Source: Chloroflexota bacterium (GTDB taxonomy: Bacteria; Chloroflexota; UBA6077; FW602-bin22; JACPRP01). From it: DNA of 64,000 nt. Below the pieces are notes generated by a model. The model did no database searches, was not told where the DNA came from, and saw only the letters and a program-made list of their open reading frames with translations. This document shows, in pieces, positions 1-64,000 of the stretch. Every line of letters begins with the position of its first letter. Positions within the stretch are counted from its first letter, which is position 1. The DNA lies in NCBI GenBank assembly GCA_023480885.1, contig JAMCWX010000049.1:1-64000 (forward strand), written 5' to 3'. The position numbers and the translations under genes were made by a program.

Positions 1-3
1 ATT

Positions 4-79
4 TGGAGCGGGAGACGAGACTCGAACTCGCGACAACCTGCTTGGAAGGCAGGCACTCTACCAACTGAGTTACTCCCGC
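4..79 (-). tRNA. tRNA-Gly (anticodon TCC)
   Basis: Reverse complement GCGGGAGTAACTCAGTTGGTAGAGTGCCTGCCTTCCAAGCAGG...GTTCGAGTC...CTCCCGCTCCA; anticodon loop CTTCCAA; encoded CCA. Confidence 0.95.
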
Positions 80-93
80 GATTGTTCAACTCT

Positions 94-181
94 TGGTGCC
101 GAAGGGGGGATTTGAACCCCCACGAGCGTATTGCCCACTACGCCCTGAACGTAGCGCGTCTGCCGGTTCCGCCACTTCGGC
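94..181 (-). tRNA. tRNA-Leu (anticodon CAG)
   Basis: Reverse complement GCCGAAGTGGCGGAACCGGCAGACGCGCTACGTTCAGGGCGTAG...GGTTCAAATCC...CTTCGGCACCA; long variable arm; encoded CCA. Confidence 0.95.
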
Positions 182-203
182 CTGCAATTGCCAACCAAAC
201 AGG

Positions 204-277
204 TGGACGAGATAGGGATCGAACCTACGACCTCACGGATGTGAACCGTGCGCTCTGACCGGCTGAGCTACTCGTCC
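204..277 (-). tRNA. tRNA-Val (anticodon CAC)
   Basis: Reverse complement GGACGAGTAGCTCAGCCGGTCAGAGCGCACGGTTCACATCCGTG...GGTTCGATCCC...CTCGTCCA; anticodon loop TTCACAT. Confidence 0.93.
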
Positions 278-483
278 ACGGTGTTACTTCACACGACTGC
301 TAACCTTCGCATTATAGCAAATTCCGCTTCCTAGCGTCAAGGCGCTGCCGGCCACACACAAGCTGTCCTGCCTGATAAGCCACCAACTCTTGCAACAAGG
401 TAGTCAATCAGGTTAAAATGGGACAAGTGGATACTGGCCATTCGACCATTGTGGCCAAGGCAACTGTGTGCGAGAGATATATT

Positions 484-1185
484 ATGTCAATCGATCCCGA
501 AGCAATCCGACAAGTGGCAACCAATACAGCAGTGCTACGGCCGACAAAGCAAGCCCTGGCCACGTTCGGCAGTACCGTCGTCACCTACTATCTTCTGACC
601 GAGCCTATCTACTCCGAACTGACCGGCGAGACGCGCGAAACCGTGGTCCGTCGTGGATCGGTCACCGCCGATCGACCCAAGATCATCACGCCATATTATC
701 TGCTGCACCTCTTCCACGGCTTCGAGCACGGCCACGAATACGCAAACTACCTCATAAAGACCCACGGCGCTAACTCGCCTGGCCTTATGTACTCCTACCG
801 TAACGAGCTATTCGAGACTAGCATCGTCGGCGATCCGCTGCAAACAGTGGCCGGCAAAATCAGCGATCAAATCGAGGAGCAGAAGGAGACGCTGTCAGCT
901 ATCATCAAAGGAGTAGACCATCTCTGGGACGTATCCCTCATGAAGTTCATTTACGAGTTGACTGTAGCTTCCGTTACCCACAACGTCGAAGACCTGGGCC
1001 GAATGGGGCTGCTCGGACTCGAGCGAGGCCTACCCCGAGGCATTCGGCTCAGAATCGAGGAGATGTTCGCGGCTGTCACGCGGGGCGATCTGGCGCCTCT
1101 GGAACTCAAGAACGAACTAGATCGTTTGGGGGTTTTCGACGAGTACGAGGATCGTTTCCTCGGCCTCTTCCGCCGGCATTCATAA
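484..1185 (+). CDS. hypothetical protein
   Basis: Open frame; likely start MSIDPEAIRQ inside the longer ORF; no family recognised. Confidence 0.6.
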   Translation: MSIDPEAIRQVATNTAVLRPTKQALATFGSTVVTYYLLTEPIYSELTGETRETVVRRGSVTADRPKIITPYYLLHLFHGFEHGHEYANYLIKTHGANSPGLMYSYRNELFETSIVGDPLQTVAGKISDQIEEQKETLSAIIKGVDHLWDVSLMKFIYELTVASVTHNVEDLGRMGLLGLERGLPRGIRLRIEEMFAAVTRGDLAPLELKNELDRLGVFDEYEDRFLGLFRRHS

Positions 1186-1251
1186 TCCGTCCAGCCACTT
1201 ATCGCGTTCCGACCACCATTAAGACAGGACTGACGCGCTCAGGCACCGACT

Positions 1252-1331
1252 AACCGCAAAGAGCGCAAAGAACGCAAACCAGGCAATAGAAACGACAAGA
1301 ATTCCTTTGCGCTCTTTGCGACCTTTGCGGT
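1252..1331. repeat. Inverted array of ~9-nt GCAAAGAGC-type units
   Basis: accgcaaagagcgcaaagaacgcaaac (1253-1279) opposed by ctttgcgctctttgcgacctttgcggt (1305-1331). Confidence 0.75.
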
Positions 1332-1379
1332 GAAACCTAATACTCCCAAGGGAACCGCGTAACTCCTGTTGCCAAGACT

Positions 1380-1406
1380 GACGGGGCAGGTGCTACCTAC
1401 CCCGTC
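1380..1406. terminator. Hairpin between convergent genes, possible terminator
   Basis: GACGGGGCAGGTGCTACCTACCCCGTC folds into a ~12-bp stem with 3-nt loop; no long T tract. Confidence 0.4.
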
Positions 1407-1421
1407 TTCATTATGGACTAG

Positions 1422-2747
1422 CTACACTGTAGCCGCAACCACGGGCTCTTTGCCAGGTACACGCCCTTTGTCGAGAACCAGCGCGTTCACGACCAGTTCG
1501 GCCAGCCCGATCACCTCGACGCCCATCTCATAGTGTTCGTTCAACTCCCCAAGTTGATGGCGGCAGTTGTCGCACGAGGCAGCTACTATGGACGCGCCAG
1601 TAGCCTTTATCTGTTTTACCTTCGGCTTGCCAGCGTTCAATCGCTGCTCCGAGAACTCAGGCAGCGCCACTAAACCCGCGCCACCACCGCAGCAGTAGTT
1701 GTGCTGCTTGTTGGGCGTCATCTCGCGGAAATCGGTTACGCAGGCGTTCAAGATAGTTCTCGGTTCCTCGATCAACCCACTGTTCCTGGCAAGATTGCAG
1801 GAATCGTGATAGGTAACTGCCAGTCTATTCCGAGTGGGATCTAGCTTCAGCTTTCCTTTCTCGATCCACTCAGCCATCACTTCTACAAGGCTGCGCACTC
1901 GGAAAGGAAAAGGCTTACCGAACCAGTTGGGAGCTTCCCATCGGAGCGTCGTGTAAGCGTGCCCGCACTCGCTGACTACTACCTCTTTGACGCCAAGTCT
2001 CGTGGCCTCGTCGACGATGCGCTGCGTGATTCGCTTCGCTCGCGGCGTGTCGCCCAGGAATACGCCGTAATTCGCGGCCTCAAAGAGGCTCAAGCTCCAG
2101 CTCGTGCCTGTGGCATAGAACAGAACGGATGCTGGCAATATCGTATGCGCGCCGGAAAGCGCCACGTAAAGTATCTCTGCGCCCTGCTCCTCTACCGGAA
2201 TGCGAGCCTTGAGATCGCCTACCTTTTCACGGAGCTCATTCTCTAACTCGGCGATCTGCTCCAAGAAAAGATCTTTGATGTATTCCAGCCCCTCTTCCCG
2301 CATAATCGCGGCTTCCGCAAGCTGTTCGAGCATCTCCGGCGCCCTACCCGTCGCCGTCAGCAGCGAACGGATGGCGCGAACCACGAGCGCGTTATCTACC
2401 CCCATCGGGCAGTTTACCGTGCAGCGACGACACATCGTGCAGGAAGCAAAGCTCGTCTCGACGAGCGAATCCAGCATCTGGTCGCTCACTGGCACTGCAC
2501 CCACCCAACCTGGCGCGATCCTCCCTATAGGATCGAACAAACCTCGATAGATCTGCCTCAGTTTCTCCGCACGATACGCGGGCACGTGCTCTGGTCGAGG
2601 ATCTGCGACGTAGTAATGGCACGACTCGGCGCAGATGCCACAACGAACGCACGTCTCCAGCGCAGCGGCTAGCTTGCGGTCCACCTGCTTGCGCAGAAGC
2701 TCCCTGGCTTTCTTGGTCAGCTCCGTGTTATCAGATTTTCCCATCAT
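1422..2747 (-). CDS. Heterodisulfide-reductase-like (Fe-S)-binding protein, 4Fe-4S dicluster plus CCG domains
   Basis: CVRCGICAESC and CTMCRRCTVNCPMG ferredoxin motifs; C-terminal CGHAY...DSCNLAR...CCGGGAG and SCDNCRHQL. Confidence 0.85.
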   Translation of the reverse strand: MMGKSDNTELTKKARELLRKQVDRKLAAALETCVRCGICAESCHYYVADPRPEHVPAYRAEKLRQIYRGLFDPIGRIAPGWVGAVPVSDQMLDSLVETSFASCTMCRRCTVNCPMGVDNALVVRAIRSLLTATGRAPEMLEQLAEAAIMREEGLEYIKDLFLEQIAELENELREKVGDLKARIPVEEQGAEILYVALSGAHTILPASVLFYATGTSWSLSLFEAANYGVFLGDTPRAKRITQRIVDEATRLGVKEVVVSECGHAYTTLRWEAPNWFGKPFPFRVRSLVEVMAEWIEKGKLKLDPTRNRLAVTYHDSCNLARNSGLIEEPRTILNACVTDFREMTPNKQHNYCCGGGAGLVALPEFSEQRLNAGKPKVKQIKATGASIVAASCDNCRHQLGELNEHYEMGVEVIGLAELVVNALVLDKGRVPGKEPVVAATV

Positions 2748-3379
2748 TGGCTCCTTGCTCCCTCGATGACCCCTCGATGTCCGAAGAACACGCCGAACGC
2801 GAACCGAGAGAAGAAAAAGTAAACGCAGTGGCGCACTTTGCCAAACGGCAGATAGACGAGCGTGACGGCGCTAACCACGTAAAACACAGGCACTGCCGAT
2901 GGAGAGAGCACCGCCAGAGCAGAGGTTAGCACGAAGAGGCTGACCAGCGCCACCGCGAAATAGTCGTCTTTAGTGCTGATCGCGCGAAGATTGTGCTCGC
3001 CGAAGCGCGCCGCCAGTCCGAGCAGTCCAGCTATACCACCGAGACAAGCGACCGCAGCTAGCAGCAATCGCACCGATGGCCAGATGACAGTCGCCCATGG
3101 ACTGGCCACGAAGACGACTAGCGCCGCGAAGATTCCAACGTGGAAGAGAACGCCACGAAGGTAGCCGACCATGTGCCGCCGGGTGCTCTCCTTCTCCCAC
3201 GGTGCCATCCCAAGCGTGTACGCATACATGACACCTTTGCTAGCCGACCCTTTTGCCGTCGCAACGTCGCCCTTGAATGGAAGAGAGAACATCCACCGCA
3301 CGTGCCACGCGCAGCCAACAACGGCGACAACCGCGCCCACAATGGCGGCGATAGCTGCGCTCGTCTCTACGGTACTCAT
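2744..3379 (-). CDS. Membrane protein, nitrate-reductase-gamma/HdrE/DsrM-like
   Basis: Multiple TM helices with spaced His; start MSTVETSA; overlaps the Fe-S gene by 4 bp. Confidence 0.6.
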   Translation of the reverse strand: MSTVETSAAIAAIVGAVVAVVGCAWHVRWMFSLPFKGDVATAKGSASKGVMYAYTLGMAPWEKESTRRHMVGYLRGVLFHVGIFAALVVFVASPWATVIWPSVRLLLAAVACLGGIAGLLGLAARFGEHNLRAISTKDDYFAVALVSLFVLTSALAVLSPSAVPVFYVVSAVTLVYLPFGKVRHCVYFFFSRFAFGVFFGHRGVIEGARSQ

Positions 3380-3609
3380 TTTACCTTCCTCACCTTGAAG
3401 TTGATGAGCTTTTCTTGGCGCTCGATCGAGATGAGTTCGTGGCCAGTCGTGCGAGTCCACGCCGGGATATCGGCCAATACGCCAGGATCAGTCGCCGTTG
3501 CTTCGATGACTCCCCCCACTGGCAGGCTCTTGATCGCCTGGCTTACCTTCACTACAGGAATAGGGCAAAGCAATCCTTTCAGGTCCAATACAACATCTGC
3601 GTTTGACAT
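3376..3609 (-). CDS. TusA-family sulfurtransferase
   Basis: VVLDLKGLLCPIPVVKVSQAIKSLPVGGVIEATATDPGVLADIPAW: classic TusA CPxP motif. Confidence 0.93.
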   Translation of the reverse strand: MSNADVVLDLKGLLCPIPVVKVSQAIKSLPVGGVIEATATDPGVLADIPAWTRTTGHELISIERQEKLINFKVRKVK

Positions 3610-3643
3610 TTCTAACCTCCCAAATCATCTTCGATTCTGGAAA

Positions 3644-4123
3644 CTAAACGAAAAGTGTAACCTTAGATTGAGCGGCATCTTCGATGAAGGTGGCGACGCC
3701 CGCTACGTCGGCCACCGCCGGAATCAGTGTTTCGCGCGGAATCTCCATTACGTCCATGCTCATCTGGCAGGCGATCATCTTTACGCCGAGATCGGCAGCC
3801 ATTTGTTGCAACTCTGCCAGCGGAGAGACGTTGTGCGCCTTCATCATCTTCTTGAACATCCAGCGCCCCATGCCTCCCATGTTCAGTCGCGATGGACCGA
3901 TCCTGTCTATTCCGCCTCGATTCATCACCCCCAACATTTTGCCGAACAAGCTGCTGCCGGTCGTCTTCCCGTTCTGAATTGCCTTCAGCCCCCAGAACGT
4001 GAAGAACATGGTTACCTCCATTCCCGCGGCCGCAGCCCCAGTGGCGATGATGTAGGCAGCCATAACCTTATCCATGTCTCCGCTGAACACTACCATCGAT
4101 AACTTATTTGTCTCCAACAGCAC
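3644..4123 (-). CDS. DsrE/DsrF-like family protein
   Basis: MVVFSGDMDKVMAAYIIATGAAAAGMEVTMFFTFWGL...VKMIACQMSMDVMEI, typical of TusA-associated DsrE. Confidence 0.88.
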   Translation of the reverse strand: MLLETNKLSMVVFSGDMDKVMAAYIIATGAAAAGMEVTMFFTFWGLKAIQNGKTTGSSLFGKMLGVMNRGGIDRIGPSRLNMGGMGRWMFKKMMKAHNVSPLAELQQMAADLGVKMIACQMSMDVMEIPRETLIPAVADVAGVATFIEDAAQSKVTLFV

Positions 4124-4146
4124 CTCACCCCCTTCCCGTTTTCGTC

Positions 4147-4689
4147 TTACCGAAGTTCGTACTGGTCGATTTCAGGCAGCTTGACTTGAGTACGATCTGA
4201 AGACTCCTGACAATCCTGCAGCAAGCAGATAATCATACTCATCCAGTCCTCGTTCAACGCCGCTTTCGCGACTACAGCGCAAGCACCAGCTTCGATTGCA
4301 GCAGAACGATATTCTTTGTTGTCATCGGTCAGCAACACCATATTCCTGGTCTCGGGCAGTCGTCGCCTCAAATGGCGGATAAGCGATAGCGCGTCGATCT
4401 GGCGCAGGTTCATATCGATCATAGTTAAGTGAGGTCTGATATTTAGCGCCAGGTTCAGGGCATCCTGACCATTTGCTGCGAGCGACAACGAAGCGCCGGT
4501 CCCGGTGGCTTCAACTACCTGTCGCATAGTTTCTCTAACGTCCGGGTTGGACTCGGCGACGAGAATGCGCAATCTGGCCAAGGTAGACCTCCTTGCCGCG
4601 AATTCGTCTTCTGTGGTGGAGTATATACTGAACGGGGGTACGGTGTAATCAGGAAAAACCTGACAAAACGAGGGGAATCTTCCCGACAC
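4147..4689 (-). CDS. Response regulator receiver domain protein
   Basis: LRILVAESNPDVRETMRQVVE...HLTMIDMNL...VLLTDDNKEYRSAAIEAGACAVVAKA; true start probably internal. Confidence 0.8.
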   Translation of the reverse strand: MSGRFPSFCQVFPDYTVPPFSIYSTTEDEFAARRSTLARLRILVAESNPDVRETMRQVVEATGTGASLSLAANGQDALNLALNIRPHLTMIDMNLRQIDALSLIRHLRRRLPETRNMVLLTDDNKEYRSAAIEAGACAVVAKAALNEDWMSMIICLLQDCQESSDRTQVKLPEIDQYELR

Positions 4690-4719
4690 TGCAGAAAACA
4701 GGTCCTACAAGGAGTAACT

Positions 4720-5436
4720 CTATTGGGCCTCGGAGAGAAGGCCCTTGCGGAGAGCATAGCGCACCAGATCGGCGCGAGAGTGCAGTCCGAGCTTCTCCAT
4801 TATCCTCGAGCGATAGGTTTCTACGGTCTTTGGGCTCAGGGATAGCTTCTCGGCTATCTCGGCTCCAGTATAGCCTTCCGCGGTCATGCGAAGCACGTCG
4901 CGTTCGCGGTCGCCAAGAAGCTCGTAACTATCCTGCTCCTCCCCACTCTTTGCGCGCTGCAAGTAATCCTCCATGAGCAGGCGCGTCGCCGAGGGGTAAA
5001 GGAAAGCGCCCCCTTTGGCGACGACGCGAATGGCGTCGATAAGCTCGGTGTCGGCGCTGGACTTGAGCAGATAACCGGCCCCACCTGCCTGGAGAACAGG
5101 GAACAAATAGCGCTCCTGCGCGTGCACTGTGAGCACGAGAACCTGAATGGGCTTGCGGTGGTCGAGCTTGCGAATGCGCCTTGTGGCTTCCAGACCATTG
5201 GTGCCAGGCATTGAGATATCCATGACGACGACGTCGGGACACAGGCGCTCCGCCAGCAGCACAGCCTCGTCACCATCGCCAGCCTCTCCGACGACTTCCA
5301 TATCCCGCTCGTTCTCTATCAACGTGCGCAGTCCCACTCGCAGCACAGGATGATCGTCGACTAACAGTACGTGAATCTTGGACAATAGACTGCCTCCTAA
5401 GCGGAACGAGCCACTTGCTGGGTTACCGGAATACAT
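4720..5436 (-). CDS. NarL/FixJ (LuxR) family response regulator
   Basis: HVLLVDDHPVLRVGLRTLIE; DVVVMDISMPGTNGLEA; LGDRERDVLRMTAEGYTGAEIAEKLSLSPKTVETYRSRIMEKLG. Confidence 0.92.
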   Translation of the reverse strand: MYSGNPASGSFRLGGSLLSKIHVLLVDDHPVLRVGLRTLIENERDMEVVGEAGDGDEAVLLAERLCPDVVVMDISMPGTNGLEATRRIRKLDHRKPIQVLVLTVHAQERYLFPVLQAGGAGYLLKSSADTELIDAIRVVAKGGAFLYPSATRLLMEDYLQRAKSGEEQDSYELLGDRERDVLRMTAEGYTGAEIAEKLSLSPKTVETYRSRIMEKLGLHSRADLVRYALRKGLLSEAQ

Positions 5437-6437
5437 GCGCGGATCATCGTGCGCTTGCCACGCAGAGAGTCAATCCACAATTCTCCTCCCAGCAACGCTA
5501 CCCTTTCCTTCATTCCAAAAATACCGAGTCCTCCGTTCCGGCGATTGAGAACTTCGCTCACGTCGAAACCGACGCCGTCGTCTTCCACAGAAAGATATGC
5601 CCAGCCGTCCTCCAGCACCTGCAAACGAACCAAGACGTGCTTCGCGCTTGAGTGGCGGGCGACATTAGTGAGGGACTCTTGCGCCACCCGGTACAGGGCC
5701 AACTCAGCCTGCGGTGGCAGCCGACGAGGGAAACCGCTACACTCCAACCGCGCCTGAATATCGTATCGCCCATTGTACTCGTCGATGTACGATTCCAACG
5801 CAGCCACGAGGCCAAGATCGTCTAGCACTGCACACCGAAGCTCCAGCGCCAGCCTGCGCACGTCTTCCAAAGCTCGGGCCGTCAATTCCCTCAGCTCGGC
5901 GACCTTGCTCTGAGCTTCCTCCAACGTGCTTGCCTTTGACAAGAGACGTAGGCGCACGAGAAGGGCTGTGAGAGCCTGAGCTGTCTCGTCGTGTAGCTCT
6001 CGGGCAACCCGCTTTCGCTCTTCCTCCTGTGCCTGCAAAATCTCGCCGGAGAGCTTTTGTAACTGCGTCTGGTGCAACTCGATACTCTCCAGCATAGCAT
6101 TAAAGGCATCCAGTAGCTCATCTAGCGAGGTGTCGCTTAAGGATATCTTGTCCACGCGAGCGCCGAGGTCACCTGCTCGAACCCGTCGCGCCGCTTCCTG
6201 AAGACGAGTGACCGGAAGCAAAGCGGCCTTCAGCACCAGGAAGTTGACCGCAAAGCTCAAGAATACGCCAACCAGGGCGAAAGTCGCGACGAAGTCCCAA
6301 TGGTACGCGTCCGCACCTCGCTGTGCGTGAAACATGCCGACGTAGAAACCGACCACGCTTGTAGTCACGATCACCGAGTTGGCAAGAAGGATCTTGTAGA
6401 ACGTAGGGAACCGCAACAACCGATTTAATAGCTTCAT
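5397..6437 (-). CDS. Sensor histidine kinase (HAMP, HisKA_3, HATPase)
   Basis: EERKRVARELHDETAQALTALLV H-box; VEDDGVGFD; GLGIFGMKERVALLGG; two N-terminal TM segments. Confidence 0.92.
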   Translation of the reverse strand: MKLLNRLLRFPTFYKILLANSVIVTTSVVGFYVGMFHAQRGADAYHWDFVATFALVGVFLSFAVNFLVLKAALLPVTRLQEAARRVRAGDLGARVDKISLSDTSLDELLDAFNAMLESIELHQTQLQKLSGEILQAQEEERKRVARELHDETAQALTALLVRLRLLSKASTLEEAQSKVAELRELTARALEDVRRLALELRCAVLDDLGLVAALESYIDEYNGRYDIQARLECSGFPRRLPPQAELALYRVAQESLTNVARHSSAKHVLVRLQVLEDGWAYLSVEDDGVGFDVSEVLNRRNGGLGIFGMKERVALLGGELWIDSLRGKRTMIRACIPVTQQVARSA

Positions 6438-6656
6438 CTCACTCTTTGATGCCTCATAAGCGCGTCACGTACTATTATAATGTACCAGACGCAAAGGTCG
6501 TAGAATCACAGGCTGAAGCCCACGGCCCTCTGGTTCCCATAACCCTGGCATTCGGTCCGCGTTTTGTGACTTTTGTCGCCGTCAACAAATCCGTCGATCA
6601 CCTATAATCTACCCGAAACAAGTGAAAGACGGCAAGAACAATTCGAGGAGAACGAA

Positions 6657-6941
6657 ATGGCTACAGTTACCGAACAACAAGTAATCGAGAAGCTGCGCGA
6701 GGTGATGGACCCGCACACAGGCAGTAACGTCTGGGACATGGGCATGGTGAAGGATTTAGTGTTGGAGGAGAATCGCCTATCGCTGCGTTTCACCCTCACC
6801 AGCAACTTCTGCCCGATCGGAATGCAACTGGGGCTCGCCTTGAAACGCAAGCTGCGCGAGCTACCGATAGAAAAAATCGACATCAAGATCGAGAATTACC
6901 TGCGAGCAGAAGAACTTGAGAAGGTGCTAGAAGACATCTAG
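6657..6941 (+). CDS. DUF59/MIP18 family Fe-S assembly protein
   Basis: VIEKLREVMDPHTGSNVWDMGMVKDLVLEENRLSLRFTLTSNFCPIG. Confidence 0.85.
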   Translation: MATVTEQQVIEKLREVMDPHTGSNVWDMGMVKDLVLEENRLSLRFTLTSNFCPIGMQLGLALKRKLRELPIEKIDIKIENYLRAEELEKVLEDI

Positions 6942-6953
6942 GGAGGTGCACAC

Positions 6954-8222
6954 ATGCAAATTGTGCCAACCAGCCTGGTTCGCATAACCCGCTACTATAT
7001 GATCGCGGCGGTTTTCTACCTGCTCATAACCCTGGCCACTGGGATCATCCGCGCGCTAACACCTCTTCCCAGTCCGCTGGTGCACTGGGCGCCGTCCGTC
7101 CTGGCCTGGGTGAGCTTCCCTATAATGGGTGCCTATTATCAGTTCTTTCCCACCCTGCAGGGGCGGGACTTGCGGTGGGAGAGACTCACGCTCCCTCAGT
7201 TCGTCCTTGCCAACGTGGGCGTCCTGGGCCTCATTGGGGCAGCCTTGCTCGGCAATCAGCCAGCGCTTGTCGCCGGCTCGACGATATTTACGGCCGCTGC
7301 GCTTCTCTTTGCCGCGATCATCGTCTTCGCCAATCTCGACACCACGAAGGTAACTCTTACGCTGCGGTTCTACCTGGCGTCGCTGGCCTACTTCGTCATT
7401 GCCGTGATTCTTTTCTTTCTCAAGAGTCTCGGAATCAGCCCCATATGGGCCTCCACGGCATTCCTGCTTCACCTGTTTGCTACTGGCTGGGCGATTCTCG
7501 CGATCATGGGCGCGGAGTACGCGATGGTTCCGATGTTGCAGTTGAAAGAACTGCGTTATCCGCGCCTGGCCGACGCTCAGTTCTACCTGGCCAACCTGGG
7601 CATTGGAGGGCTTGCCATCGCCATGGCTATTGGCAACGGCCCCCTGATCGCGGCAGCAGGTTCCCTGACGCTCATCGCCATCCTGGTTTTCGTGTACAAC
7701 ATAATAGCCAGCCTCACGTACGGACCGTCGCGCATGGCGCACCTGGACATATCCGTGAAGTACTTCCTCGTAGGGATCGTCTACCTGCTGGTGACCGCGC
7801 TAGTTGGCATACTGGTAGCCGCCTTCAGATGGTGGAGCGTGGTTCCCATCCACCTGCACCTGGGACTGATTGGCGTCGTCACATTGACGATTGTAGGAGG
7901 AACGTACCACATCGTGCCCTTCGTCGTCTGGTGGGAGGTGTACGCCCCTAAGCTCGGCTACGAGGACGTTCCTATGGTCAAGCAACTCTACAACGAGCGT
8001 AGTGCCAATTGGCAGCTATATGGTTTCAACGCAGGTCTCATCCTGATGATCGGCGGATTTGCGTTAAGTGCCAACTACCTGCTCGCGGCAGGTGGCACAA
8101 TCCTCGTCCTGGCTGCGCTTGCCTACGCTCGCGAAATGATAAACGTGGTCGGTCACCGCAAGAATCTGGCGAAGCCAGCGACACAAAAGGCCGCCGAGAA
8201 GGCAGTCGGAGGTAAAGTATGA
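6954..8222 (+). CDS. Polytopic membrane protein resembling heme-copper oxidase subunit I/NnrS-like proteins
   Basis: ~12 hydrophobic segments; conserved-looking His/aromatic motifs LLHLFATGWAILAIMGAEY and PIHLHLGLIGVVTLTIVGGTYHIVPF. Confidence 0.55.
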   Translation: MQIVPTSLVRITRYYMIAAVFYLLITLATGIIRALTPLPSPLVHWAPSVLAWVSFPIMGAYYQFFPTLQGRDLRWERLTLPQFVLANVGVLGLIGAALLGNQPALVAGSTIFTAAALLFAAIIVFANLDTTKVTLTLRFYLASLAYFVIAVILFFLKSLGISPIWASTAFLLHLFATGWAILAIMGAEYAMVPMLQLKELRYPRLADAQFYLANLGIGGLAIAMAIGNGPLIAAAGSLTLIAILVFVYNIIASLTYGPSRMAHLDISVKYFLVGIVYLLVTALVGILVAAFRWWSVVPIHLHLGLIGVVTLTIVGGTYHIVPFVVWWEVYAPKLGYEDVPMVKQLYNERSANWQLYGFNAGLILMIGGFALSANYLLAAGGTILVLAALAYAREMINVVGHRKNLAKPATQKAAEKAVGGKV

Positions 8223-9070
8223 GCGCGACAGAGACACTCACGACAAAGAAGCCCATTACGCCTAACATGAAAGTTGGCGACGTTCTGAAGGAATACCCAG
8301 CGCTGCTGGACGTCTTCGTTGCCCAGAGCCCTCAGTTCTCACGCCTCAGAAACCCGATTCTGCGCCGCATCCACGGGCGACTGGTCACAGTGGCACAGGC
8401 CGCGGCGGTAGCAGGCTTGGATCCCGCCGTGCTAGTGCGAACGCTCAATCGGGCGATCGGCCTCGACGTGGACGCCACGATGCCGATAGCGCTCAATTCG
8501 AGGGCAGGGACACCCCAGCCGTCGTGGGTAACCAGTGCAGTCGTTGCCGCTCAGCTCGACGTGCGAGAGGATCAGCGCAGCCACTCCGACCCCTTCGCTC
8601 GCATCATGAAAGCCGTGTCGGACCTGGATGAAGGCCAAATCCTCTACCTACGGAATACCTTCGAGCCACTCCCCCTGTACGATGTCCTGGGAAAGCGTGG
8701 ATTCGTCGCCTGGGCTCGCAGGCTCGGCGAGGACGACTGGGAGATATACTTCCTGAAAGTGGGTCGTGGCGCGTCCCGCGAAGAGAACGATGAATCTAAG
8801 GCCGAAGCGACACAGGACCAGGATTGGGAGCCGGGCACCCCAACGGCTGCCATTTCGATCGACGTTCGAGAGCTGACGCCGCCGCAGCCAATGATGAAGA
8901 TACTCAATGCGCTGGACCATCTCAAACCTGGAGAGACGCTGCTCGTCCACCACGTTCGTCGACCAGCCTACCTGTACCCTAAGCTGGCTGAGCTAGGATA
9001 TAAACAGAAGACGGTCGAGGTCGGCCCAGACCAGGTCGATATCTACATTCGCAATCAACAACGGGGATGA
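8219..9070 (+). CDS. DUF1858/DUF2249 domain protein
   Basis: MKVGDVLKEYPALLDVFVAQSPQFSRLRNPILRR (DUF1858-like); two DUF2249-like blocks; overlaps the previous gene by 4 bp. Confidence 0.7.
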   Translation: MSATETLTTKKPITPNMKVGDVLKEYPALLDVFVAQSPQFSRLRNPILRRIHGRLVTVAQAAAVAGLDPAVLVRTLNRAIGLDVDATMPIALNSRAGTPQPSWVTSAVVAAQLDVREDQRSHSDPFARIMKAVSDLDEGQILYLRNTFEPLPLYDVLGKRGFVAWARRLGEDDWEIYFLKVGRGASREENDESKAEATQDQDWEPGTPTAAISIDVRELTPPQPMMKILNALDHLKPGETLLVHHVRRPAYLYPKLAELGYKQKTVEVGPDQVDIYIRNQQRG

Positions 9071-9140
9071 CAAGGAGCATGGCCACCCACGCCGATTCGC
9101 GCGCGAAAGACCGAGGAGTGCCGACGACGTTCTCGAATCC

Positions 9141-9170
9141 TTGACACAGCAATCTGCCATGTGTTATCAT
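9141..9170 (+). promoter_or_regulatory. Sigma70-type promoter
   Basis: TTGACA (9141-9146), 18-nt spacer, TATCAT (9165-9170), immediately upstream of the T-box-like leader. Confidence 0.65.
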
Positions 9171-9189
9171 CGACACCGAGTGAATCACC

Positions 9190-9285
9190 AGGCGATGACG
9201 GGGAGTAGTAAGGCCATCACTACCTCCAGAGAGCCGAGGGACTGGTGCGAACCCGGCAGGGACGATTGCCCGAACTCGCCCCAGA
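9190..9285 (+). promoter_or_regulatory. T-box-like leader, stem I with putative CUC (Leu) specifier
   Basis: GATGACGGGGAGTAGTA...CAGAGAGCCGAGGGACTGGTGCGAACCCGGC...GAA-CTC-GCCCCAGAGC; matches remembered T-box stem I sequence pattern. Confidence 0.65.
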
Positions 9286-9297
9286 GCAGCATAGTCT

Positions 9298-9327
9298 CCC
9301 GTCCCTTCAGGGGCGGGTGTTTTGTTA
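9298..9327 (+). terminator. Intrinsic terminator in the ilvC leader
   Basis: CCCGTCCC-TTCA-GGGGCGGG 8-bp stem (one G-U) followed by TGTTTTGTT. Confidence 0.75.
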
Positions 9328-9395
9328 CTCCGCCCATGCCGTCTGGCAACTGAACTAATTCGAAGTAACGTGAGGAGGATCAGGAGCAAGGGACT

Positions 9396-10391
9396 ATGGC
9401 TAGTAAAATGTACTATGATTCGGACGCTGACCTGGGTATTGTTGCCAAGAAGACGATCGCCATCATTGGCTACGGAAGCCAAGGCCACGCGCACGCCCTC
9501 AACCTCAAAGATAGCGGCTGCAACGTAGTAGTAGGCCTTTACAAAGGCAGCAAGTCGTGGCCAGAGGCCGAGAAGGCTGGCCTGACGGTGAAGACAGTGG
9601 ACGAGGCTGCTAAAATGGCAGATATCATCATGATGCTCGTCCCCGATCAGGTCCAGAAGCAAATTTACTACGAGTCGATTGAGAAAGGCATGGCCGAGGG
9701 CAACACCTTGATGTTCGCTCACGGCTTCAACATACACTACAACCAGATCGTTCCCCCATCCAACGTGGATGTAATTATGGTTGCCCCAAAAAGCCCAGGC
9801 CATATGATGCGAAGGGTTTACACCGAGGGCAATGGAGTGCCTTCGCTGTTCGCAGTTTACCAGGACGTAAGCGGCAAAGCCTGGAACACGGCGCTAGCGT
9901 ATGCCAAAGGCATCGGCTCGACCAGAGCCGGAGTGCTGGAGACGACCTTTGCCGAGGAGACTGAGACGGATCTATTCGGAGAGCAGGCGGTCCTCTGCGG
10001 CGGCGTGACGGCTCTCATCCAGGCTGGCTTCGAGACGTTGGTGGATGCAGGATACCAGCCTGAACTGGCCTACTTCGAATGTCTGCACGAGCTCAAGCTG
10101 ATCGTCGACCTCATATACCAGGGCGGGATGAGCTACATGCGTTATTCTGTCAGCGATACGGCGGAGTACGGTGACTACACGGCCGGGCCAAGGCTCATCG
10201 ACGACAGAGTCAAGGCAGAAATGAAGAAGCTGCTGCAAGAGATTCAAGACGGCACCTTCGCTCGCACCTGGATACTCGAAAACCAGGCCGGTCGCCCCAG
10301 CTTCAACGCCCTGCGGCGCAAAGGGCAGAACCATCGGATCGAAATCGTGGGCAAGAAGCTCCGCGAAATGATGAGCTGGCTGCGCAAGTAA
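9396..10391 (+). CDS. ilvC: Ketol-acid reductoisomerase
   Basis: [91 protein letters not shown]. Confidence 0.98.
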
Positions 10392-10415
10392 GCGCACAGC
10401 TTTATACGGGGATTG

Positions 10416-10450
10416 ATAGCGCGGATTTTTCACAATCTGCGCTATTTTTC
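10416..10450 (+). terminator. Intrinsic terminator downstream of ilvC
   Basis: ATAGCGCGGATT-TTTCAC-AATCTGCGCTAT 12-bp stem (one G-U) followed by TTTT. Confidence 0.85.
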
Positions 10451-10559
10451 TGCGTCCACTGCCCACAATGTGAATTTTCTGTAAGATTTGAAGCTGAAAG
10501 CATTTGTCATTTAGCTACGATTTGCTCTTAAGATTTATGCAAGCCAGCAACTGTGGGAG

Positions 10560-11490
10560 GAAGCAGATATCCTCAGTCACGGCAATTCGGCGCTGCGACT
10601 CTTCCGAGAACAGAAAGGTTCCTGCGATTCGACGAGGCTGAGCCTCCTGCTCGCATGCCTGCCAGCCATTGCTGCCCTTATCCTCAGTCTCTTGCTCATC
10701 AATCCATTCCTCTCAGACTATGGCGATAACGCCCTTTATCTAATCCTGGCCAAATCGCTGGCCACAGGGCAAGGCTTCGTCGTCATCGGCGAGCATGGCA
10801 ACCCCTTTGATATGCTAAACCCGTACGGCTACCCCTTGTTTCTAGCGCTGCAAATGCTGGCCTTCGGCAGGGACCAGGAACTGGCAGCTTTGGTGTACCC
10901 CCTGAAGTTCTCAAGCGCAATTCTCTTTGCCGGCTCGGCGCTGCTAACCTACCACCTCGCCGCAAAGCGCCAGCCTCAATCGATAGCCCTGCTGTGCTCA
11001 TTCCTGACAATCCTGAGTCCCCTCGCTCTGCGATATCCCAGGGTTCCTGTTCCCGCACCTATTCGTCTTGCCCAATCTAAATTCGCTTCCAACCCAGCGC
11101 ATTGTCGAACTACTCGTTCTTTCTCTCCTCGCCGCGGGCTGGATTGCAATGGTAAGAGCAGGCCCCCACCTGGCCGAGATCTACATCCCGGTCTCCGTCG
11201 TCGCCCTATCAGCCTGGTGGCAAATCGATAGGTTTCTCGTTCCGCTCCTTCCGTTCCTGATGCTGTATCTTGCAGTCGGAATTCAACTGCTTTCTGTTGC
11301 CATCGCGGATGTTATCAACGCGGGTATGACGATGCCTCAGGTAGGGGCGCGATTTATCGCGCCCGGGGAGCCCTGTCCGCCCCTGAACTCCCTCTGCGAG
11401 AGGGCTAGGGTGAGGGCTCGTGCAATGAATTCGCCATTAGATTCCACAGTGATGTCGCTGAAGCCATATCTCATGTACGCTTATGTGTAA
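10560..11490 (+). pseudogene. Degraded ArnT/PMT-like membrane glycosyltransferase
   Basis: N-terminal part FLSDYGDNALYLILAKSLATGQGFVVIGEHGNPFDMLNPYGYPLFLA and C-terminal part LSAWWQIDRFLVPLLPFLMLYLAVGI lie in different frames with the middle apparently missing. Confidence 0.65.
11341..11432. repeat. Intergenic palindromic repeat cluster
   Basis: GGGCGCGAT-TT-ATCGCGCCC (11345-11364) followed by ctccctctgcgagagggctagggtgagggc. Confidence 0.6.
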
Positions 11491-12732
11491 TCAGTTTCGT
11501 TGGGGCGCGCTGCGGATTTCCTTGGATAGCTTTCCGATCAGGTAGGCCATTCGAACAGAGTTCAGGTTATACTTTGTCACAAGCAAAAGTGAGCGCAAGA
11601 ACTGCCAACCACGATTGTTTGACCGAACTGCCTCACCCCCACGAAAAGCGATGAGCCTTTTCCTGGAACTCACGTTTTCCAGAGCAATTCTGGCCTTGCC
11701 AAGAACACTCGACTCCTCGGCGATTTGTGTGATGGTGCTCGGCAAATGCGACAGAGCGTCGAAGTCAAATCGAGGCAAATGCCGCTCCAAGTTCTCGATG
11801 GCGCCGAACATCCCATTGGATTGAATCACAGCTTTCGCTGACTCCAGGAACCTCTTGACCTCCGCCGTCTTCAAAGTTTCGTCGAGCGCGCTCAGCGCAA
11901 GGAACAGTGCTCCCGTTGTCTTGTATTCCTTAGAACTGCGCAGTAAGTAGTCCCAATCTATTCCGCCATCGCCACGCATCTGCACTATTGCAGCCAGATC
12001 GCACAGATTCCGCCACTGCCAGTTCGGCGCGAAATGATGCCCGTAAAGATGCGCGGCCAGATGATGCATTTCGTCCTCAACGGACAACGCCAGTGCCTCG
12101 ATCTTGCCAATCCTTATAACTTCCGCGCGTTTCCAAAGCGTATCCAGATTGATCGCGAACGGCGATTTCTCTGATACCAGAGCCCGGTGTATTTCCACAG
12201 AGACGCCGCCATCCATTGCCGCCACCCATGGCTGTCTCACGTAATCTTTAGCGTACTCTTCATCGAGTTCCCCTTTATCGTAATACCTGAAGCGGTTCTC
12301 AGCCAGCACCCTCTCGGCGCGCTCCATTTGCTCCGGCCGAACCAGCAAATCGACGGCGCACATCTGCCGCAAGGCGATGTGCGGATACACGCTGTTCAGA
12401 AGGGCTATGCCCTTCAGCGCCATCACCTCAATTCCTTCGCGTGCTAACTTTTCGAGCAGCAACTCGGCTTCCCTTGTCAGAATGATGTTGCGAACGCTGT
12501 TCGCGACATACGAAAGCCTCAGATTAGCCCAAACATCGAGAGGCACAAGGTGTCCGAGCTTAGCCTCCTTCAGGCAGTAGAAGACGAGGGCTGAGATGCC
12601 AGTTCTTTCGGCTTTGTATTCTAGCTCCCGCCAGTTCGGAGCTTTCGCGAGGATATCACGAAGATCTTGCGCCGTCCTCTCATCGATCTCAACCCTTGTG
12701 ACTTTATGGAATAACTGCTCGGTGGACGTCAT
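11491..12732 (-). CDS. Nucleotidyltransferase family protein (NTP_transf_5-like)
   Basis: MALKGIALLNSVYPHIALRQMCAVDLLVRPEQMERAERVL...HHLAAHLYGHHF. Confidence 0.8.
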   Translation of the reverse strand: MTSTEQLFHKVTRVEIDERTAQDLRDILAKAPNWRELEYKAERTGISALVFYCLKEAKLGHLVPLDVWANLRLSYVANSVRNIILTREAELLLEKLAREGIEVMALKGIALLNSVYPHIALRQMCAVDLLVRPEQMERAERVLAENRFRYYDKGELDEEYAKDYVRQPWVAAMDGGVSVEIHRALVSEKSPFAINLDTLWKRAEVIRIGKIEALALSVEDEMHHLAAHLYGHHFAPNWQWRNLCDLAAIVQMRGDGGIDWDYLLRSSKEYKTTGALFLALSALDETLKTAEVKRFLESAKAVIQSNGMFGAIENLERHLPRFDFDALSHLPSTITQIAEESSVLGKARIALENVSSRKRLIAFRGGEAVRSNNRGWQFLRSLLLVTKYNLNSVRMAYLIGKLSKEIRSAPQRN

Positions 12733-12820
12733 GGCTATGGACCACCCCCAAGATCGTCGCAGGTGACACGGACACGGTGTTCGCCTCCAAGATCTGTCAT
12801 AGTTGGCTCCAGCAGAAGCG

Positions 12821-13708
12821 TCATAAGCCCACTCCCTCCATTTTCTCCAAGAGTTCGTTCAGCACTGAAGGAGAGGAACGATGATCCTGACCCAAGAAAA
12901 GCCTGTACGCCGATGCCCTTCCAGCCAACTCCCAGAGGATCTTCAGCAGCCTGGGCCGCTGGGTTACCTCATCGGGAATCATTACGTTTCTGAGCAGCAG
13001 TCGGAACAGTTCTCTCCTGTCCGTGATCATCTCTGCAGTCGTCCTGGCCTCCGCGGTGATCCTGGGGAAGAGAACGAATTGCGGATTCGTGATCGGCTGG
13101 AACACTTCCTTTGGGTAGTAGTTCAAGACCTCGATGAGCTTCTTGGTAGGGTTGCCATCTTCAACCGAAAGCACTGAAAGGAAAGGGAGGAAACGTATGC
13201 TTTGCCCTTCCAGCCTAAATAGAAGAATGTCGTCGGCGACGATGCTGCATCCGATCCGCAACGCCGTCAAGGTTATAGTGGTCTTGCCACTAGAATGGTT
13301 ACCTGGGAAGATGAACCCCCGACATTTGTGATCGACGAAGGCAGCCGAGTGCATCACGAATATCTCGTTACTCTGTAGAACGCTGAGGATAGGAGCTAAT
13401 AGCATAGCCCAGCCTGCCAAAGTGGGCGCTATGCACGCTTCGATTGTCTTGGTTTCTTTGTCAAGGCAGACGCAGCCGGCGCTGTTGTGGAGGCGAATTC
13501 CATCACGGTTCGACGTTTTCGACTCGAACAGGTCTACGACCTTGTCACTTCCATCGACTTTGGTGAGGTTTAGATGCCAGGAATCTGGACAAACCTCCGG
13601 CAGAAGGAAGAGCCCAAATAGCCTTTGCAATCCATCTGCAAGGCACGGCTCATCACACCTGGCATCTACCTTCAGACCATAGATGTCCAGAGGTATAGAC
13701 TGTGCCAG
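12821..13708 (-). CDS. HPr kinase/phosphorylase-like (HprK-related) protein
   Basis: GFIFPGNHSSGKTTITLTALRIGCSIVADDILLF (Walker A plus DD motif); frame stays open upstream to a CTG at 13708 preceded by AGGAGG. Confidence 0.75.
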   Translation of the reverse strand: MAQSIPLDIYGLKVDARCDEPCLADGLQRLFGLFLLPEVCPDSWHLNLTKVDGSDKVVDLFESKTSNRDGIRLHNSAGCVCLDKETKTIEACIAPTLAGWAMLLAPILSVLQSNEIFVMHSAAFVDHKCRGFIFPGNHSSGKTTITLTALRIGCSIVADDILLFRLEGQSIRFLPFLSVLSVEDGNPTKKLIEVLNYYPKEVFQPITNPQFVLFPRITAEARTTAEMITDRRELFRLLLRNVMIPDEVTQRPRLLKILWELAGRASAYRLFLGQDHRSSPSVLNELLEKMEGVGL

Positions 13709-13877
13709 ATTAGCCTCCTAATGAGAGTAATCACGCGGACCCTCCACGAGTTACAGCAACCGCTCGTGGTGCGCCACGGCTTTCTGCGGCCCCCCTTAGA
13801 GCATATTCTATTTTGTCAGTCTTAAAATCATCCTCACGCTCCAACGGTGATAGATGAACGCTTCTTAATGATGCGCA

Positions 13878-13908
13878 TTGGGCTAACGCCGTCGCCTCGT
13901 GTTATAAT
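13878..13908 (+). promoter_or_regulatory. Putative promoter of ychF-like gene
   Basis: Extended -10 TGTTATAAT (TATAAT 13903-13908); weak -35 TTGGGC. Confidence 0.45.
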
Positions 13909-13947
13909 ATCAAAATAGTTTGTCTCTCAGAGGTGACTGCCAGGATA

Positions 13948-15045
13948 ATGGAAATTGGAATTATGGGTCTGCCGAGCGCCGGTAAGACAGTTGTGTTCAA
14001 CGCATTGAGCCGAGCGAAGGTTCCAGTGGCTACTTATTCAGCGCCTTCTAGCGAGCCGAATCTGGCAGTAGTCAAGGTGCCAGACTCGCGGTTAACGGCG
14101 CTCGCTCAGTTGTTTCAGCCACGAAAAGTGACCCCGGCTGAGGTCCGCTACGTCGACGTTGCCGGCCTGATGCAGGGCATGGGCAGGGATAGCCAGGCCG
14201 CACAACTGCTGGCCCAACTGCGCGGCTGCGACGCGTTGCTCGTGGTTGTGCGTGGGTTTACCAACGAGTCAGTTGCTCATCCGCTCGGCTCGGTCGACCC
14301 CGAGCGTGACCTGGACATATTGGCAACCGAGCTGATGCTCGCGGACCTCGGGGTAGTGGAAAAGCGACTGGAACGGCTCGAAAAAGAAGTGCGCAGTAAC
14401 AAGGGCACCGAGATAGAGCGGCAGAAGCGCGAGAGAGAGTACACGTTGTTGCAGGGCATTCAGGCGCTGCTCGCCGACGGGAAGCCAGCTCGAATGATGG
14501 ACCTTGACGTCAACGACGAAATACTGCTGCGCGGATACGGCTTCCTGACCCAGAAACCATGGCTGATCGCGCTGAACACCGACGACGCTGGCGCTGACGA
14601 CAGCTTGATCGAGCGACTTCGGGCGCGCTGGGAGGATTCGAGAACTCAGGTGGCGGCGATCGCTGGAAGGTTGGAGATGGACCTTGCCGAGCTGTCCGAC
14701 GAAGAGGCCGCCGAATTTCTGGTCGCCTGGGACGTGGCGGAACCAGCGCTGGACCGCGTTATTCAGCTTTCCTACAAGCTGCTGGATCTCATCTCGTTCT
14801 TCACCGTCGGCGAAGATGAGGTGCGCGCCTGGACGCTGAAGCGCGGAGCGAACGCGGTCGAAGCCGCCGCCGCGATCCACACCAGCATTGCCAAGGCGTT
14901 CATCCGCGCGGAGGTCATCCGCTACAACGAACTGCTCGAATGTGGTGGTTGGGCAGAAGCTCGAAAGCGCGGCCTACTTCGCTCCGAGGGGCGCACGTAC
15001 ATCGTGCAAGACGGGGATGTGGCACAGTTCCTTCACAATGCATGA
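13948..15045 (+). CDS. ychF: YchF/Obg-family GTPase
   Basis: MEIGIMGLPSAGKTVVFNALSRAKV; VRYVDVAGLMQGMGRDSQAAQLLAQLRGCDALLVVVRGF; C-terminal TGS-like region. Confidence 0.9.
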   Translation: MEIGIMGLPSAGKTVVFNALSRAKVPVATYSAPSSEPNLAVVKVPDSRLTALAQLFQPRKVTPAEVRYVDVAGLMQGMGRDSQAAQLLAQLRGCDALLVVVRGFTNESVAHPLGSVDPERDLDILATELMLADLGVVEKRLERLEKEVRSNKGTEIERQKREREYTLLQGIQALLADGKPARMMDLDVNDEILLRGYGFLTQKPWLIALNTDDAGADDSLIERLRARWEDSRTQVAAIAGRLEMDLAELSDEEAAEFLVAWDVAEPALDRVIQLSYKLLDLISFFTVGEDEVRAWTLKRGANAVEAAAAIHTSIAKAFIRAEVIRYNELLECGGWAEARKRGLLRSEGRTYIVQDGDVAQFLHNA

Positions 15046-15243
15046 CCGGCTGCCTCAGTTGTCACTGGCAGGTTCCCCGATCGTTCGACAACCAGTTCTG
15101 CTCGCTCGGCCCCCATCAAGGGCAATAATACTTGCCTACTAGAAGCATTCTGTAGATAATATGTGATGGCAGCAGATCGTTAGGCGCCGGGGCGTCCGGT
15201 CTTTATTGTTCATCGTCTCGGTGACGCTCAGGGGGTTTCGATA

Positions 15244-18200
15244 GTGTCCAGCAACAACGGAGGAAAATCCAGCGTATCGACGAGTCCGATCTATCTCGGT
15301 CTGGACATCGGCGCTGTAAATATCAGGGCTGCTGTTCTGGACCACCTTTCCCGCATTGTTTACCTGGATTCCGAACGCATCTTCAAAGGTCCAGCCACAG
15401 CCGTGGCTGCGCTGGTGGAGCGACTTCAGCAGCACGTGTCGACGGAACGCCTTGCCGGCGCCGGCGTATGTGGCTCAGGCAGGCACATCTACGATGATCA
15501 ACCCGGGTGGCAGGTATTTACCTCCCCTTACGCAGCGATCGCTGGCGTCCTCTGGGATCAGTCGGAGCCAAAGACGATCATAGCCATTGGTGGCCAGAGT
15601 TCTCTGGTGATCGGCCTCGAACGTGGCATGGAGAAGCCCTGGCGTGTGGCGCGCTCGCCGTTATGCGCCGCAGGCACTGGCCGCTTCCTGGAGCAGCAAG
15701 CGTCGCGCCTGGGCATCCCAATCGAGGAGTTTGGACGCCGCGCGCTGGAATGGACGGAACCTCCTCCGCGCGTCGCCGCTCGCTGCAGCGTTTTCGCCAA
15801 GTCAGACCTTATCCACCTGCAACAGAAGGGTTGGCCGGTTGCAGCTATGCTGGCCGGCCTCTCGGACAGCGTGGCACGAATGATTCAGGCCCAATGGAGA
15901 GATCGATTTGAGCCGCCGATTTACTGCATCGGTGGGGTCGCGGCCAATGAGGGGGTCGTACGCGCGCTGTCCCAGGTTCTTGGCACTCAACAGATCGTCG
16001 TGCCGCCCGAGCACGGCAGCCGCGAGGCAATCGGCGCGGCCCTGCTGGCCAGGGATGCCTCGATCTGTCCTTCGTCGCTTTATCCCAGCAAGGACGGAGA
16101 ATCCGAGGTCTACTTCCTTTCTCGGGGACTGGAGCGAACAGTTACCTCGGATGGATGGCAACCCTGGAATCTGCAGACAAAGGTTGTAGACGCGTATCTT
16201 GGCGTGGACGTAGGTTCTACCAGCACCAAGGCCGCGATCATAAGCCCTTCTGGAGACGTAATCGCCAAGACGTACCTGATGACCGCAGGCCAGCCACTGG
16301 AAGCAGTCAAGAAAGTAATGGCGAACCTGGCGCCGATGGTGGAAGACAAGGTCAAAGTGAAGGCAGTTGGCGTAACAGGCTCTGGCCGATACCTCGTCGG
16401 CAATTTCATCGGCGCGGACTTGATAAAGAACGAGATCACGGCTCAGACCAGGGCCGCGCTCCACATAGACCCACAGGTCAACACCGTCTTCGAGCTTGGC
16501 GGCCAGGATTCCAAGTTCGTCTATCTCGAGAATGGCACGGTCCTGGATTATCAGATGAACAAGGCTTGCGCCGCCGGCACCGGGAGTTTCATCGACGAGT
16601 TAGCCGAGCAGCTCGGCATCTCGACGCGCACAGGAGAGTTCGCTCAGTTGGCCTTTAGCGCTGACGAGCAACTCGACCTGGGAGAGAAATGCACGGCCTT
16701 TATGAGTCAGGCCGTTACCTCGGCGCAGCACGCCGGCGTGTCCCGAGAGGTTATCGTTTCCAGCTTATCCACCTCGTTGGCGAAGAACTACCTCTCGAAA
16801 GTAGTGGGCACTCGAAAAGCAGGAGACCGCGTCTTCTTGACAGGCGCCGTCTTCTACAACGAGGCAGCCGTCGCGGCCTTCAAAGCTGAACTACCCAGCA
16901 AAACCTTCGTCGTGCCCGACCACAAAGAAGTGACTGGCGCTATCGGCGCCGCGCTCCTCGCGATGGAGGCCATGCCCGAGGAAGCGGAATCGGGCTTCAA
17001 GGGCTTCTCGCGGTTGGCCCAGGAGGGCTACAAGCTCAGCAACTTCAACTGCTACCAGTGCGAAAACAGTTGCGCCATCAGCGTGATGACGACCGACACG
17101 GGTGCCAGGCTCTTCTACGGGTCTCGGTGCGACCTCTACGACTCCGCCGGCGCAGGCGCGAAGAAGGGGAAAGCGCCAACACCGTTCACGACGAGAGAAG
17201 CCCTGCTATTCGAGGGCTACGAGCCGACAAAAGGTACGGGCGCGGTAGTGGGCGTCCCTCGGGCTCTGCTGACGCACGATCTGGCGCCGATGTTGACAGG
17301 ATTCCTTAACGCCCTCGGCTTGCGCGCGCGCTATTCATCGCCAACCAGCAAACGTCTCATCGAGAGATCGTTGGAGCACGCCTACACCGACAGCTGTTTC
17401 CCCATAAAACTGCTCCACGGCCACGTGGCGGAGCTCTTGGACGAAGGCGTCGACTACATCCTCATCCCCGACAGCATTCGCATGTCCGTAAAGGATGGAG
17501 ACGAAGACCAGCGCTATTCCTGCCCTCTAGTACAGGCTTCACCATACATTGTCAGGTCGGTTTACAATCTAGGCGACAGATTGTTGGATCCGGTCATCGA
17601 CTTCTCGCGTGGAGACGCCGAAGTTATCCGCAACTTCGCCAAAGTGGCGCAGCGAATGGGATTCGGCGAGAAAGAGGGCGTGAAGGCCATTAAAGAAGGA
17701 CTGGCCAGACAGCATGAGTTCGAGGCCAAACTGAGAGAAGCAGGGAAAGAGGTACTTAATGAGCTGGCTCACAAACCCGATGCGCTGGGAGTAGTCTTGC
17801 TCTCACGCGCTTACAATGCGCAGGACGCCGGCGCCAACCTCGGTATGGCCCAGGAATTGGACAGGCTAGGTGTAGTGCCTATTCCATTGGACTTCTTGCC
17901 TCTCGACGATGTCGATGTCAAGAGCATCACGGACCGGCCTTACTGGAATTACGAGCGCAAGATACTAGCGGCGTCTAAGCTGATCGCCGAGAATCCTCAG
18001 CTTTTCGGACTATTTCTGTCGAACTTTGGCTGTGGGCCTAACTCGTTCATTCAAAACGTGGTCGAGGATATTATGGGCAGCAAGCCCCTCGGCAACATCG
18101 AAATAGACGAGCACGCGGCCGAGGCAGGCTACATCACCCGCATAGAAGCGCTGATCGACACTATCAGAGGTTACCGACGCGCCGGCCTGCAACTGGGTGG

Positions 18201-19419
18201 CGATCCAGCCAAGTACGCGCGGAGAGTGCCATCGTCTGTGCGCTCCGGCGAGACCGTGCTCGTCGCACGCATGGCCGATCACGCCGAAGCGGTGGCCGCG
18301 GCCATGCGCTCTTTCGGCGTGAATGCCCACGTGCTGCCAGAGTCCGACGAGCGCAGCATGGCGCTGAGCCGTGACGTGACCAGCGGCAAGGAGTGCCTGC
18401 CTTTCAGGGATTCTCTGGGAGTGTTCCTGCGAATGGCCGAAGACGGCGCCATTCCTAGAAACGCCAGAGCGCTGATGGCAGGCTCATTCGGACCGTGCAG
18501 ACTCGGCAAGTACGCGCAGGAACAGCAAAAAATACTGTCGGAAAGAGGCGTGCAGATCGAGATCATGACCACAGTCTCGAACAACGCCTATTCAGACCTC
18601 GGCCTGGGCACGAAGTTCGAGCTACTGGCGTGGCAAGGGATAGTTGCCACCGACCTGCTGCAGAGGATGCTCTGGAAGACCCGCCCCTACGAGCGAGCCC
18701 GCGGTCTGGCCAATCAGGTGTATGACGAGTATCTTCGACAACTAATTAAGGCCATCGAAGCGCGACAGCCCGTCGACACGCTCATGAGGCAAGCCCAGAG
18801 GGCATTTGTCGAGGTGCGCAACCATTCGCTTCCACGGCGACCGCTGGTAGGCATCAACGGCGAGATATACCTGCGCGCGAACCGTTTCTGCAACAAGGAC
18901 CTGGTAACACTATGCGAGGCCCACGGTCTGGAAGTCGAAGTTGCCCCTATGGCCGAATGGATTAAGTACACTACCATCAGGAACGTGGAAGACGCCTGGA
19001 CAAACCGCGAGATGGGCAGACTGATGAAAGGTCTGTTGCGGAAGCTTGCCACCGATTTCTACGAAAGGCGCATGACTTCGTGGGTGACGGAACTGGTTCA
19101 CGAGTCTGAGCCCAGCACGCGCGAGTTGCTGGAAACATCATCGAGCTATCTGCCCAGTTGCAACGGCTCCGAGGCAGTGCTATCGCTTGGCAGCGGAATT
19201 AGGCAGATGCGCGATCCACATTTCGCGGGGGTGATCTCGGTTATGCCTCACGGATGTATGCCTGGAGGAATAGTCGCCGCGCTCACAGAGCAAATATCGA
19301 AGGAATACGGCAACAAGCCCTGGATTAGCCTGACATACGACGGATTCCCCGACAAAGTGAATCCCGAACGCATCGCCGACCTCGCCGAGCAACTCCGCCA
19401 CAAATCGTCGCAGGTTTGA
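15244..19419 (+). CDS. Acyl-CoA dehydratase activase/BadF-BcrA ATPase family, two ASKHA modules fused to DUF2229/HgdB-like region
   Basis: YLGLDIGAVNIRAAV and YLGVDVGSTSTKAAIIS; CAAGTGRFLEQQA and CAAGTGSFIDELAEQLGI; NCYQCENSCAI; GVPRALLTHDLAPMLTGF; 1391 aa. Confidence 0.92.
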   Translation: MSSNNGGKSSVSTSPIYLGLDIGAVNIRAAVLDHLSRIVYLDSERIFKGPATAVAALVERLQQHVSTERLAGAGVCGSGRHIYDDQPGWQVFTSPYAAIAGVLWDQSEPKTIIAIGGQSSLVIGLERGMEKPWRVARSPLCAAGTGRFLEQQASRLGIPIEEFGRRALEWTEPPPRVAARCSVFAKSDLIHLQQKGWPVAAMLAGLSDSVARMIQAQWRDRFEPPIYCIGGVAANEGVVRALSQVLGTQQIVVPPEHGSREAIGAALLARDASICPSSLYPSKDGESEVYFLSRGLERTVTSDGWQPWNLQTKVVDAYLGVDVGSTSTKAAIISPSGDVIAKTYLMTAGQPLEAVKKVMANLAPMVEDKVKVKAVGVTGSGRYLVGNFIGADLIKNEITAQTRAALHIDPQVNTVFELGGQDSKFVYLENGTVLDYQMNKACAAGTGSFIDELAEQLGISTRTGEFAQLAFSADEQLDLGEKCTAFMSQAVTSAQHAGVSREVIVSSLSTSLAKNYLSKVVGTRKAGDRVFLTGAVFYNEAAVAAFKAELPSKTFVVPDHKEVTGAIGAALLAMEAMPEEAESGFKGFSRLAQEGYKLSNFNCYQCENSCAISVMTTDTGARLFYGSRCDLYDSAGAGAKKGKAPTPFTTREALLFEGYEPTKGTGAVVGVPRALLTHDLAPMLTGFLNALGLRARYSSPTSKRLIERSLEHAYTDSCFPIKLLHGHVAELLDEGVDYILIPDSIRMSVKDGDEDQRYSCPLVQASPYIVRSVYNLGDRLLDPVIDFSRGDAEVIRNFAKVAQRMGFGEKEGVKAIKEGLARQHEFEAKLREAGKEVLNELAHKPDALGVVLLSRAYNAQDAGANLGMAQELDRLGVVPIPLDFLPLDDVDVKSITDRPYWNYERKILAASKLIAENPQLFGLFLSNFGCGPNSFIQNVVEDIMGSKPLGNIEIDEHAAEAGYITRIEALIDTIRGYRRAGLQLGGDPAKYARRVPSSVRSGETVLVARMADHAEAVAAAMRSFGVNAHVLPESDERSMALSRDVTSGKECLPFRDSLGVFLRMAEDGAIPRNARALMAGSFGPCRLGKYAQEQQKILSERGVQIEIMTTVSNNAYSDLGLGTKFELLAWQGIVATDLLQRMLWKTRPYERARGLANQVYDEYLRQLIKAIEARQPVDTLMRQAQRAFVEVRNHSLPRRPLVGINGEIYLRANRFCNKDLVTLCEAHGLEVEVAPMAEWIKYTTIRNVEDAWTNREMGRLMKGLLRKLATDFYERRMTSWVTELVHESEPSTRELLETSSSYLPSCNGSEAVLSLGSGIRQMRDPHFAGVISVMPHGCMPGGIVAALTEQISKEYGNKPWISLTYDGFPDKVNPERIADLAEQLRHKSSQV

Positions 19420-19427
19420 ACTCCGGC

Positions 19428-19682
19428 TTACCTAACGTTGAACGCTTGGCGACGGCCCTGAGGACCGAGCGTCTTCAGCCGCCGTTCCTGCCGCAGCGCA
19501 TCGCCTTGTGTCCCACATTGGATAGAACCTAACAAGCGTACGGGACGTCGCCCTCTGGTGTACCGGGCGCCAACGCCATCATTGTGTTCACGCACTCGCC
19601 GGTCAACATCCCTTGTGGCGCCGATATAGGTAGTGCCATCAGCACACTCGAGAAGATAAACAAACCAGCCCCGGTTTTCCAT
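19428..19682 (-). CDS. GIY-YIG nuclease family protein
   Basis: WFVYLLECADGTTYIGATRDVDRRVREHNDGVGARYTRGRRPVRLLG; start MENRGW, since the upstream part of the ORF overlaps a repeat. Confidence 0.9.
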   Translation of the reverse strand: MENRGWFVYLLECADGTTYIGATRDVDRRVREHNDGVGARYTRGRRPVRLLGSIQCGTQGDALRQERRLKTLGPQGRRQAFNVR

Positions 19683-19690
19683 ATCCCCTC

Positions 19691-19716
19691 TGCGATCTTT
19701 GCGCTCTTTGCGGTTT
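19691..19716. repeat. Further copy of the GCAAAGAGC-type repeat
   Basis: tgcgatctttgcgctctttgcggttt, related to 1305-1331. Confidence 0.65.
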
Positions 19717-19748
19717 GGCATATTTTTCGTACTAGCACGGATCTCAGG

Positions 19749-20615
19749 CTAGCGGCGAAGCAAGCCCGTAGGCCGCCAGAAAAGAAAGGCGATGAGCATA
19801 GCGAACAGCAGCAGATTGGACCAGGCGAAGGGGATCAGTAAGCCGCTCAGACCGAGGACTATCCCGATGAACAGGCCTGCCAGCAGAGAGCCGAGCACGC
19901 TGCCAACGCCGCCGAAGATGACCACGAGAAAAGCGTAGATTAGCCAGGAGAACTGGGTCGCAGGATCGAAGGTGTAGATCAGGGCCATCGCGACGCCTGC
20001 CACGCCAGCCGACGCGAGCGCGAGGCCGTAGGTGATGCTCGTGACGCGCTCCAGATCGATGCCGCACAGGGCCGCTCCGACGCGGTTCTGCCAAACTGCT
20101 CGCACCGCTTTACCCGTAAACGTGCGCTCGAGGTAAAAGTAGAGAGCAGCTATGGTTGCCAGGGCCAGCCCAAAGCCAAGAATGTGGGCGATGGGCATGC
20201 TGATGCCTGCTATAGACAGCGCTTTGCCCGTGTAAACAGTGTTGATCACTCTGGGGTCAGGCGACCACACATAGGCTATACCGTTTTCAATAGCGGCGGC
20301 CAGCCCGAAGGTGAGCATCATCGAGGCTAACTCCAGATCGTGCGTCCGCTCGCCCGTGGGTTTAATGAGCGTCCTATGAAACGCCACACCTAGCGAAAAC
20401 ATCAAGGGGACTATGAGCACTAAGGCGAGAAGAGGATCGACGTGGAACATCTGAAGCAGCCAGTAGGCGACGTAGGCGGCGATGACGGCGAAGGCTGCGT
20501 GGGCCACGTTGATCGCGCGGGTGACGCCCCATGTAAGGCTGAAACCCACGCCCAGAAGCGCGAAGATGCCACCGGTCAAGATGCCGCTGACGAGGGACTG
20601 GGTCACCTGATACAC
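19749..20615 (-). CDS. Branched-chain amino acid-type ABC transporter permease (LivH-like)
   Basis: LTGGIFALLGVGFSLTWGVTRAINVAHAAFAVIAAYVAYW; IFGGVGSVLGSLLAGLFIGIV. Confidence 0.92.
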   Translation of the reverse strand: MYQVTQSLVSGILTGGIFALLGVGFSLTWGVTRAINVAHAAFAVIAAYVAYWLLQMFHVDPLLALVLIVPLMFSLGVAFHRTLIKPTGERTHDLELASMMLTFGLAAAIENGIAYVWSPDPRVINTVYTGKALSIAGISMPIAHILGFGLALATIAALYFYLERTFTGKAVRAVWQNRVGAALCGIDLERVTSITYGLALASAGVAGVAMALIYTFDPATQFSWLIYAFLVVIFGGVGSVLGSLLAGLFIGIVLGLSGLLIPFAWSNLLLFAMLIAFLFWRPTGLLRR

Positions 20616-20696
20616 TTTCTAGCTGTCTCCTTCCTGTGCCGGCGCTGAGTCAGGGGTCTGCCGGGACACACATCCCCGGCAGACCCCTGGACAAAA

Positions 20697-21965
20697 TCAT
20701 TTCTTCCAGGCGGGCTTGGGGTAAACGGGATTTGTGGTCTTCACCGCCCCTGGCCAGATAAGCTCCGGGCGTCCGTTGATGACCTGGGTCGCGTAGGAAT
20801 ACGGTGCGGGCAGGCCACGCTCGTCGAACTTGAACTTGCCGCCGATGGTATCTATTTCGTGGGTCCGCAGGTAGTTCGCGATGACGTCCTGGTCGAGGGA
20901 GCGCGCGCCCTCCACGCCCTTCTGCAGCGTCTCCATCCACGCGTAGCCAAAGAGGAAATACTGGGGAGCGCTGGGAAGGTTGAACTTCTCCTTAGCCACT
21001 TTGTTCAGATCTGCCACGCCGGGGAACGGTAGCTTGTCGTGCATCGCCGTCCCGGAGAACACGTAGTTGCCGTCGTCTCCCAGCTCTGTAGTCCAACCCG
21101 GCACCAGAGTGCCAATGCCCTGAATGACAATCTTAGGGTTATAGTCGAGGGTCTTTAGCGCTCGGATAGTCTGGACGCCGTCGGCAAAGGAGCCATTTGC
21201 CAGGAACAGCTCGGCGCCGCTGGCCTTCGCCTTCGCGACCAGCGGCGCGGCATCGGCAAGGGGCAGATCGTACATCTCGTCGACCACCAGCTCAATGCCA
21301 AGCCGCTTCAGGCCGTCATACATACTATCCTTCACTGCCAGGCCGATGGGGTTGTTCATCGTGATGGCCGCTGCCTTTTTCGGGCGCTGGTCGGCAGGAA
21401 CCGTTGCCAGCCACTGCCAGATGCCCTCGTACCACCACTGGCCCATCAATGGCGGTCCACCGAAGGAGTATTTGTAGCCTTGCTTGAACGAGGCCATGTG
21501 GCCGCCCATAGATACGTAAACCTTCTTGAAACGCTCCGCCAAGGGCATCTGCGCGGCGGCCGAAGTGCCGGGGTAGCCGCCGGCTACCAGGTCGACCTTG
21601 TCGACGGTGATGGCGCGCTCGAGCAAATTGACCGCCTTCTCGGCCGAGCTTCCGTCGTCGTAAATGGTCAGCTCGACCTTGCGTCCAAGCAGTCCACCTT
21701 TGCTATTGAGTTCCTCGGCCCAGTAGCGATAGCCCTTCTCGACCCACTTGCCAGTCTCGGCGAAGGCGCCGGTAAGCGGCAGAGTGGCCCCGATTTTGAG
21801 CGGCTCGCCGCTGGCCGCTGGCGACGCCGCCGTCTTCGGGGCGGCTGGCTGGGTTGCCGATGTCGGCGTGCTCGGCGGCGGCGCTGCGCACGCCGTGAGC
21901 GCCAGGGCCACCAGGATGCCCAGGGTGAGACACCGCGCGAAAAGGTGTGCCAGAATGCGATTCAT
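20697..21965 (-). CDS. ABC transporter substrate-binding protein (LivK/Peripla_BP_6-like)
   Basis: Lipoprotein signal LALTACAAPP; LKIGATLPLTGAFAETGKWVEKGYRYWAEELNSKGGLLGRKVELTIYDDGS. Confidence 0.93.
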   Translation of the reverse strand: MNRILAHLFARCLTLGILVALALTACAAPPPSTPTSATQPAAPKTAASPAASGEPLKIGATLPLTGAFAETGKWVEKGYRYWAEELNSKGGLLGRKVELTIYDDGSSAEKAVNLLERAITVDKVDLVAGGYPGTSAAAQMPLAERFKKVYVSMGGHMASFKQGYKYSFGGPPLMGQWWYEGIWQWLATVPADQRPKKAAAITMNNPIGLAVKDSMYDGLKRLGIELVVDEMYDLPLADAAPLVAKAKASGAELFLANGSFADGVQTIRALKTLDYNPKIVIQGIGTLVPGWTTELGDDGNYVFSGTAMHDKLPFPGVADLNKVAKEKFNLPSAPQYFLFGYAWMETLQKGVEGARSLDQDVIANYLRTHEIDTIGGKFKFDERGLPAPYSYATQVINGRPELIWPGAVKTTNPVYPKPAWKK

Positions 21966-22005
21966 GCTCTTCTCCTCCTTTTTGCAGGATACTTATTGCC
22001 TCGAT

Positions 22006-22716
22006 TCAGCCATACTTGCGCACGTACTCGGAAAGATCGTGCCCTACCTGAGCGTGATGCCGGCGCAAGACCTCGGACGCGAGCTTTCCATCGCGAGCGC
22101 GGCACGCCCCCAGGATTTGCCTGTGCTCCGCATTGGCGTCCGGCATACGCCCTAACAGCGTGACGAAGGTGTGCAGATAGTGCTGGGTGGAATTGCGCAG
22201 CGTGACAATCAGGTCACACAGGCGTTTGCGTCCCGAAGCTTCGTAGATGATGGAGTGGAAGCGGCGATTCGCGTCAATCAGAGCTACGACGTCGATCTCT
22301 GCCTGCTCCATCACGTCGACGCATCGGGAAAGCTCCTCCAACTGCGATGAGTCCAGCCCTGGCACTCCTAACTCCGCCGCCATCGCTTCCAGGGTGGCTC
22401 TGATCTCGTACACCTCGAGAATCTCGTCCGCCGTGAGCGCTGTGACCACCGCGCCACGATGTGGGTAGACTGTCACCAGCCCCTCGGCCTGCAGCGCGCG
22501 CAGGGCCTCCCGCACGGGCATGGTGCTCGTCTCAAAACGGGCAGCCAGGTCTTCCTGTCGCAGCCACTGGCCGGGACGCACGCGACCACTGATGATCTCG
22601 TGGCGCAACCACTCGACCATCGCGTCGGTAATTCGCCGATATAGTTGTGTTGCGCCTTGCGCATAGGGAGCCGGGAATCCCATCGCTTGCTGCTGACCTC
22701 CTCTAGCCCTCAACAC
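22006..22716 (-). CDS. GntR family regulator (FCD-type effector domain)
   Basis: LRHEIISGRVRPGQWLRQEDLAARFETSTMPVREALRALQAEGLV. Confidence 0.92.
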   Translation of the reverse strand: MLRARGGQQQAMGFPAPYAQGATQLYRRITDAMVEWLRHEIISGRVRPGQWLRQEDLAARFETSTMPVREALRALQAEGLVTVYPHRGAVVTALTADEILEVYEIRATLEAMAAELGVPGLDSSQLEELSRCVDVMEQAEIDVVALIDANRRFHSIIYEASGRKRLCDLIVTLRNSTQHYLHTFVTLLGRMPDANAEHRQILGACRARDGKLASEVLRRHHAQVGHDLSEYVRKYG

Positions 22717-22750
22717 TGATCACTGCCGCCATTTTCTTCGCCTCCTGTGC

Positions 22751-23458
22751 TCAGATTCCGAGGTAAGCTTGCCGTAACGACTCGTCGCCCAAGAATTCCT
22801 CTGCCGTTCCGTGGCGAACCATTCGCCCATTTTGCAACACATAGGCGCTGTGCGCCAGTTGCAGCGCCTGGACGACATCCTGCGAGACGAGCAACACGCC
22901 GAGGCTGCGCTCTTTGTTGAGCTGCCTGACGGTGTGCAGGATCTCAGTAGCCAGCGCGGGCGAAAGGCCCAGTGTGGGCTCGTCGAGCATCAACAACCGC
23001 GGCCCGGCCATAAGGCCGCGTCCAATGGCGACCATCTGCTGTTCGCCGCCGCTGAGCGTGCCGACCAGTTGCCCTAACCGAGCGCCAAGTTTCGGGAACA
23101 AGTGAATGACGTACTCCAGGCTGGCCGCCAGGTGCCGCCGCGCCGCCGGCAAATAGGCGCCAAGCTCCAGGTTCTCACGCACTGTCATCGACGGAAAGAG
23201 CTGGCGACCTTCTGGGACATGCACCAGCCCCAAATCGCAGATGCGATGCGGCTGCAGGCTGTCCAATCTCTGTCCGTCAAAGGCGATGGTGCCCGAGGCT
23301 GGCCGCAGCAAGCCTGAGATAATACGAAGCAGCGTGGTTTTGCCTGCGCCGTTGGAGCCAAGCAGGGCGACGAATTCCCCCTGCTGAACTGCCAGTGAGA
23401 CATCCACTATGGCCGGTTGCGCGTCGTATCTGAAGCTCAGGTCCCGCACTTCAAGCAT
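22751..23458 (-). CDS. ABC transporter ATP-binding protein (LivF-like)
   Basis: LLGSNGAGKTTLLRIISGL; GTLSGGEQQMVAIGRGLMAGPRLLMLDEPTLGLSP. Confidence 0.93.
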   Translation of the reverse strand: MLEVRDLSFRYDAQPAIVDVSLAVQQGEFVALLGSNGAGKTTLLRIISGLLRPASGTIAFDGQRLDSLQPHRICDLGLVHVPEGRQLFPSMTVRENLELGAYLPAARRHLAASLEYVIHLFPKLGARLGQLVGTLSGGEQQMVAIGRGLMAGPRLLMLDEPTLGLSPALATEILHTVRQLNKERSLGVLLVSQDVVQALQLAHSAYVLQNGRMVRHGTAEEFLGDESLRQAYLGI

Positions 23459-24188
23459 AGGCAGGCCCCAGATATGCTGCCAGCACCGCGGCGTCCCTTG
23501 CGATATCCTGCGGCAGCCCTTCGGCTATCTTCTTTCCCTCACCAAGCACCATGATGCGCTGGCAGGTTTGCATCGCGGCTTTCATCACGTGCTCGATCAT
23601 GAACACGGTTATGTCGAGCTCATCCCTGATGCGGAAGATAAGCTCGATTGCACCGTCGATCTCTACAGGGTTAAGCCCCGCGAAAACTTCGTCCAGTAAC
23701 AAGAGCTTCGGCCCGGTCGCCAGGGCGCGGGCGATCTCAAGCCGCTTCTTGAATGCCAGGGGCAGATCCCTGACAGGCTGGTCATGGTGGTCGACCAGCC
23801 CGACGAAGCGCAGCGTGTCCCGCGCTCTGTGCTCCGCCTCCACAACGCTGGCCAGCCGCTGGCCGTAGAGGGCGCTTGCCGTGACGTTCTGCAGCGTCGT
23901 CAGTTCGGCGAAGGGGCGGACTATCTGGAACGTGCGACCGACGCCCAGATGGGCTATCTGGTGTGGCCGAAAGCGGGCAAGATCGTGGCCCAGGAAGGTG
24001 ATGCGGCCGTGCGTCGGCCGCATCAGGCCTGAGATAAGATTGAAAAGGCTGCTCTTTCCAGAGCCATTGGGCCCAATCAGTCCGACAATTTCCCCTTCGT
24101 CGACGTGGAAATCGACGCCCTTGAGGGCGGCGAGACCGCCGAAATAAAGGGTCACACCTTCGCCCTGGAGCACATTCCTGGAACTCAT
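23451..24188 (-). CDS. ABC transporter ATP-binding protein (LivG-like)
   Basis: LIGPNGSGKSSLFNLISGL; LPLAFKKRLEIARALATGPKLLLLDEVFAGLNP. Confidence 0.92.
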   Translation of the reverse strand: MSSRNVLQGEGVTLYFGGLAALKGVDFHVDEGEIVGLIGPNGSGKSSLFNLISGLMRPTHGRITFLGHDLARFRPHQIAHLGVGRTFQIVRPFAELTTLQNVTASALYGQRLASVVEAEHRARDTLRFVGLVDHHDQPVRDLPLAFKKRLEIARALATGPKLLLLDEVFAGLNPVEIDGAIELIFRIRDELDITVFMIEHVMKAAMQTCQRIMVLGEGKKIAEGLPQDIARDAAVLAAYLGPAYA

Positions 24189-24224
24189 CTAGAGACCTTT
24201 GTCATCCTTTCGGCATTGCCTGCG

Positions 24225-24995
24225 CTAGTCGTCGCCCAGGATGGCCACCGCTCGGCACCACCCGGCGCTACCGCCCGTGAGTTTCACAGGGAAGCAGGCT
24301 ACGGTGAAGCCAAAGGGTCTGGGCAGCAGGTCCAGGTTCGCCAGTTTCTCTATGTGGCAATACTCTTTCTCCATCCCCACCCGATGCGCCTCCCAGATGA
24401 CGCGGGGATCGGCGCTGCGCTGGAACTCGTCCCTTATCGCCCAGAAGGGGCGGTCCCATCCCCAGGCATCGATGCCCATCACCTTGATGCCCTTATCGAT
24501 CAGCCAGCTTGTCGCCCCTGCCGATACGCCGCAGCCGGCGTCGAAGTAGTCGCGCTGGCCCCAGCGCTTATCAGCGCCCGTTTGGACCAGGACGATGTCG
24601 CCAGGCTTTAGAGCGTAGTCGATCTTGCGCAGGGCTTCCCGAAAATCCTCGATCTGCAGCTTTGCGCCCTGCTCTTTGTGGCGGAAATCCAGGACTACGC
24701 CAGGACCGAAGAACCACTCGAGGGGCAACTCGTCGATCGTTCGCGCTCGCTGGCCACCGCTGGTAGGATAGTAATGCCAGGGAGCGTCGACGTGGGTGCC
24801 CGCGTGGGAGATGAGCGTTGCCTCGTCGTTGGCCCAGCCCAGCCCACCGGGTAGGTCTTCTTCCTTGCAGCCAAAGAACTGCATCATCAGCGGCGCCGAG
24901 CTCTTGTGGTCCAGATGGACCACCTTAAGGCCCAGGGGCTCGCTGGGGCTTTCCTCAGTTGGCACGCTCAGGTCGATAATGCGCAACCGGCTCAT
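24225..24995 (-). CDS. Cyclase family protein (kynurenine formamidase-like)
   Basis: LISHAGTHVDAPWHYYP; IDELPLEWFFGPGVVLDF; GDIVLVQTGADKRWG. Confidence 0.9.
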   Translation of the reverse strand: MSRLRIIDLSVPTEESPSEPLGLKVVHLDHKSSAPLMMQFFGCKEEDLPGGLGWANDEATLISHAGTHVDAPWHYYPTSGGQRARTIDELPLEWFFGPGVVLDFRHKEQGAKLQIEDFREALRKIDYALKPGDIVLVQTGADKRWGQRDYFDAGCGVSAGATSWLIDKGIKVMGIDAWGWDRPFWAIRDEFQRSADPRVIWEAHRVGMEKEYCHIEKLANLDLLPRPFGFTVACFPVKLTGGSAGWCRAVAILGDD

Positions 24996-25036
24996 CGCAA
25001 ACCTCCTCAATTGCTCCTCTTCGTGTTGCCCCGCGG

Positions 25037-25972
25037 TTAGCAACGCACCTCTTCCTTGCCCTTTAGTTTCAATTTCTGGCGCACCTCGTCGGGTGTGGCT
25101 ACCGGGCGTTCGAACTCCTCGGCCAGCTTAACAGCCCTTGCCACCAGCTCGGCGTTGCTTTTCGCCAGGACGCCGCGGCGAATGTACAGGTTATCTTCTA
25201 ACCCGACGCGGACGTGGCCGCCCATCATAATGGCCAGGGCAGCGAGATGGAACTCCTGTGGATAGCCAACGCCGATGATCGACCACATATATCCGTCAGA
25301 CCCGAAAAGCCTGTCGGCAGTTTGCTTTAGAGTCAGCATGTCTTCGATGCCGGAGCCTATGCCGCCGAGGACACCCGTCACGAACTGCATCCAGAGCGGT
25401 TCCTGCCGCAAGCCCTGGGAGATCAGATACTTCAGGTTGTAAAGGTGGCCGACATCGTAGATCTCGAACTCGCTTTTCGTCTGATTCTCGGCCATCACGG
25501 TGACAAAGCGCTCCATATCGGCAAAGGTGTTTCGGAAGATGAAGTCCTTCGACGCGAGCAGGTATTTCTCTTCCCAGTCGAACTTGTAGTCTTCTCGCTT
25601 GAAGCGAGCGGTGATGGGATGGACCGAGAAATTCATCGAGCCCATATTGCACGAGGCCATCTCTGGGGCGTAACCGGTGACGACGGCCAGGCGCTGTTCC
25701 GGCGTGAGATACAGGCCGCCGCCTGTAGTGGTACAGACGACCAGGTCAGTGCGCTCCCTGATCAGGCGGAGCATCTCGCCGAAGACCTCGACATCGGAGT
25801 TAGGCATTCCTGTCTTTGGGTCGCGGGCGTGGATGTGGACTACCGCTGCCCCGGCGTCGGCGCAGCGGGCAGCCTCATCCGCTATCTGCCGCGGGGTTAT
25901 TGGCAGGTATGGCGTTTGCGTGGGGACAGTTACTCCACCATTCAGCGCAGCGGTGATGATTAGCTTTTCCAT
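25037..25972 (-). CDS. BKACE family protein (3-keto-5-aminohexanoate cleavage enzyme-like)
   Basis: KLIITAALNGGVTVPTQTPYLPITPRQIADEAARCADAGAAVVHIHARDPKTG; GHVRVGLEDNLYIRRG. Confidence 0.93.
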   Translation of the reverse strand: MEKLIITAALNGGVTVPTQTPYLPITPRQIADEAARCADAGAAVVHIHARDPKTGMPNSDVEVFGEMLRLIRERTDLVVCTTTGGGLYLTPEQRLAVVTGYAPEMASCNMGSMNFSVHPITARFKREDYKFDWEEKYLLASKDFIFRNTFADMERFVTVMAENQTKSEFEIYDVGHLYNLKYLISQGLRQEPLWMQFVTGVLGGIGSGIEDMLTLKQTADRLFGSDGYMWSIIGVGYPQEFHLAALAIMMGGHVRVGLEDNLYIRRGVLAKSNAELVARAVKLAEEFERPVATPDEVRQKLKLKGKEEVRC

Positions 25973-26988
25973 TTCTCCCTCCTGAGGAACTTGAGCCAGG
26001 AACCGTCGTGCGCTCGCGCTGATCTGCTGGTGAAACCAAGGATGCCGTCGGGCATAGTGACGACCACGGCAACCAGCAACAGACCGAAGACTACGCGAGC
26101 AATCTCGGTACCGATAGATAGCGTGAGCAACTCGCTAAGCACGCTCAAGGTGATCGCGCCTAGCGTAGGCCCAAACCAGATGTGCCGGCCCCCAAAGAGC
26201 GCCATCAGCACTGTGGTCACCGAGATGTAGGCATCGAACATCGTGTTGGGATGGACGTAGGTACGGTAGTAGGCAAATATGCCGCCCACGAGCCCGGCTA
26301 GCGCCGCGCTGAGGACGAAGGCCGTGACCTTCAGGAACGTGGCGTCGACGCCGAAGGTCTGCGCTGCCTCCTCGTCATTGCGAATCATTATCAGACCGAT
26401 GCCGAGCTTGGAGTATTGCACCCAGCGAACGACGAGCAACGTCAGGACGAGAATGGCGAGCATCACCTCGTAGAAAACAGCACGGCTGGTCCAATTATCG
26501 AAGGGCGGGAATGGTAACCAGAAGCCCTGGGCGGCCTTCGTCCAGCTAAGGTTCATCACAACCAGCCGCACAACCATAGTGAGAATCAGCGTCACCAGGG
26601 CAAAGTAAGGGCCGCGCAAGCGCAGGACGGGGTAGCCAACCAGGGCAGCAAAGAGACCGGCCAGCAAAGCAGCGGGAATTGCAGTTATGAAGGGTGACCA
26701 GCCGCTATGGAGCAGGGCGAGACCCGTCGCGTAGCCACCAATGCCAAAGAAAGCCGCGTGGCCGAAGCTGAGATAGCCGGCGAAGCCACCGACGATGTTC
26801 CAACTCGACGCCAGGCTGGCGTACATAAAGGCGATAAAGAGGAAGGAAAGCAGGTATTCACTGGGATGCGTCAGAGGCAGCAGGGCCAGCAACACGGTGG
26901 CCGCGACCATGCCCAGAGGAGCCGACCGCAGTTGCTGCCCTCGACCGCGCATGGCAATGTTGAGCGATGCGCTTATCATCATCGGCAC
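25960..26988 (-). CDS. Branched-chain amino acid-type ABC transporter permease (LivM-like)
   Basis: YASLASSWNIVGGFAGYLSFGHAAFFGIGGYATGL; LRGPYFALVTLILTMVVRLV; IRNDEEAAQTFGVD. Confidence 0.92.
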   Translation of the reverse strand: MPMMISASLNIAMRGRGQQLRSAPLGMVAATVLLALLPLTHPSEYLLSFLFIAFMYASLASSWNIVGGFAGYLSFGHAAFFGIGGYATGLALLHSGWSPFITAIPAALLAGLFAALVGYPVLRLRGPYFALVTLILTMVVRLVVMNLSWTKAAQGFWLPFPPFDNWTSRAVFYEVMLAILVLTLLVVRWVQYSKLGIGLIMIRNDEEAAQTFGVDATFLKVTAFVLSAALAGLVGGIFAYYRTYVHPNTMFDAYISVTTVLMALFGGRHIWFGPTLGAITLSVLSELLTLSIGTEIARVVFGLLLVAVVVTMPDGILGFTSRSARAHDGSWLKFLRREKWKS

Positions 26989-27024
26989 AGTGCTGCCCCC
27001 CGCCGCTTGAAAGTGCCGATATTA

Positions 27025-27040
27025 TATCAGATATCTGATA
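27025..27040. promoter_or_regulatory. Perfect 16-bp palindrome, candidate operator
   Basis: TATCAGATATCTGATA, ~35 bp upstream of the livM-like start. Confidence 0.5.
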
Positions 27041-27091
27041 CATGTCAACTGATGAGACGTGACGTGGCGCCAGGAAGTGTCAGGGCTCGGG

Positions 27092-27391
27092 CTAGATGCT
27101 GATGCCAGGGGTTGGTCCCCGTAGCCCGTGTTGCCCCTTCCAGCGCTCCATAAACTGGCCCATGGATTCGACGGGGGTGACCTCTTTCAATTCCACGTAT
27201 GGATCGTATGGGTTGAACTTCTGGCATACATCGCCCTCGTCGCGCCCTTCCACCAAGTTGTATCCGATGCGTCCATCGTGCGAGACGTAAACGATGTTGC
27301 CTTCCACCGGCGTGATTTCTTTGTCGATTATTTTGCGCGCCAGTTCGTCGACCTTCCCCGGTCGAACCTCAGTTTTCACGAAGAACAGCAT
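27092..27391 (-). CDS. Hypothetical small protein, possible ferredoxin-like-fold (DUF3303/ABM-like)
   Basis: MLFFVKTEVRPGKVDELARKIIDKEITPVEGNIVYVSHDGRIGYNLVEG. Confidence 0.55.
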   Translation of the reverse strand: MLFFVKTEVRPGKVDELARKIIDKEITPVEGNIVYVSHDGRIGYNLVEGRDEGDVCQKFNPYDPYVELKEVTPVESMGQFMERWKGQHGLRGPTPGISI

Positions 27392-27678
27392 TTGAGCACC
27401 TACCTTACAAAGCTCTATGCGATCTACACAGGCTCCCTCGACGACGAATCTACATTCGCCCAACCCCCCTCTTCTCGGGCCGAGCGAGATTGATCGTGGC
27501 ACTTAGCGTGCAATAACTGTGCCATTCCGCGGCTGATTCTAAACACACTGTAACAGTCGGGAGCAACTATCATTAACCAATTGCGCATTGACGCGCCTTT
27601 CTGCGGGGCGTAATGTGAATACATGAGGTCACCCATCGCTTCGTGTTTTCGCCAATATGCGTGACAGAACTAGAATAA

Positions 27679-29013
27679 ATGTGGCAATCTCTCAGACAGG
27701 CACCGCCGGCGCTATCCGGGCTACTGGGGCTTTTCCTTATCATCGCGCTCTCCAGCCATAATGCTGGCATCGCAACGGGCAGGGTCTGGGCACGCCCTCA
27801 ATTAGAAACTGGAGGCCAAAACGAAGCAACGTATGCAGTGTACCTGCCTCAGGTTCACGGGCCAATTGCCCTTCCTTCTCCTACAGCTACGCCAACCCAT
27901 ACCCTGACGCCTACTGTTTCTCCAACACACTCTGCCACGCCATCGCCAACACTTACTATCACGCCAGTCCCTGATCTCACGCCGTCACCAACACTGATAC
28001 CTACCGCGGTCTCTGATGCCACGCCTTCGCCGACTCAAGTATCCACCCCAGTCCTTGATCCCACTCCTTCGTCGACACCCGCACCCCAACCGACACCTGT
28101 TCCCGTGCCGCGAGGCAGCGTGCGATTCGGCGTCGCGGGCGCGGGTTATCCAGGTCGCGACAGCAAAGCCAACCTGGACGCTATGGGCATATACTCATAC
28201 TACGAATACGACTGGGGTGAGCCTTTGCCTGGCAAGGAAAGGATACAAATGGTAGCCAGAAATTATATAAGCGACAGTGGGCTCGACAATTTCATTCGTT
28301 CCCACCCTGGCATGTACTGGCAAATTGGAAACGAGCCAAACGTCCCGAATCAGGACAATCTCACTCCTACTCAATACGCCCAGAGATACCACGATTGGGC
28401 CCAGCGTATCAAAGCCATCGACCCCTCGGCCAAGCTCCTCAATGCCGGCATAGTGAACTACCCTGATATCTTTGGCATACCTGGAGGTGTACCTTACCTC
28501 CGGGATTTCCGTGAATCTTACCGCTCCCTTTACGGCGCTTATCCTCAAGTCGACGTCTGGAATATCCACGCGTTTCCACCGTTTTACCAGACCCCCAACG
28601 GGAAACTACACTCATATTGCGATACCGCAATGCTGAAACAGTTCGTTTCAGACGCGGTTCAGTATCTGCGAAGTGCTGGAGAGAGCAATCCGGTGTGGTT
28701 GTCGGAGTTCGGAATGGACTGGGCGGACGACCCCGACCCGTGCACCCTAACTTTTATGAAAGACATGATCAACTGGCTGAAGCAGACCCGCCTCGTCGAT
28801 CGCTGGTACTGGTGGACAGTTTGCGCGTGGTGCCTTGACGGCAAAGGAGGTAGCCTTTTTGGCACCGATGGCAATCTCAGCGCACTCGGGCAAACGTGGC
28901 GCGATCTCGCCGCCCAGGACGCATCCCCAAACGTGGTCGATAACGCGGCATCGACTGGCCCTCCCTTAGCTTTAGTGACTGAGCCCGCCGAAACTCAGTG
29001 TGTCTTGGAATAG
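27679..29013 (+). CDS. Secreted glycoside-hydrolase-like protein with Pro/Thr-rich linker
   Basis: Signal-like N-terminus; (S/T)PT-rich linker; WQIGNEPNVP and WLSEFGMDW suggest (b/a)8 GH catalytic Glu positions. Confidence 0.65.
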   Translation: MWQSLRQAPPALSGLLGLFLIIALSSHNAGIATGRVWARPQLETGGQNEATYAVYLPQVHGPIALPSPTATPTHTLTPTVSPTHSATPSPTLTITPVPDLTPSPTLIPTAVSDATPSPTQVSTPVLDPTPSSTPAPQPTPVPVPRGSVRFGVAGAGYPGRDSKANLDAMGIYSYYEYDWGEPLPGKERIQMVARNYISDSGLDNFIRSHPGMYWQIGNEPNVPNQDNLTPTQYAQRYHDWAQRIKAIDPSAKLLNAGIVNYPDIFGIPGGVPYLRDFRESYRSLYGAYPQVDVWNIHAFPPFYQTPNGKLHSYCDTAMLKQFVSDAVQYLRSAGESNPVWLSEFGMDWADDPDPCTLTFMKDMINWLKQTRLVDRWYWWTVCAWCLDGKGGSLFGTDGNLSALGQTWRDLAAQDASPNVVDNAASTGPPLALVTEPAETQCVLE

Positions 29014-30061
29014 GAACCGAGAGGACAAATTGGAAGCTATCAAGCTGCTGGTCGGGTTCGCCCTGAGCGTCTTGTCTCTTGTCCTTATCCTTCACGACAT
29101 CGATATCTCAGCCATGATGCAGACAGTTTTGGCCTCAGACTACCCGCTTGTCCTTGTTTCTTTTCTCACTGTAGTCCTGACAGTCGCGGCCAAAGCATTT
29201 CGATGGCGTCTTCTCCTTGTCGCAGAGCTTCCATTCGCCAAAGCCCTGTCTTACTTGATCATTGGGCAGATGATCAACACCCTGGTCCCTTTGCGATTTG
29301 GAGAGCTAAGCAGGATATACCTGGCAACTGAGAAGCAGGGGGTATCACCAGCAGTCGCTCTTGGAAGCATTGTTCTGGAGAAATCCATCGACACTCTTTT
29401 CCTTCTTTTCAGCGTGTTGATCGTCCTTCCGTTTATGGTGATGCCCGGGCGAATGTTCGCGTCGGCGCTGGTCAGTTCAGCCCTGGCAGTGCTCCTGCCG
29501 ATCACAGGAGCGATAGTTCTTCAAAAAAGGGACGCGCTGTTATTCGGATCGGCCAGGATCGGACGGCTGGCACCTGAGAGATTAGCCAGCGCCCTTAGTC
29601 GAGAACTAGATTCCCTGGCGAAACTTCTGCGGGAAATCCGAGACTTGCGCCGCATAACGGCCTTGACGGTTTGTTCTGCCGCCATCTGGCTTCTGGCGGT
29701 AGCCACGAACTTCTCGGCCTTCCTATCTTTCGGCCTGAAGCTTCCGCTGCTCGCCGCCGTATTTATGCTAGTCGTCATCCACATTGGCGTGGCAATCCCA
29801 TCTGCACCCGGCCGTATCGGTCTCTTTCAAGCCGCAGTGATGCTAGGCCTCGCTCCGTTTGGAGTGCCGGCGACCGCAGCGCTGGGTTACAGCGTGCTGC
29901 TTTACCTCGTAGTTTTCGTTCCGATCTCTTTAGCTGGGTGTCTGCTGCTCTGGCAAGAGCACGTAAGTCTCCTGCGATTCATTGCGCCGAGCAGAATACA
30001 CGAGGGTTTCCGAATAGCGGCGGCTGAGCGCCACCAACACAGTTCCAGACGAGATCTATGA
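29000..30061 (+). CDS. Lysylphosphatidylglycerol synthase TM-region/flippase-like membrane protein
   Basis: LLIGQMINTLVPLRFGELSRIYL-type motif; HIGVAIPSAPGRIGLFQAAVMLGL. Confidence 0.85.
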   Translation: MSWNRNREDKLEAIKLLVGFALSVLSLVLILHDIDISAMMQTVLASDYPLVLVSFLTVVLTVAAKAFRWRLLLVAELPFAKALSYLIIGQMINTLVPLRFGELSRIYLATEKQGVSPAVALGSIVLEKSIDTLFLLFSVLIVLPFMVMPGRMFASALVSSALAVLLPITGAIVLQKRDALLFGSARIGRLAPERLASALSRELDSLAKLLREIRDLRRITALTVCSAAIWLLAVATNFSAFLSFGLKLPLLAAVFMLVVIHIGVAIPSAPGRIGLFQAAVMLGLAPFGVPATAALGYSVLLYLVVFVPISLAGCLLLWQEHVSLLRFIAPSRIHEGFRIAAAERHQHSSRRDL

Positions 30062-31023
30062 TTTCCGTTATTATTCCGGCACACAATGCCAGAGATCACA
30101 TCGGCGAGTGCCTGCGTGCGCTATCGCGCCAGGAAGGCTCGGAAGAATACGAGACGATCGTCGTCGACGACGGGTCCACCGACGACACGGCAGAAGTAGC
30201 TCGACGTTTCGGCGCATTCGTCCTCGAGCAACCCCATCGTGGGCCGGCAGCCGCTCGCAACCGAGGTGCAAGTCTCGCAAAAGGTCATCTGCTGTTCTTT
30301 ACCGACGCCGATTGCCAGCCCTCTCCCACCTGGTTGACCAGGATGTCGGAGGCATTTGCCAGACAGGACATCGTGGGAGCCAAGGGAGCCTATAGAACAA
30401 GACAGAGGAGCCTTGTCGCTCGATTCGTCCAGCTCGAATTCGAAGACAAATACGACTTTCTGCGAAAGAGCGAATACATCGACTTCGTCGACACGTACTC
30501 GGCGTGCTACCGCCGTGAAGTCTTCAGGGCCAACGGTGGGTTCGACGAGAATATTCCGCTCCCCACCGTCGAGGACGTGGATTTTTCCTTTCGCCTGTCG
30601 GCAAGGGGATATAAAATGGTCTTCGTCCCTGACGCGATCGTCTATCACCAGCACCCCAATTCTTTGTTACACTACCTGCGGCGCAAGTTCCGATATGGCT
30701 ATTGGCGAGTGTTAATCTACAGACGATATCCGGGCAAGGCTCTGGCGGATTCACGGACGCCCCATTCTCTGCGCATCCAAGTCGGGCTGGCTGCCCTGCT
30801 CCTCCCGGCAATCGCCATCTTACCCGTTACCACCTGGCTGCTGCCGCTGGCGATCATAGGACTGTTCGTCCTGTCTGGACTGCCTCTCACTATCAAGGCG
30901 CTGCGCAAAGACGGGGTAGTGGCAGCGGTGGTTCCGCTCATGCTTCTAGCACGTGCCCTGGCCATTGACACGGGTCTTCTCGCGGGCCTGACTCATCTAC
31001 TCACACGTAAAGGCGACGCTTAG
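30058..31023 (+). CDS. Glycosyltransferase family 2
   Basis: ISVIIPAHNARDHIGECLRALSRQ; IVVDDGSTDDTAEV; FFTDADCQPSPTWL; C-terminal TM. Confidence 0.93.
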   Translation: MISVIIPAHNARDHIGECLRALSRQEGSEEYETIVVDDGSTDDTAEVARRFGAFVLEQPHRGPAAARNRGASLAKGHLLFFTDADCQPSPTWLTRMSEAFARQDIVGAKGAYRTRQRSLVARFVQLEFEDKYDFLRKSEYIDFVDTYSACYRREVFRANGGFDENIPLPTVEDVDFSFRLSARGYKMVFVPDAIVYHQHPNSLLHYLRRKFRYGYWRVLIYRRYPGKALADSRTPHSLRIQVGLAALLLPAIAILPVTTWLLPLAIIGLFVLSGLPLTIKALRKDGVVAAVVPLMLLARALAIDTGLLAGLTHLLTRKGDA

Positions 31024-31094
31024 CCACATAACCTTTGTAGGAAATCGGATCAGGTCCCTGGTGGCTCACAGATCGCATACGGGGGGAGGAAGAA

Positions 31095-31213
31095 TGTAGC
31101 CGCACCTTTTACAGGTGCGCGTAGCCCGTTGCCTTGGCTCGACCGGTCGTGAGCAAGAAGGCGGCTGCCAAGCAATCTCACAACCGTGCGCACCCGTGAA
31201 GGGTGCGGCTACA
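31095..31213. repeat. Inverted-repeat-flanked intergenic element
   Basis: TGTAGCCGCACCTTTTACAGGTGCGC (31095-31120) vs reverse complement of 31188-31213 TGTAGCCGCACCCTTCACGGGTGCGC; the right arm extends into the end of the 31178 ORF. Confidence 0.65.
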
Positions 31214-32773
31214 GGCTGCGCCTAGCTCTAAGCACAGAGCCGCCGCGGCCACGATATAGCCGAGCCCAACTGTGATGACAAAAGCACCGTTCAAGAAGGC
31301 AGGTTTGCCGGCGAAGAATAGGGCTGGCTCGAAACTCGTTTGGAAATAGTAGTACGGCAAAGAAAACGCAATCAAATACGCGGCGTCGACAACTGCGAAG
31401 AAGGCAGCCAGGGCTATCGGCGCGATTCTGCTCGCACGGGCCGGCAGTGCGTATATGAGACCTGCAAGCAAGAGCGCGACGATTGGGGCATACGCAGGCA
31501 GCAGGAAACGACCTTCGACGTGCTGAACGAGGCCAGTTCGCACTCCCCACAACAGCGGCACCAGCCAAAGGACCGCCGCAGCCACCAGGAATAGGATATG
31601 CTCCACATTCCCGGTTTCCATCCTCCCCTTGCCAAGGCCAACTTCGACCGTCTTCCGAACCAGGCCGGTGGCCGCGATGAGACCGACGAGCGCCATGAAA
31701 ATCCCCACCGCTTCAGACCCGACGCCGCTCCATCTGGTCGTCCAAATCCCCTCGAATAGCGCTCCTGACATCTCCCCAAAAGCATATCGTGGCGCGAAGC
31801 CAGCCAGACGCATGAAGGCGCTCACACCCGTAACCTCCCCGTATAGCCAGAAGTTGCGCGCAAGAAACCACCCGGCGATGACCGCTACAGACGCCAAAAC
31901 AACGAAGGTGTTCAGCAAGAAGTGGCGGAAGCTTCGCAGGCGCGCGGCCTGCCAGGCGACGAAAATAAGGACCATAGGGATCATTATGCCCGCCGAGAGT
32001 TTGGCAAGCATCGCCAATCCTACAAGCACGCCGAGGACAAGGCTCGTTACGGTAGTAGGTGGCCGATTCGTCGACCCGATCAGCACCAACAGCGCGGCCG
32101 TGCTCAGGAGATCGAGCAGCACATCGTTGTTGACCCTGCTCATCGCCATTGTGCGCTCGGGAATGAGAGAGAGAATTGTTGCGGCTATCATTACTATGTC
32201 TGGTCTGGAAGCTAAAACCCGCCTGAACAGCAAGTAGGCCAGAACGAGTGAGATGGCGCAAAGCACGACAGTGAACAACCTTAGACTGTAGAGCATGGCC
32301 AGGGTCTCGGATGTCCCGGGCACGATAGTTTCGTGCCCAAACGCCGTCTTCAGTAGGGCGTACGGCAGCGTCAACACGGCGTAGTATAGTGGTGGCTGAT
32401 ACGCCTCGTAGCTATAACCTTCGAGCCCCATCTGACGCGAATCTATGACCTCGGGCCGCTGCAGGTGCAAACGCTCCCAGCGAGAGGAAGCAGAAGCCGA
32501 TCCGACGATTTCTGGCGAGATATAGGTCACTCCCATTATCGGCAGACTTCGCTCCTCGGCCAGGTGCTGCGCGTAGTGGTAATGCTGCTCCTCGTCGTTG
32601 TAGTCCCACGCCGGCAACACTGTCGCGTAAATGACACCCCGCAGCAGTGCGAAAGTGACGAGAACCGCGAGTGGCCTGTACACCGTGGCCATTCTAAGCG
32701 CAAGCAGTGCCAAGCCACCAGCGCAGGTGTGGGAACGGATATCTGCAGATGTGCGGAGCACGGTGCGATTCAA
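31178..32773 (-). CDS. Polytopic membrane protein, DUF2142/GT-C-like
   Basis: LPAWDYNDEEQHYHYAQHLAEERSLP; YEAYQPPLYYAVLTLPYALL; ~12 TM segments. Confidence 0.75.
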   Translation of the reverse strand: MNRTVLRTSADIRSHTCAGGLALLALRMATVYRPLAVLVTFALLRGVIYATVLPAWDYNDEEQHYHYAQHLAEERSLPIMGVTYISPEIVGSASASSRWERLHLQRPEVIDSRQMGLEGYSYEAYQPPLYYAVLTLPYALLKTAFGHETIVPGTSETLAMLYSLRLFTVVLCAISLVLAYLLFRRVLASRPDIVMIAATILSLIPERTMAMSRVNNDVLLDLLSTAALLVLIGSTNRPPTTVTSLVLGVLVGLAMLAKLSAGIMIPMVLIFVAWQAARLRSFRHFLLNTFVVLASVAVIAGWFLARNFWLYGEVTGVSAFMRLAGFAPRYAFGEMSGALFEGIWTTRWSGVGSEAVGIFMALVGLIAATGLVRKTVEVGLGKGRMETGNVEHILFLVAAAVLWLVPLLWGVRTGLVQHVEGRFLLPAYAPIVALLLAGLIYALPARASRIAPIALAAFFAVVDAAYLIAFSLPYYYFQTSFEPALFFAGKPAFLNGAFVITVGLGYIVAAAALCLELGAACSRTLHGCARL

Positions 32774-32791
32774 GGTCGATTCCTTCTTGAC

Positions 32792-34024
32792 CTAGCCGAG
32801 TACAGCCAGGCTATCTGTGGCTTTGTGCGGACTCGCGATAAACTTCACCAGCGGCTGAATCACCCGCTCCCAGGTGAGGAGAGGTCTGAGCGCATCGAAT
32901 CTGTCTCGATACCTCGCCTTCGATCCACCTGCGTCGAGAACCGCGAGGATCGCCTCGATGAGCGCACGGAGATCGCCGACGGGAACGCCCCTGCCGAGAC
33001 CGTGCGCCTCGATAGTCTCGCTCCAGATGTCGCCTTTGGACACAACTATCGGCAACCCGCACCACACGCAATCAAACAGGCGGGTTCTCAAGGCATAGCG
33101 CATTTCGATGGAATCCTTGTGCAGGCTGACGCCGACGTCCGCCTCCAGAAGATAGTTCTGCCGGTCTTCGTACGCTACCCACTGGTCGTTAAAGAAAACA
33201 GATCGGCCCAACAGCCCCAGATTTCGAGCGAGCTTCACCGCGTCGGCAAAAAGGCTGAGGCCTTTGACAGCGGTTATCTGAGGATTTGGATGCCCTCTGC
33301 CCATGAAAAACAGCTTGACGTCAGAATGCTCTGCGGACACGTCCTTCATCGCGCGGATCAGGAGAAGCGGATCGAGCCACGCCCAGATGCCACCACCCCA
33401 GACGATCACGCGATCGTCTGGCTCGATCCCCGGCAGCGCTCCCTTGAGAGCTTGCCTGGTATGCCTGGCTGGCGCTTCGGGCAGGCCGAACGATACGACG
33501 TCGATGAGATCGCGTAGAGACGCATCATTACTCCCGCGGTAGAGATCAACTTTGCCTACTGCGGCAAGCATACCCAGCCAGTAGTCACGCTGCCTTTCGC
33601 TGGCGCAAAGGAAGAAGTCGCCACATCTGAGTTGTTCGAGCAGCGCCGCGAGATCTCTGCAATGGATTGCGTGCCGGTGCGCCAGGGTGCGGAACCTGTG
33701 CGTCTCGAGGTTCTCGAGCAGAAACGGATCGTAGAGATCCACGACCAGCGGCTGTGACGCGTGCTTCAGAAACGAGAACTCGCGCAAGACGAACCCTTGA
33801 ATGACCACGACATCGGCCGATTTCAGATGCTCTCTGATCACCATCCCTCTTTGATCGTAGGTGACCAGCTCGACCCGTTCATCGGAAAGCGCAGTATCTC
33901 TCGGAGTGGCCAGTGTAACCTCAGCGAAGCGCGAGAGCGCCCGAGCCATCTCCCAGTACCTGATGCCAGGCCCCGCCATGCAGCCGTTGACGACGTCAGG
34001 AGAGATAATAAGGACCCTGCCCAA
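32792..34024 (-). CDS. Glycosyltransferase family 1/4-like
   Basis: SPDVVNGCMAGPGIRYWEMARALSRFAEVTLATP; FFLCASERQRDYWLGML; EADVGVSLH. Confidence 0.85.
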   Translation of the reverse strand: MGRVLIISPDVVNGCMAGPGIRYWEMARALSRFAEVTLATPRDTALSDERVELVTYDQRGMVIREHLKSADVVVIQGFVLREFSFLKHASQPLVVDLYDPFLLENLETHRFRTLAHRHAIHCRDLAALLEQLRCGDFFLCASERQRDYWLGMLAAVGKVDLYRGSNDASLRDLIDVVSFGLPEAPARHTRQALKGALPGIEPDDRVIVWGGGIWAWLDPLLLIRAMKDVSAEHSDVKLFFMGRGHPNPQITAVKGLSLFADAVKLARNLGLLGRSVFFNDQWVAYEDRQNYLLEADVGVSLHKDSIEMRYALRTRLFDCVWCGLPIVVSKGDIWSETIEAHGLGRGVPVGDLRALIEAILAVLDAGGSKARYRDRFDALRPLLTWERVIQPLVKFIASPHKATDSLAVLG

Positions 34025-34029
34025 AGGAT

Positions 34030-35373
34030 CTATCTCCTATGGTAAGCCAGCTTCCAGCGCAGGTAAGAGCACGTCTCTTCGGCCAGGCCTGATATCCCAG
34101 CCGTTCTCAGGTAGTGAAGCGCTAAATGAGGGAGGGCCCAGACCGGCGTCGGCGAGAGGTTAGCTATTGTGCCATCATCGCCTCGCAGACCCATCGCCAG
34201 GTCTGGCGCCTTCCTCGGGCGCTCAAGCCACTGCCTGAGCGGCAAAGTTACCACATCCCAAGACAGATCTCTTGCCGCTCTCTGAATGTTGCCACGGAAA
34301 CGCTGTCGCAAGTCTGTCACGCTCAGAAACTGCTGTAATCCTCGCACCACCTCGTCGACGCTCTCTTCGGGGACAACCTGGCCTAACGAGTAGCCGAGAA
34401 CGATCTCAGCATTGCGTCCCGACGCGAGCACTGGCAGACCGGCGCCAAGATACGCGGCAATCTCTGGACGCGCGGCAAGCCCAGCTTCGAAGCTGTTCTT
34501 ATGGAGGCTAACCCCAAAATCCGCCTCCCTGAGTAAGCGATTTCGCTCGCTCTTCGTCGCCCAATCGACGAAGAACACGCACCTGTTCGTCAACCCCAGC
34601 GAAGCGCTCGTGCGTTGTAGGACGTGTATCAAGCCACCCGAGTTCCTGTCCGCGAACTCAGGCGTCAGAAACACGACCTTGAGCTTTCCTGCGAAGTGAT
34701 CCAGTTGTGTCACCGCGTGGATGAGCGTCAAATGGTCTTGCCAGGGCATATCTTCGAGAGCCCACACGGCGACGACATCATCCTCCAGGATTCCAGGTAA
34801 GACCCCTTTGAGCGCTCGACCAGCGTCTTCGGGCTGAGCGCTATCTATGCCCCACGGGAAGACCGCAAGCAGATTGGACATCGTCCTGTCTTCGGCATAA
34901 ATGATCGGATTGACGCGGTTGAACGCTGTGAGCATTCCCATCCAGTAATCACGCTGGGCCTCGCTGGCGCAAACGAAGAAATCCCCAGTTGCCAATTGTT
35001 CGCGAATCGTGGCTTCACGTTCGTGCATGGTTGCAACAGCCTCGGCTGCATCTGCCTGCGCCGTCAGGTCGCCGGATATCAGCGGGTCGTAGAGATCTAT
35101 CGCAATGGGCACGTCGCAATCTCTCAGAAATGGGAACAGGCACAGCAGCCGGCCATCGATGAGCATCGCGTCCGCGTCACGCGCAAGCGCCATCACCGAA
35201 TCGACGGCAGGACCGTTGTCTGAAGGCCCTGGCTCTGCGCAGTCGACCATGGCAATTCGGTAATACTTGCTCGCGACCCTGTAGAGCTGAGAGAATCTGT
35301 GCCAGGTCCACGTCGTGCAATTGCCCTTCGTCTCGCCGGCGATCAGGATCCTCTTCCTACCGTCGATTAGCAC
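34030..35373 (-). CDS. Glycosyltransferase-like protein, apparent paralogue of the neighbouring gene
   Basis: FFVCASEAQRDYWMGMLTAFNRV; READFGVSLHKNSFEAGLAARPEIAAYLGAGLPVLAS. Confidence 0.78.
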   Translation of the reverse strand: MLIDGRKRILIAGETKGNCTTWTWHRFSQLYRVASKYYRIAMVDCAEPGPSDNGPAVDSVMALARDADAMLIDGRLLCLFPFLRDCDVPIAIDLYDPLISGDLTAQADAAEAVATMHEREATIREQLATGDFFVCASEAQRDYWMGMLTAFNRVNPIIYAEDRTMSNLLAVFPWGIDSAQPEDAGRALKGVLPGILEDDVVAVWALEDMPWQDHLTLIHAVTQLDHFAGKLKVVFLTPEFADRNSGGLIHVLQRTSASLGLTNRCVFFVDWATKSERNRLLREADFGVSLHKNSFEAGLAARPEIAAYLGAGLPVLASGRNAEIVLGYSLGQVVPEESVDEVVRGLQQFLSVTDLRQRFRGNIQRAARDLSWDVVTLPLRQWLERPRKAPDLAMGLRGDDGTIANLSPTPVWALPHLALHYLRTAGISGLAEETCSYLRWKLAYHRR

Positions 35374-35552
35374 AGTCGGAACTCCTCAATCACGCTGGCA
35401 ACGCCGAGGAAAAGCGGTCGGCACCAGGAACAAGTCTGGGCGGCGAATCCCACATCCATCGCCGCCCACATTTGCCTTAGTACTAAGGTAACACAGACCC
35501 GGTTGCTTGTAAATAAGTTTCACTTGTGGCAGAATGGATTATGTACACCTGA

Positions 35553-37493
35553 ATGTTAACGATGCCTCTCGCACGATCACGAAGACTTCTGCTCGCCTTA
35601 TCGATGATAGCCCTCATGACTATCGCAGGCGGCCTGGGCTATCAAAGGTATCTCCTTGCCACAGAGGCATCGCGAAGCGCGCAAGCGCACCTCAACATAG
35701 CCGAGGCGCAGATCAGAGAACTGGCGAAGAACCCAGCAGGACTCGACGCTCGGCGCGCGGAAACAATCGTCGAGGAACTGGACGCTGCACGGGTGGAGCT
35801 TGGAGTTGCGCTCGCCGAGGTCGGAAGGCTACGCCCTCTGCTCCGTGTAATTTCCGACCTGCCTGCGATCGGCAACAACGCCAGAGCCGCGGACCACCTT
35901 CTCGAGATAGCCGACTACGGCTTGCGAGGATGGGATGAGTCGCGTGAGCCTATTCAAGTCCTCCTAGGAGCGATCACAGACCAGGGAGATGCGCGTGGCT
36001 CCGAAAGACTTCCCAAAGTGACACAGGCTGTGCGGTTGGGATTGGAGAAAGCGTCCGCCACAATCGGGTCGATTCGAGGAGCATATCAAGGCATCCCACG
36101 AGAAGGACTGTTTCCTCCATTGGCCAGTTCGGTGGATCTTCTTGGCAAGGGACTGGCCACTGCCAGCAAGGCCATTGAGACGGCGAACGAAAGCTCCGAA
36201 GCAGCATCGGCAGTCCTGGGCATCGACGGCGAGCGCGTCTATCTCGTGCTCGTGCAGGACACTGGCGAGATACGCCCGACGGGTGGCTTCATCGGCAACT
36301 ACGGGATCGTCAAGGTCTCGCAGGGCCGCATGGTAGAGCAGAAGTTCGCGGATGCTTATGACCTCGACTGGCCTTATTACTACTCCGGCCAGGCATCTCC
36401 GCCAGTGGCTATGTTCAAGCGTTACTTCCCCGAGTCGACCTTTTGGGCGCTGCGTGATTCGAACCTGTGGCCGGATTTTCCGACGTCCGCGACTCAGGCC
36501 GCACGCTTTGCGATCGCAGAAGGCGCCACAGACCGCGTGGACGGCGTCATCGCCTTCACGCCAGCCCTGGCAGGGCGCCTCTTGCGCGTCGTCGGTCCCG
36601 TGACCGTGCCTGGATTCGACGAGGTGATAACCGACCAGAACTTCGAGGAAAGGATCAGGTACTACCAGTACCACGCCATACCAGAGAGCGTCCAAAAACG
36701 CCTCGGCGCCGAGTTCGAGCGAGGCCGCAAGCTGTTCACCTCATTGTTGATAAGGACTTTGATCGAGAAACTGAACGCGTTGGACGCGAAGTCTACATTC
36801 GCCCTTATCCGTGCGCTGCAAGAAGCCGTGCGAGAAAAAGACCTGCTCGCGTATTTCGAAGATCCCCGACTCCAAGCGTTGGTCGAGCGCTACGGCTTGA
36901 GTGGCGATGCAAAGCCCGCGACAGGCGACTATCTGTGGATCGTGGATATGAACCTCAGCGCCAGCAAGGACAATCTTTACGTTCAGCAGACAGCCCAGTA
37001 CACCGTTACAATCGCACCTCAGGGAGGCGCCAACGCCGAACTGGAGATCACCTATGATTACCAGCGCACAGGAGATCTATACTTATTCACCATCAAACGG
37101 GGTTATTACGGGGACTATCTCAGAGTGTATGCGCCGCCGGGGAGCGTACTGCGGGGGAGCGATGGGGTTGACGAGGAGTTTCAGACAGTTGGGGAACACG
37201 GCAAGACTGTGTTTGAGACCTTCCTAAGGATCTATCCCAGCACGACGAGAACCGTGAAGTTGTGTTACTGGGTGCCGTTCAAGATATGGCCCGACGATCC
37301 AGAGCGCAAATACGAGCTACTCGTGCAAAAGCAACCAGCATCCAACATCAAGGCCCTGGGCGTGAAAGTCATCCTGCCCGAGGGATCGATTGTGACCAAT
37401 CGGCAAAACCTGACGGGCGAGAGCAACACCCTGGAGTACCGTGGCCCTCTCTCCAGCGACCTGAGCCTGACAGCAGACTTCAAGTTGCCGTGA
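35553..37493 (+). CDS. DUF4012 domain-containing protein
   Basis: YLVLVQDTGEIRPTGGFIGNYGIVKVSQGRMV; LWPDFPTSATQAARFAIAEGATDRVDGVIAFTPALAGRLLRVVGPV. Confidence 0.88.
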   Translation: MLTMPLARSRRLLLALSMIALMTIAGGLGYQRYLLATEASRSAQAHLNIAEAQIRELAKNPAGLDARRAETIVEELDAARVELGVALAEVGRLRPLLRVISDLPAIGNNARAADHLLEIADYGLRGWDESREPIQVLLGAITDQGDARGSERLPKVTQAVRLGLEKASATIGSIRGAYQGIPREGLFPPLASSVDLLGKGLATASKAIETANESSEAASAVLGIDGERVYLVLVQDTGEIRPTGGFIGNYGIVKVSQGRMVEQKFADAYDLDWPYYYSGQASPPVAMFKRYFPESTFWALRDSNLWPDFPTSATQAARFAIAEGATDRVDGVIAFTPALAGRLLRVVGPVTVPGFDEVITDQNFEERIRYYQYHAIPESVQKRLGAEFERGRKLFTSLLIRTLIEKLNALDAKSTFALIRALQEAVREKDLLAYFEDPRLQALVERYGLSGDAKPATGDYLWIVDMNLSASKDNLYVQQTAQYTVTIAPQGGANAELEITYDYQRTGDLYLFTIKRGYYGDYLRVYAPPGSVLRGSDGVDEEFQTVGEHGKTVFETFLRIYPSTTRTVKLCYWVPFKIWPDDPERKYELLVQKQPASNIKALGVKVILPEGSIVTNRQNLTGESNTLEYRGPLSSDLSLTADFKLP

Positions 37494-37532
37494 GACATCG
37501 GCGAATGTTCCGAGGTTGCTCGGCATCACGAT

Positions 37533-37568
37533 GGCCGTAGAGACGCAGCATGCTGCGTCTCTACGGCC
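37533..37568. repeat. Perfect 36-nt palindrome between convergent genes
   Basis: GGCCGTAGAGACGCAGCATGCTGCGTCTCTACGGCC. Confidence 0.85.
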
Positions 37569-37606
37569 TGCCGTGCGGCAGGGGTGGCGCAGAACTTATT
37601 GAGACA

Positions 37607-39082
37607 TCACGGCACCCACCCCGAAATGCCGATTCCGACAACGAGGTAGGCCATAGCAACCAGGAAGAACGCTGTGATCCAGTACAAGTCCACCATCGTA
37701 GCCAGCACGAAGGCCGCCGCACTTCGCCACATAGTTCTAGTCCCGTCAATTGTGACCTCGCCCCCGTCATAACTCGCCTCAACGCGGCCAGCATTCCCAG
37801 CGCCCATGACGCGCTCCGCAGCGACGATAAGCCCCAGCATCAGCCACAGCAGAACCGTCGGCTTAGCCCCCAGCGTTATGGCGTCGGTCAGACCGAACAC
37901 TAGGTAAGACGCAATGCCTGCCAGCATACCCACAACTGCCGCCTGCACCGACACATCTCGATACGCTCGGCGATACGCCCGCCATCCCGCGTAAGCCGTG
38001 CAACCCCACAGTCCGAGGAAACCCAGAAATCCGCCGAGACCGAGGTCCACCGCCGTCTGCAGATAGATGTCATGCGCGTGCGGAATCCGCGCGTCAGGTC
38101 CGACGAGGAACGATGGATAAAGCGTATCGAGGACGACGGGAAACGTGTTCAGCCCGATGCCCGTGAACGGGAAATCCTCGATCATGTCCCTGGCACGGTC
38201 CCAGATTTCCAGCCTGCCCAGCAGCGAGTTTCCGCCCGATGCCGAGCTGATCGCTTCGACCTTGAGGAAGAGCTCCGACACAGCCTGCGTGTCCACGCTG
38301 ACGGCAACCGCTAGCGCTCCGACGGCGGCTAAAGCCAGGACCACGCCTGCAAGACGCCAGCGCCAGACAAAGAGACCGAGAACGGCGACTGACAGGCCGA
38401 CCAGAGCCGAGCGGGAAACCGAGAGAGCTAGTACGCCAAGTCCCGTGACAATTACAGCAACCAAGAGGACTCTGTGCAGCAGCCTTATTCTGGCGCGCAG
38501 CAGCAGCGCCAGGGGAAGAGGCAGCAAGAACGCCAGCGTTCCGCCGACCTCGTTCGGGTGGAAGCCAGCGGTTGGGCCAACCGAGCTTTGAATACCCTTT
38601 ATCAGCCTCGGGACCAGAGCATACGCGCGCTGGAACAAAGGGTATTTGCCGGCGTTCCACTCAGTGCCGACGAGGCCGAGCAAAGAGATGGCGGCGATGC
38701 AGGCGATCAAGATCGCGACGCCAAGCCAGACATGGCGCTGGGTGGAAACGTTGTCGACAACAGCATAGTAAACAAAAACGCCGAGGACAATGCCGTAGAA
38801 CTTCGGCATGCTCAGTGAGAGGTCGACAGAGGGATAGAGGCTGGCGATGGTCGTGAGGAAGATGACAATTATGGGGAGGTCAAGAGAGGTGCGGACAAGC
38901 CATTTACGGCCCGTGAAGCCGCGCAGTATCCAGCCTGAGAATAGCAGGCCCAGGCCAACCCAGGGCAGGAACGAGCGGGGGAAGAGAAGGAGAGGGGTAG
39001 CGACAACGGCTAGCAGTAGCTCCGAAAGAGAAGGATGCAGAGGGATGGGAAGATTCTTATTCAACTTGGCGACACGTAACAC
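37607..39082 (-). CDS. O-antigen ligase/polymerase (Wzy_C) family membrane protein
   Basis: GGTLAFLLPLPLALLL; FTGIGLNTFPVVLDTLYP...IPHAHDIYLQTAVDLGLGGFLGFLGLW. Confidence 0.88.
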   Translation of the reverse strand: MLRVAKLNKNLPIPLHPSLSELLLAVVATPLLLFPRSFLPWVGLGLLFSGWILRGFTGRKWLVRTSLDLPIIVIFLTTIASLYPSVDLSLSMPKFYGIVLGVFVYYAVVDNVSTQRHVWLGVAILIACIAAISLLGLVGTEWNAGKYPLFQRAYALVPRLIKGIQSSVGPTAGFHPNEVGGTLAFLLPLPLALLLRARIRLLHRVLLVAVIVTGLGVLALSVSRSALVGLSVAVLGLFVWRWRLAGVVLALAAVGALAVAVSVDTQAVSELFLKVEAISSASGGNSLLGRLEIWDRARDMIEDFPFTGIGLNTFPVVLDTLYPSFLVGPDARIPHAHDIYLQTAVDLGLGGFLGFLGLWGCTAYAGWRAYRRAYRDVSVQAAVVGMLAGIASYLVFGLTDAITLGAKPTVLLWLMLGLIVAAERVMGAGNAGRVEASYDGGEVTIDGTRTMWRSAAAFVLATMVDLYWITAFFLVAMAYLVVGIGISGWVP

Positions 39083-39176
39083 TCACTGCCCAAAATAACG
39101 AATGAAACATTCCTCTAGTATTGCGTCCAATGGTCCGTTGCCAGCATCGCTAATGGACAATCGATTGGCATATCGT

Positions 39177-39890
39177 TCAGAGTCGAACCTTCTCCAATTC
39201 GGAGAAAAGCACTTCCTCAGCCTTGGCCGCATCGCGCAGGAACATGCGCACTGTCTCTTTGCTGTAGGGATGAACCAACATTCCCTCAAGCAGATTCGGA
39301 GTTACGGTCACAATGTGAGCTCCGGCGTCAAGCCACTCAATTACGTTGAGCACTTCACGGGTGGAGCCGACGATGATTTGTGCGTTCAAGCCGAACTGAT
39401 CAAGCACCTTCCGCAGTTTTGTAATCTCTGTGATTACATTGTAGCCCATGTTATTTACTCGGCCGCCGAATATGGAAACGTAGCTTGCTCCGCTGAGCGC
39501 GGCAAGAAAGCACTGTTGAGCGCTCATCATAGCGGTAACGTTGACGCGAACATCGTATTCCGTTTCAAGTTCGTGCACAACTGCCAGGTTTTCCAATTCA
39601 CCGTCAGGTCCGTGGATAGTTACCTTTACCACAATGTTATTCGCCCAATCTGCGAACATTCGGGCTTGATCGATCATCTGCTCCCGATCATTGGTAGTGA
39701 GTTCGACTGATAGCGGCAGTGGCGCTATCAAACCTGCGATCTCTTTCGATCTGGCCTCAATTGCCCGCATGCCCCCCCTAACACCATCCTTGAGAAGAAT
39801 AGTGGGATTGGTTGTTACGCCTCTGATTATGCCCATTCGATAGAATCGCTCGATTTCCTCAAGGTTGCCCGTATCGACGAAGACTGGCAT
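39177..39890 (-). CDS. Transaldolase (FSA/TalC-like)
   Basis: MPVFVDTGNLEEIERFYRMGIIRGVTTNPTILLKDG; NNIVVKVTIHG; VNVTAMMSAQQCFLAALSGASYVSIFGGRVNNMG. Confidence 0.9.
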   Translation of the reverse strand: MPVFVDTGNLEEIERFYRMGIIRGVTTNPTILLKDGVRGGMRAIEARSKEIAGLIAPLPLSVELTTNDREQMIDQARMFADWANNIVVKVTIHGPDGELENLAVVHELETEYDVRVNVTAMMSAQQCFLAALSGASYVSIFGGRVNNMGYNVITEITKLRKVLDQFGLNAQIIVGSTREVLNVIEWLDAGAHIVTVTPNLLEGMLVHPYSKETVRMFLRDAAKAEEVLFSELEKVRL

Positions 39891-40065
39891 AGGTAGCTCC
39901 CTCCTTGTAGCTCAACTTAGTTGTCTTGCTTCGCGGTGCATCTGAAACGGCACCTTTGAGCGAAAATAGTGATAGAATGGTGTGTACGATGGCCTGCCAG
40001 GAAAGCGTGCACGAAGCAAATTGATCAGAGTCTAATCATGTGACAAGTCGCGAGGTCACGCATCT

Positions 40066-40668
40066 CTAGAGGCTCGAACCGATAAGCTCGGCGCACTGAA
40101 CAATATCATCAGCCAATACATCAGGACGGATTCCAAACTCATCCATCATCTGACACATCTCGCATTTACGATTGCCCAAAAGTATGGTCGTGCATCCTGC
40201 CGTCTTGCCGGCAAGAATATCAGTCAGTCCATCGCCAACCATGAAAGACGCGCCCAAATCAATCCCCATATCAGCTGCAGCTCTCAATATCAGGCCAGGC
40301 CTTGGCTTGCGGCAATCGCACGTGACTCGGTATTCCTCCAGGAGAGCTTCGGGGTGATGCAAGCAGTAGTAAACCCCATCAAGTCGAGCACCATTTTCCG
40401 CGAGCAGGCGATGCATCTTGTCAGTGACACTTTCCAGGATTGCTGGGGTGTATTTTCCTTTGGCGATGCCTGGCTGATTGGAGACGACCACGCAAACAAA
40501 GCCCATTTCGTTTATCAACCTAATCGCCTTCGGTGCACCGGGCACGAGGTCGAACTGGTCCGTATTCTGGGGGGAGTCAAGCAGTCCGAAGTCGGGATTG
40601 TAGAGCATTCGGTTGATCACCCCGTCGCGATCGAGAAAAACAGCCCTCCGCAAAGATGAGGCACCCAT
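40066..40668 (-). CDS. gmhB: D-glycero-D-manno-heptose bisphosphate phosphatase-like HAD-IIIA protein
   Basis: RRAVFLDRDGVINRMLYNPDFGLLDSP; VVVSNQPGIAKGKY; CDCRKPRPGLILRAAADMGID...MVGDGLTDI. Confidence 0.88.
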   Translation of the reverse strand: MGASSLRRAVFLDRDGVINRMLYNPDFGLLDSPQNTDQFDLVPGAPKAIRLINEMGFVCVVVSNQPGIAKGKYTPAILESVTDKMHRLLAENGARLDGVYYCLHHPEALLEEYRVTCDCRKPRPGLILRAAADMGIDLGASFMVGDGLTDILAGKTAGCTTILLGNRKCEMCQMMDEFGIRPDVLADDIVQCAELIGSSL

Positions 40669-41264
40669 TATCGCATCGACTCCCACTTCGTGTCGGATAT
40701 CTGTATCGAGGGATGGGAAACCAGCAGGTGCCAGATCAGAGATTGGAAAGACTCAGTATGCGGCGTTATGGTCGCGCTGCTAACAGTAGGGATGACCACG
40801 CATTCGTTCGCTACTTGCGCCGTGTATCCACCGTCACGACCTACAATCCCGCACACGACAGAGTCAACCTCTCTTGCGTATTCCAGCGCCCGCACCAAGT
40901 TGGCGCTGACGTTATGATGCAAGTCGCCACCTCCCACGGAAAAAACGAACACCATATCTTTGGCGCTCAAACGACTCCCCTTCAGCCAGCTGATAAAGAC
41001 AGACTCCCAGCCATCATCATTCGTGCGCGCGGTGAGCTCAGATACATTGTCGGTCGGAGTATAAGCCTCCATGCCAGCTATTTTTCGGAAATCGTTCACC
41101 GCGTGCGAAGCGTGGCCAGCGCCACCACCAACCCCCAAGAAAAACAAACGGCCACCGCGCTCACGCAAAGCCACCAGAAGTCCCACCATTCGGTCAATGG
41201 CAGAAACGTCCAACGCGTTCAGTATTTGAGATGCTTGATCCAGATAAGTCCTCGTATAGGACAT
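40668..41264 (-). CDS. gmhA: SIS-domain sedoheptulose-7-phosphate isomerase-like
   Basis: GGRLFFLGVGGGAGHASHAVNDFRKI; DMVFVFSVGGGDLHHNVSANLVRALEYAREV. Confidence 0.82.
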   Translation of the reverse strand: MSYTRTYLDQASQILNALDVSAIDRMVGLLVALRERGGRLFFLGVGGGAGHASHAVNDFRKIAGMEAYTPTDNVSELTARTNDDGWESVFISWLKGSRLSAKDMVFVFSVGGGDLHHNVSANLVRALEYAREVDSVVCGIVGRDGGYTAQVANECVVIPTVSSATITPHTESFQSLIWHLLVSHPSIQISDTKWESMR

Positions 41265-41363
41265 TGCTTTTCTCCTGACAACCTAGCCACGCTTGCCGAC
41301 ATAATTAGAAAGCAACAGGCTGGCTTTTTGTCCGTGCCTTCTGTGCCCTCCAACCTGTCACCC

Positions 41364-42353
41364 TTAGAAATTTACGAGAACCTTAGCTCCCTCAAAGTCG
41401 AAGTCGTAAGGCATCTCCCGTAAGCCCTCAGAGCCCAGAGCTTCTCTCAGCCGGAGCTTGTGGCTGTTTGGACAGTAGAACATGAAGAAGCCACCCCCGC
41501 CGGCGCCCATAATCTTGCCCCCAAGTGCACCGTTTTCCCTGGCTATCCCATACCACCTGTCAATATCGCGATCACTAATCTTTTCAGAACGACGCTTCTT
41601 GTTTTCCCAGTGTTCGGCAAGCAGAAGCCCGAAACGCTCAAGATCACCCTGTTCCAGCGCCTCTTTAATCCTGTACCCCAGATCTTTGGTACGATGCAAG
41701 CTGTCGACGACGGTGTCACGCCCACCCAACGTATCCTGATTCTGCTCTTCCAAGATTTCGCGGCTAGAGCGGGCAACACCTGTATAGAAAAGCAGAACGT
41801 TGCTTCGAAACTCCTCCAAAGTCGTGATCGACACGTCAAGTGGACTGACCTGCACTTGGCCATCAGTATCGATGTCCAAACAGGTTATGCCTCCGAAAGC
41901 AGCCAGGTAATGGTCGTGCTTCCCGACAGGATGACCGGCCAGGTTCATTTCAATGTGGCAGGCGTGTTCGGCCAGCACCTGATGTCGTACTTTCTCGCGT
42001 TTAAGTTCGAACAGGGCGGTCAACACTGCGACGAGATAGGTGCCTGAGGAGCCCAGGCCGGTCCCCGCAGGAACGTCAGCCATCGAGACTATCTCCAGGC
42101 TTCCATTGAAGTTGAGCCACTGGAGCGCAGGGCGGATGAGATCATGCTGGACCTCGTCGGGTGAAGTAACCTGTTCGTATCTGGAGTACTTGACCCGTAT
42201 GAGATCGTCGGCCGCAGGTCTGTTAACATACACGTACAGGTACTTATTGATAGCAGCGCTCAGAATAAATCCGCCATACAAGGAGTAGTAAGATGGCAGA
42301 TCGGTACCGCCGCCGCCAAGCGAAATGCGAAACGGAGCACGTGCCAGAATCAT
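41364..42353 (-). CDS. hddA: GHMP kinase, D-glycero-D-manno-heptose 7-phosphate kinase-like
   Basis: MILARAPFRISLGGGGTDLPSYYSLYGGFILSAAINKYLYV; ADVPAGTGLGSSGTYLVAVL; GKIMGAGGGGFFMFYC. Confidence 0.88.
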   Translation of the reverse strand: MILARAPFRISLGGGGTDLPSYYSLYGGFILSAAINKYLYVYVNRPAADDLIRVKYSRYEQVTSPDEVQHDLIRPALQWLNFNGSLEIVSMADVPAGTGLGSSGTYLVAVLTALFELKREKVRHQVLAEHACHIEMNLAGHPVGKHDHYLAAFGGITCLDIDTDGQVQVSPLDVSITTLEEFRSNVLLFYTGVARSSREILEEQNQDTLGGRDTVVDSLHRTKDLGYRIKEALEQGDLERFGLLLAEHWENKKRRSEKISDRDIDRWYGIARENGALGGKIMGAGGGGFFMFYCPNSHKLRLREALGSEGLREMPYDFDFEGAKVLVNF

Positions 42354-43111
42354 TCCTGCCTCCTTAGTTCCCGCACCCGCAACAGATCGTCGGGAGTATC
42401 GATCCACCATAGGCTCTCACCTTCTGACAATCGATAACCATATATAGCAGCACCTTCCTGCAAAAGGGTTGGAAATACGTCACGGCCAAAATCTGGATTG
42501 CCGCGATCAGGTATTGCCTCCAGCACCTCAGGCTCCAGAACGAAGATGCCTGCGCTGACCCAGTGTGAGAAAACCTCGTCGGGTTTTGGTTTTTCCAAGA
42601 AACGAGTGATGCGATCCTCCTCATCGAGGTCAACGATTCCGCTACCCGTTGGATCCTCCCTTTGGAAGAGAGCAATCGTGGCCAATCCGCCTCTGGACCT
42701 GTGGAAAGTGTACAGACGCCGCAGGTCGCAGGTGCTGAGGTTATCGCCGTACCAGACGAAGAACGGGCCATCAAAGAACCAGGCCGCGTTCTTGACGCCT
42801 CCAGCCGTCCCAAGAGCCTCTGTCTCCAGTGAATAGGTGATCTTCACCCCCAACCTGCTCCCATCACCAAAGTGCTTGGTTACTATCTTGGGAAGGTGAG
42901 ACACGTTGATCAAAAGGTCGACAACACCATACTGCTGCAACCTTTGAATCGTATGTGCAAGGACGGGCTTACCCCAGATAGGCATCATGCACTTCGGGAC
43001 CTGCTCAGTGTGAGGTCTCAGGCGAGTACCCTTGCCAGCGGCCAGGATCATGGCTTTCCTGGGCAGGCTGCGACCGGCATCTCGCTCACCGATTGAACAG
43101 CTAGAGTTCAA
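42350..43111 (-). CDS. Sugar nucleotidyltransferase (HddC-like)
   Basis: KAMILAAGKGTRLRPHTEQVPKCMMPIWGKPVLAHTIQRL; FFVWYGDNLSTCDLRRLYTFH. Confidence 0.88.
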   Translation of the reverse strand: MNSSCSIGERDAGRSLPRKAMILAAGKGTRLRPHTEQVPKCMMPIWGKPVLAHTIQRLQQYGVVDLLINVSHLPKIVTKHFGDGSRLGVKITYSLETEALGTAGGVKNAAWFFDGPFFVWYGDNLSTCDLRRLYTFHRSRGGLATIALFQREDPTGSGIVDLDEEDRITRFLEKPKPDEVFSHWVSAGIFVLEPEVLEAIPDRGNPDFGRDVFPTLLQEGAAIYGYRLSEGESLWWIDTPDDLLRVRELRRQE

Positions 43112-44244
43112 AGCCTTACCACTTGTCCAGTGCGGGAAGACTCGTACACAGCGTAAACCATCCTGATCGCCTGCAAGCCATCATTGGCATTGGTTAATGG
43201 CTCTCGACCCTCACGAATCGCAGTCACAAACTCCTGCCATTCAGCTGCCCAGGAGATATCAGGGCCAGGGAAATCGAATACCTGTTCATCCGGCGGGCCT
43301 GACTCAGGTCGCCGGCATCCCCAGATCAATCGCTCTGGACCGTAGCTCCCTCCAAGCCCCTCGACGGTCAGATACCCATCCTGTCCGAATACCTCATATG
43401 AGAAAAGGTTCTTCCACTGGGTCCAACTTGCGTGAAGAGAAGCTGTCTGCCCTGTAGAGGTGCGGAACAGTGCGAACGCATTGTCCTCAGCGCGACTGCC
43501 AGCCAACAGCGGATGTTCATTTCGTCCAGCAGGGAAACAGCCGAGTTTCCAGTAATTTGTGCCCGTAAAGCCGAAGGCTTCAGCGAAATCCCCAAGGAAC
43601 CAACGGAAGAGGTCAACAGCGTGAATCCCTTGATCAAGTAATTCGCCGCCGCCGGCTATTTGCGGATCGGCCCGCCATTCCTTATCATAGCCAGGCCGGC
43701 CACCGTGCCCATAGCGACAGCGCACAAACAGGACATCCCCGATGACCCCTTGAGCGAAAAGTTCATGGGCCTTCCACACGGCAGGGTGGTGGCGGTGGTT
43801 GAAGCCTATGCGGACAGTTGGCCGAGAATCAGGACCGCAGTGAGTTGTGTCCTGAGCACGGGCCGTAGCAGCGGTTTGAATAGACCTCCCCGCAGCCTGC
43901 AGTATGGACAGGGCCTCCTTTGGGCTGCGAGCCGCGGGCTTCTCAACTAGGACGTGCTTTCCGCATTGCAGGGCAGCAACCGATATTGGGGTCAACCAAT
44001 CATTGGAAGTGGAGACGACGACGATGTCTACATCGTCTCTCTCGACGACCTCTTGCCAGTTGCTAGTGGCAAAGCACCCCATCTCATCACCCACCGCTTC
44101 GGCACGACTCTCATCAACGTCGGCCACAATCACTAGCTCGTCGGTAACAGACCGGTGCACGATCTCAGCCCGCCGGCGACCAATAAGCCCGCAACCGATG
44201 ACCGCCACTCGAACAGGCTTGACTACTGATCGCCCTGACGCCAC
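43108..44244 (-). CDS. Gfo/Idh/MocA family oxidoreductase
   Basis: VRVAVIGCGLIGRRRAEIV; KHVLVEKPAARSPKEAL; GGGELLDQGIHAVDLFRWFLGD. Confidence 0.92.
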   Translation of the reverse strand: MASGRSVVKPVRVAVIGCGLIGRRRAEIVHRSVTDELVIVADVDESRAEAVGDEMGCFATSNWQEVVERDDVDIVVVSTSNDWLTPISVAALQCGKHVLVEKPAARSPKEALSILQAAGRSIQTAATARAQDTTHCGPDSRPTVRIGFNHRHHPAVWKAHELFAQGVIGDVLFVRCRYGHGGRPGYDKEWRADPQIAGGGELLDQGIHAVDLFRWFLGDFAEAFGFTGTNYWKLGCFPAGRNEHPLLAGSRAEDNAFALFRTSTGQTASLHASWTQWKNLFSYEVFGQDGYLTVEGLGGSYGPERLIWGCRRPESGPPDEQVFDFPGPDISWAAEWQEFVTAIREGREPLTNANDGLQAIRMVYAVYESSRTGQVVRL

Positions 44245-44277
44245 TATTATCTCCCTTTCACCAATGGCTCCAGGAAT

Positions 44278-45192
44278 TCATTGCCGATTACCCCGGCCTT
44301 GCAGCTTGTTCAAAAATGGCCGCAGAGTGAAGTCGTCAATTCGCCTTACCTCAAGCCACGGAGCTGACATCAGCTCGTCAATCCGGCTGCTGTTCCAGTC
44401 CTGCCAACCGTCATACAGCGCAGATATTACCTTGCCCGTCAGACCATCAGACTCGTCGGAAGCCAAATATACTACCAGGGCTGAGGCCAATTCAGGTGGA
44501 GTACCACCTGTCTCGATTTGTAGTCGTGCTTGAGACAGAGCCTTCTCGCCAGCAGACGCACCTGCCGATAGAACTTCGTCTAACATTCGAGTGTTCACCG
44601 CGCCGGGCGCAACGGCGTTCACACGAATGTTGTAGCCTATCACCTCTTCCGCTAGCGTTTCAGTAAGACGCACCACTGCTGCCTTTGAGGCAGCATACGC
44701 AGAAAAATGCGGACGATGGGCAGTAGCTCCACCGCCAGAGAGGTTGATTATCGTGCCGCAGCGTTGTTGGATCATATAGGGCACCGCCGCTTTGCAGCAA
44801 TGAAACGTACCAATCAGATTGACTCGGATCGTTCTTACCCACTCGTCCACATCGTTTTGAACGAGTGGTCCGATCGGCCCTTGTACCCCTGCGTTATTCA
44901 CCAGGATGTGAATACCACCGTACTGAACGAACGCGAGAGCTATCAAATCTCGCGCCGATTTCCAATTCGACACGTCCGCTGCGACTGCAAAAGCCTGGCA
45001 GCCCATAGATCGGAGTGCAGCAGCCGTTTCCTCGACTTCGTGAAGCGTTCGAGATGCAACAACAAGGCGGGCTTGCTCGCCACCAATAGCGAGAGCAATC
45101 GCGCGACCGATCCCACGACCTGCGCCAGTGACAATAGCCACTTTACCGGCAAGTTTGCCGACGCCATCCTCCACTATGCGTTCCTCCATCAT
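44278..45192 (-). CDS. SDR family oxidoreductase
   Basis: GKVAIVTGAGRGIGRAIALAI; ILVNNAGVQGP; YAASKAAVVRLTETLAEEV. Confidence 0.92.
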   Translation of the reverse strand: MMEERIVEDGVGKLAGKVAIVTGAGRGIGRAIALAIGGEQARLVVASRTLHEVEETAAALRSMGCQAFAVAADVSNWKSARDLIALAFVQYGGIHILVNNAGVQGPIGPLVQNDVDEWVRTIRVNLIGTFHCCKAAVPYMIQQRCGTIINLSGGGATAHRPHFSAYAASKAAVVRLTETLAEEVIGYNIRVNAVAPGAVNTRMLDEVLSAGASAGEKALSQARLQIETGGTPPELASALVVYLASDESDGLTGKVISALYDGWQDWNSSRIDELMSAPWLEVRRIDDFTLRPFLNKLQGRGNRQ

Positions 45193-45227
45193 CGACTGTC
45201 GTCACCTCCTGGCGCTATCATGCGCAA

Positions 45228-46457
45228 TCATCCTGCCCTAACCCTTCGTACTACTCCCAGCTCTCGCATCACCCGCTCAGCCTCCTCCAGATACTCCTTC
45301 GTCCCTCTCTGCTCCCGCATCCACGCCACGTACTCGGTCACGTTCTGCTCCACCGTGATAATGGGTTCCCACCCCAGCGCACGCAACTCTGAGATATCCG
45401 AAACAGTGTGCCGAGTATCCCCTACGCGGAACTCCCCTGGCACTTCAGGCTCCAACTCGCTGGCAAAAGACTCCAACATAATGCGCGCAAAATCTGAGAC
45501 CGAGACTGCCCGTCCGCCACCCACGTTAAACACCTTGAAGTCAGCACGAGAGTCCTCCAACACAAGTAGATTTGCCCTGGCCACATCTTGGACGTTCACG
45601 TAGTCCCTCAGTTGCCGACCGTCCTCGTAGATAACAGGAGGAAGGCCATGTAGGATGCGCAAGGCGAAGCGGCGGGCGATGCCCGAGTAGGCATTGAAGA
45701 AGGAGTTTCGCGGCCCCTGAACATACGTATAACGCATACAGACAGTCGGGATGCTGTATCGGCGGCCTAGCCGGTCGGCCAACAACTCGATGGCGTACTT
45801 TGAGATGCCGTACGTTGTACCCGGACTTATCGTGTCCTCGTCGATCAGTAGCGGCCGCATATACTCGCCACACGCAGGGCAGTGCATTTCCCAGTCTCCG
45901 TGAAGAAGGTGATCGATAGTCCTGGCCCTTGGAACGTGAATAGCGTGCGGTGGCAGATCGGATGAAGAATATCGTTTACCTGGATAACACAGCAAGTGAT
46001 GTGCAGTATGGGTGAGCTGTTCTTCAATAGAAGGTGGAATTATGCCGCCAGCGCACGAAGGGCATAGATAGCATCCCTCTCCGCAGACTGCCTGGGACGA
46101 AGCGAAGACAATCTTCCGCACAGGATACCGCCTCCGGTCGGAGACGATCAACTCAAAAAGCAGCGCTGTACTTTCGGTATTGGTCTGAATGAAGCGGCTG
46201 AAGTCCGGCATGTAATCCTGATAGGCAGCCAGATGGAAGACAGCTTCCATTCCCTCCAATGCTCGCGACATATCTTCTCTGTCAGCCACATCACCTTGGA
46301 CAAACTCAGCCTCACCCGGCACCCATTCCGGCTTGCCGCGAGGGTGCACTCGCGGCTGAAGGCTATCGATGATACGCACTTCATGTCCGTGCTCCAACGC
46401 CAGGTCTACCGTGTGAGAACCGATGAGGCCGGCTCCGCCTGTGACTAAAACCTTCAT
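45228..46457 (-). CDS. NAD-dependent epimerase/dehydratase with Cys-rich insertion
   Basis: MKVLVTGGAGLIGSHTVDLALEHGHEV; YGISKYAIELLADRLGRRYSIPTVCMRYTYVQGPRN; CxxxCxxCxxC and CPAC between S and YxxxK. Confidence 0.9.
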   Translation of the reverse strand: MKVLVTGGAGLIGSHTVDLALEHGHEVRIIDSLQPRVHPRGKPEWVPGEAEFVQGDVADREDMSRALEGMEAVFHLAAYQDYMPDFSRFIQTNTESTALLFELIVSDRRRYPVRKIVFASSQAVCGEGCYLCPSCAGGIIPPSIEEQLTHTAHHLLCYPGKRYSSSDLPPHAIHVPRARTIDHLLHGDWEMHCPACGEYMRPLLIDEDTISPGTTYGISKYAIELLADRLGRRYSIPTVCMRYTYVQGPRNSFFNAYSGIARRFALRILHGLPPVIYEDGRQLRDYVNVQDVARANLLVLEDSRADFKVFNVGGGRAVSVSDFARIMLESFASELEPEVPGEFRVGDTRHTVSDISELRALGWEPIITVEQNVTEYVAWMREQRGTKEYLEEAERVMRELGVVRRVRAG

Positions 46458-46483
46458 CTATCTTGTCTTCCTTGTCCCTTAGA

Positions 46484-47206
46484 CTAATAGGCCCCTTTTG
46501 AGAAAAGCATCACAGGTAAGGTCTTGAGCATGATTATTATGTCTAGCAACATCGACCTCGTCGAGATGTACTCAAGATCTATCTTCACCATTTCATCGAA
46601 GGGGACCTCACTCCGTTTGGTAACTTGGTACAAGCCGGTAATCCCTGGCAGCACCGCGAGCCGCTGTTTGTGCCATACGTTGTAGTGAACGAATTCGCTC
46701 TTCATTGGGGCTCGCGGTCCCACTATACTCATCTCGCCTTTCAATACATTGAGAAACTGAGGCACTTCGTCCAGCCCTGTGCGACGCAATACGCGCCCCA
46801 AAGGTGTGACCCGGCTGTCGTTGATCACCTTGTATACCTTCTTCTCCCGTCCCATCCTGTCCCTAACAATTGCGAAAGGCTCATTGTTATTCACGTATTT
46901 GTCCAGGAACTCTTCGTGAACCTTCTGGTTGCTGTCAACAAACATCGTGCGGAATTTGTAGACGCAATAGGGCACCTCATTCTTGCCAATGGCCTCTGCC
47001 GTGAAGAACACTGGACCATCTGAAGTGAGCTTTACTAGCACAGCGATCAGGACCCAGACTGGAGCCAGTAATATAAGTGCAAGAACAGAAATGCAGAGGT
47101 CCATTATGCTCTTGCCCGCATCGTAGAAGGGTCTAGTCGCCAACCGGTGCGCTGGCAAAGGAGGTTCTCTCGTCTCGCGCATGGCTGAACTATGTTGGCT
47201 TTCCAC
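46484..47206 (-). CDS. Sugar transferase (polyprenyl-phosphate phosphoglycosyltransferase)
   Basis: YKFRTMFVDSN; RVTPLGRVLRRTGLDEVPQFLNVLKGEMSIVGPRAPMKSE; LPGITGLYQVTKRSEVPFDEMVKIDLEYIS. Confidence 0.94.
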   Translation of the reverse strand: MESQHSSAMRETREPPLPAHRLATRPFYDAGKSIMDLCISVLALILLAPVWVLIAVLVKLTSDGPVFFTAEAIGKNEVPYCVYKFRTMFVDSNQKVHEEFLDKYVNNNEPFAIVRDRMGREKKVYKVINDSRVTPLGRVLRRTGLDEVPQFLNVLKGEMSIVGPRAPMKSEFVHYNVWHKQRLAVLPGITGLYQVTKRSEVPFDEMVKIDLEYISTRSMLLDIIIMLKTLPVMLFSKGAY

Positions 47207-48743
47207 TGGCGTTCGGATTATGTTGTCTGGTATCTCGGCTTACAAAGCGTCGCCACCTGTCCACAGGTGCCGAATGCGAAACCGAAAACAGAAAGAGGAT
47301 CAGGTTGTTTATCGTCGTGTCCAGTCGAGGGTCAAAGTCGTGCCGCTGCCACCGCCTGCGATATTGCTTCCCTAGGTACGTCCCTACGAACGACGGGAAA
47401 GGCAGGCCCTTGTACGCTGTACGCAGACGGTTTCGGAGTCGCGTTCCGTCGACGAACTTCGAGCTCACCAGCAAGCTCCTGACGAGATCGATGTGATCCT
47501 GGATCCACGGCGTCTTTAGATGCTGGCGGTTGAAGGACGCCCATTCTACCACGGATTTGGGTGGCTCGAAGCCATGGTTGATTGCCAAATCATAAAGCTC
47601 GGTCCCTGGATAGGGGACGAACACGTAAAAGCCTGAGACCTGAGCCCGCGGGTTGTCTTCCATGAGGCGGACGGCCAGATCCACACTGTCCATTATGTCA
47701 ACTCGCGTCTCAGTCGGAAATCCCATCATAAAGTTATACAAAGGAATAATCCCTGTCCTAGCGAGCTTGCGATTTGCGTCAATGAAATCTTCGACTGTCT
47801 CCCCTTTGTTGATCATCTTCAGAATACGTGCCGAGCCGGACTCTATACCAGGCTGGACTGCGCTCATCCCGCAGCGCTCTAGCTTTGGCAGGTCCACGGC
47901 AGCCAGTCTGTCCATTCGAGCTTGGGTCCACCACTGAAACCTGCCACTTATAAGCTCGGCTAGTCTCTCGGCTCTTCTCTTATCCACAAAGAATTCCTCG
48001 TCGTGGAAAGTGACGGCGTCGAGCTTGTAGCGGTCCACTAGATTCGAGACGCGCTCGTAGGCAAGCTCCGGGCGCATTGCGCGCCACTGTCGCTTGCTCA
48101 GCCTAGGATTGCAACAGAACGAACATCGCCACGGGCATCCTCGGCTCGATAGAAACAATAGGCTCCGGGCATTGTCGTCTTCAAACCGACCCTGGCTGCC
48201 AACGTATTCCTCGATGGGAACTAAGTCATAAGGAAGTTCCGGCAGTTCGTTTAGGTCAACGGGTAATTCTGGTTCCGTGCGAATGATCTCTCCATTCTTC
48301 TTGAAGGCCAGCCCCTTAACCTCCTGCAAATCCCTGCGTTCGGCCAGGGCGTTTACGAGGTTGCGAAAAGTGACCTCACCCTCACCAACGCAAACGATAT
48401 CGACATATTCACTCTCAAGGGTCTGCTCAGATAGTAGCGATGGATGCACGCCCCCCCACACAACTTTGGTATTGCTTCCAGACTCTTTGATCATTCTCGA
48501 TGCTTCGAGCGCGTATGCCAATTGTGGCCCAGTCATCGAGGAGATGCCGACGCAAAGGGGATCGCATTTCAGTTCAGCTAGAAGCGCTTGTTCCCAGTTC
48601 TGGTCCATCCGCTGGTCGATGATCTTCACACTGTAATCGCCAACAACAGTGGAGGCGACTGCCAACAATGACACAGGAATATCGATCGAAAGGCCCTTGA
48701 TCGCGAAGCCCGTTGTTGGGAATACGAGCACTACATCTGCCAT
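47190..48743 (-). CDS. B12-binding-domain radical SAM protein (rSAM-1)
   Basis: VWGGVHPSLLSEQTLESEYVDIVCVGEGE; SRGCPWRCSFCCNPRLSKRQWR (Cx3Cx2C). Confidence 0.92.
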   Translation of the reverse strand: MADVVLVFPTTGFAIKGLSIDIPVSLLAVASTVVGDYSVKIIDQRMDQNWEQALLAELKCDPLCVGISSMTGPQLAYALEASRMIKESGSNTKVVWGGVHPSLLSEQTLESEYVDIVCVGEGEVTFRNLVNALAERRDLQEVKGLAFKKNGEIIRTEPELPVDLNELPELPYDLVPIEEYVGSQGRFEDDNARSLLFLSSRGCPWRCSFCCNPRLSKRQWRAMRPELAYERVSNLVDRYKLDAVTFHDEEFFVDKRRAERLAELISGRFQWWTQARMDRLAAVDLPKLERCGMSAVQPGIESGSARILKMINKGETVEDFIDANRKLARTGIIPLYNFMMGFPTETRVDIMDSVDLAVRLMEDNPRAQVSGFYVFVPYPGTELYDLAINHGFEPPKSVVEWASFNRQHLKTPWIQDHIDLVRSLLVSSKFVDGTRLRNRLRTAYKGLPFPSFVGTYLGKQYRRRWQRHDFDPRLDTTINNLILFLFSVSHSAPVDRWRRFVSRDTRQHNPNASGKPT

Positions 48744-48784
48744 TGAGCAACCCCAGGATGACTTAAAACCAGACTAACGTCCAC

Positions 48785-49768
48785 CTATTGTCCTCCTTGA
48801 TCAAGATGCGTGGATACCGACCCGTCTCGGAAGGCTACTATCGTGGGCCTGTCCCCAATGATATCGTTTCGTTTCCGAGATAATGCTGCCAGAAGGAAGA
48901 TCCTGGTAGTCTTCATTAGTAGGCCAGCCCCAATGCCGAGGTAGATAGCCACATTGACAGCGAACGGGTACGAGGAGGCAATACTCTTGCGGTGGAAGAG
49001 AAAAGCTGACTTGTGCCACTCGTACGCAATGCGTGCTGGGTGAACTGCAGTTCCTCCCGCCCGATAGTGCACCACTGCAGCCTGAGGATTGTAAACCACC
49101 TTCCAGCCAGCCTTCTTGGCTCGGAAGCACCAGTCCTCCTCCTCGGCATACATGAAGAAGCGCTCGTCCAGTAGTCCGATATCACGAATAGTCTCCTGTC
49201 TGATCATCAGGAAGGCGCCCATTACTGAATCAACGTCTGCCATCTGGTCTTCGTCCAAATACGACAGATAATACTTCCCAAACCGGCGGCTCCTTGGGAA
49301 CAGGGAGGAAAGGCCTGTGGCCTTGTAGAAGTAGATCGATGGAGTTTTGAACGACCGTTTGCAGGGAGCATCCAGCCTGCCATTTGGGAGAACCACTTTC
49401 GGCCCACAGATCCCCACTTCAGGATGTCGGTCCATGAACTCGACAACGGTTCGTACCCCCTGGGCCTGTACGTAAGTATCCGGATTCAGGAGCAAGATAT
49501 ATCGGCCCCGAGCCTTCCGGAGAGAAAGGTTGTTCGCCTTAGCAAAACCGAGGTTCTCATCTCTTAAGGTGATTTCAACCTCCGGGAACAGGGTGCGGAT
49601 TGCATTTGGAGTACCGTCGGATGAGTTGTTGTCCACTAGAAACGCCTCAAGCACCAGTCCCTGGCTAGCTGAATACAAAGAAGACAGGGCACTAACCAGC
49701 AGTTCCCGCTGGTTGCGGCTGACAATCACCGCAGAGACGTCAGGTCTCGCTGGCTCTGTACCTAGCAT
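48785..49768 (-). CDS. Glycosyltransferase family 2
   Basis: VSAVIVSRNQRELLVSALSSLY; FLVDNNSSDGTPNAIRTLFPEVEITLRDENLGFAKANN; MYAEEEDWCFRAKKAGW. Confidence 0.93.
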   Translation of the reverse strand: MLGTEPARPDVSAVIVSRNQRELLVSALSSLYSASQGLVLEAFLVDNNSSDGTPNAIRTLFPEVEITLRDENLGFAKANNLSLRKARGRYILLLNPDTYVQAQGVRTVVEFMDRHPEVGICGPKVVLPNGRLDAPCKRSFKTPSIYFYKATGLSSLFPRSRRFGKYYLSYLDEDQMADVDSVMGAFLMIRQETIRDIGLLDERFFMYAEEEDWCFRAKKAGWKVVYNPQAAVVHYRAGGTAVHPARIAYEWHKSAFLFHRKSIASSYPFAVNVAIYLGIGAGLLMKTTRIFLLAALSRKRNDIIGDRPTIVAFRDGSVSTHLDQGGQ

Positions 49769-49790
49769 TCCTGCAAATATTCCCTCCCCC

Positions 49791-51296
49791 TCAAAGTTCT
49801 TCCTGTGGTTCTCTCCTGCCTGTCTGCAGACGACTTTGCGTTTCAGTGGCCACGACCTTGATAGCCTTCTTTGCAAAGAAGCCCAAATCCTTGGGACTAA
49901 CGTTGCCCGACTTAAGCAAGAGCCAGGCTTTGCGCGCCATTCCGCGAGTTTTCAATCGCGCCTGCTCGGCTTCCGAGATGCCTGGCCACCGCATCACGAA
50001 CCAGTCACTACTAATCCACGCATCCCAGTTATCGGTCAGCTCCTGCTTGATGAGCCCGTGCCGTCGGGCGATGTTGTATAACTTGCTACCTGGGTAGGGA
50101 GTGGTAATTGACCAATTGACGTGATCGAGCAACTTGCGGCTCAAGAGGGAGTCCGCGAAGTCAAGAGTACGTTGGCTCATCGCCGTGTCCTCAAAGCGCA
50201 GTTGGCCGTCTTCCTCCCAAACGTTATATATCATGAAAAGCCCCATGACCTTGATGTCATACTTGTGCAGGAGCTTACACGCAGCAACCACTTGGTCCAG
50301 CGTAATCTTCTTCTGAATGCCCTTCAGGGTTTCATTGTTGCCGCTTTCGATGCCCAAGTGCACATACCAGCAACCTGATTCAGCCATTCGTCGCACCAAT
50401 TCTTCAGGAAGAGGATGTGCTCGCAGCTGCGCCTTCCAGGGGATATCCAGCTTCCGTCGCTTCAGTTCCTCACAAATGCCGATTGCGTTATCCAGGGAGG
50501 CATTGAACTCATCGCAGTCGTCCATGTATTCCCTTATCCCCTGGGCATCCATCATTTGTTCGATTTCGTCCACCACATTCCGCGGCGACCTGACACGAAT
50601 CCATGGTTTGGAGGTCTTCCAGACGGGGCTTGCACAAAAGGTGCAGTAGAACGGACAGCCACGAGTGCTAATCATCTTGGTCTCTGGCAACCGCTTGTGC
50701 ACGTACCATCCAGAGTATTCGCGCATATCTATGAGGTCACGGGCAGGAAAGGGGATCGAGTCCAGGTCACGGATCACCGAACGGGGCATGGTTCGCGCAA
50801 TCCGCCCATCCTCTCGATACGCTATCCCGTTTACCTGCCGAATTATCGCAGGGGAAAACCGACCCTTAACTTCAATGAAGGCGGCCAGCAACTCCGCCAG
50901 TGTCTCCTCGCCCTCGCCCATAACGGCCAAATCGGCTGCAGAGCGGAGCAACAGATCCTCAGGGATGGCGGTAACGTGCGGGCCGCCGGCGATCACCAGC
51001 AGTTGAGGTCGCTCTGCCTTGACCTCGTTGATCAGTTTGTAACTGCCCAATGCCGTTGTAGTATAGAACGACAGGCCGAGGATGTCGGGCTGGAAATCTC
51101 TCACCCTCCGCAAGGTATGGTTATAGCCGCATCTGACGCCGTCAACCACGTCGATGTCAACGAAGCTGAATTCCCGCCGCAAGTATGCCGCGAGATAGAG
51201 TATTCCCAAGGGGGGGCTAATCTGCTCACCGAGTTCCCCGAACCGTGGTGGCTTAGCAGGTGGCCCGAAAACGAGCTGAACGCGAACTGATCTCAT
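49791..51296 (-). CDS. B12-binding-domain radical SAM protein (rSAM-2)
   Basis: PPLGILYLAAYLRREF; VIAGGPHVTAIPEDLLLRSAADLAVMGEGEETL; STRGCPFYCTFCASPVWK. Confidence 0.93.
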   Translation of the reverse strand: MRSVRVQLVFGPPAKPPRFGELGEQISPPLGILYLAAYLRREFSFVDIDVVDGVRCGYNHTLRRVRDFQPDILGLSFYTTTALGSYKLINEVKAERPQLLVIAGGPHVTAIPEDLLLRSAADLAVMGEGEETLAELLAAFIEVKGRFSPAIIRQVNGIAYREDGRIARTMPRSVIRDLDSIPFPARDLIDMREYSGWYVHKRLPETKMISTRGCPFYCTFCASPVWKTSKPWIRVRSPRNVVDEIEQMMDAQGIREYMDDCDEFNASLDNAIGICEELKRRKLDIPWKAQLRAHPLPEELVRRMAESGCWYVHLGIESGNNETLKGIQKKITLDQVVAACKLLHKYDIKVMGLFMIYNVWEEDGQLRFEDTAMSQRTLDFADSLLSRKLLDHVNWSITTPYPGSKLYNIARRHGLIKQELTDNWDAWISSDWFVMRWPGISEAEQARLKTRGMARKAWLLLKSGNVSPKDLGFFAKKAIKVVATETQSRLQTGRREPQEEL

Positions 51297-51297
51297 C

Positions 51298-52335
51298 TTA
51301 AACTCCGTAACGAACCAGATGTCCAAAGACCTGGCGGCCTATGACACGCTCGATTAATCCGAGTGAGAATCCGATTATCTTTGCGATATCACAGGTGGCC
51401 AGGAAGATAGGGATCAGGACCGCGGCTGCCAAAGGTCTGGCAGGCCCGCGGTCCAGTCCGACGAACACAGGGATCCTCTTATACGGCCTCACAAGATACG
51501 CCGCTGCAGCTATCGTCAGAGCCAGCCAACCCACAGGAAAAGCTGAGCTTGCCGCCGCTACAGCGACCCCCGCCAGGTACGCCGCAGACCGAACGCCATA
51601 GACTTGGGCAGCTCGCAAAACAAGACCCTCACCGCGTCCGTATCGAAGATACTTCCAGAACAAAGCACCCAGGCTGTGGCTCAGACGCTTGTAGACAACA
51701 GCGTCCTCGGCATACACAAGACGACGCCCGGACCTAGCTAACCGGCTAAAGAACGCCGAGTCCTCAGAGAAGTGGAGGTCCTCTGGAAATCCCCCAACTT
51801 CTTTCCACGCAGCTTTGCGCAATGCAAGAGATCTTGCGCTCGGTATGCTACTAGAAGGGAGCGTGTGCCCTCTGAGCTCTTCCGGCGTCTTGAAAGTGGC
51901 AGCTGCCAATGCCTCATCAAAAAGGCTCTTCCTGTCGGGGCCATAGTAGCCGGCCGCTACGTCGATAGAGGGGTCGCCTTCGAGACGTGCCACGATGTTG
52001 GCCAACCAGTTTCTATCCAGCACGCATCCGCCATCGGTGCAAGCTATCAACTCGCCCTTGCTGCACGCCATAGCCAAGTTTCTCCCCTTAGAGATAAGGT
52101 TCCCTCCGGGAGCGGTTGTGTCGTCCAAAATGAGAACCGTTACGGGCACAGGAGACATACGTTTGAACCTATTAAGAGCTCTTCTGGTGCCGTCCGTCGA
52201 GCGGTCATCCACAAAGAGGATCTCGTCGGGCATCCTTGTTTGCGCCAGAACTGAGTCTAATAGACTAGGAAGGCTATTCTCTTCGTTGTGAAAGACTGCG
52301 ACAAGAGAGACCTTGCACGGCACGAGGTGGCTCAC
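51298..52335 (-). CDS. Glycosyltransferase family 2
   Basis: VSLVAVFHNEENSLPSLLDSVLAQTRMPDEILFVDDRSTDGTRRAL; ACTDGGCVLDRNWL; likely internal GTG start at 52335. Confidence 0.88.
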   Translation of the reverse strand: MSHLVPCKVSLVAVFHNEENSLPSLLDSVLAQTRMPDEILFVDDRSTDGTRRALNRFKRMSPVPVTVLILDDTTAPGGNLISKGRNLAMACSKGELIACTDGGCVLDRNWLANIVARLEGDPSIDVAAGYYGPDRKSLFDEALAAATFKTPEELRGHTLPSSSIPSARSLALRKAAWKEVGGFPEDLHFSEDSAFFSRLARSGRRLVYAEDAVVYKRLSHSLGALFWKYLRYGRGEGLVLRAAQVYGVRSAAYLAGVAVAAASSAFPVGWLALTIAAAAYLVRPYKRIPVFVGLDRGPARPLAAAVLIPIFLATCDIAKIIGFSLGLIERVIGRQVFGHLVRYGV

Positions 52336-52339
52336 AATG

Positions 52340-53494
52340 TTAGTCTCTGTAAAGCAGACAGCATCTATTGCAGGCAGGAAACTTACCGAGACGCTTGAGC
52401 GTCCGTCTGAAATGAATGAAACGGGGTCCGTTCCAGATACGAAGGAAACTTTCTTCCCGCACATTTCCCGCTATAAAGTCCAGGCAAGGGCTGACTGAGC
52501 CATCAGGAAGGATCAATACCTCCCTCCACGGCACTAAGCACCTGGACTTAGGACTGAAGCTGAAGTCGGTATAGTACCTTCGAAGTTCCTCCGGCGTAAA
52601 GTCGATGAGAAACTCGACTGGCACTCGGTGATTACCTGTCTTGATCAACGAGATCTGCTCTGCCAGATCGTCCAACCCTACGCGAGACGAAACATCTCGT
52701 GCGAACCCCCTCAATGAGTTGGAGGTGATACCAAAGGCCTCCATGAAGACAGCATTGTGACGTCGCAGGAGTTCCTCGTTGACGAACATCACGTGGTAGA
52801 AGTTCACAAGGTCCAGTTGCAAGCCCTCAAGCCCCTTTACAAAATCGTTCAGGTGCCGAAAGTTCATATCTGAGATAGTGTAGAGAACCTTCAGTCGTGG
52901 TACCGCACTGTGCTTCCTACGTTTGTATTCAGCGGTAGCGACGATGCCAGCGATCGCCTTGTCATACGTACCCTGTACGCCCCGAATAGAATCGTGCACC
53001 TCTCTTGGACCGTCCAAGGAAATCGTGATCTCATCAACCTTTAGGTCAACCAACTGTCGAAAATGGGCGCCGAGAAGAACTCCATTGGTTATGATCGATG
53101 TGGGAATGTTCCTGTCACGAAGGCATTGCAAAACCTCATGGGTCCTGCCGTGGAATAACGGTTCTCCACCAAACAGTGTCACCTTTGGCTTAAAGGAAGC
53201 TAAATCGTCAACCAGGGTCCGAATCTCTTTCTGACTCAACTCCTCCTGAGTGGAGCGAGTGGAGACGGGTGTCCCCTCCCTCCTGGATCCGTTTTCGCCC
53301 CACAGGTCGCACATCTTGCAGCGTAGGTTGCAGCGGTAGGTCATAAACAGGCAGACCGAGGCTGGCGGAATACTCCTTCCGTTTCCTAGCCAGTAGGAGT
53401 GCTGGCGCATAGCCTTCCCCGAGATCGCACCTAGAGACCGCCGTGGGCTAAGGGCCGCTCGTCGTATCTTGTTCAGTGCCGATCCCACAGTCAT
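52340..53494 (-). CDS. Radical SAM/SPASM-like protein (rSAM-3)
   Basis: FMTYRCNLRCKMCDLWG; LFGGEPLFH; C-terminal CLVPWREVLILPDGSVSPCLDFIAGNV...CNRCC. Confidence 0.92.
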   Translation of the reverse strand: MTVGSALNKIRRAALSPRRSLGAISGKAMRQHSYWLGNGRSIPPASVCLFMTYRCNLRCKMCDLWGENGSRREGTPVSTRSTQEELSQKEIRTLVDDLASFKPKVTLFGGEPLFHGRTHEVLQCLRDRNIPTSIITNGVLLGAHFRQLVDLKVDEITISLDGPREVHDSIRGVQGTYDKAIAGIVATAEYKRRKHSAVPRLKVLYTISDMNFRHLNDFVKGLEGLQLDLVNFYHVMFVNEELLRRHNAVFMEAFGITSNSLRGFARDVSSRVGLDDLAEQISLIKTGNHRVPVEFLIDFTPEELRRYYTDFSFSPKSRCLVPWREVLILPDGSVSPCLDFIAGNVREESFLRIWNGPRFIHFRRTLKRLGKFPACNRCCLLYRD

Positions 53495-54921
53495 TGCTGT
53501 TGCTCCAGGTGTTGCCCACGGTACATGAAATGGCGAAGCTCGAGCACCACCATTTGGAAAGGTCGATAGGGAGCGAGCAGACGCATCGAACGGTTGATCA
53601 GCGAGTTTCGCCGAAGGTATCGCAATATCTTCTTGTGCCAGGGCAAATCCAGCGCATCCTCAACCGCTCTACGAAGGTAGACGTAGTCTACCCCTTTGAT
53701 CTTGGGGACAAACAGACTTCTGTTGTACTTGGCATAGGTGTCGACGAGGGAAAGGTCTCTTTCCCGACAATATTCGTAGAGGTCGCTACCTGGTAGCGGA
53801 GTGAAGAAAGAATAACTTCTCCGCTCTGGATTGATCTTCTTGATCATCTGCACAGTTTGATACGCTTCCGCATTCGTTTCAGTGGGAACCCCGAACATAT
53901 AGTTGGCAAAGATACGTATCCTATATCGACGACAAATTTCGGCGGCCCGGTAGTTTTGCTCCACCGACACCCCTTTTCTCAAGAACCTCAATACGCGATC
54001 GCTGCCGCTTTCGAACCCGATGCTCAGGCCTCGCAATCCCGCTTCACTCAGCGTTCTGATCGTTTCCTCCTCGTTACAGATGAAGTCCGCGCGGCTCTGG
54101 GCAAAGAAAGGTTGTGTAAAGCCGAGTGCCTTGTATTGCTGGGCGAATTCCTGCGCCCAATGCTTATCTTGCGTCATAGTATCGTCGTGTATCATTAGGC
54201 TGTTGAAGTGGTACTTCTCTCGGAGTTGAAGTAGTTCCGACATTACGTTTTCCACGCTTCTCTGCCTCAAGTGTCGCCCAAACAGCTTTCGTTCTGCCGG
54301 CTGGCAGAAGCTGCAGTTATACCTGCAGCCTCGACCAGCGATAATAGTGACGAACGGGGGTTCAAATTCGAAAACCTCGGGCAAGAATGGCGTGCGGAGT
54401 TCGGCTTCGTAGTCGAACAACTCACGGTCAATGAACGGAAGCTCATCTAGATCCGGGGGTTCGCCAACGATAACTTGCTCAACCGGCTTTCCGTCCTTGA
54501 GGTCCGCAAGGAGCCTGCCCAGACTTATTTCACCTTCCCCAACCACTACGTGGTCAACGTCTCTTTCCTTCTGAAGTTCTTCAGTGGACACAGTAGGGTG
54601 GACTCCCCCCACTACTGTGACTACATAAGGGAGAACTCGTTTACTAATAGACAGGCATCTCATCACCGTATCGCAGTCCAGACTCATTACCGTGGCAGCC
54701 ACTATGTCAGGCTTGCGACTGCGCAACTCCCTTTCGAAGTGAGACCAATTTCGCAGCTTGCGCATGTCTATGAGTTCCACTTCGAAGCCAGACCGCTTAA
54801 GCGACGCACTTAGAGAGCATAGGCCGTGATGTATGTGACTTGCAGGGAAACCGAACGCCGCGTTTCCGAAGCTGTTGAACCCGACCTCTGAGATGCTAGG
54901 GAAGATAAGACAGATATTCAT
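53491..54921 (-). CDS. B12-binding-domain radical SAM protein (rSAM-4)
   Basis: TVVGGVHPTVSTEELQKERDVDHVVVGEGEISL; AGRGCRYNCSFCQPAERKLFG; 4-bp overlap with rSAM-3. Confidence 0.93.
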   Translation of the reverse strand: MNICLIFPSISEVGFNSFGNAAFGFPASHIHHGLCSLSASLKRSGFEVELIDMRKLRNWSHFERELRSRKPDIVAATVMSLDCDTVMRCLSISKRVLPYVVTVVGGVHPTVSTEELQKERDVDHVVVGEGEISLGRLLADLKDGKPVEQVIVGEPPDLDELPFIDRELFDYEAELRTPFLPEVFEFEPPFVTIIAGRGCRYNCSFCQPAERKLFGRHLRQRSVENVMSELLQLREKYHFNSLMIHDDTMTQDKHWAQEFAQQYKALGFTQPFFAQSRADFICNEEETIRTLSEAGLRGLSIGFESGSDRVLRFLRKGVSVEQNYRAAEICRRYRIRIFANYMFGVPTETNAEAYQTVQMIKKINPERRSYSFFTPLPGSDLYEYCRERDLSLVDTYAKYNRSLFVPKIKGVDYVYLRRAVEDALDLPWHKKILRYLRRNSLINRSMRLLAPYRPFQMVVLELRHFMYRGQHLEQQQ

Positions 54922-55009
54922 TTCGGACTATCTCCTCCAATTCGATAATGCAGTGGACGCTTATGTGTCCCCACCGCATTTGGGCGCTTCCAGTCCGGCA
55001 TTGAGCTCG

Positions 55010-56527
55010 CTAGCACCATTCCCGCTCCTGATACCGCTCGGCCAGCTTAAGAACCGGCGACATGAGGATCCCCTCCAAGCGAGGACTGACGCGATAAGTA
55101 CTCCTACTTACCAACACCACCGTGTAGAGCATCGCCCATAATATCCTAAGAAGCAGCGCGTTCTTGGTCAGCCGCCGAGCGTAGTGAAGCAGCCTGATAT
55201 TGCCCACTGTGCATCCCGCTTTTCGGATTGCTTTCTTCATTGCTGGGGAATAGTCGAAAAAGTTGTTGTCAAGATTATGGAAAACAAAGAAGACACGCTC
55301 GAAGAAAGGCACCGTGGCCCTCTCGGATGGTTTCGTCGGTAGACGTCTCTTAAGCCACCATCCTTGGAAGCGGTATTCATCCTTGTATTCCTCATAAAGG
55401 GCGGTACCCGGTGTTGGTTCCAAAATGCCACCAGCGGGGATCATTTCCACGAAAAGCTCGATCTTCTTTATGAAGTGAATGGTTTGCTCGATGTGCTCGG
55501 GAGTTTCCCACGGAAAGCCATACATGAAGTTAGCTTGACAGGGTATACCGGCGTCGTATGTCATCTTCAGGGCGGCCTCAGCCTGCTCCACGGTGTACCC
55601 CCGCCTGGCACGGCGAAGCGTTTCGGCGCTGCCACTCTCCACACCATAGTTGATTCCCACACACCCGGCTCGCTTCATTTTCGCCAGTAACTCGGCGTCC
55701 ACGGTATTCAGGCGGGCGATGCACTTCCAGTTAATCTTGAGCTTCTTTTCAAGGATCGTGTCGCAGAACTCGATGACCCGCCGTTTGTTCACAGTGAACA
55801 AGTCATCGACGAAATTAAAGCTCCGCATGCCGTATGTCTCCATCAAGGACTCCATCTCCATCAGAACACTAGCAGCACTTCGCATTCGAACCGCGGTGCC
55901 GAAGACAGGCTTCGAGCAATACGTGCAACCGAACGGACAACCCCTGCTGCTGATCAAAGTGCGAAACTTGTTGATTTCTGGCGCAGCCTTGACGTAGTGC
56001 TCTCTCACAAAGAGGTGCTTGGCTGGAAAAGGCAATGCATTTAGGTCTTGAATGAGGGTGCGCGACGGGTTGTGCCGTATCTTCCCGTCGGCTCGATAAC
56101 TGAGACCCGCGATGTCCTCAAGTCTTGCGTCTCCTTGAAGCCATCTAACTAGGTCCTGGATGGCGTACTCCCCCTCGCCACGCACTACTATATCAGCGTG
56201 GTGGTTCAGAGCCTCCTCCGGCAGTTGCGTCGGGTGAGGACCGCCGGCCACGATTGGCACATCCACGGCACGATGCAGCTCGCCGATGAGTTGGTAAGAG
56301 TATTGCGCCCAGGGGATCATAATGCCAATGCCTATGAGATCGGGGCGCAAGGCGACACACTCAACGACAAGCTCACGCAAAGTATATGAGGCATACGGCG
56401 CACTAGCATCTAAGATGCGGACCTCGCACCCAACTTGCTCGAGCATGGCCCCAAGATAGGCTAGTCCCAACGGCGGGGTATAGTTTACAGTAGGGGCATG
56501 AGACTGAAGAAGCATCACCTTTGTCAT
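55010..56527 (-). CDS. B12-binding-domain radical SAM protein (rSAM-5)
   Basis: TPPLGLAYLGAMLEQVGCEVRILDA; VAGGPHPTQLPEEALNHHADIVVRGEGE; SSRGCPFGCTYCSKPVFG. Confidence 0.93.
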   Translation of the reverse strand: MTKVMLLQSHAPTVNYTPPLGLAYLGAMLEQVGCEVRILDASAPYASYTLRELVVECVALRPDLIGIGIMIPWAQYSYQLIGELHRAVDVPIVAGGPHPTQLPEEALNHHADIVVRGEGEYAIQDLVRWLQGDARLEDIAGLSYRADGKIRHNPSRTLIQDLNALPFPAKHLFVREHYVKAAPEINKFRTLISSRGCPFGCTYCSKPVFGTAVRMRSAASVLMEMESLMETYGMRSFNFVDDLFTVNKRRVIEFCDTILEKKLKINWKCIARLNTVDAELLAKMKRAGCVGINYGVESGSAETLRRARRGYTVEQAEAALKMTYDAGIPCQANFMYGFPWETPEHIEQTIHFIKKIELFVEMIPAGGILEPTPGTALYEEYKDEYRFQGWWLKRRLPTKPSERATVPFFERVFFVFHNLDNNFFDYSPAMKKAIRKAGCTVGNIRLLHYARRLTKNALLLRILWAMLYTVVLVSRSTYRVSPRLEGILMSPVLKLAERYQEREWC

Positions 56528-56583
56528 GAACTTCTGCTCCTCTCTAGGCATCCATTGTCAGACCACCGGTTGGACCAGGATTC

Positions 56584-57831
56584 CTACCCCAGGGACCATT
56601 CTTCGACCCGCTCATCGGCACCTGTTGCGCGGCCTCCGATTAGTTTCTCGTAACACCGCTCTAAGGCAGCGAAAGCCACATCGGTGCGATATACCTCAGC
56701 TGCCTTACGAGCTCGCTCACCGAGGCGACGCCGCAGATCAACGTCGCGAAGCAGCAGAACCACTTGACGCGCAAACTCTTCCTCAGTAGCCGCCACCAAC
56801 ACGTCGTCTCCTGGAATCGCCTTGATACCCTCCAATCCCAGTGGAGTGGTAACTACCGGCCTGCCCGTCGCCATTGCCTCCAGCACCTTGCCTCTAATTC
56901 CACCACCCACCCTCACTGGACAAACGAAGATAGCTCCTCTGGCAAGCCACTCTCGCACTCCATCTGGGAACTCCACGAGGCCTGTGGCCACTGCATCGCC
57001 CTTCTTCAGCCACTTGTCAAACGACGAAGGCAAGTCTGGCCCCACGAGATATAGTTTAGCCTCAGGAACCACCTGCCGAACGCGGGGAAGGATAGATCGA
57101 CACAGCCAATTCGCAGCATCAATGTTAGCCCGATTCTGGTAGTTTCCAACGAAAATGACAGTGCCCGGCTCCTCCTCCACGTCCTCCAGAGGAAAGAACG
57201 ACTCAGTCCCTGTGCTGCCCGGGCTCACTTCAATGGGCACGTGAGGCAACAGCCTGGAGAGAACTTGTCGCTCCTGCTCCGTCACAGTAAAGACATGGTC
57301 GAATTTCTGAAACATCGCCAGTTCGTAGCGACGCCACTTCGCCACCTTTACAGCTAATCTGAGCTTTCCCAAAGGGGTGGCAAATGGTATCTGCGAGCCC
57401 CAATGTCGGAAAAGGGGCTCGTCGGCAGTAACAACAGCAGGGCATTGCAGTGCTGGGCGGAATGGCAGCATATAGCTATAATACACGTGTGCGACGTCGA
57501 TTTTTTCCTCTCTTACAAGCCGAGACACAGCAGATTTCATTTCGGGCGCCCCATAAACCATTAACTCGTTAGGCATCAAGGAAGTTACAAAGTTCCAGTA
57601 GCGGCCCACCCGTCCTGGACCGTGCTGCAACGGGAGCACCACCATCTGTTGACAAATCTGCCGAACTGGCTCAGCATATGGCAAAAACTTCTTTTCCGTG
57701 TCCGAGCAGAAGCAGGCAACAAACACCTGGTGCCGATCAGAAAGGTACCTGACTAGTTTGTACACTCGTATCAGGCCCGCGTTAGCAGGTTTTGCATGCA
57801 CTAGGAATGGGTACAGAATCAGAATTCGCAT
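56584..57831 (-). CDS. Glycosyltransferase family 4
   Basis: MRILILYPFLVHAKPANAGLIRVYKLVRYLSDRHQVFVA; VGGGIRGKVLEAMATGRPVVTTPLGLEGI. Confidence 0.92.
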   Translation of the reverse strand: MRILILYPFLVHAKPANAGLIRVYKLVRYLSDRHQVFVACFCSDTEKKFLPYAEPVRQICQQMVVLPLQHGPGRVGRYWNFVTSLMPNELMVYGAPEMKSAVSRLVREEKIDVAHVYYSYMLPFRPALQCPAVVTADEPLFRHWGSQIPFATPLGKLRLAVKVAKWRRYELAMFQKFDHVFTVTEQERQVLSRLLPHVPIEVSPGSTGTESFFPLEDVEEEPGTVIFVGNYQNRANIDAANWLCRSILPRVRQVVPEAKLYLVGPDLPSSFDKWLKKGDAVATGLVEFPDGVREWLARGAIFVCPVRVGGGIRGKVLEAMATGRPVVTTPLGLEGIKAIPGDDVLVAATEEEFARQVVLLLRDVDLRRRLGERARKAAEVYRTDVAFAALERCYEKLIGGRATGADERVEEWSLG

Positions 57832-57939
57832 GCGGCTACTCAACCGATTTGGCGCACAGCTGATTTCTGCAAGATACGGGGAGTCCTTTCCGCTATGGCC
57901 CCTGTGTTTCTGCATCCAGGCTGCCGAGTGCCATAAACG

Positions 57940-59124
57940 TCATCGTTGCTTGAGACCGCAAATTCGGTAGTAGTCCAGATTCCCAAGGGTGGCGATCTTG
58001 GTCAGTTTTTGAACAACGTCCCATTGTATAAACGTGTGAGCTAGCTCACAACCCGACCAGCATCCGCTGTGAGCGCATTTCCTCACGCGCTGCCGCACCA
58101 CCCCAGCATGCGCCGAGTTCCAAATGGTGTCGAAAGGCTTATCGCTCACATTTCCCATCACTCGTTCAGGATTTGTCGCCATAGTCTGGCAGGGATGTAC
58201 AGAGCCATCGAAACTGATATAGACCGAGGCGAAACCAGCGAAGCAATGCAATGGGCGCCTTTCGGGGCGCGTGAGCCACTGGCGCATACCATATACATTG
58301 TTTGAGTCACAGAGCCGCAAAAGCTCCTGAATCTGCTCTGAAGTGTACCCGTGATATCCATAACCCGCGTTTTCATTGCGAAAGAAAGGTCCTACCTGTA
58401 ATACACACCAGTCGAACGGTACTCCCTGATCTGCCAGGTGTCGACTGAATTCTTCGATGTAGTCCACGTTTTTCGGCTGCACTACTGCGGCAGTAAGTAC
58501 TTCCAGTTGAGGATGGTCCCTGCGTAGCTGCAACAAAGTCTGCACGGTCGCCCAGGTGCGTCGGAAAGCCTGCGGCACGCCTCGGACCTGGTCGTGTATA
58601 TCCTCTGGGCCGTCCAGTGAGCATCGGATGCGAAGCCGCTTTTGCTTGGCCATTCTCGGGAGGATCGTTTCCACACAACTCACCACCCTATCGGTGAGCT
58701 GCCCATTGCTGGCAACTGTTACTAACCGCACGTCGGGAAGATCGAGGAGACCCTCAACGAGGGGAACAATATCCTGATAAAGGAACGGCTCGCCACCACT
58801 AACCCCGATGCCTGTTACACCAGCTCGCGGCAACTCGATGGGAACCTGGCGCAGCACGGCGGATTCCGAGAATACCTTCAGCCATTGGTTGTAGCTCAAC
58901 TCCTTAGATTTCAACGTTTGGAAGTCCTCCCCCCAGATGCTGCACATGATGCATCGGCTAGTACACCGCAGAGTAGGAGCGAAACTTACATAACCCACTG
59001 GGACAGGGGTTGCTAGGTCCCATCTGTATGCCAGGTGGTTACGCAAGATTGCTGACACCAGCTTGGGGCTCGAATAGTCAGTTAGAAATCTCCAGCCGTG
59101 ATCTACTGTCGATCGAATGCTCAT
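57940..59124 (-). CDS. Radical SAM/SPASM protein (rSAM-6)
   Basis: APTLRCTSRCIMCSIWGEDF; GVSGGEPFLYQDI; CFAGFASVYISFDGSVHPCQ...CAHSGCWSGC. Confidence 0.92.
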   Translation of the reverse strand: MSIRSTVDHGWRFLTDYSSPKLVSAILRNHLAYRWDLATPVPVGYVSFAPTLRCTSRCIMCSIWGEDFQTLKSKELSYNQWLKVFSESAVLRQVPIELPRAGVTGIGVSGGEPFLYQDIVPLVEGLLDLPDVRLVTVASNGQLTDRVVSCVETILPRMAKQKRLRIRCSLDGPEDIHDQVRGVPQAFRRTWATVQTLLQLRRDHPQLEVLTAAVVQPKNVDYIEEFSRHLADQGVPFDWCVLQVGPFFRNENAGYGYHGYTSEQIQELLRLCDSNNVYGMRQWLTRPERRPLHCFAGFASVYISFDGSVHPCQTMATNPERVMGNVSDKPFDTIWNSAHAGVVRQRVRKCAHSGCWSGCELAHTFIQWDVVQKLTKIATLGNLDYYRICGLKQR

Positions 59125-59163
59125 TTTCCTCTCAATGGCGACCAAGAAGGTGCTGTCTTGCGC

Positions 59164-60831
59164 TTAGCTCAATTTATGAAGTTTCTTCCTCGTCCAACCA
59201 TCTTGATGATTGCGCCGCCTTATCGAGACCCCTAGTGGTGCTAAGCGAGATGAGAGCGCCGTTTGCACCAACTGGAAGTCACGTACGCCACACAACGGCA
59301 GAAGCACCAGGTACATGGCAACGGACACAGAGGACGCCACTGCGATACGTCCCCAGACAAGCCATAACCCCTTCGAGAACGGAATGTATTCAGTGGCGGT
59401 AAACAGCAGCCAGGCGACAGTCACAAGAATGCCGGACAGGAACACTATCTTTGCAATTATCGCGGCACCTGCGCTAGCATCTTCCCATCCCACGATCCCT
59501 CCAAGCAGCCAGATTGCCAGCACAGCGCCCCCAATCGCGCCAACAGAAGCAGCCACAGCTAGGCCTGCCAGGCCCATAGGCCGCACTAGCAGCCAGTCGA
59601 GGGCGATATTGAGACCTACACCCCAGGCAGTGACAATTACGAGTGGTCGAACCTGTTGTAACGCATAGAAAGCAAAGGTAATAATTCGACCTGAGCCCCA
59701 CACAAGGATGGCCACGGCCAGAAACGGATAGACGGCCGCGACCCGCTCGGTGTCCTGCGACGTGAACGCCCCCCGCTCGAGCACGATCGCGATGGCAGGT
59801 GTGCGAAACACCACGCTCAGTCCGATCACAGGGAACAACACCAGCGCAATCGTTCGAAGTGCCAAGTAGAAATTGCGACGAAACTCTGCCATTTCACCCC
59901 TGCTCGCCAGGGAGGACATCTCGGGAAATAAGGGAGTGATGAGTGAAAGGGCAAATGTATCAACCAGAACCGTCTCTGCAAGACTGGCATAGTTGTAAAC
60001 GGCAATGCTCCCTGGCTCCAGCCACGACGCAAAGTACCGTGTGGCCATCGTGTTGAGCTGGTTTAGGCCCATCATCACCGACATTCCGGCGAACAACAGA
60101 GCCATTTTCCTTATGGCAGGATGCCGCCAGTGTAGCACCAATTGGTACCGTGCGCCTTTCCCCCGTTGACTAGTAATCTGGATTGCAACTCGTGCGACTG
60201 CCCCCACTACTGCACCCAACGCCAGAGAATAAATACCTATTGATGATATGGATGCGACGGTTATGGCTATCGCAATAAGGGTTGCGAGAAAAACGGCGAT
60301 CATCGGGACGAGAAACGAGCGCTGCGCGTACAAAACGCTTCGCAGCACCTCTGCCAGTCCAATGAGCAAAGTAGTCACGGCCAACATTCTGATCAGTGCA
60401 CTTGCCATCTCCTGGTATTCGGATGTCATACCGGGCGCAATCGCAGTCACGATGGTTGGAGCAAACAAGCACGAGGCCAAAGACACCGATCCTAACAAGA
60501 GTACTGTAATGTTCGCAAGAGAGCTGGTCATAGCCCACGCTTCACGCTCATCCCCACCACCTAGCTGTTCGACCAAGACAGGCACGAAGACCATGCTGAA
60601 TGAGCCTACCAGGAGCGCGCTGCCCAGAAATCGAGGAATGGAGTCAGCCACTAGGAAGGCGTCAAGCGCGGGTGTTGCACCGAAGAAATATGCCGCCACC
60701 AGATCGCGACCGATCAAAGATGCTTTGGTCAACAACGATAACGGAACTAACATCACAGCCGACTCAAATACACGTTCACGACTGGCGCCCGGCATGTCTA
60801 AACCTACGCTGCTTCTGTCGATTTCCGGCAC
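59164..60831 (-). CDS. MurJ/MOP-type lipid flippase
   Basis: LTKASLIGRDLVAAYFFGATPALDAFLVADSIPRFLGSALLVGSFSMVFVPVLVEQL; ~13 TM. Confidence 0.92.
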   Translation of the reverse strand: MPEIDRSSVGLDMPGASRERVFESAVMLVPLSLLTKASLIGRDLVAAYFFGATPALDAFLVADSIPRFLGSALLVGSFSMVFVPVLVEQLGGGDEREAWAMTSSLANITVLLLGSVSLASCLFAPTIVTAIAPGMTSEYQEMASALIRMLAVTTLLIGLAEVLRSVLYAQRSFLVPMIAVFLATLIAIAITVASISSIGIYSLALGAVVGAVARVAIQITSQRGKGARYQLVLHWRHPAIRKMALLFAGMSVMMGLNQLNTMATRYFASWLEPGSIAVYNYASLAETVLVDTFALSLITPLFPEMSSLASRGEMAEFRRNFYLALRTIALVLFPVIGLSVVFRTPAIAIVLERGAFTSQDTERVAAVYPFLAVAILVWGSGRIITFAFYALQQVRPLVIVTAWGVGLNIALDWLLVRPMGLAGLAVAASVGAIGGAVLAIWLLGGIVGWEDASAGAAIIAKIVFLSGILVTVAWLLFTATEYIPFSKGLWLVWGRIAVASSVSVAMYLVLLPLCGVRDFQLVQTALSSRLAPLGVSIRRRNHQDGWTRKKLHKLS

Positions 60832-62306
60832 TCGTGCGCTAACCGCAAGCCTTGCGCCTCGGATTCCATCCTGGTGATTGCCATTCCCAATCCAGCGACT
60901 ACCCAGAAATGGACAATGTTCAGTTGGTGAGCATAGTTCACGTCAAACAAGCCCCCTGCGAAGAAGCCTACCAGCCCTGCAAGGATGCCGCAGGCGGAAG
61001 CAGCCATCGGACCTCCTGCAAGGCGTTGATAGGCCCACAGCCGCCAGCCCACAAGAAAAGGGAATGCAAAAAACAGAAAAAGGCCAACTGTTCCTGTTTC
61101 GGACCACAACAAGAGCGGGATGTTGTGTACCGCCACCGGGGTAACCAAAGTAATCCCGGTAGTGTCGTACTGGGGAGCAACAAAACGAAAAGTGTTCAGA
61201 CCGACCCCAAAGATGGGATTCGCCTCGATCATGCTCCACGCTACGCCAAATAAGTCTAGCCGCCCGAAGGTGCTAACCTCAGAGAATTCCAGCAAGCGCA
61301 TCTGAACAAGTTCACCGATATCAGTATGCCCCAATATGGCAAGAGCCAACGCTCCCACGACCGAAGTCGCCAGCAAGAAGCCCCGCAGGCTAATCTTTCT
61401 CACAAATACCAAGCCGAAAACAAACACCGCCACACCAAATTGGATCCATCCAGCTCTCGAAAGCGTCATTAGCAGTGCAACGACCCCCAAAATGAGGGCG
61501 CCACCGTGTAGCGCTCGCTGCCGCGGAGGCAGCCGGGAGAGCAAACCTGCTAGAGCCAACGGGAGAACTAGCCCTAGGTAACTGCCAACCGCCTGGTCTG
61601 ATCCTATCGTTCCACCCGGGCGGTTGAATATCTCACCCCTGAACCACACGGTACGATCCTCCATGGGGCCTAAGAGTCCAATACTCTCCTGTGTAAAGAA
61701 CTGGGCAAAAATGATCAAGCTCTGGATAACCAGCCCGGCTGCAAGCGCCAGTTCTATCGTTGCGGTATTGCGCCGGTTTTCCGCCCAATGTCTCACGAAA
61801 ATGTAGAAAAGGTACACCTTCACCATTAAGTATATCTGGAAGATGCTGTGGGATGGCGACACTGAGTAGCTCACAGTCATAGTGCTCCAAGCTAAGAATC
61901 CTAACGGGGCGGCATCCACCAAGTCTATTCGCCAGGACTGCCTTCTCTGCACTGCCCCGCGCATCAGCCAAATGCCGACCGAAGCCAAGAAGAGCAAGTC
62001 GTACACATAAAGCTGAAAGACGTCTGCTGCGCCGCCATGATGCCAGGCTGGCCCCTTAGGAATGTTCATTCCCACTTGCGTCGTCATCGAGAGAACGAAA
62101 ATGAACACTACGGTCTGCAAAGGCTCAGCTGACACAAGCACGATGGCGGCGAGCAGGAGGCAGGCCAAGAGCAACACTTGCCACCTCAAGTCATTCACAA
62201 GCCCGATGCTAACCACGGCTACGCCGACGACCACTTCTACCACTAGAAGTGCCGATATTGGCAAGGCGTTTCTCGCTCCACCTGATATTGCCCCGTACAT
62301 CATCAT
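60804..62306 (-). CDS. O-antigen ligase/polymerase (Wzy_C) family protein
   Basis: YLGLVLPLALAGLLSRLPPRQRALHGGALILGVVALLMTLSRAGWIQF; NPIFGVGLNTFRFVAPQY...VAVHNIPLLLWSETG. Confidence 0.9.
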   Translation of the reverse strand: MMMYGAISGGARNALPISALLVVEVVVGVAVVSIGLVNDLRWQVLLLACLLLAAIVLVSAEPLQTVVFIFVLSMTTQVGMNIPKGPAWHHGGAADVFQLYVYDLLFLASVGIWLMRGAVQRRQSWRIDLVDAAPLGFLAWSTMTVSYSVSPSHSIFQIYLMVKVYLFYIFVRHWAENRRNTATIELALAAGLVIQSLIIFAQFFTQESIGLLGPMEDRTVWFRGEIFNRPGGTIGSDQAVGSYLGLVLPLALAGLLSRLPPRQRALHGGALILGVVALLMTLSRAGWIQFGVAVFVFGLVFVRKISLRGFLLATSVVGALALAILGHTDIGELVQMRLLEFSEVSTFGRLDLFGVAWSMIEANPIFGVGLNTFRFVAPQYDTTGITLVTPVAVHNIPLLLWSETGTVGLFLFFAFPFLVGWRLWAYQRLAGGPMAASACGILAGLVGFFAGGLFDVNYAHQLNIVHFWVVAGLGMAITRMESEAQGLRLAHECRKSTEAA

Positions 62307-62386
62307 CGACTATCCCTGCTTTGCTACGACTATTGTCAGAGCAAGTTTGCGCAAGCTGGTAACAATAATCACGTTGTTCCGCATCC

Positions 62387-63328
62387 TCACCTCAGCGCCA
62401 AAGCAAAGAGGACTTCCGGTATTCTCAGCCTCTTCTCTACAGCCCCCAGCAGTTGTTGGGCGAGCGCAACAAAGTGACCACTTGTGCTGAAAGTGAAGTC
62501 TGTCTCCGGAAACATGGAATAGGGCTTGAAGGCTGGATCGCCTAGATACGAACCAGTAATTTGAACGATGTGGAAGCCCGTTGATATGAGCATTGCGCGA
62601 AGCGTTTGTGCTGAAAACCCGTACAAGTGAATGGGCGGTTTCAAGTAAGTTGTCCATCTATCGCGCTTGCACTTGAAATACAAGTGGCCGACCCTTTTCA
62701 ACAAAGTCTCCTCGTTCGGCACACCCAGCGAGAGAACCCCGCCTGGTCTCAGGAGAGCGAAAGCAGTTGCTAATGTCGCAGACGGATCGCTGAGATGCTC
62801 AAGCACGTGGTGGAGATGCACTGCATCGAAAGACCGATTCTGAAAGCCAGCATCTTCCACCACTCCGCTGAAGACGTGGAGCCCACGTACGTCTCGTGCA
62901 TAGGCAGCCATCGATGGCGCCACCTCTGCGCCAACGGGATACCAGCCTCTCTCTCGCGCAACACTTAGGAAGAGGCCATCCGCGCAACCGATGTCCAAGA
63001 TACGGCTAGGACTGACGTGCCTCTCGATCTGTTCTAGAACAGCTCCAGCCATGGCTGTCTCCAATGCAACTGACTTTGGACCTTCAAATTCGCCAGCATA
63101 ACAACTCGAATACCAACTGTACCAATTCTGGAGTTCTTTCAGATCGAACTTTGGCATAGGGTTTACGTAGATCAATCCACATCGACGACATTTCACAACA
63201 CGAAACCCGTCAAACGGCCATTTCTGCGCAATTCTGCTGCTGAAAGCGTCTCGTATTCCGAGTAGCACAGCATCATTCGAACGACATATGTTGCAGTTTA
63301 CATCGTGAAATCCGCTGAATGCGAACAT
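62387..63328 (-). CDS. Class I SAM-dependent methyltransferase with N-terminal Cys motif
   Basis: CNICRSNDAVLLG...VVKCRRCGLIYVNPMP; RILDIGCADGLFLSVARERGWYPVGAEVAPSMAAYAR; VHLHHVLEHLSDP. Confidence 0.92.
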   Translation of the reverse strand: MFAFSGFHDVNCNICRSNDAVLLGIRDAFSSRIAQKWPFDGFRVVKCRRCGLIYVNPMPKFDLKELQNWYSWYSSCYAGEFEGPKSVALETAMAGAVLEQIERHVSPSRILDIGCADGLFLSVARERGWYPVGAEVAPSMAAYARDVRGLHVFSGVVEDAGFQNRSFDAVHLHHVLEHLSDPSATLATAFALLRPGGVLSLGVPNEETLLKRVGHLYFKCKRDRWTTYLKPPIHLYGFSAQTLRAMLISTGFHIVQITGSYLGDPAFKPYSMFPETDFTFSTSGHFVALAQQLLGAVEKRLRIPEVLFALALR

Positions 63329-63336
63329 TCCAGATT

Positions 63337-63756
63337 TCACCTGTGCCAAGCGCAGTATTTGCACGTGCTGAGAGTATGCACCTTCGTATTGCTGCCCCAA
63401 AGCCGCACTCCAGGCCCGACAAGGACCACAGGTCTCACGATATCTTTCGAGCAAAAGCCACAATCTCTGCGCCCATGCCAAGCCTGTCTGCACCCCACAT
63501 CCAGCAGCGAGCCCTTGGAACAGAAAGAGTTGAGCCGTTTCAGATAGCTGTCATGCCATCTGTTTATTTCCCGTCTGTTGGCGATAACTGGGTCGTGGAC
63601 AGACGAGGAAGAATAGAAGACACTAAGATCTTCCCTGGTCGGCAAATCTCGAACGAAAACTAGGCCGCATGCCAAACACCGCACGATGTCGTAGTATCCT
63701 GTTTCAGGGAAATAATCCACGCTATGAGAGGATCCGCACAGCAAACACTCAGCCAT
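63337..63756 (-). pseudogene. Truncated/frameshifted methyltransferase N-terminus
   Basis: CLLCGSSHSVDYFPETGYYDIVRCLACGLVFVRDLPTRED...GSLLDVGC, then the SAM-binding motif is lost and the ORF runs out. Confidence 0.6.
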
Positions 63757-63770
63757 CCTGGCAATCCACG

Positions 63771-63998
63771 TTAGGGGACACCATTTGTTAGCTCGTTCAG
63801 CAAACGTGTGTATTCTCTTGGATCTGAAGACAACGTTACGGCTTGACCGAACTCGTACGCTGCCCGCTGGCGCTCGCCGTGCCGAGCGTGGATCTGGCCC
63901 AAACGGGCGTGCGCCTCGGCGTTGTTTTGGTTCTGTTCCAAAGCCTGCAGTACAAGGGCCTCGGCTCCATCCAGATCGCCTTCTGCGAGCTTGACCAT
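63771..63998 (-). CDS. TPR-repeat protein, partial at window edge
   Basis: GDLDGAEALVLQALEQNQNNAEAHARLGQIHARHGERQRAAYEFGQAV. Confidence 0.75.
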   Translation of the reverse strand: MVKLAEGDLDGAEALVLQALEQNQNNAEAHARLGQIHARHGERQRAAYEFGQAVTLSSDPREYTRLLNELTNGVP

Positions 63999-64000
63999 GC

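Follow-up and report, generated by a model that had tools for sequence, protein, structure and literature searches.

An ilvC leader from a Chloroflexota genome that probably derives from a leucine T-box by loss of its antiterminator region

The UGGNACC-bearing antiterminator (discriminator domain) is regarded as essential and is common to all known T-box riboswitches (PMC7583486). This domain, built from stem III and the antiterminator, reads the aminoacylation state of the tRNA and is in competition with the terminator (PMC7583486). Here, we analyzed an ilvC leader in a 64,000-nt stretch of Chloroflexota DNA (hereafter, the window), which belongs to a metagenome-assembled genome (G000; 88.7% complete, 76 contigs) and in which a leucine-type Stem I runs almost directly into a terminator.

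The leader lies on the (+) strand and begins with a sigma-70-like promoter (TTGACA-N18-TATCAT with a TG before the −10 box; 9141–9170), whose two boxes (9141–9146 and 9165–9170) match 11 of the 12 consensus positions; the same promoter is found upstream of the ilvD T-box of a sister genome, G001. Next comes a complete T-box Stem I (9192–9287), which is covered by a match to the Rfam family RF00230 (9186–9293) and has homologues in ten leucine T-boxes of related genomes. Both the RF00230 alignment and the Stem I sequences of these relatives identify the distal AG-bulge motif CAGAGAG (9227–9233) and the GGUG of the distal loop (9244–9247), while the leucine specifier CUC (9275–9277; cognate tRNA-Leu(GAG)) sits within GAA-CUC (9272–9277). 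Stem I ends 10 nt before an intrinsic terminator hairpin with an interrupted U tract (9298–9325), consisting of an 8-bp stem (9298–9317; 7 G-C pairs) followed by UGUUUUGU. Further downstream are a ribosome-binding-site region, GTGAGGAGGAT (9370–9380), identical to that at the ilvN-ilvC junction of G001, and the translated reading frame of an intact ilvC (ketol-acid reductoisomerase, 331 aa; 9396–10391). An earlier sequence-only reading had already placed the promoter, the Stem I landmarks, the GAA-CUC specifier and the strong terminator at these same positions. On the 3′ side of ilvC (10692–11490), a membrane-protein-like frame seems to be split over two overlapping frames, i.e., a possible frameshift or decayed gene, and its first part has no Pfam match.

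A 501-nt scan with RF00230 returned 43.6 bits (E = 2e-8), a Stem I signal far above chance. The leucine-type T-box Stem I assigned from the sequence alone is supported. However, the alignment comprises Stem I only, with ~112 model positions (stem II, stem III and antiterminator) skipped and 2 nt in their place. Although the score falls below the RF00230 gathering cut-off of 93 bits, the cut-off alone is not decisive, since full-length T-boxes score 84 to 92 bits in three other G000 leaders and 73 to 120 bits in relatives, several from this class (73 to 92 bits) also falling under it. The anomaly is, therefore, the missing half of the T-box and not the sub-threshold score. A cobalamin riboswitch, which had been raised as an alternative, drew no Rfam match up to E = 10, and nothing credible came from other Rfam families.

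Measured against the features that define a T-box, the leader has Stem I with its distal-loop motifs and specifier codon, a terminator of the class I type upstream of an amino-acid gene (the 8-bp hairpin at 9298–9317, with ilvC starting at 9396) and a cognate tRNA in the same genome (tRNA-Leu(GAG), on G000:C31), so that Stem I could still meet its ligand. An antiterminator with a UGGNACC bulge is absent between the specifier and the terminator and, because this one defining feature was tested and found missing, we do not file the leader as a functional T-box. Specifically, there is no exact UGGNACC within 9177–9395, and the sole site with one mismatch is TGGCAAC (9344–9350), beyond the terminator, as the first inspection had recognized. 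In comparison, UGGNACC occurs 86 to 168 nt 3′ of the specifier in all ten leucine T-boxes from related genomes. Likewise, the terminator arm CGYCCC lies 19 nt after the specifier in the window versus 110 to 192 nt in nine relatives' leucine T-boxes (L015 has no such motif, and L011 has an additional copy at 42 nt). Being a single base off UGGNACC, TGGCAAC might suggest a normal T-box whose antiterminator is located elsewhere, e.g., around this site. We consider this highly improbable, given that TGGCAAC lies downstream of the terminator and lacks the GGG-UGGNACC-GCG flanks, while the G001 antiterminator precedes its terminator. The discriminator base of tRNA-Leu is A, giving an expected 3′ end of ACCA, to which the UGGC of this site is mismatched. 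We judge the resemblance to be due to chance.

Relatives' leaders sharing this Stem I were obtained by a DNA search of 61 genomes, among which the closest was that of G001, where the homologous leader precedes ilvD-ilvB-ilvN-ilvC-leuA (gene names from translated sequences). The two leaders align in two blocks: 151 nt comprising the promoter and Stem I are 78% identical, and 31 nt corresponding to the first terminator in the G001 ilvD T-box are 87% identical (E = 3e-6). Between these blocks, G001 has 119 nt with a UGGUACC antiterminator inside, whereas the window has 6 nt, which places the putative deletion junction at 9290–9297 (119 nt of the sister leader, G001 L111 314 to 434, replaced by 6 nt). 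Apart from the leader and ilvC, no flanking synteny was found between the window and G001, and the fourfold degenerate sites of the two ilvC genes are only 37.5% identical, i.e., close to saturation. Together, the homology of promoter, Stem I and terminator, the absent middle and the solitary, intact ilvC, as shown by this comparison, point to a leucine T-box remnant that arose by deletion, is uncoupled from tRNA sensing and acts as a constitutive, leaky attenuator, a reading to which we assign a probability of about 0.77. In this scenario, a deletion of ~119 nt would have removed stem II, stem III and the UGGNACC antiterminator, joining Stem I directly to the terminator and, along with this, ilvC would have been split off from an ilvD-ilvB-ilvN-ilvC-leuA operon. 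The simplest history would be one in which the middle of the T-box plus ilvD, ilvB and ilvN were lost between the leader and ilvC. In support of this reading, orthologues of ilvD, ilvB, ilvN and leuA were not found in the 88.7%-complete assembly, which holds only 32–37% identical relatives of ilvB and leuA, although ilvC is intact.

The truncated leader is documented by one genome, a MAG, with its junction known from the assembly, so the junction has to be weighed against an artefact in which the true leader is a normal T-box and metagenome assembly skipped its middle together with the following genes. Such an error would fit the incomplete, fragmented state of G000. A second G000 leucine T-box, L005 (G000:C40:69-187, minus strand; specifier CUC), ends at a contig edge and may precede the missing ilv/leu genes; because of this cut and the incompleteness of the assembly, those genes may sit in an unassembled piece. 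On the other hand, the assembly has one copy of this leader, the two G000 leucine leaders have just short words in common (by eye), and the junction is internal to a 75-kb contig in which the leader passes cleanly into the ribosome-binding region of ilvC that G001 also has. We, therefore, regard an assembly artefact as unlikely.

Next, we explored the distribution of the truncated layout. Searching for Stem I and the specifier with a terminator arm nearby, we found no case beyond G000 among 29 class-level and 400 phylum-level (Chloroflexota) genomes, although divergent truncated cases could escape this pattern, as it required AGAGAG and CGUCCC exactly. The few other matches were not T-box-like and were about as rare as those of a reversed-pattern control. 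The sequence-only reading had proposed a compact, degenerate or mechanistically different tRNA-Leu-responsive element. Our results favor the degenerate option and lend no support to a different mechanism: the layout is confined to G000 and is explained by the 119-nt deletion relative to the ordinary T-box of the sister, and no alternative antiterminator was above chance or energetically competitive with the terminator. As a separate observation, leucine T-boxes of this class often consist of one Stem I followed by two tandem antiterminator-terminator modules (L007, L008, L010, L011, L012, L016 and L140–L146), with the second UGGNACC ~88 to 188 nt past the first; a strict pattern was positive in 7 of the 29 genomes. 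'Partially tandem' T-boxes, whose mode of action is unknown, have been mentioned in general terms (PMC7583486).

Between the window and the sister, Stem I differs at 17 positions. Taking the commonest base among nine other leucine Stem I sequences as ancestral, the window has kept the ancestral base at 10 of these and acquired a derived one at 2, with the remaining 5 unclear. Both window-derived changes, one from G to C and the other from G to A, disrupt pairs that are intact in the sister, producing a C·U mismatch in the middle helix and an A·C mismatch in the distal helix. The Stem I arm of the window also displayed the lowest predicted stability per nucleotide among the nine that were folded, and its native fold lies 11 kcal/mol above the minimum free energy (MFE) structure of the window leader. 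We take the latter as weak support for decay, since Stem I contains non-canonical motifs that energy minimization by itself assesses poorly. Since the synonymous sites of ilvC are nearly saturated, selection acted on Stem I during most of the period after the split from G001. The good conservation of Stem I and the promoter despite this saturation, along with the 10 ancestral positions, weighs against the remnant reading and implies either that the truncation is recent or that Stem I is still selected. A truncation that is genuine would probably be a recent event. Independently, a Stem I segment (9200–9214, GGGGAGUAGUAAG) is complementary, with ~13 pairs, to the sequence immediately 3′ of the terminator (9320–9336, UUUGUUACUCCGCC), probably by chance; G001 seems to have a weaker counterpart (by eye). 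The MFE pairing between these segments was set aside, as it requires RNA that is made only after read-through and as overall folding was no better than that of shuffled sequences (z = 0.21).

A further alternative is a reduced element with a substitute antiterminator and inverted logic, in which GAGGGAC in the distal arm of Stem I (9236–9242) pairs with GUCCCUU in the 5′ arm of the terminator (9301–9307), and tRNA-Leu, charged or not, would stabilize Stem I, block this pairing and thereby favor termination. Before the 3′ arm of the terminator has been transcribed, this 7-bp helix accounts for most of the predicted ensemble (P of about 0.9), and the window-specific A at 9237, which breaks the distal stem, participates in it. 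However, helices of at least 7 pairs arise in 58% of dinucleotide shuffles (11% if only Watson-Crick pairs are counted), the terminator ensemble is favored over the alternative fold by ~8 kcal/mol, and the completed terminator forms with P = 0.99. With a helix that is not above chance and a more stable terminator, nothing supports a switch via this pairing. We consider an inverted switch very unlikely.

Under the preferred reading, i.e., a deletion-derived remnant, aminoacylation sensing and antitermination in the known way would be impossible, because stem II, stem III and the UGGNACC antiterminator are missing. Stem I may continue to bind tRNA-Leu(GAG), yet such binding would have lost its means of causing antitermination. 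Alongside this vestigial tRNA-binding arm, the terminator would then act as a constitutive, partly leaky attenuator that ends transcription whatever the charging state of the tRNA. The interruption of its U tract (UGUUUUGU) makes some read-through likely, and this would give basal expression of ilvC that does not depend on tRNA. For such a remnant, the importance lies mainly in annotation, with the suggestion that, once an operon has broken up, a T-box deprived of its sensing half can survive as a simple attenuator. In addition, many T-boxes of this Chloroflexota class fall below the Rfam cut-off and are missed by it. Were the leader still tRNA-responsive, it would be a case of T-box output in which the supposedly universal domain for sensing aminoacylation plays no part. 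No description of an exact fusion between Stem I and a terminator was found in the literature searched, which took in few subscription T-box papers.

Among known systems, the window leader most resembles the class I (transcriptional) leucine T-boxes (RF00230) of ilv/leu operons, with which it has in common the promoter, the Stem I motifs, GAA-CUC, an intrinsic terminator and a downstream gene for branched-chain amino acids. It is directly homologous to one of them, the ilvD leader of G001, but lacks stem II, stem III and the UGGNACC antiterminator. A reduced architecture is also seen in class II (translational) and short-Stem-I T-boxes; however, in these it is Stem I that is shortened and the discriminator that is retained (PMC7583486), whereas the window leader has lost the opposite half and has a terminator. 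Finally, the degenerated T-box upstream of some MFS-family transporters (PMC2494555) is likewise decayed and located 5′ of an amino-acid-related gene, from which the window leader differs in that its putative loss is a defined one, i.e., a deletion by which Stem I became joined to the terminator.
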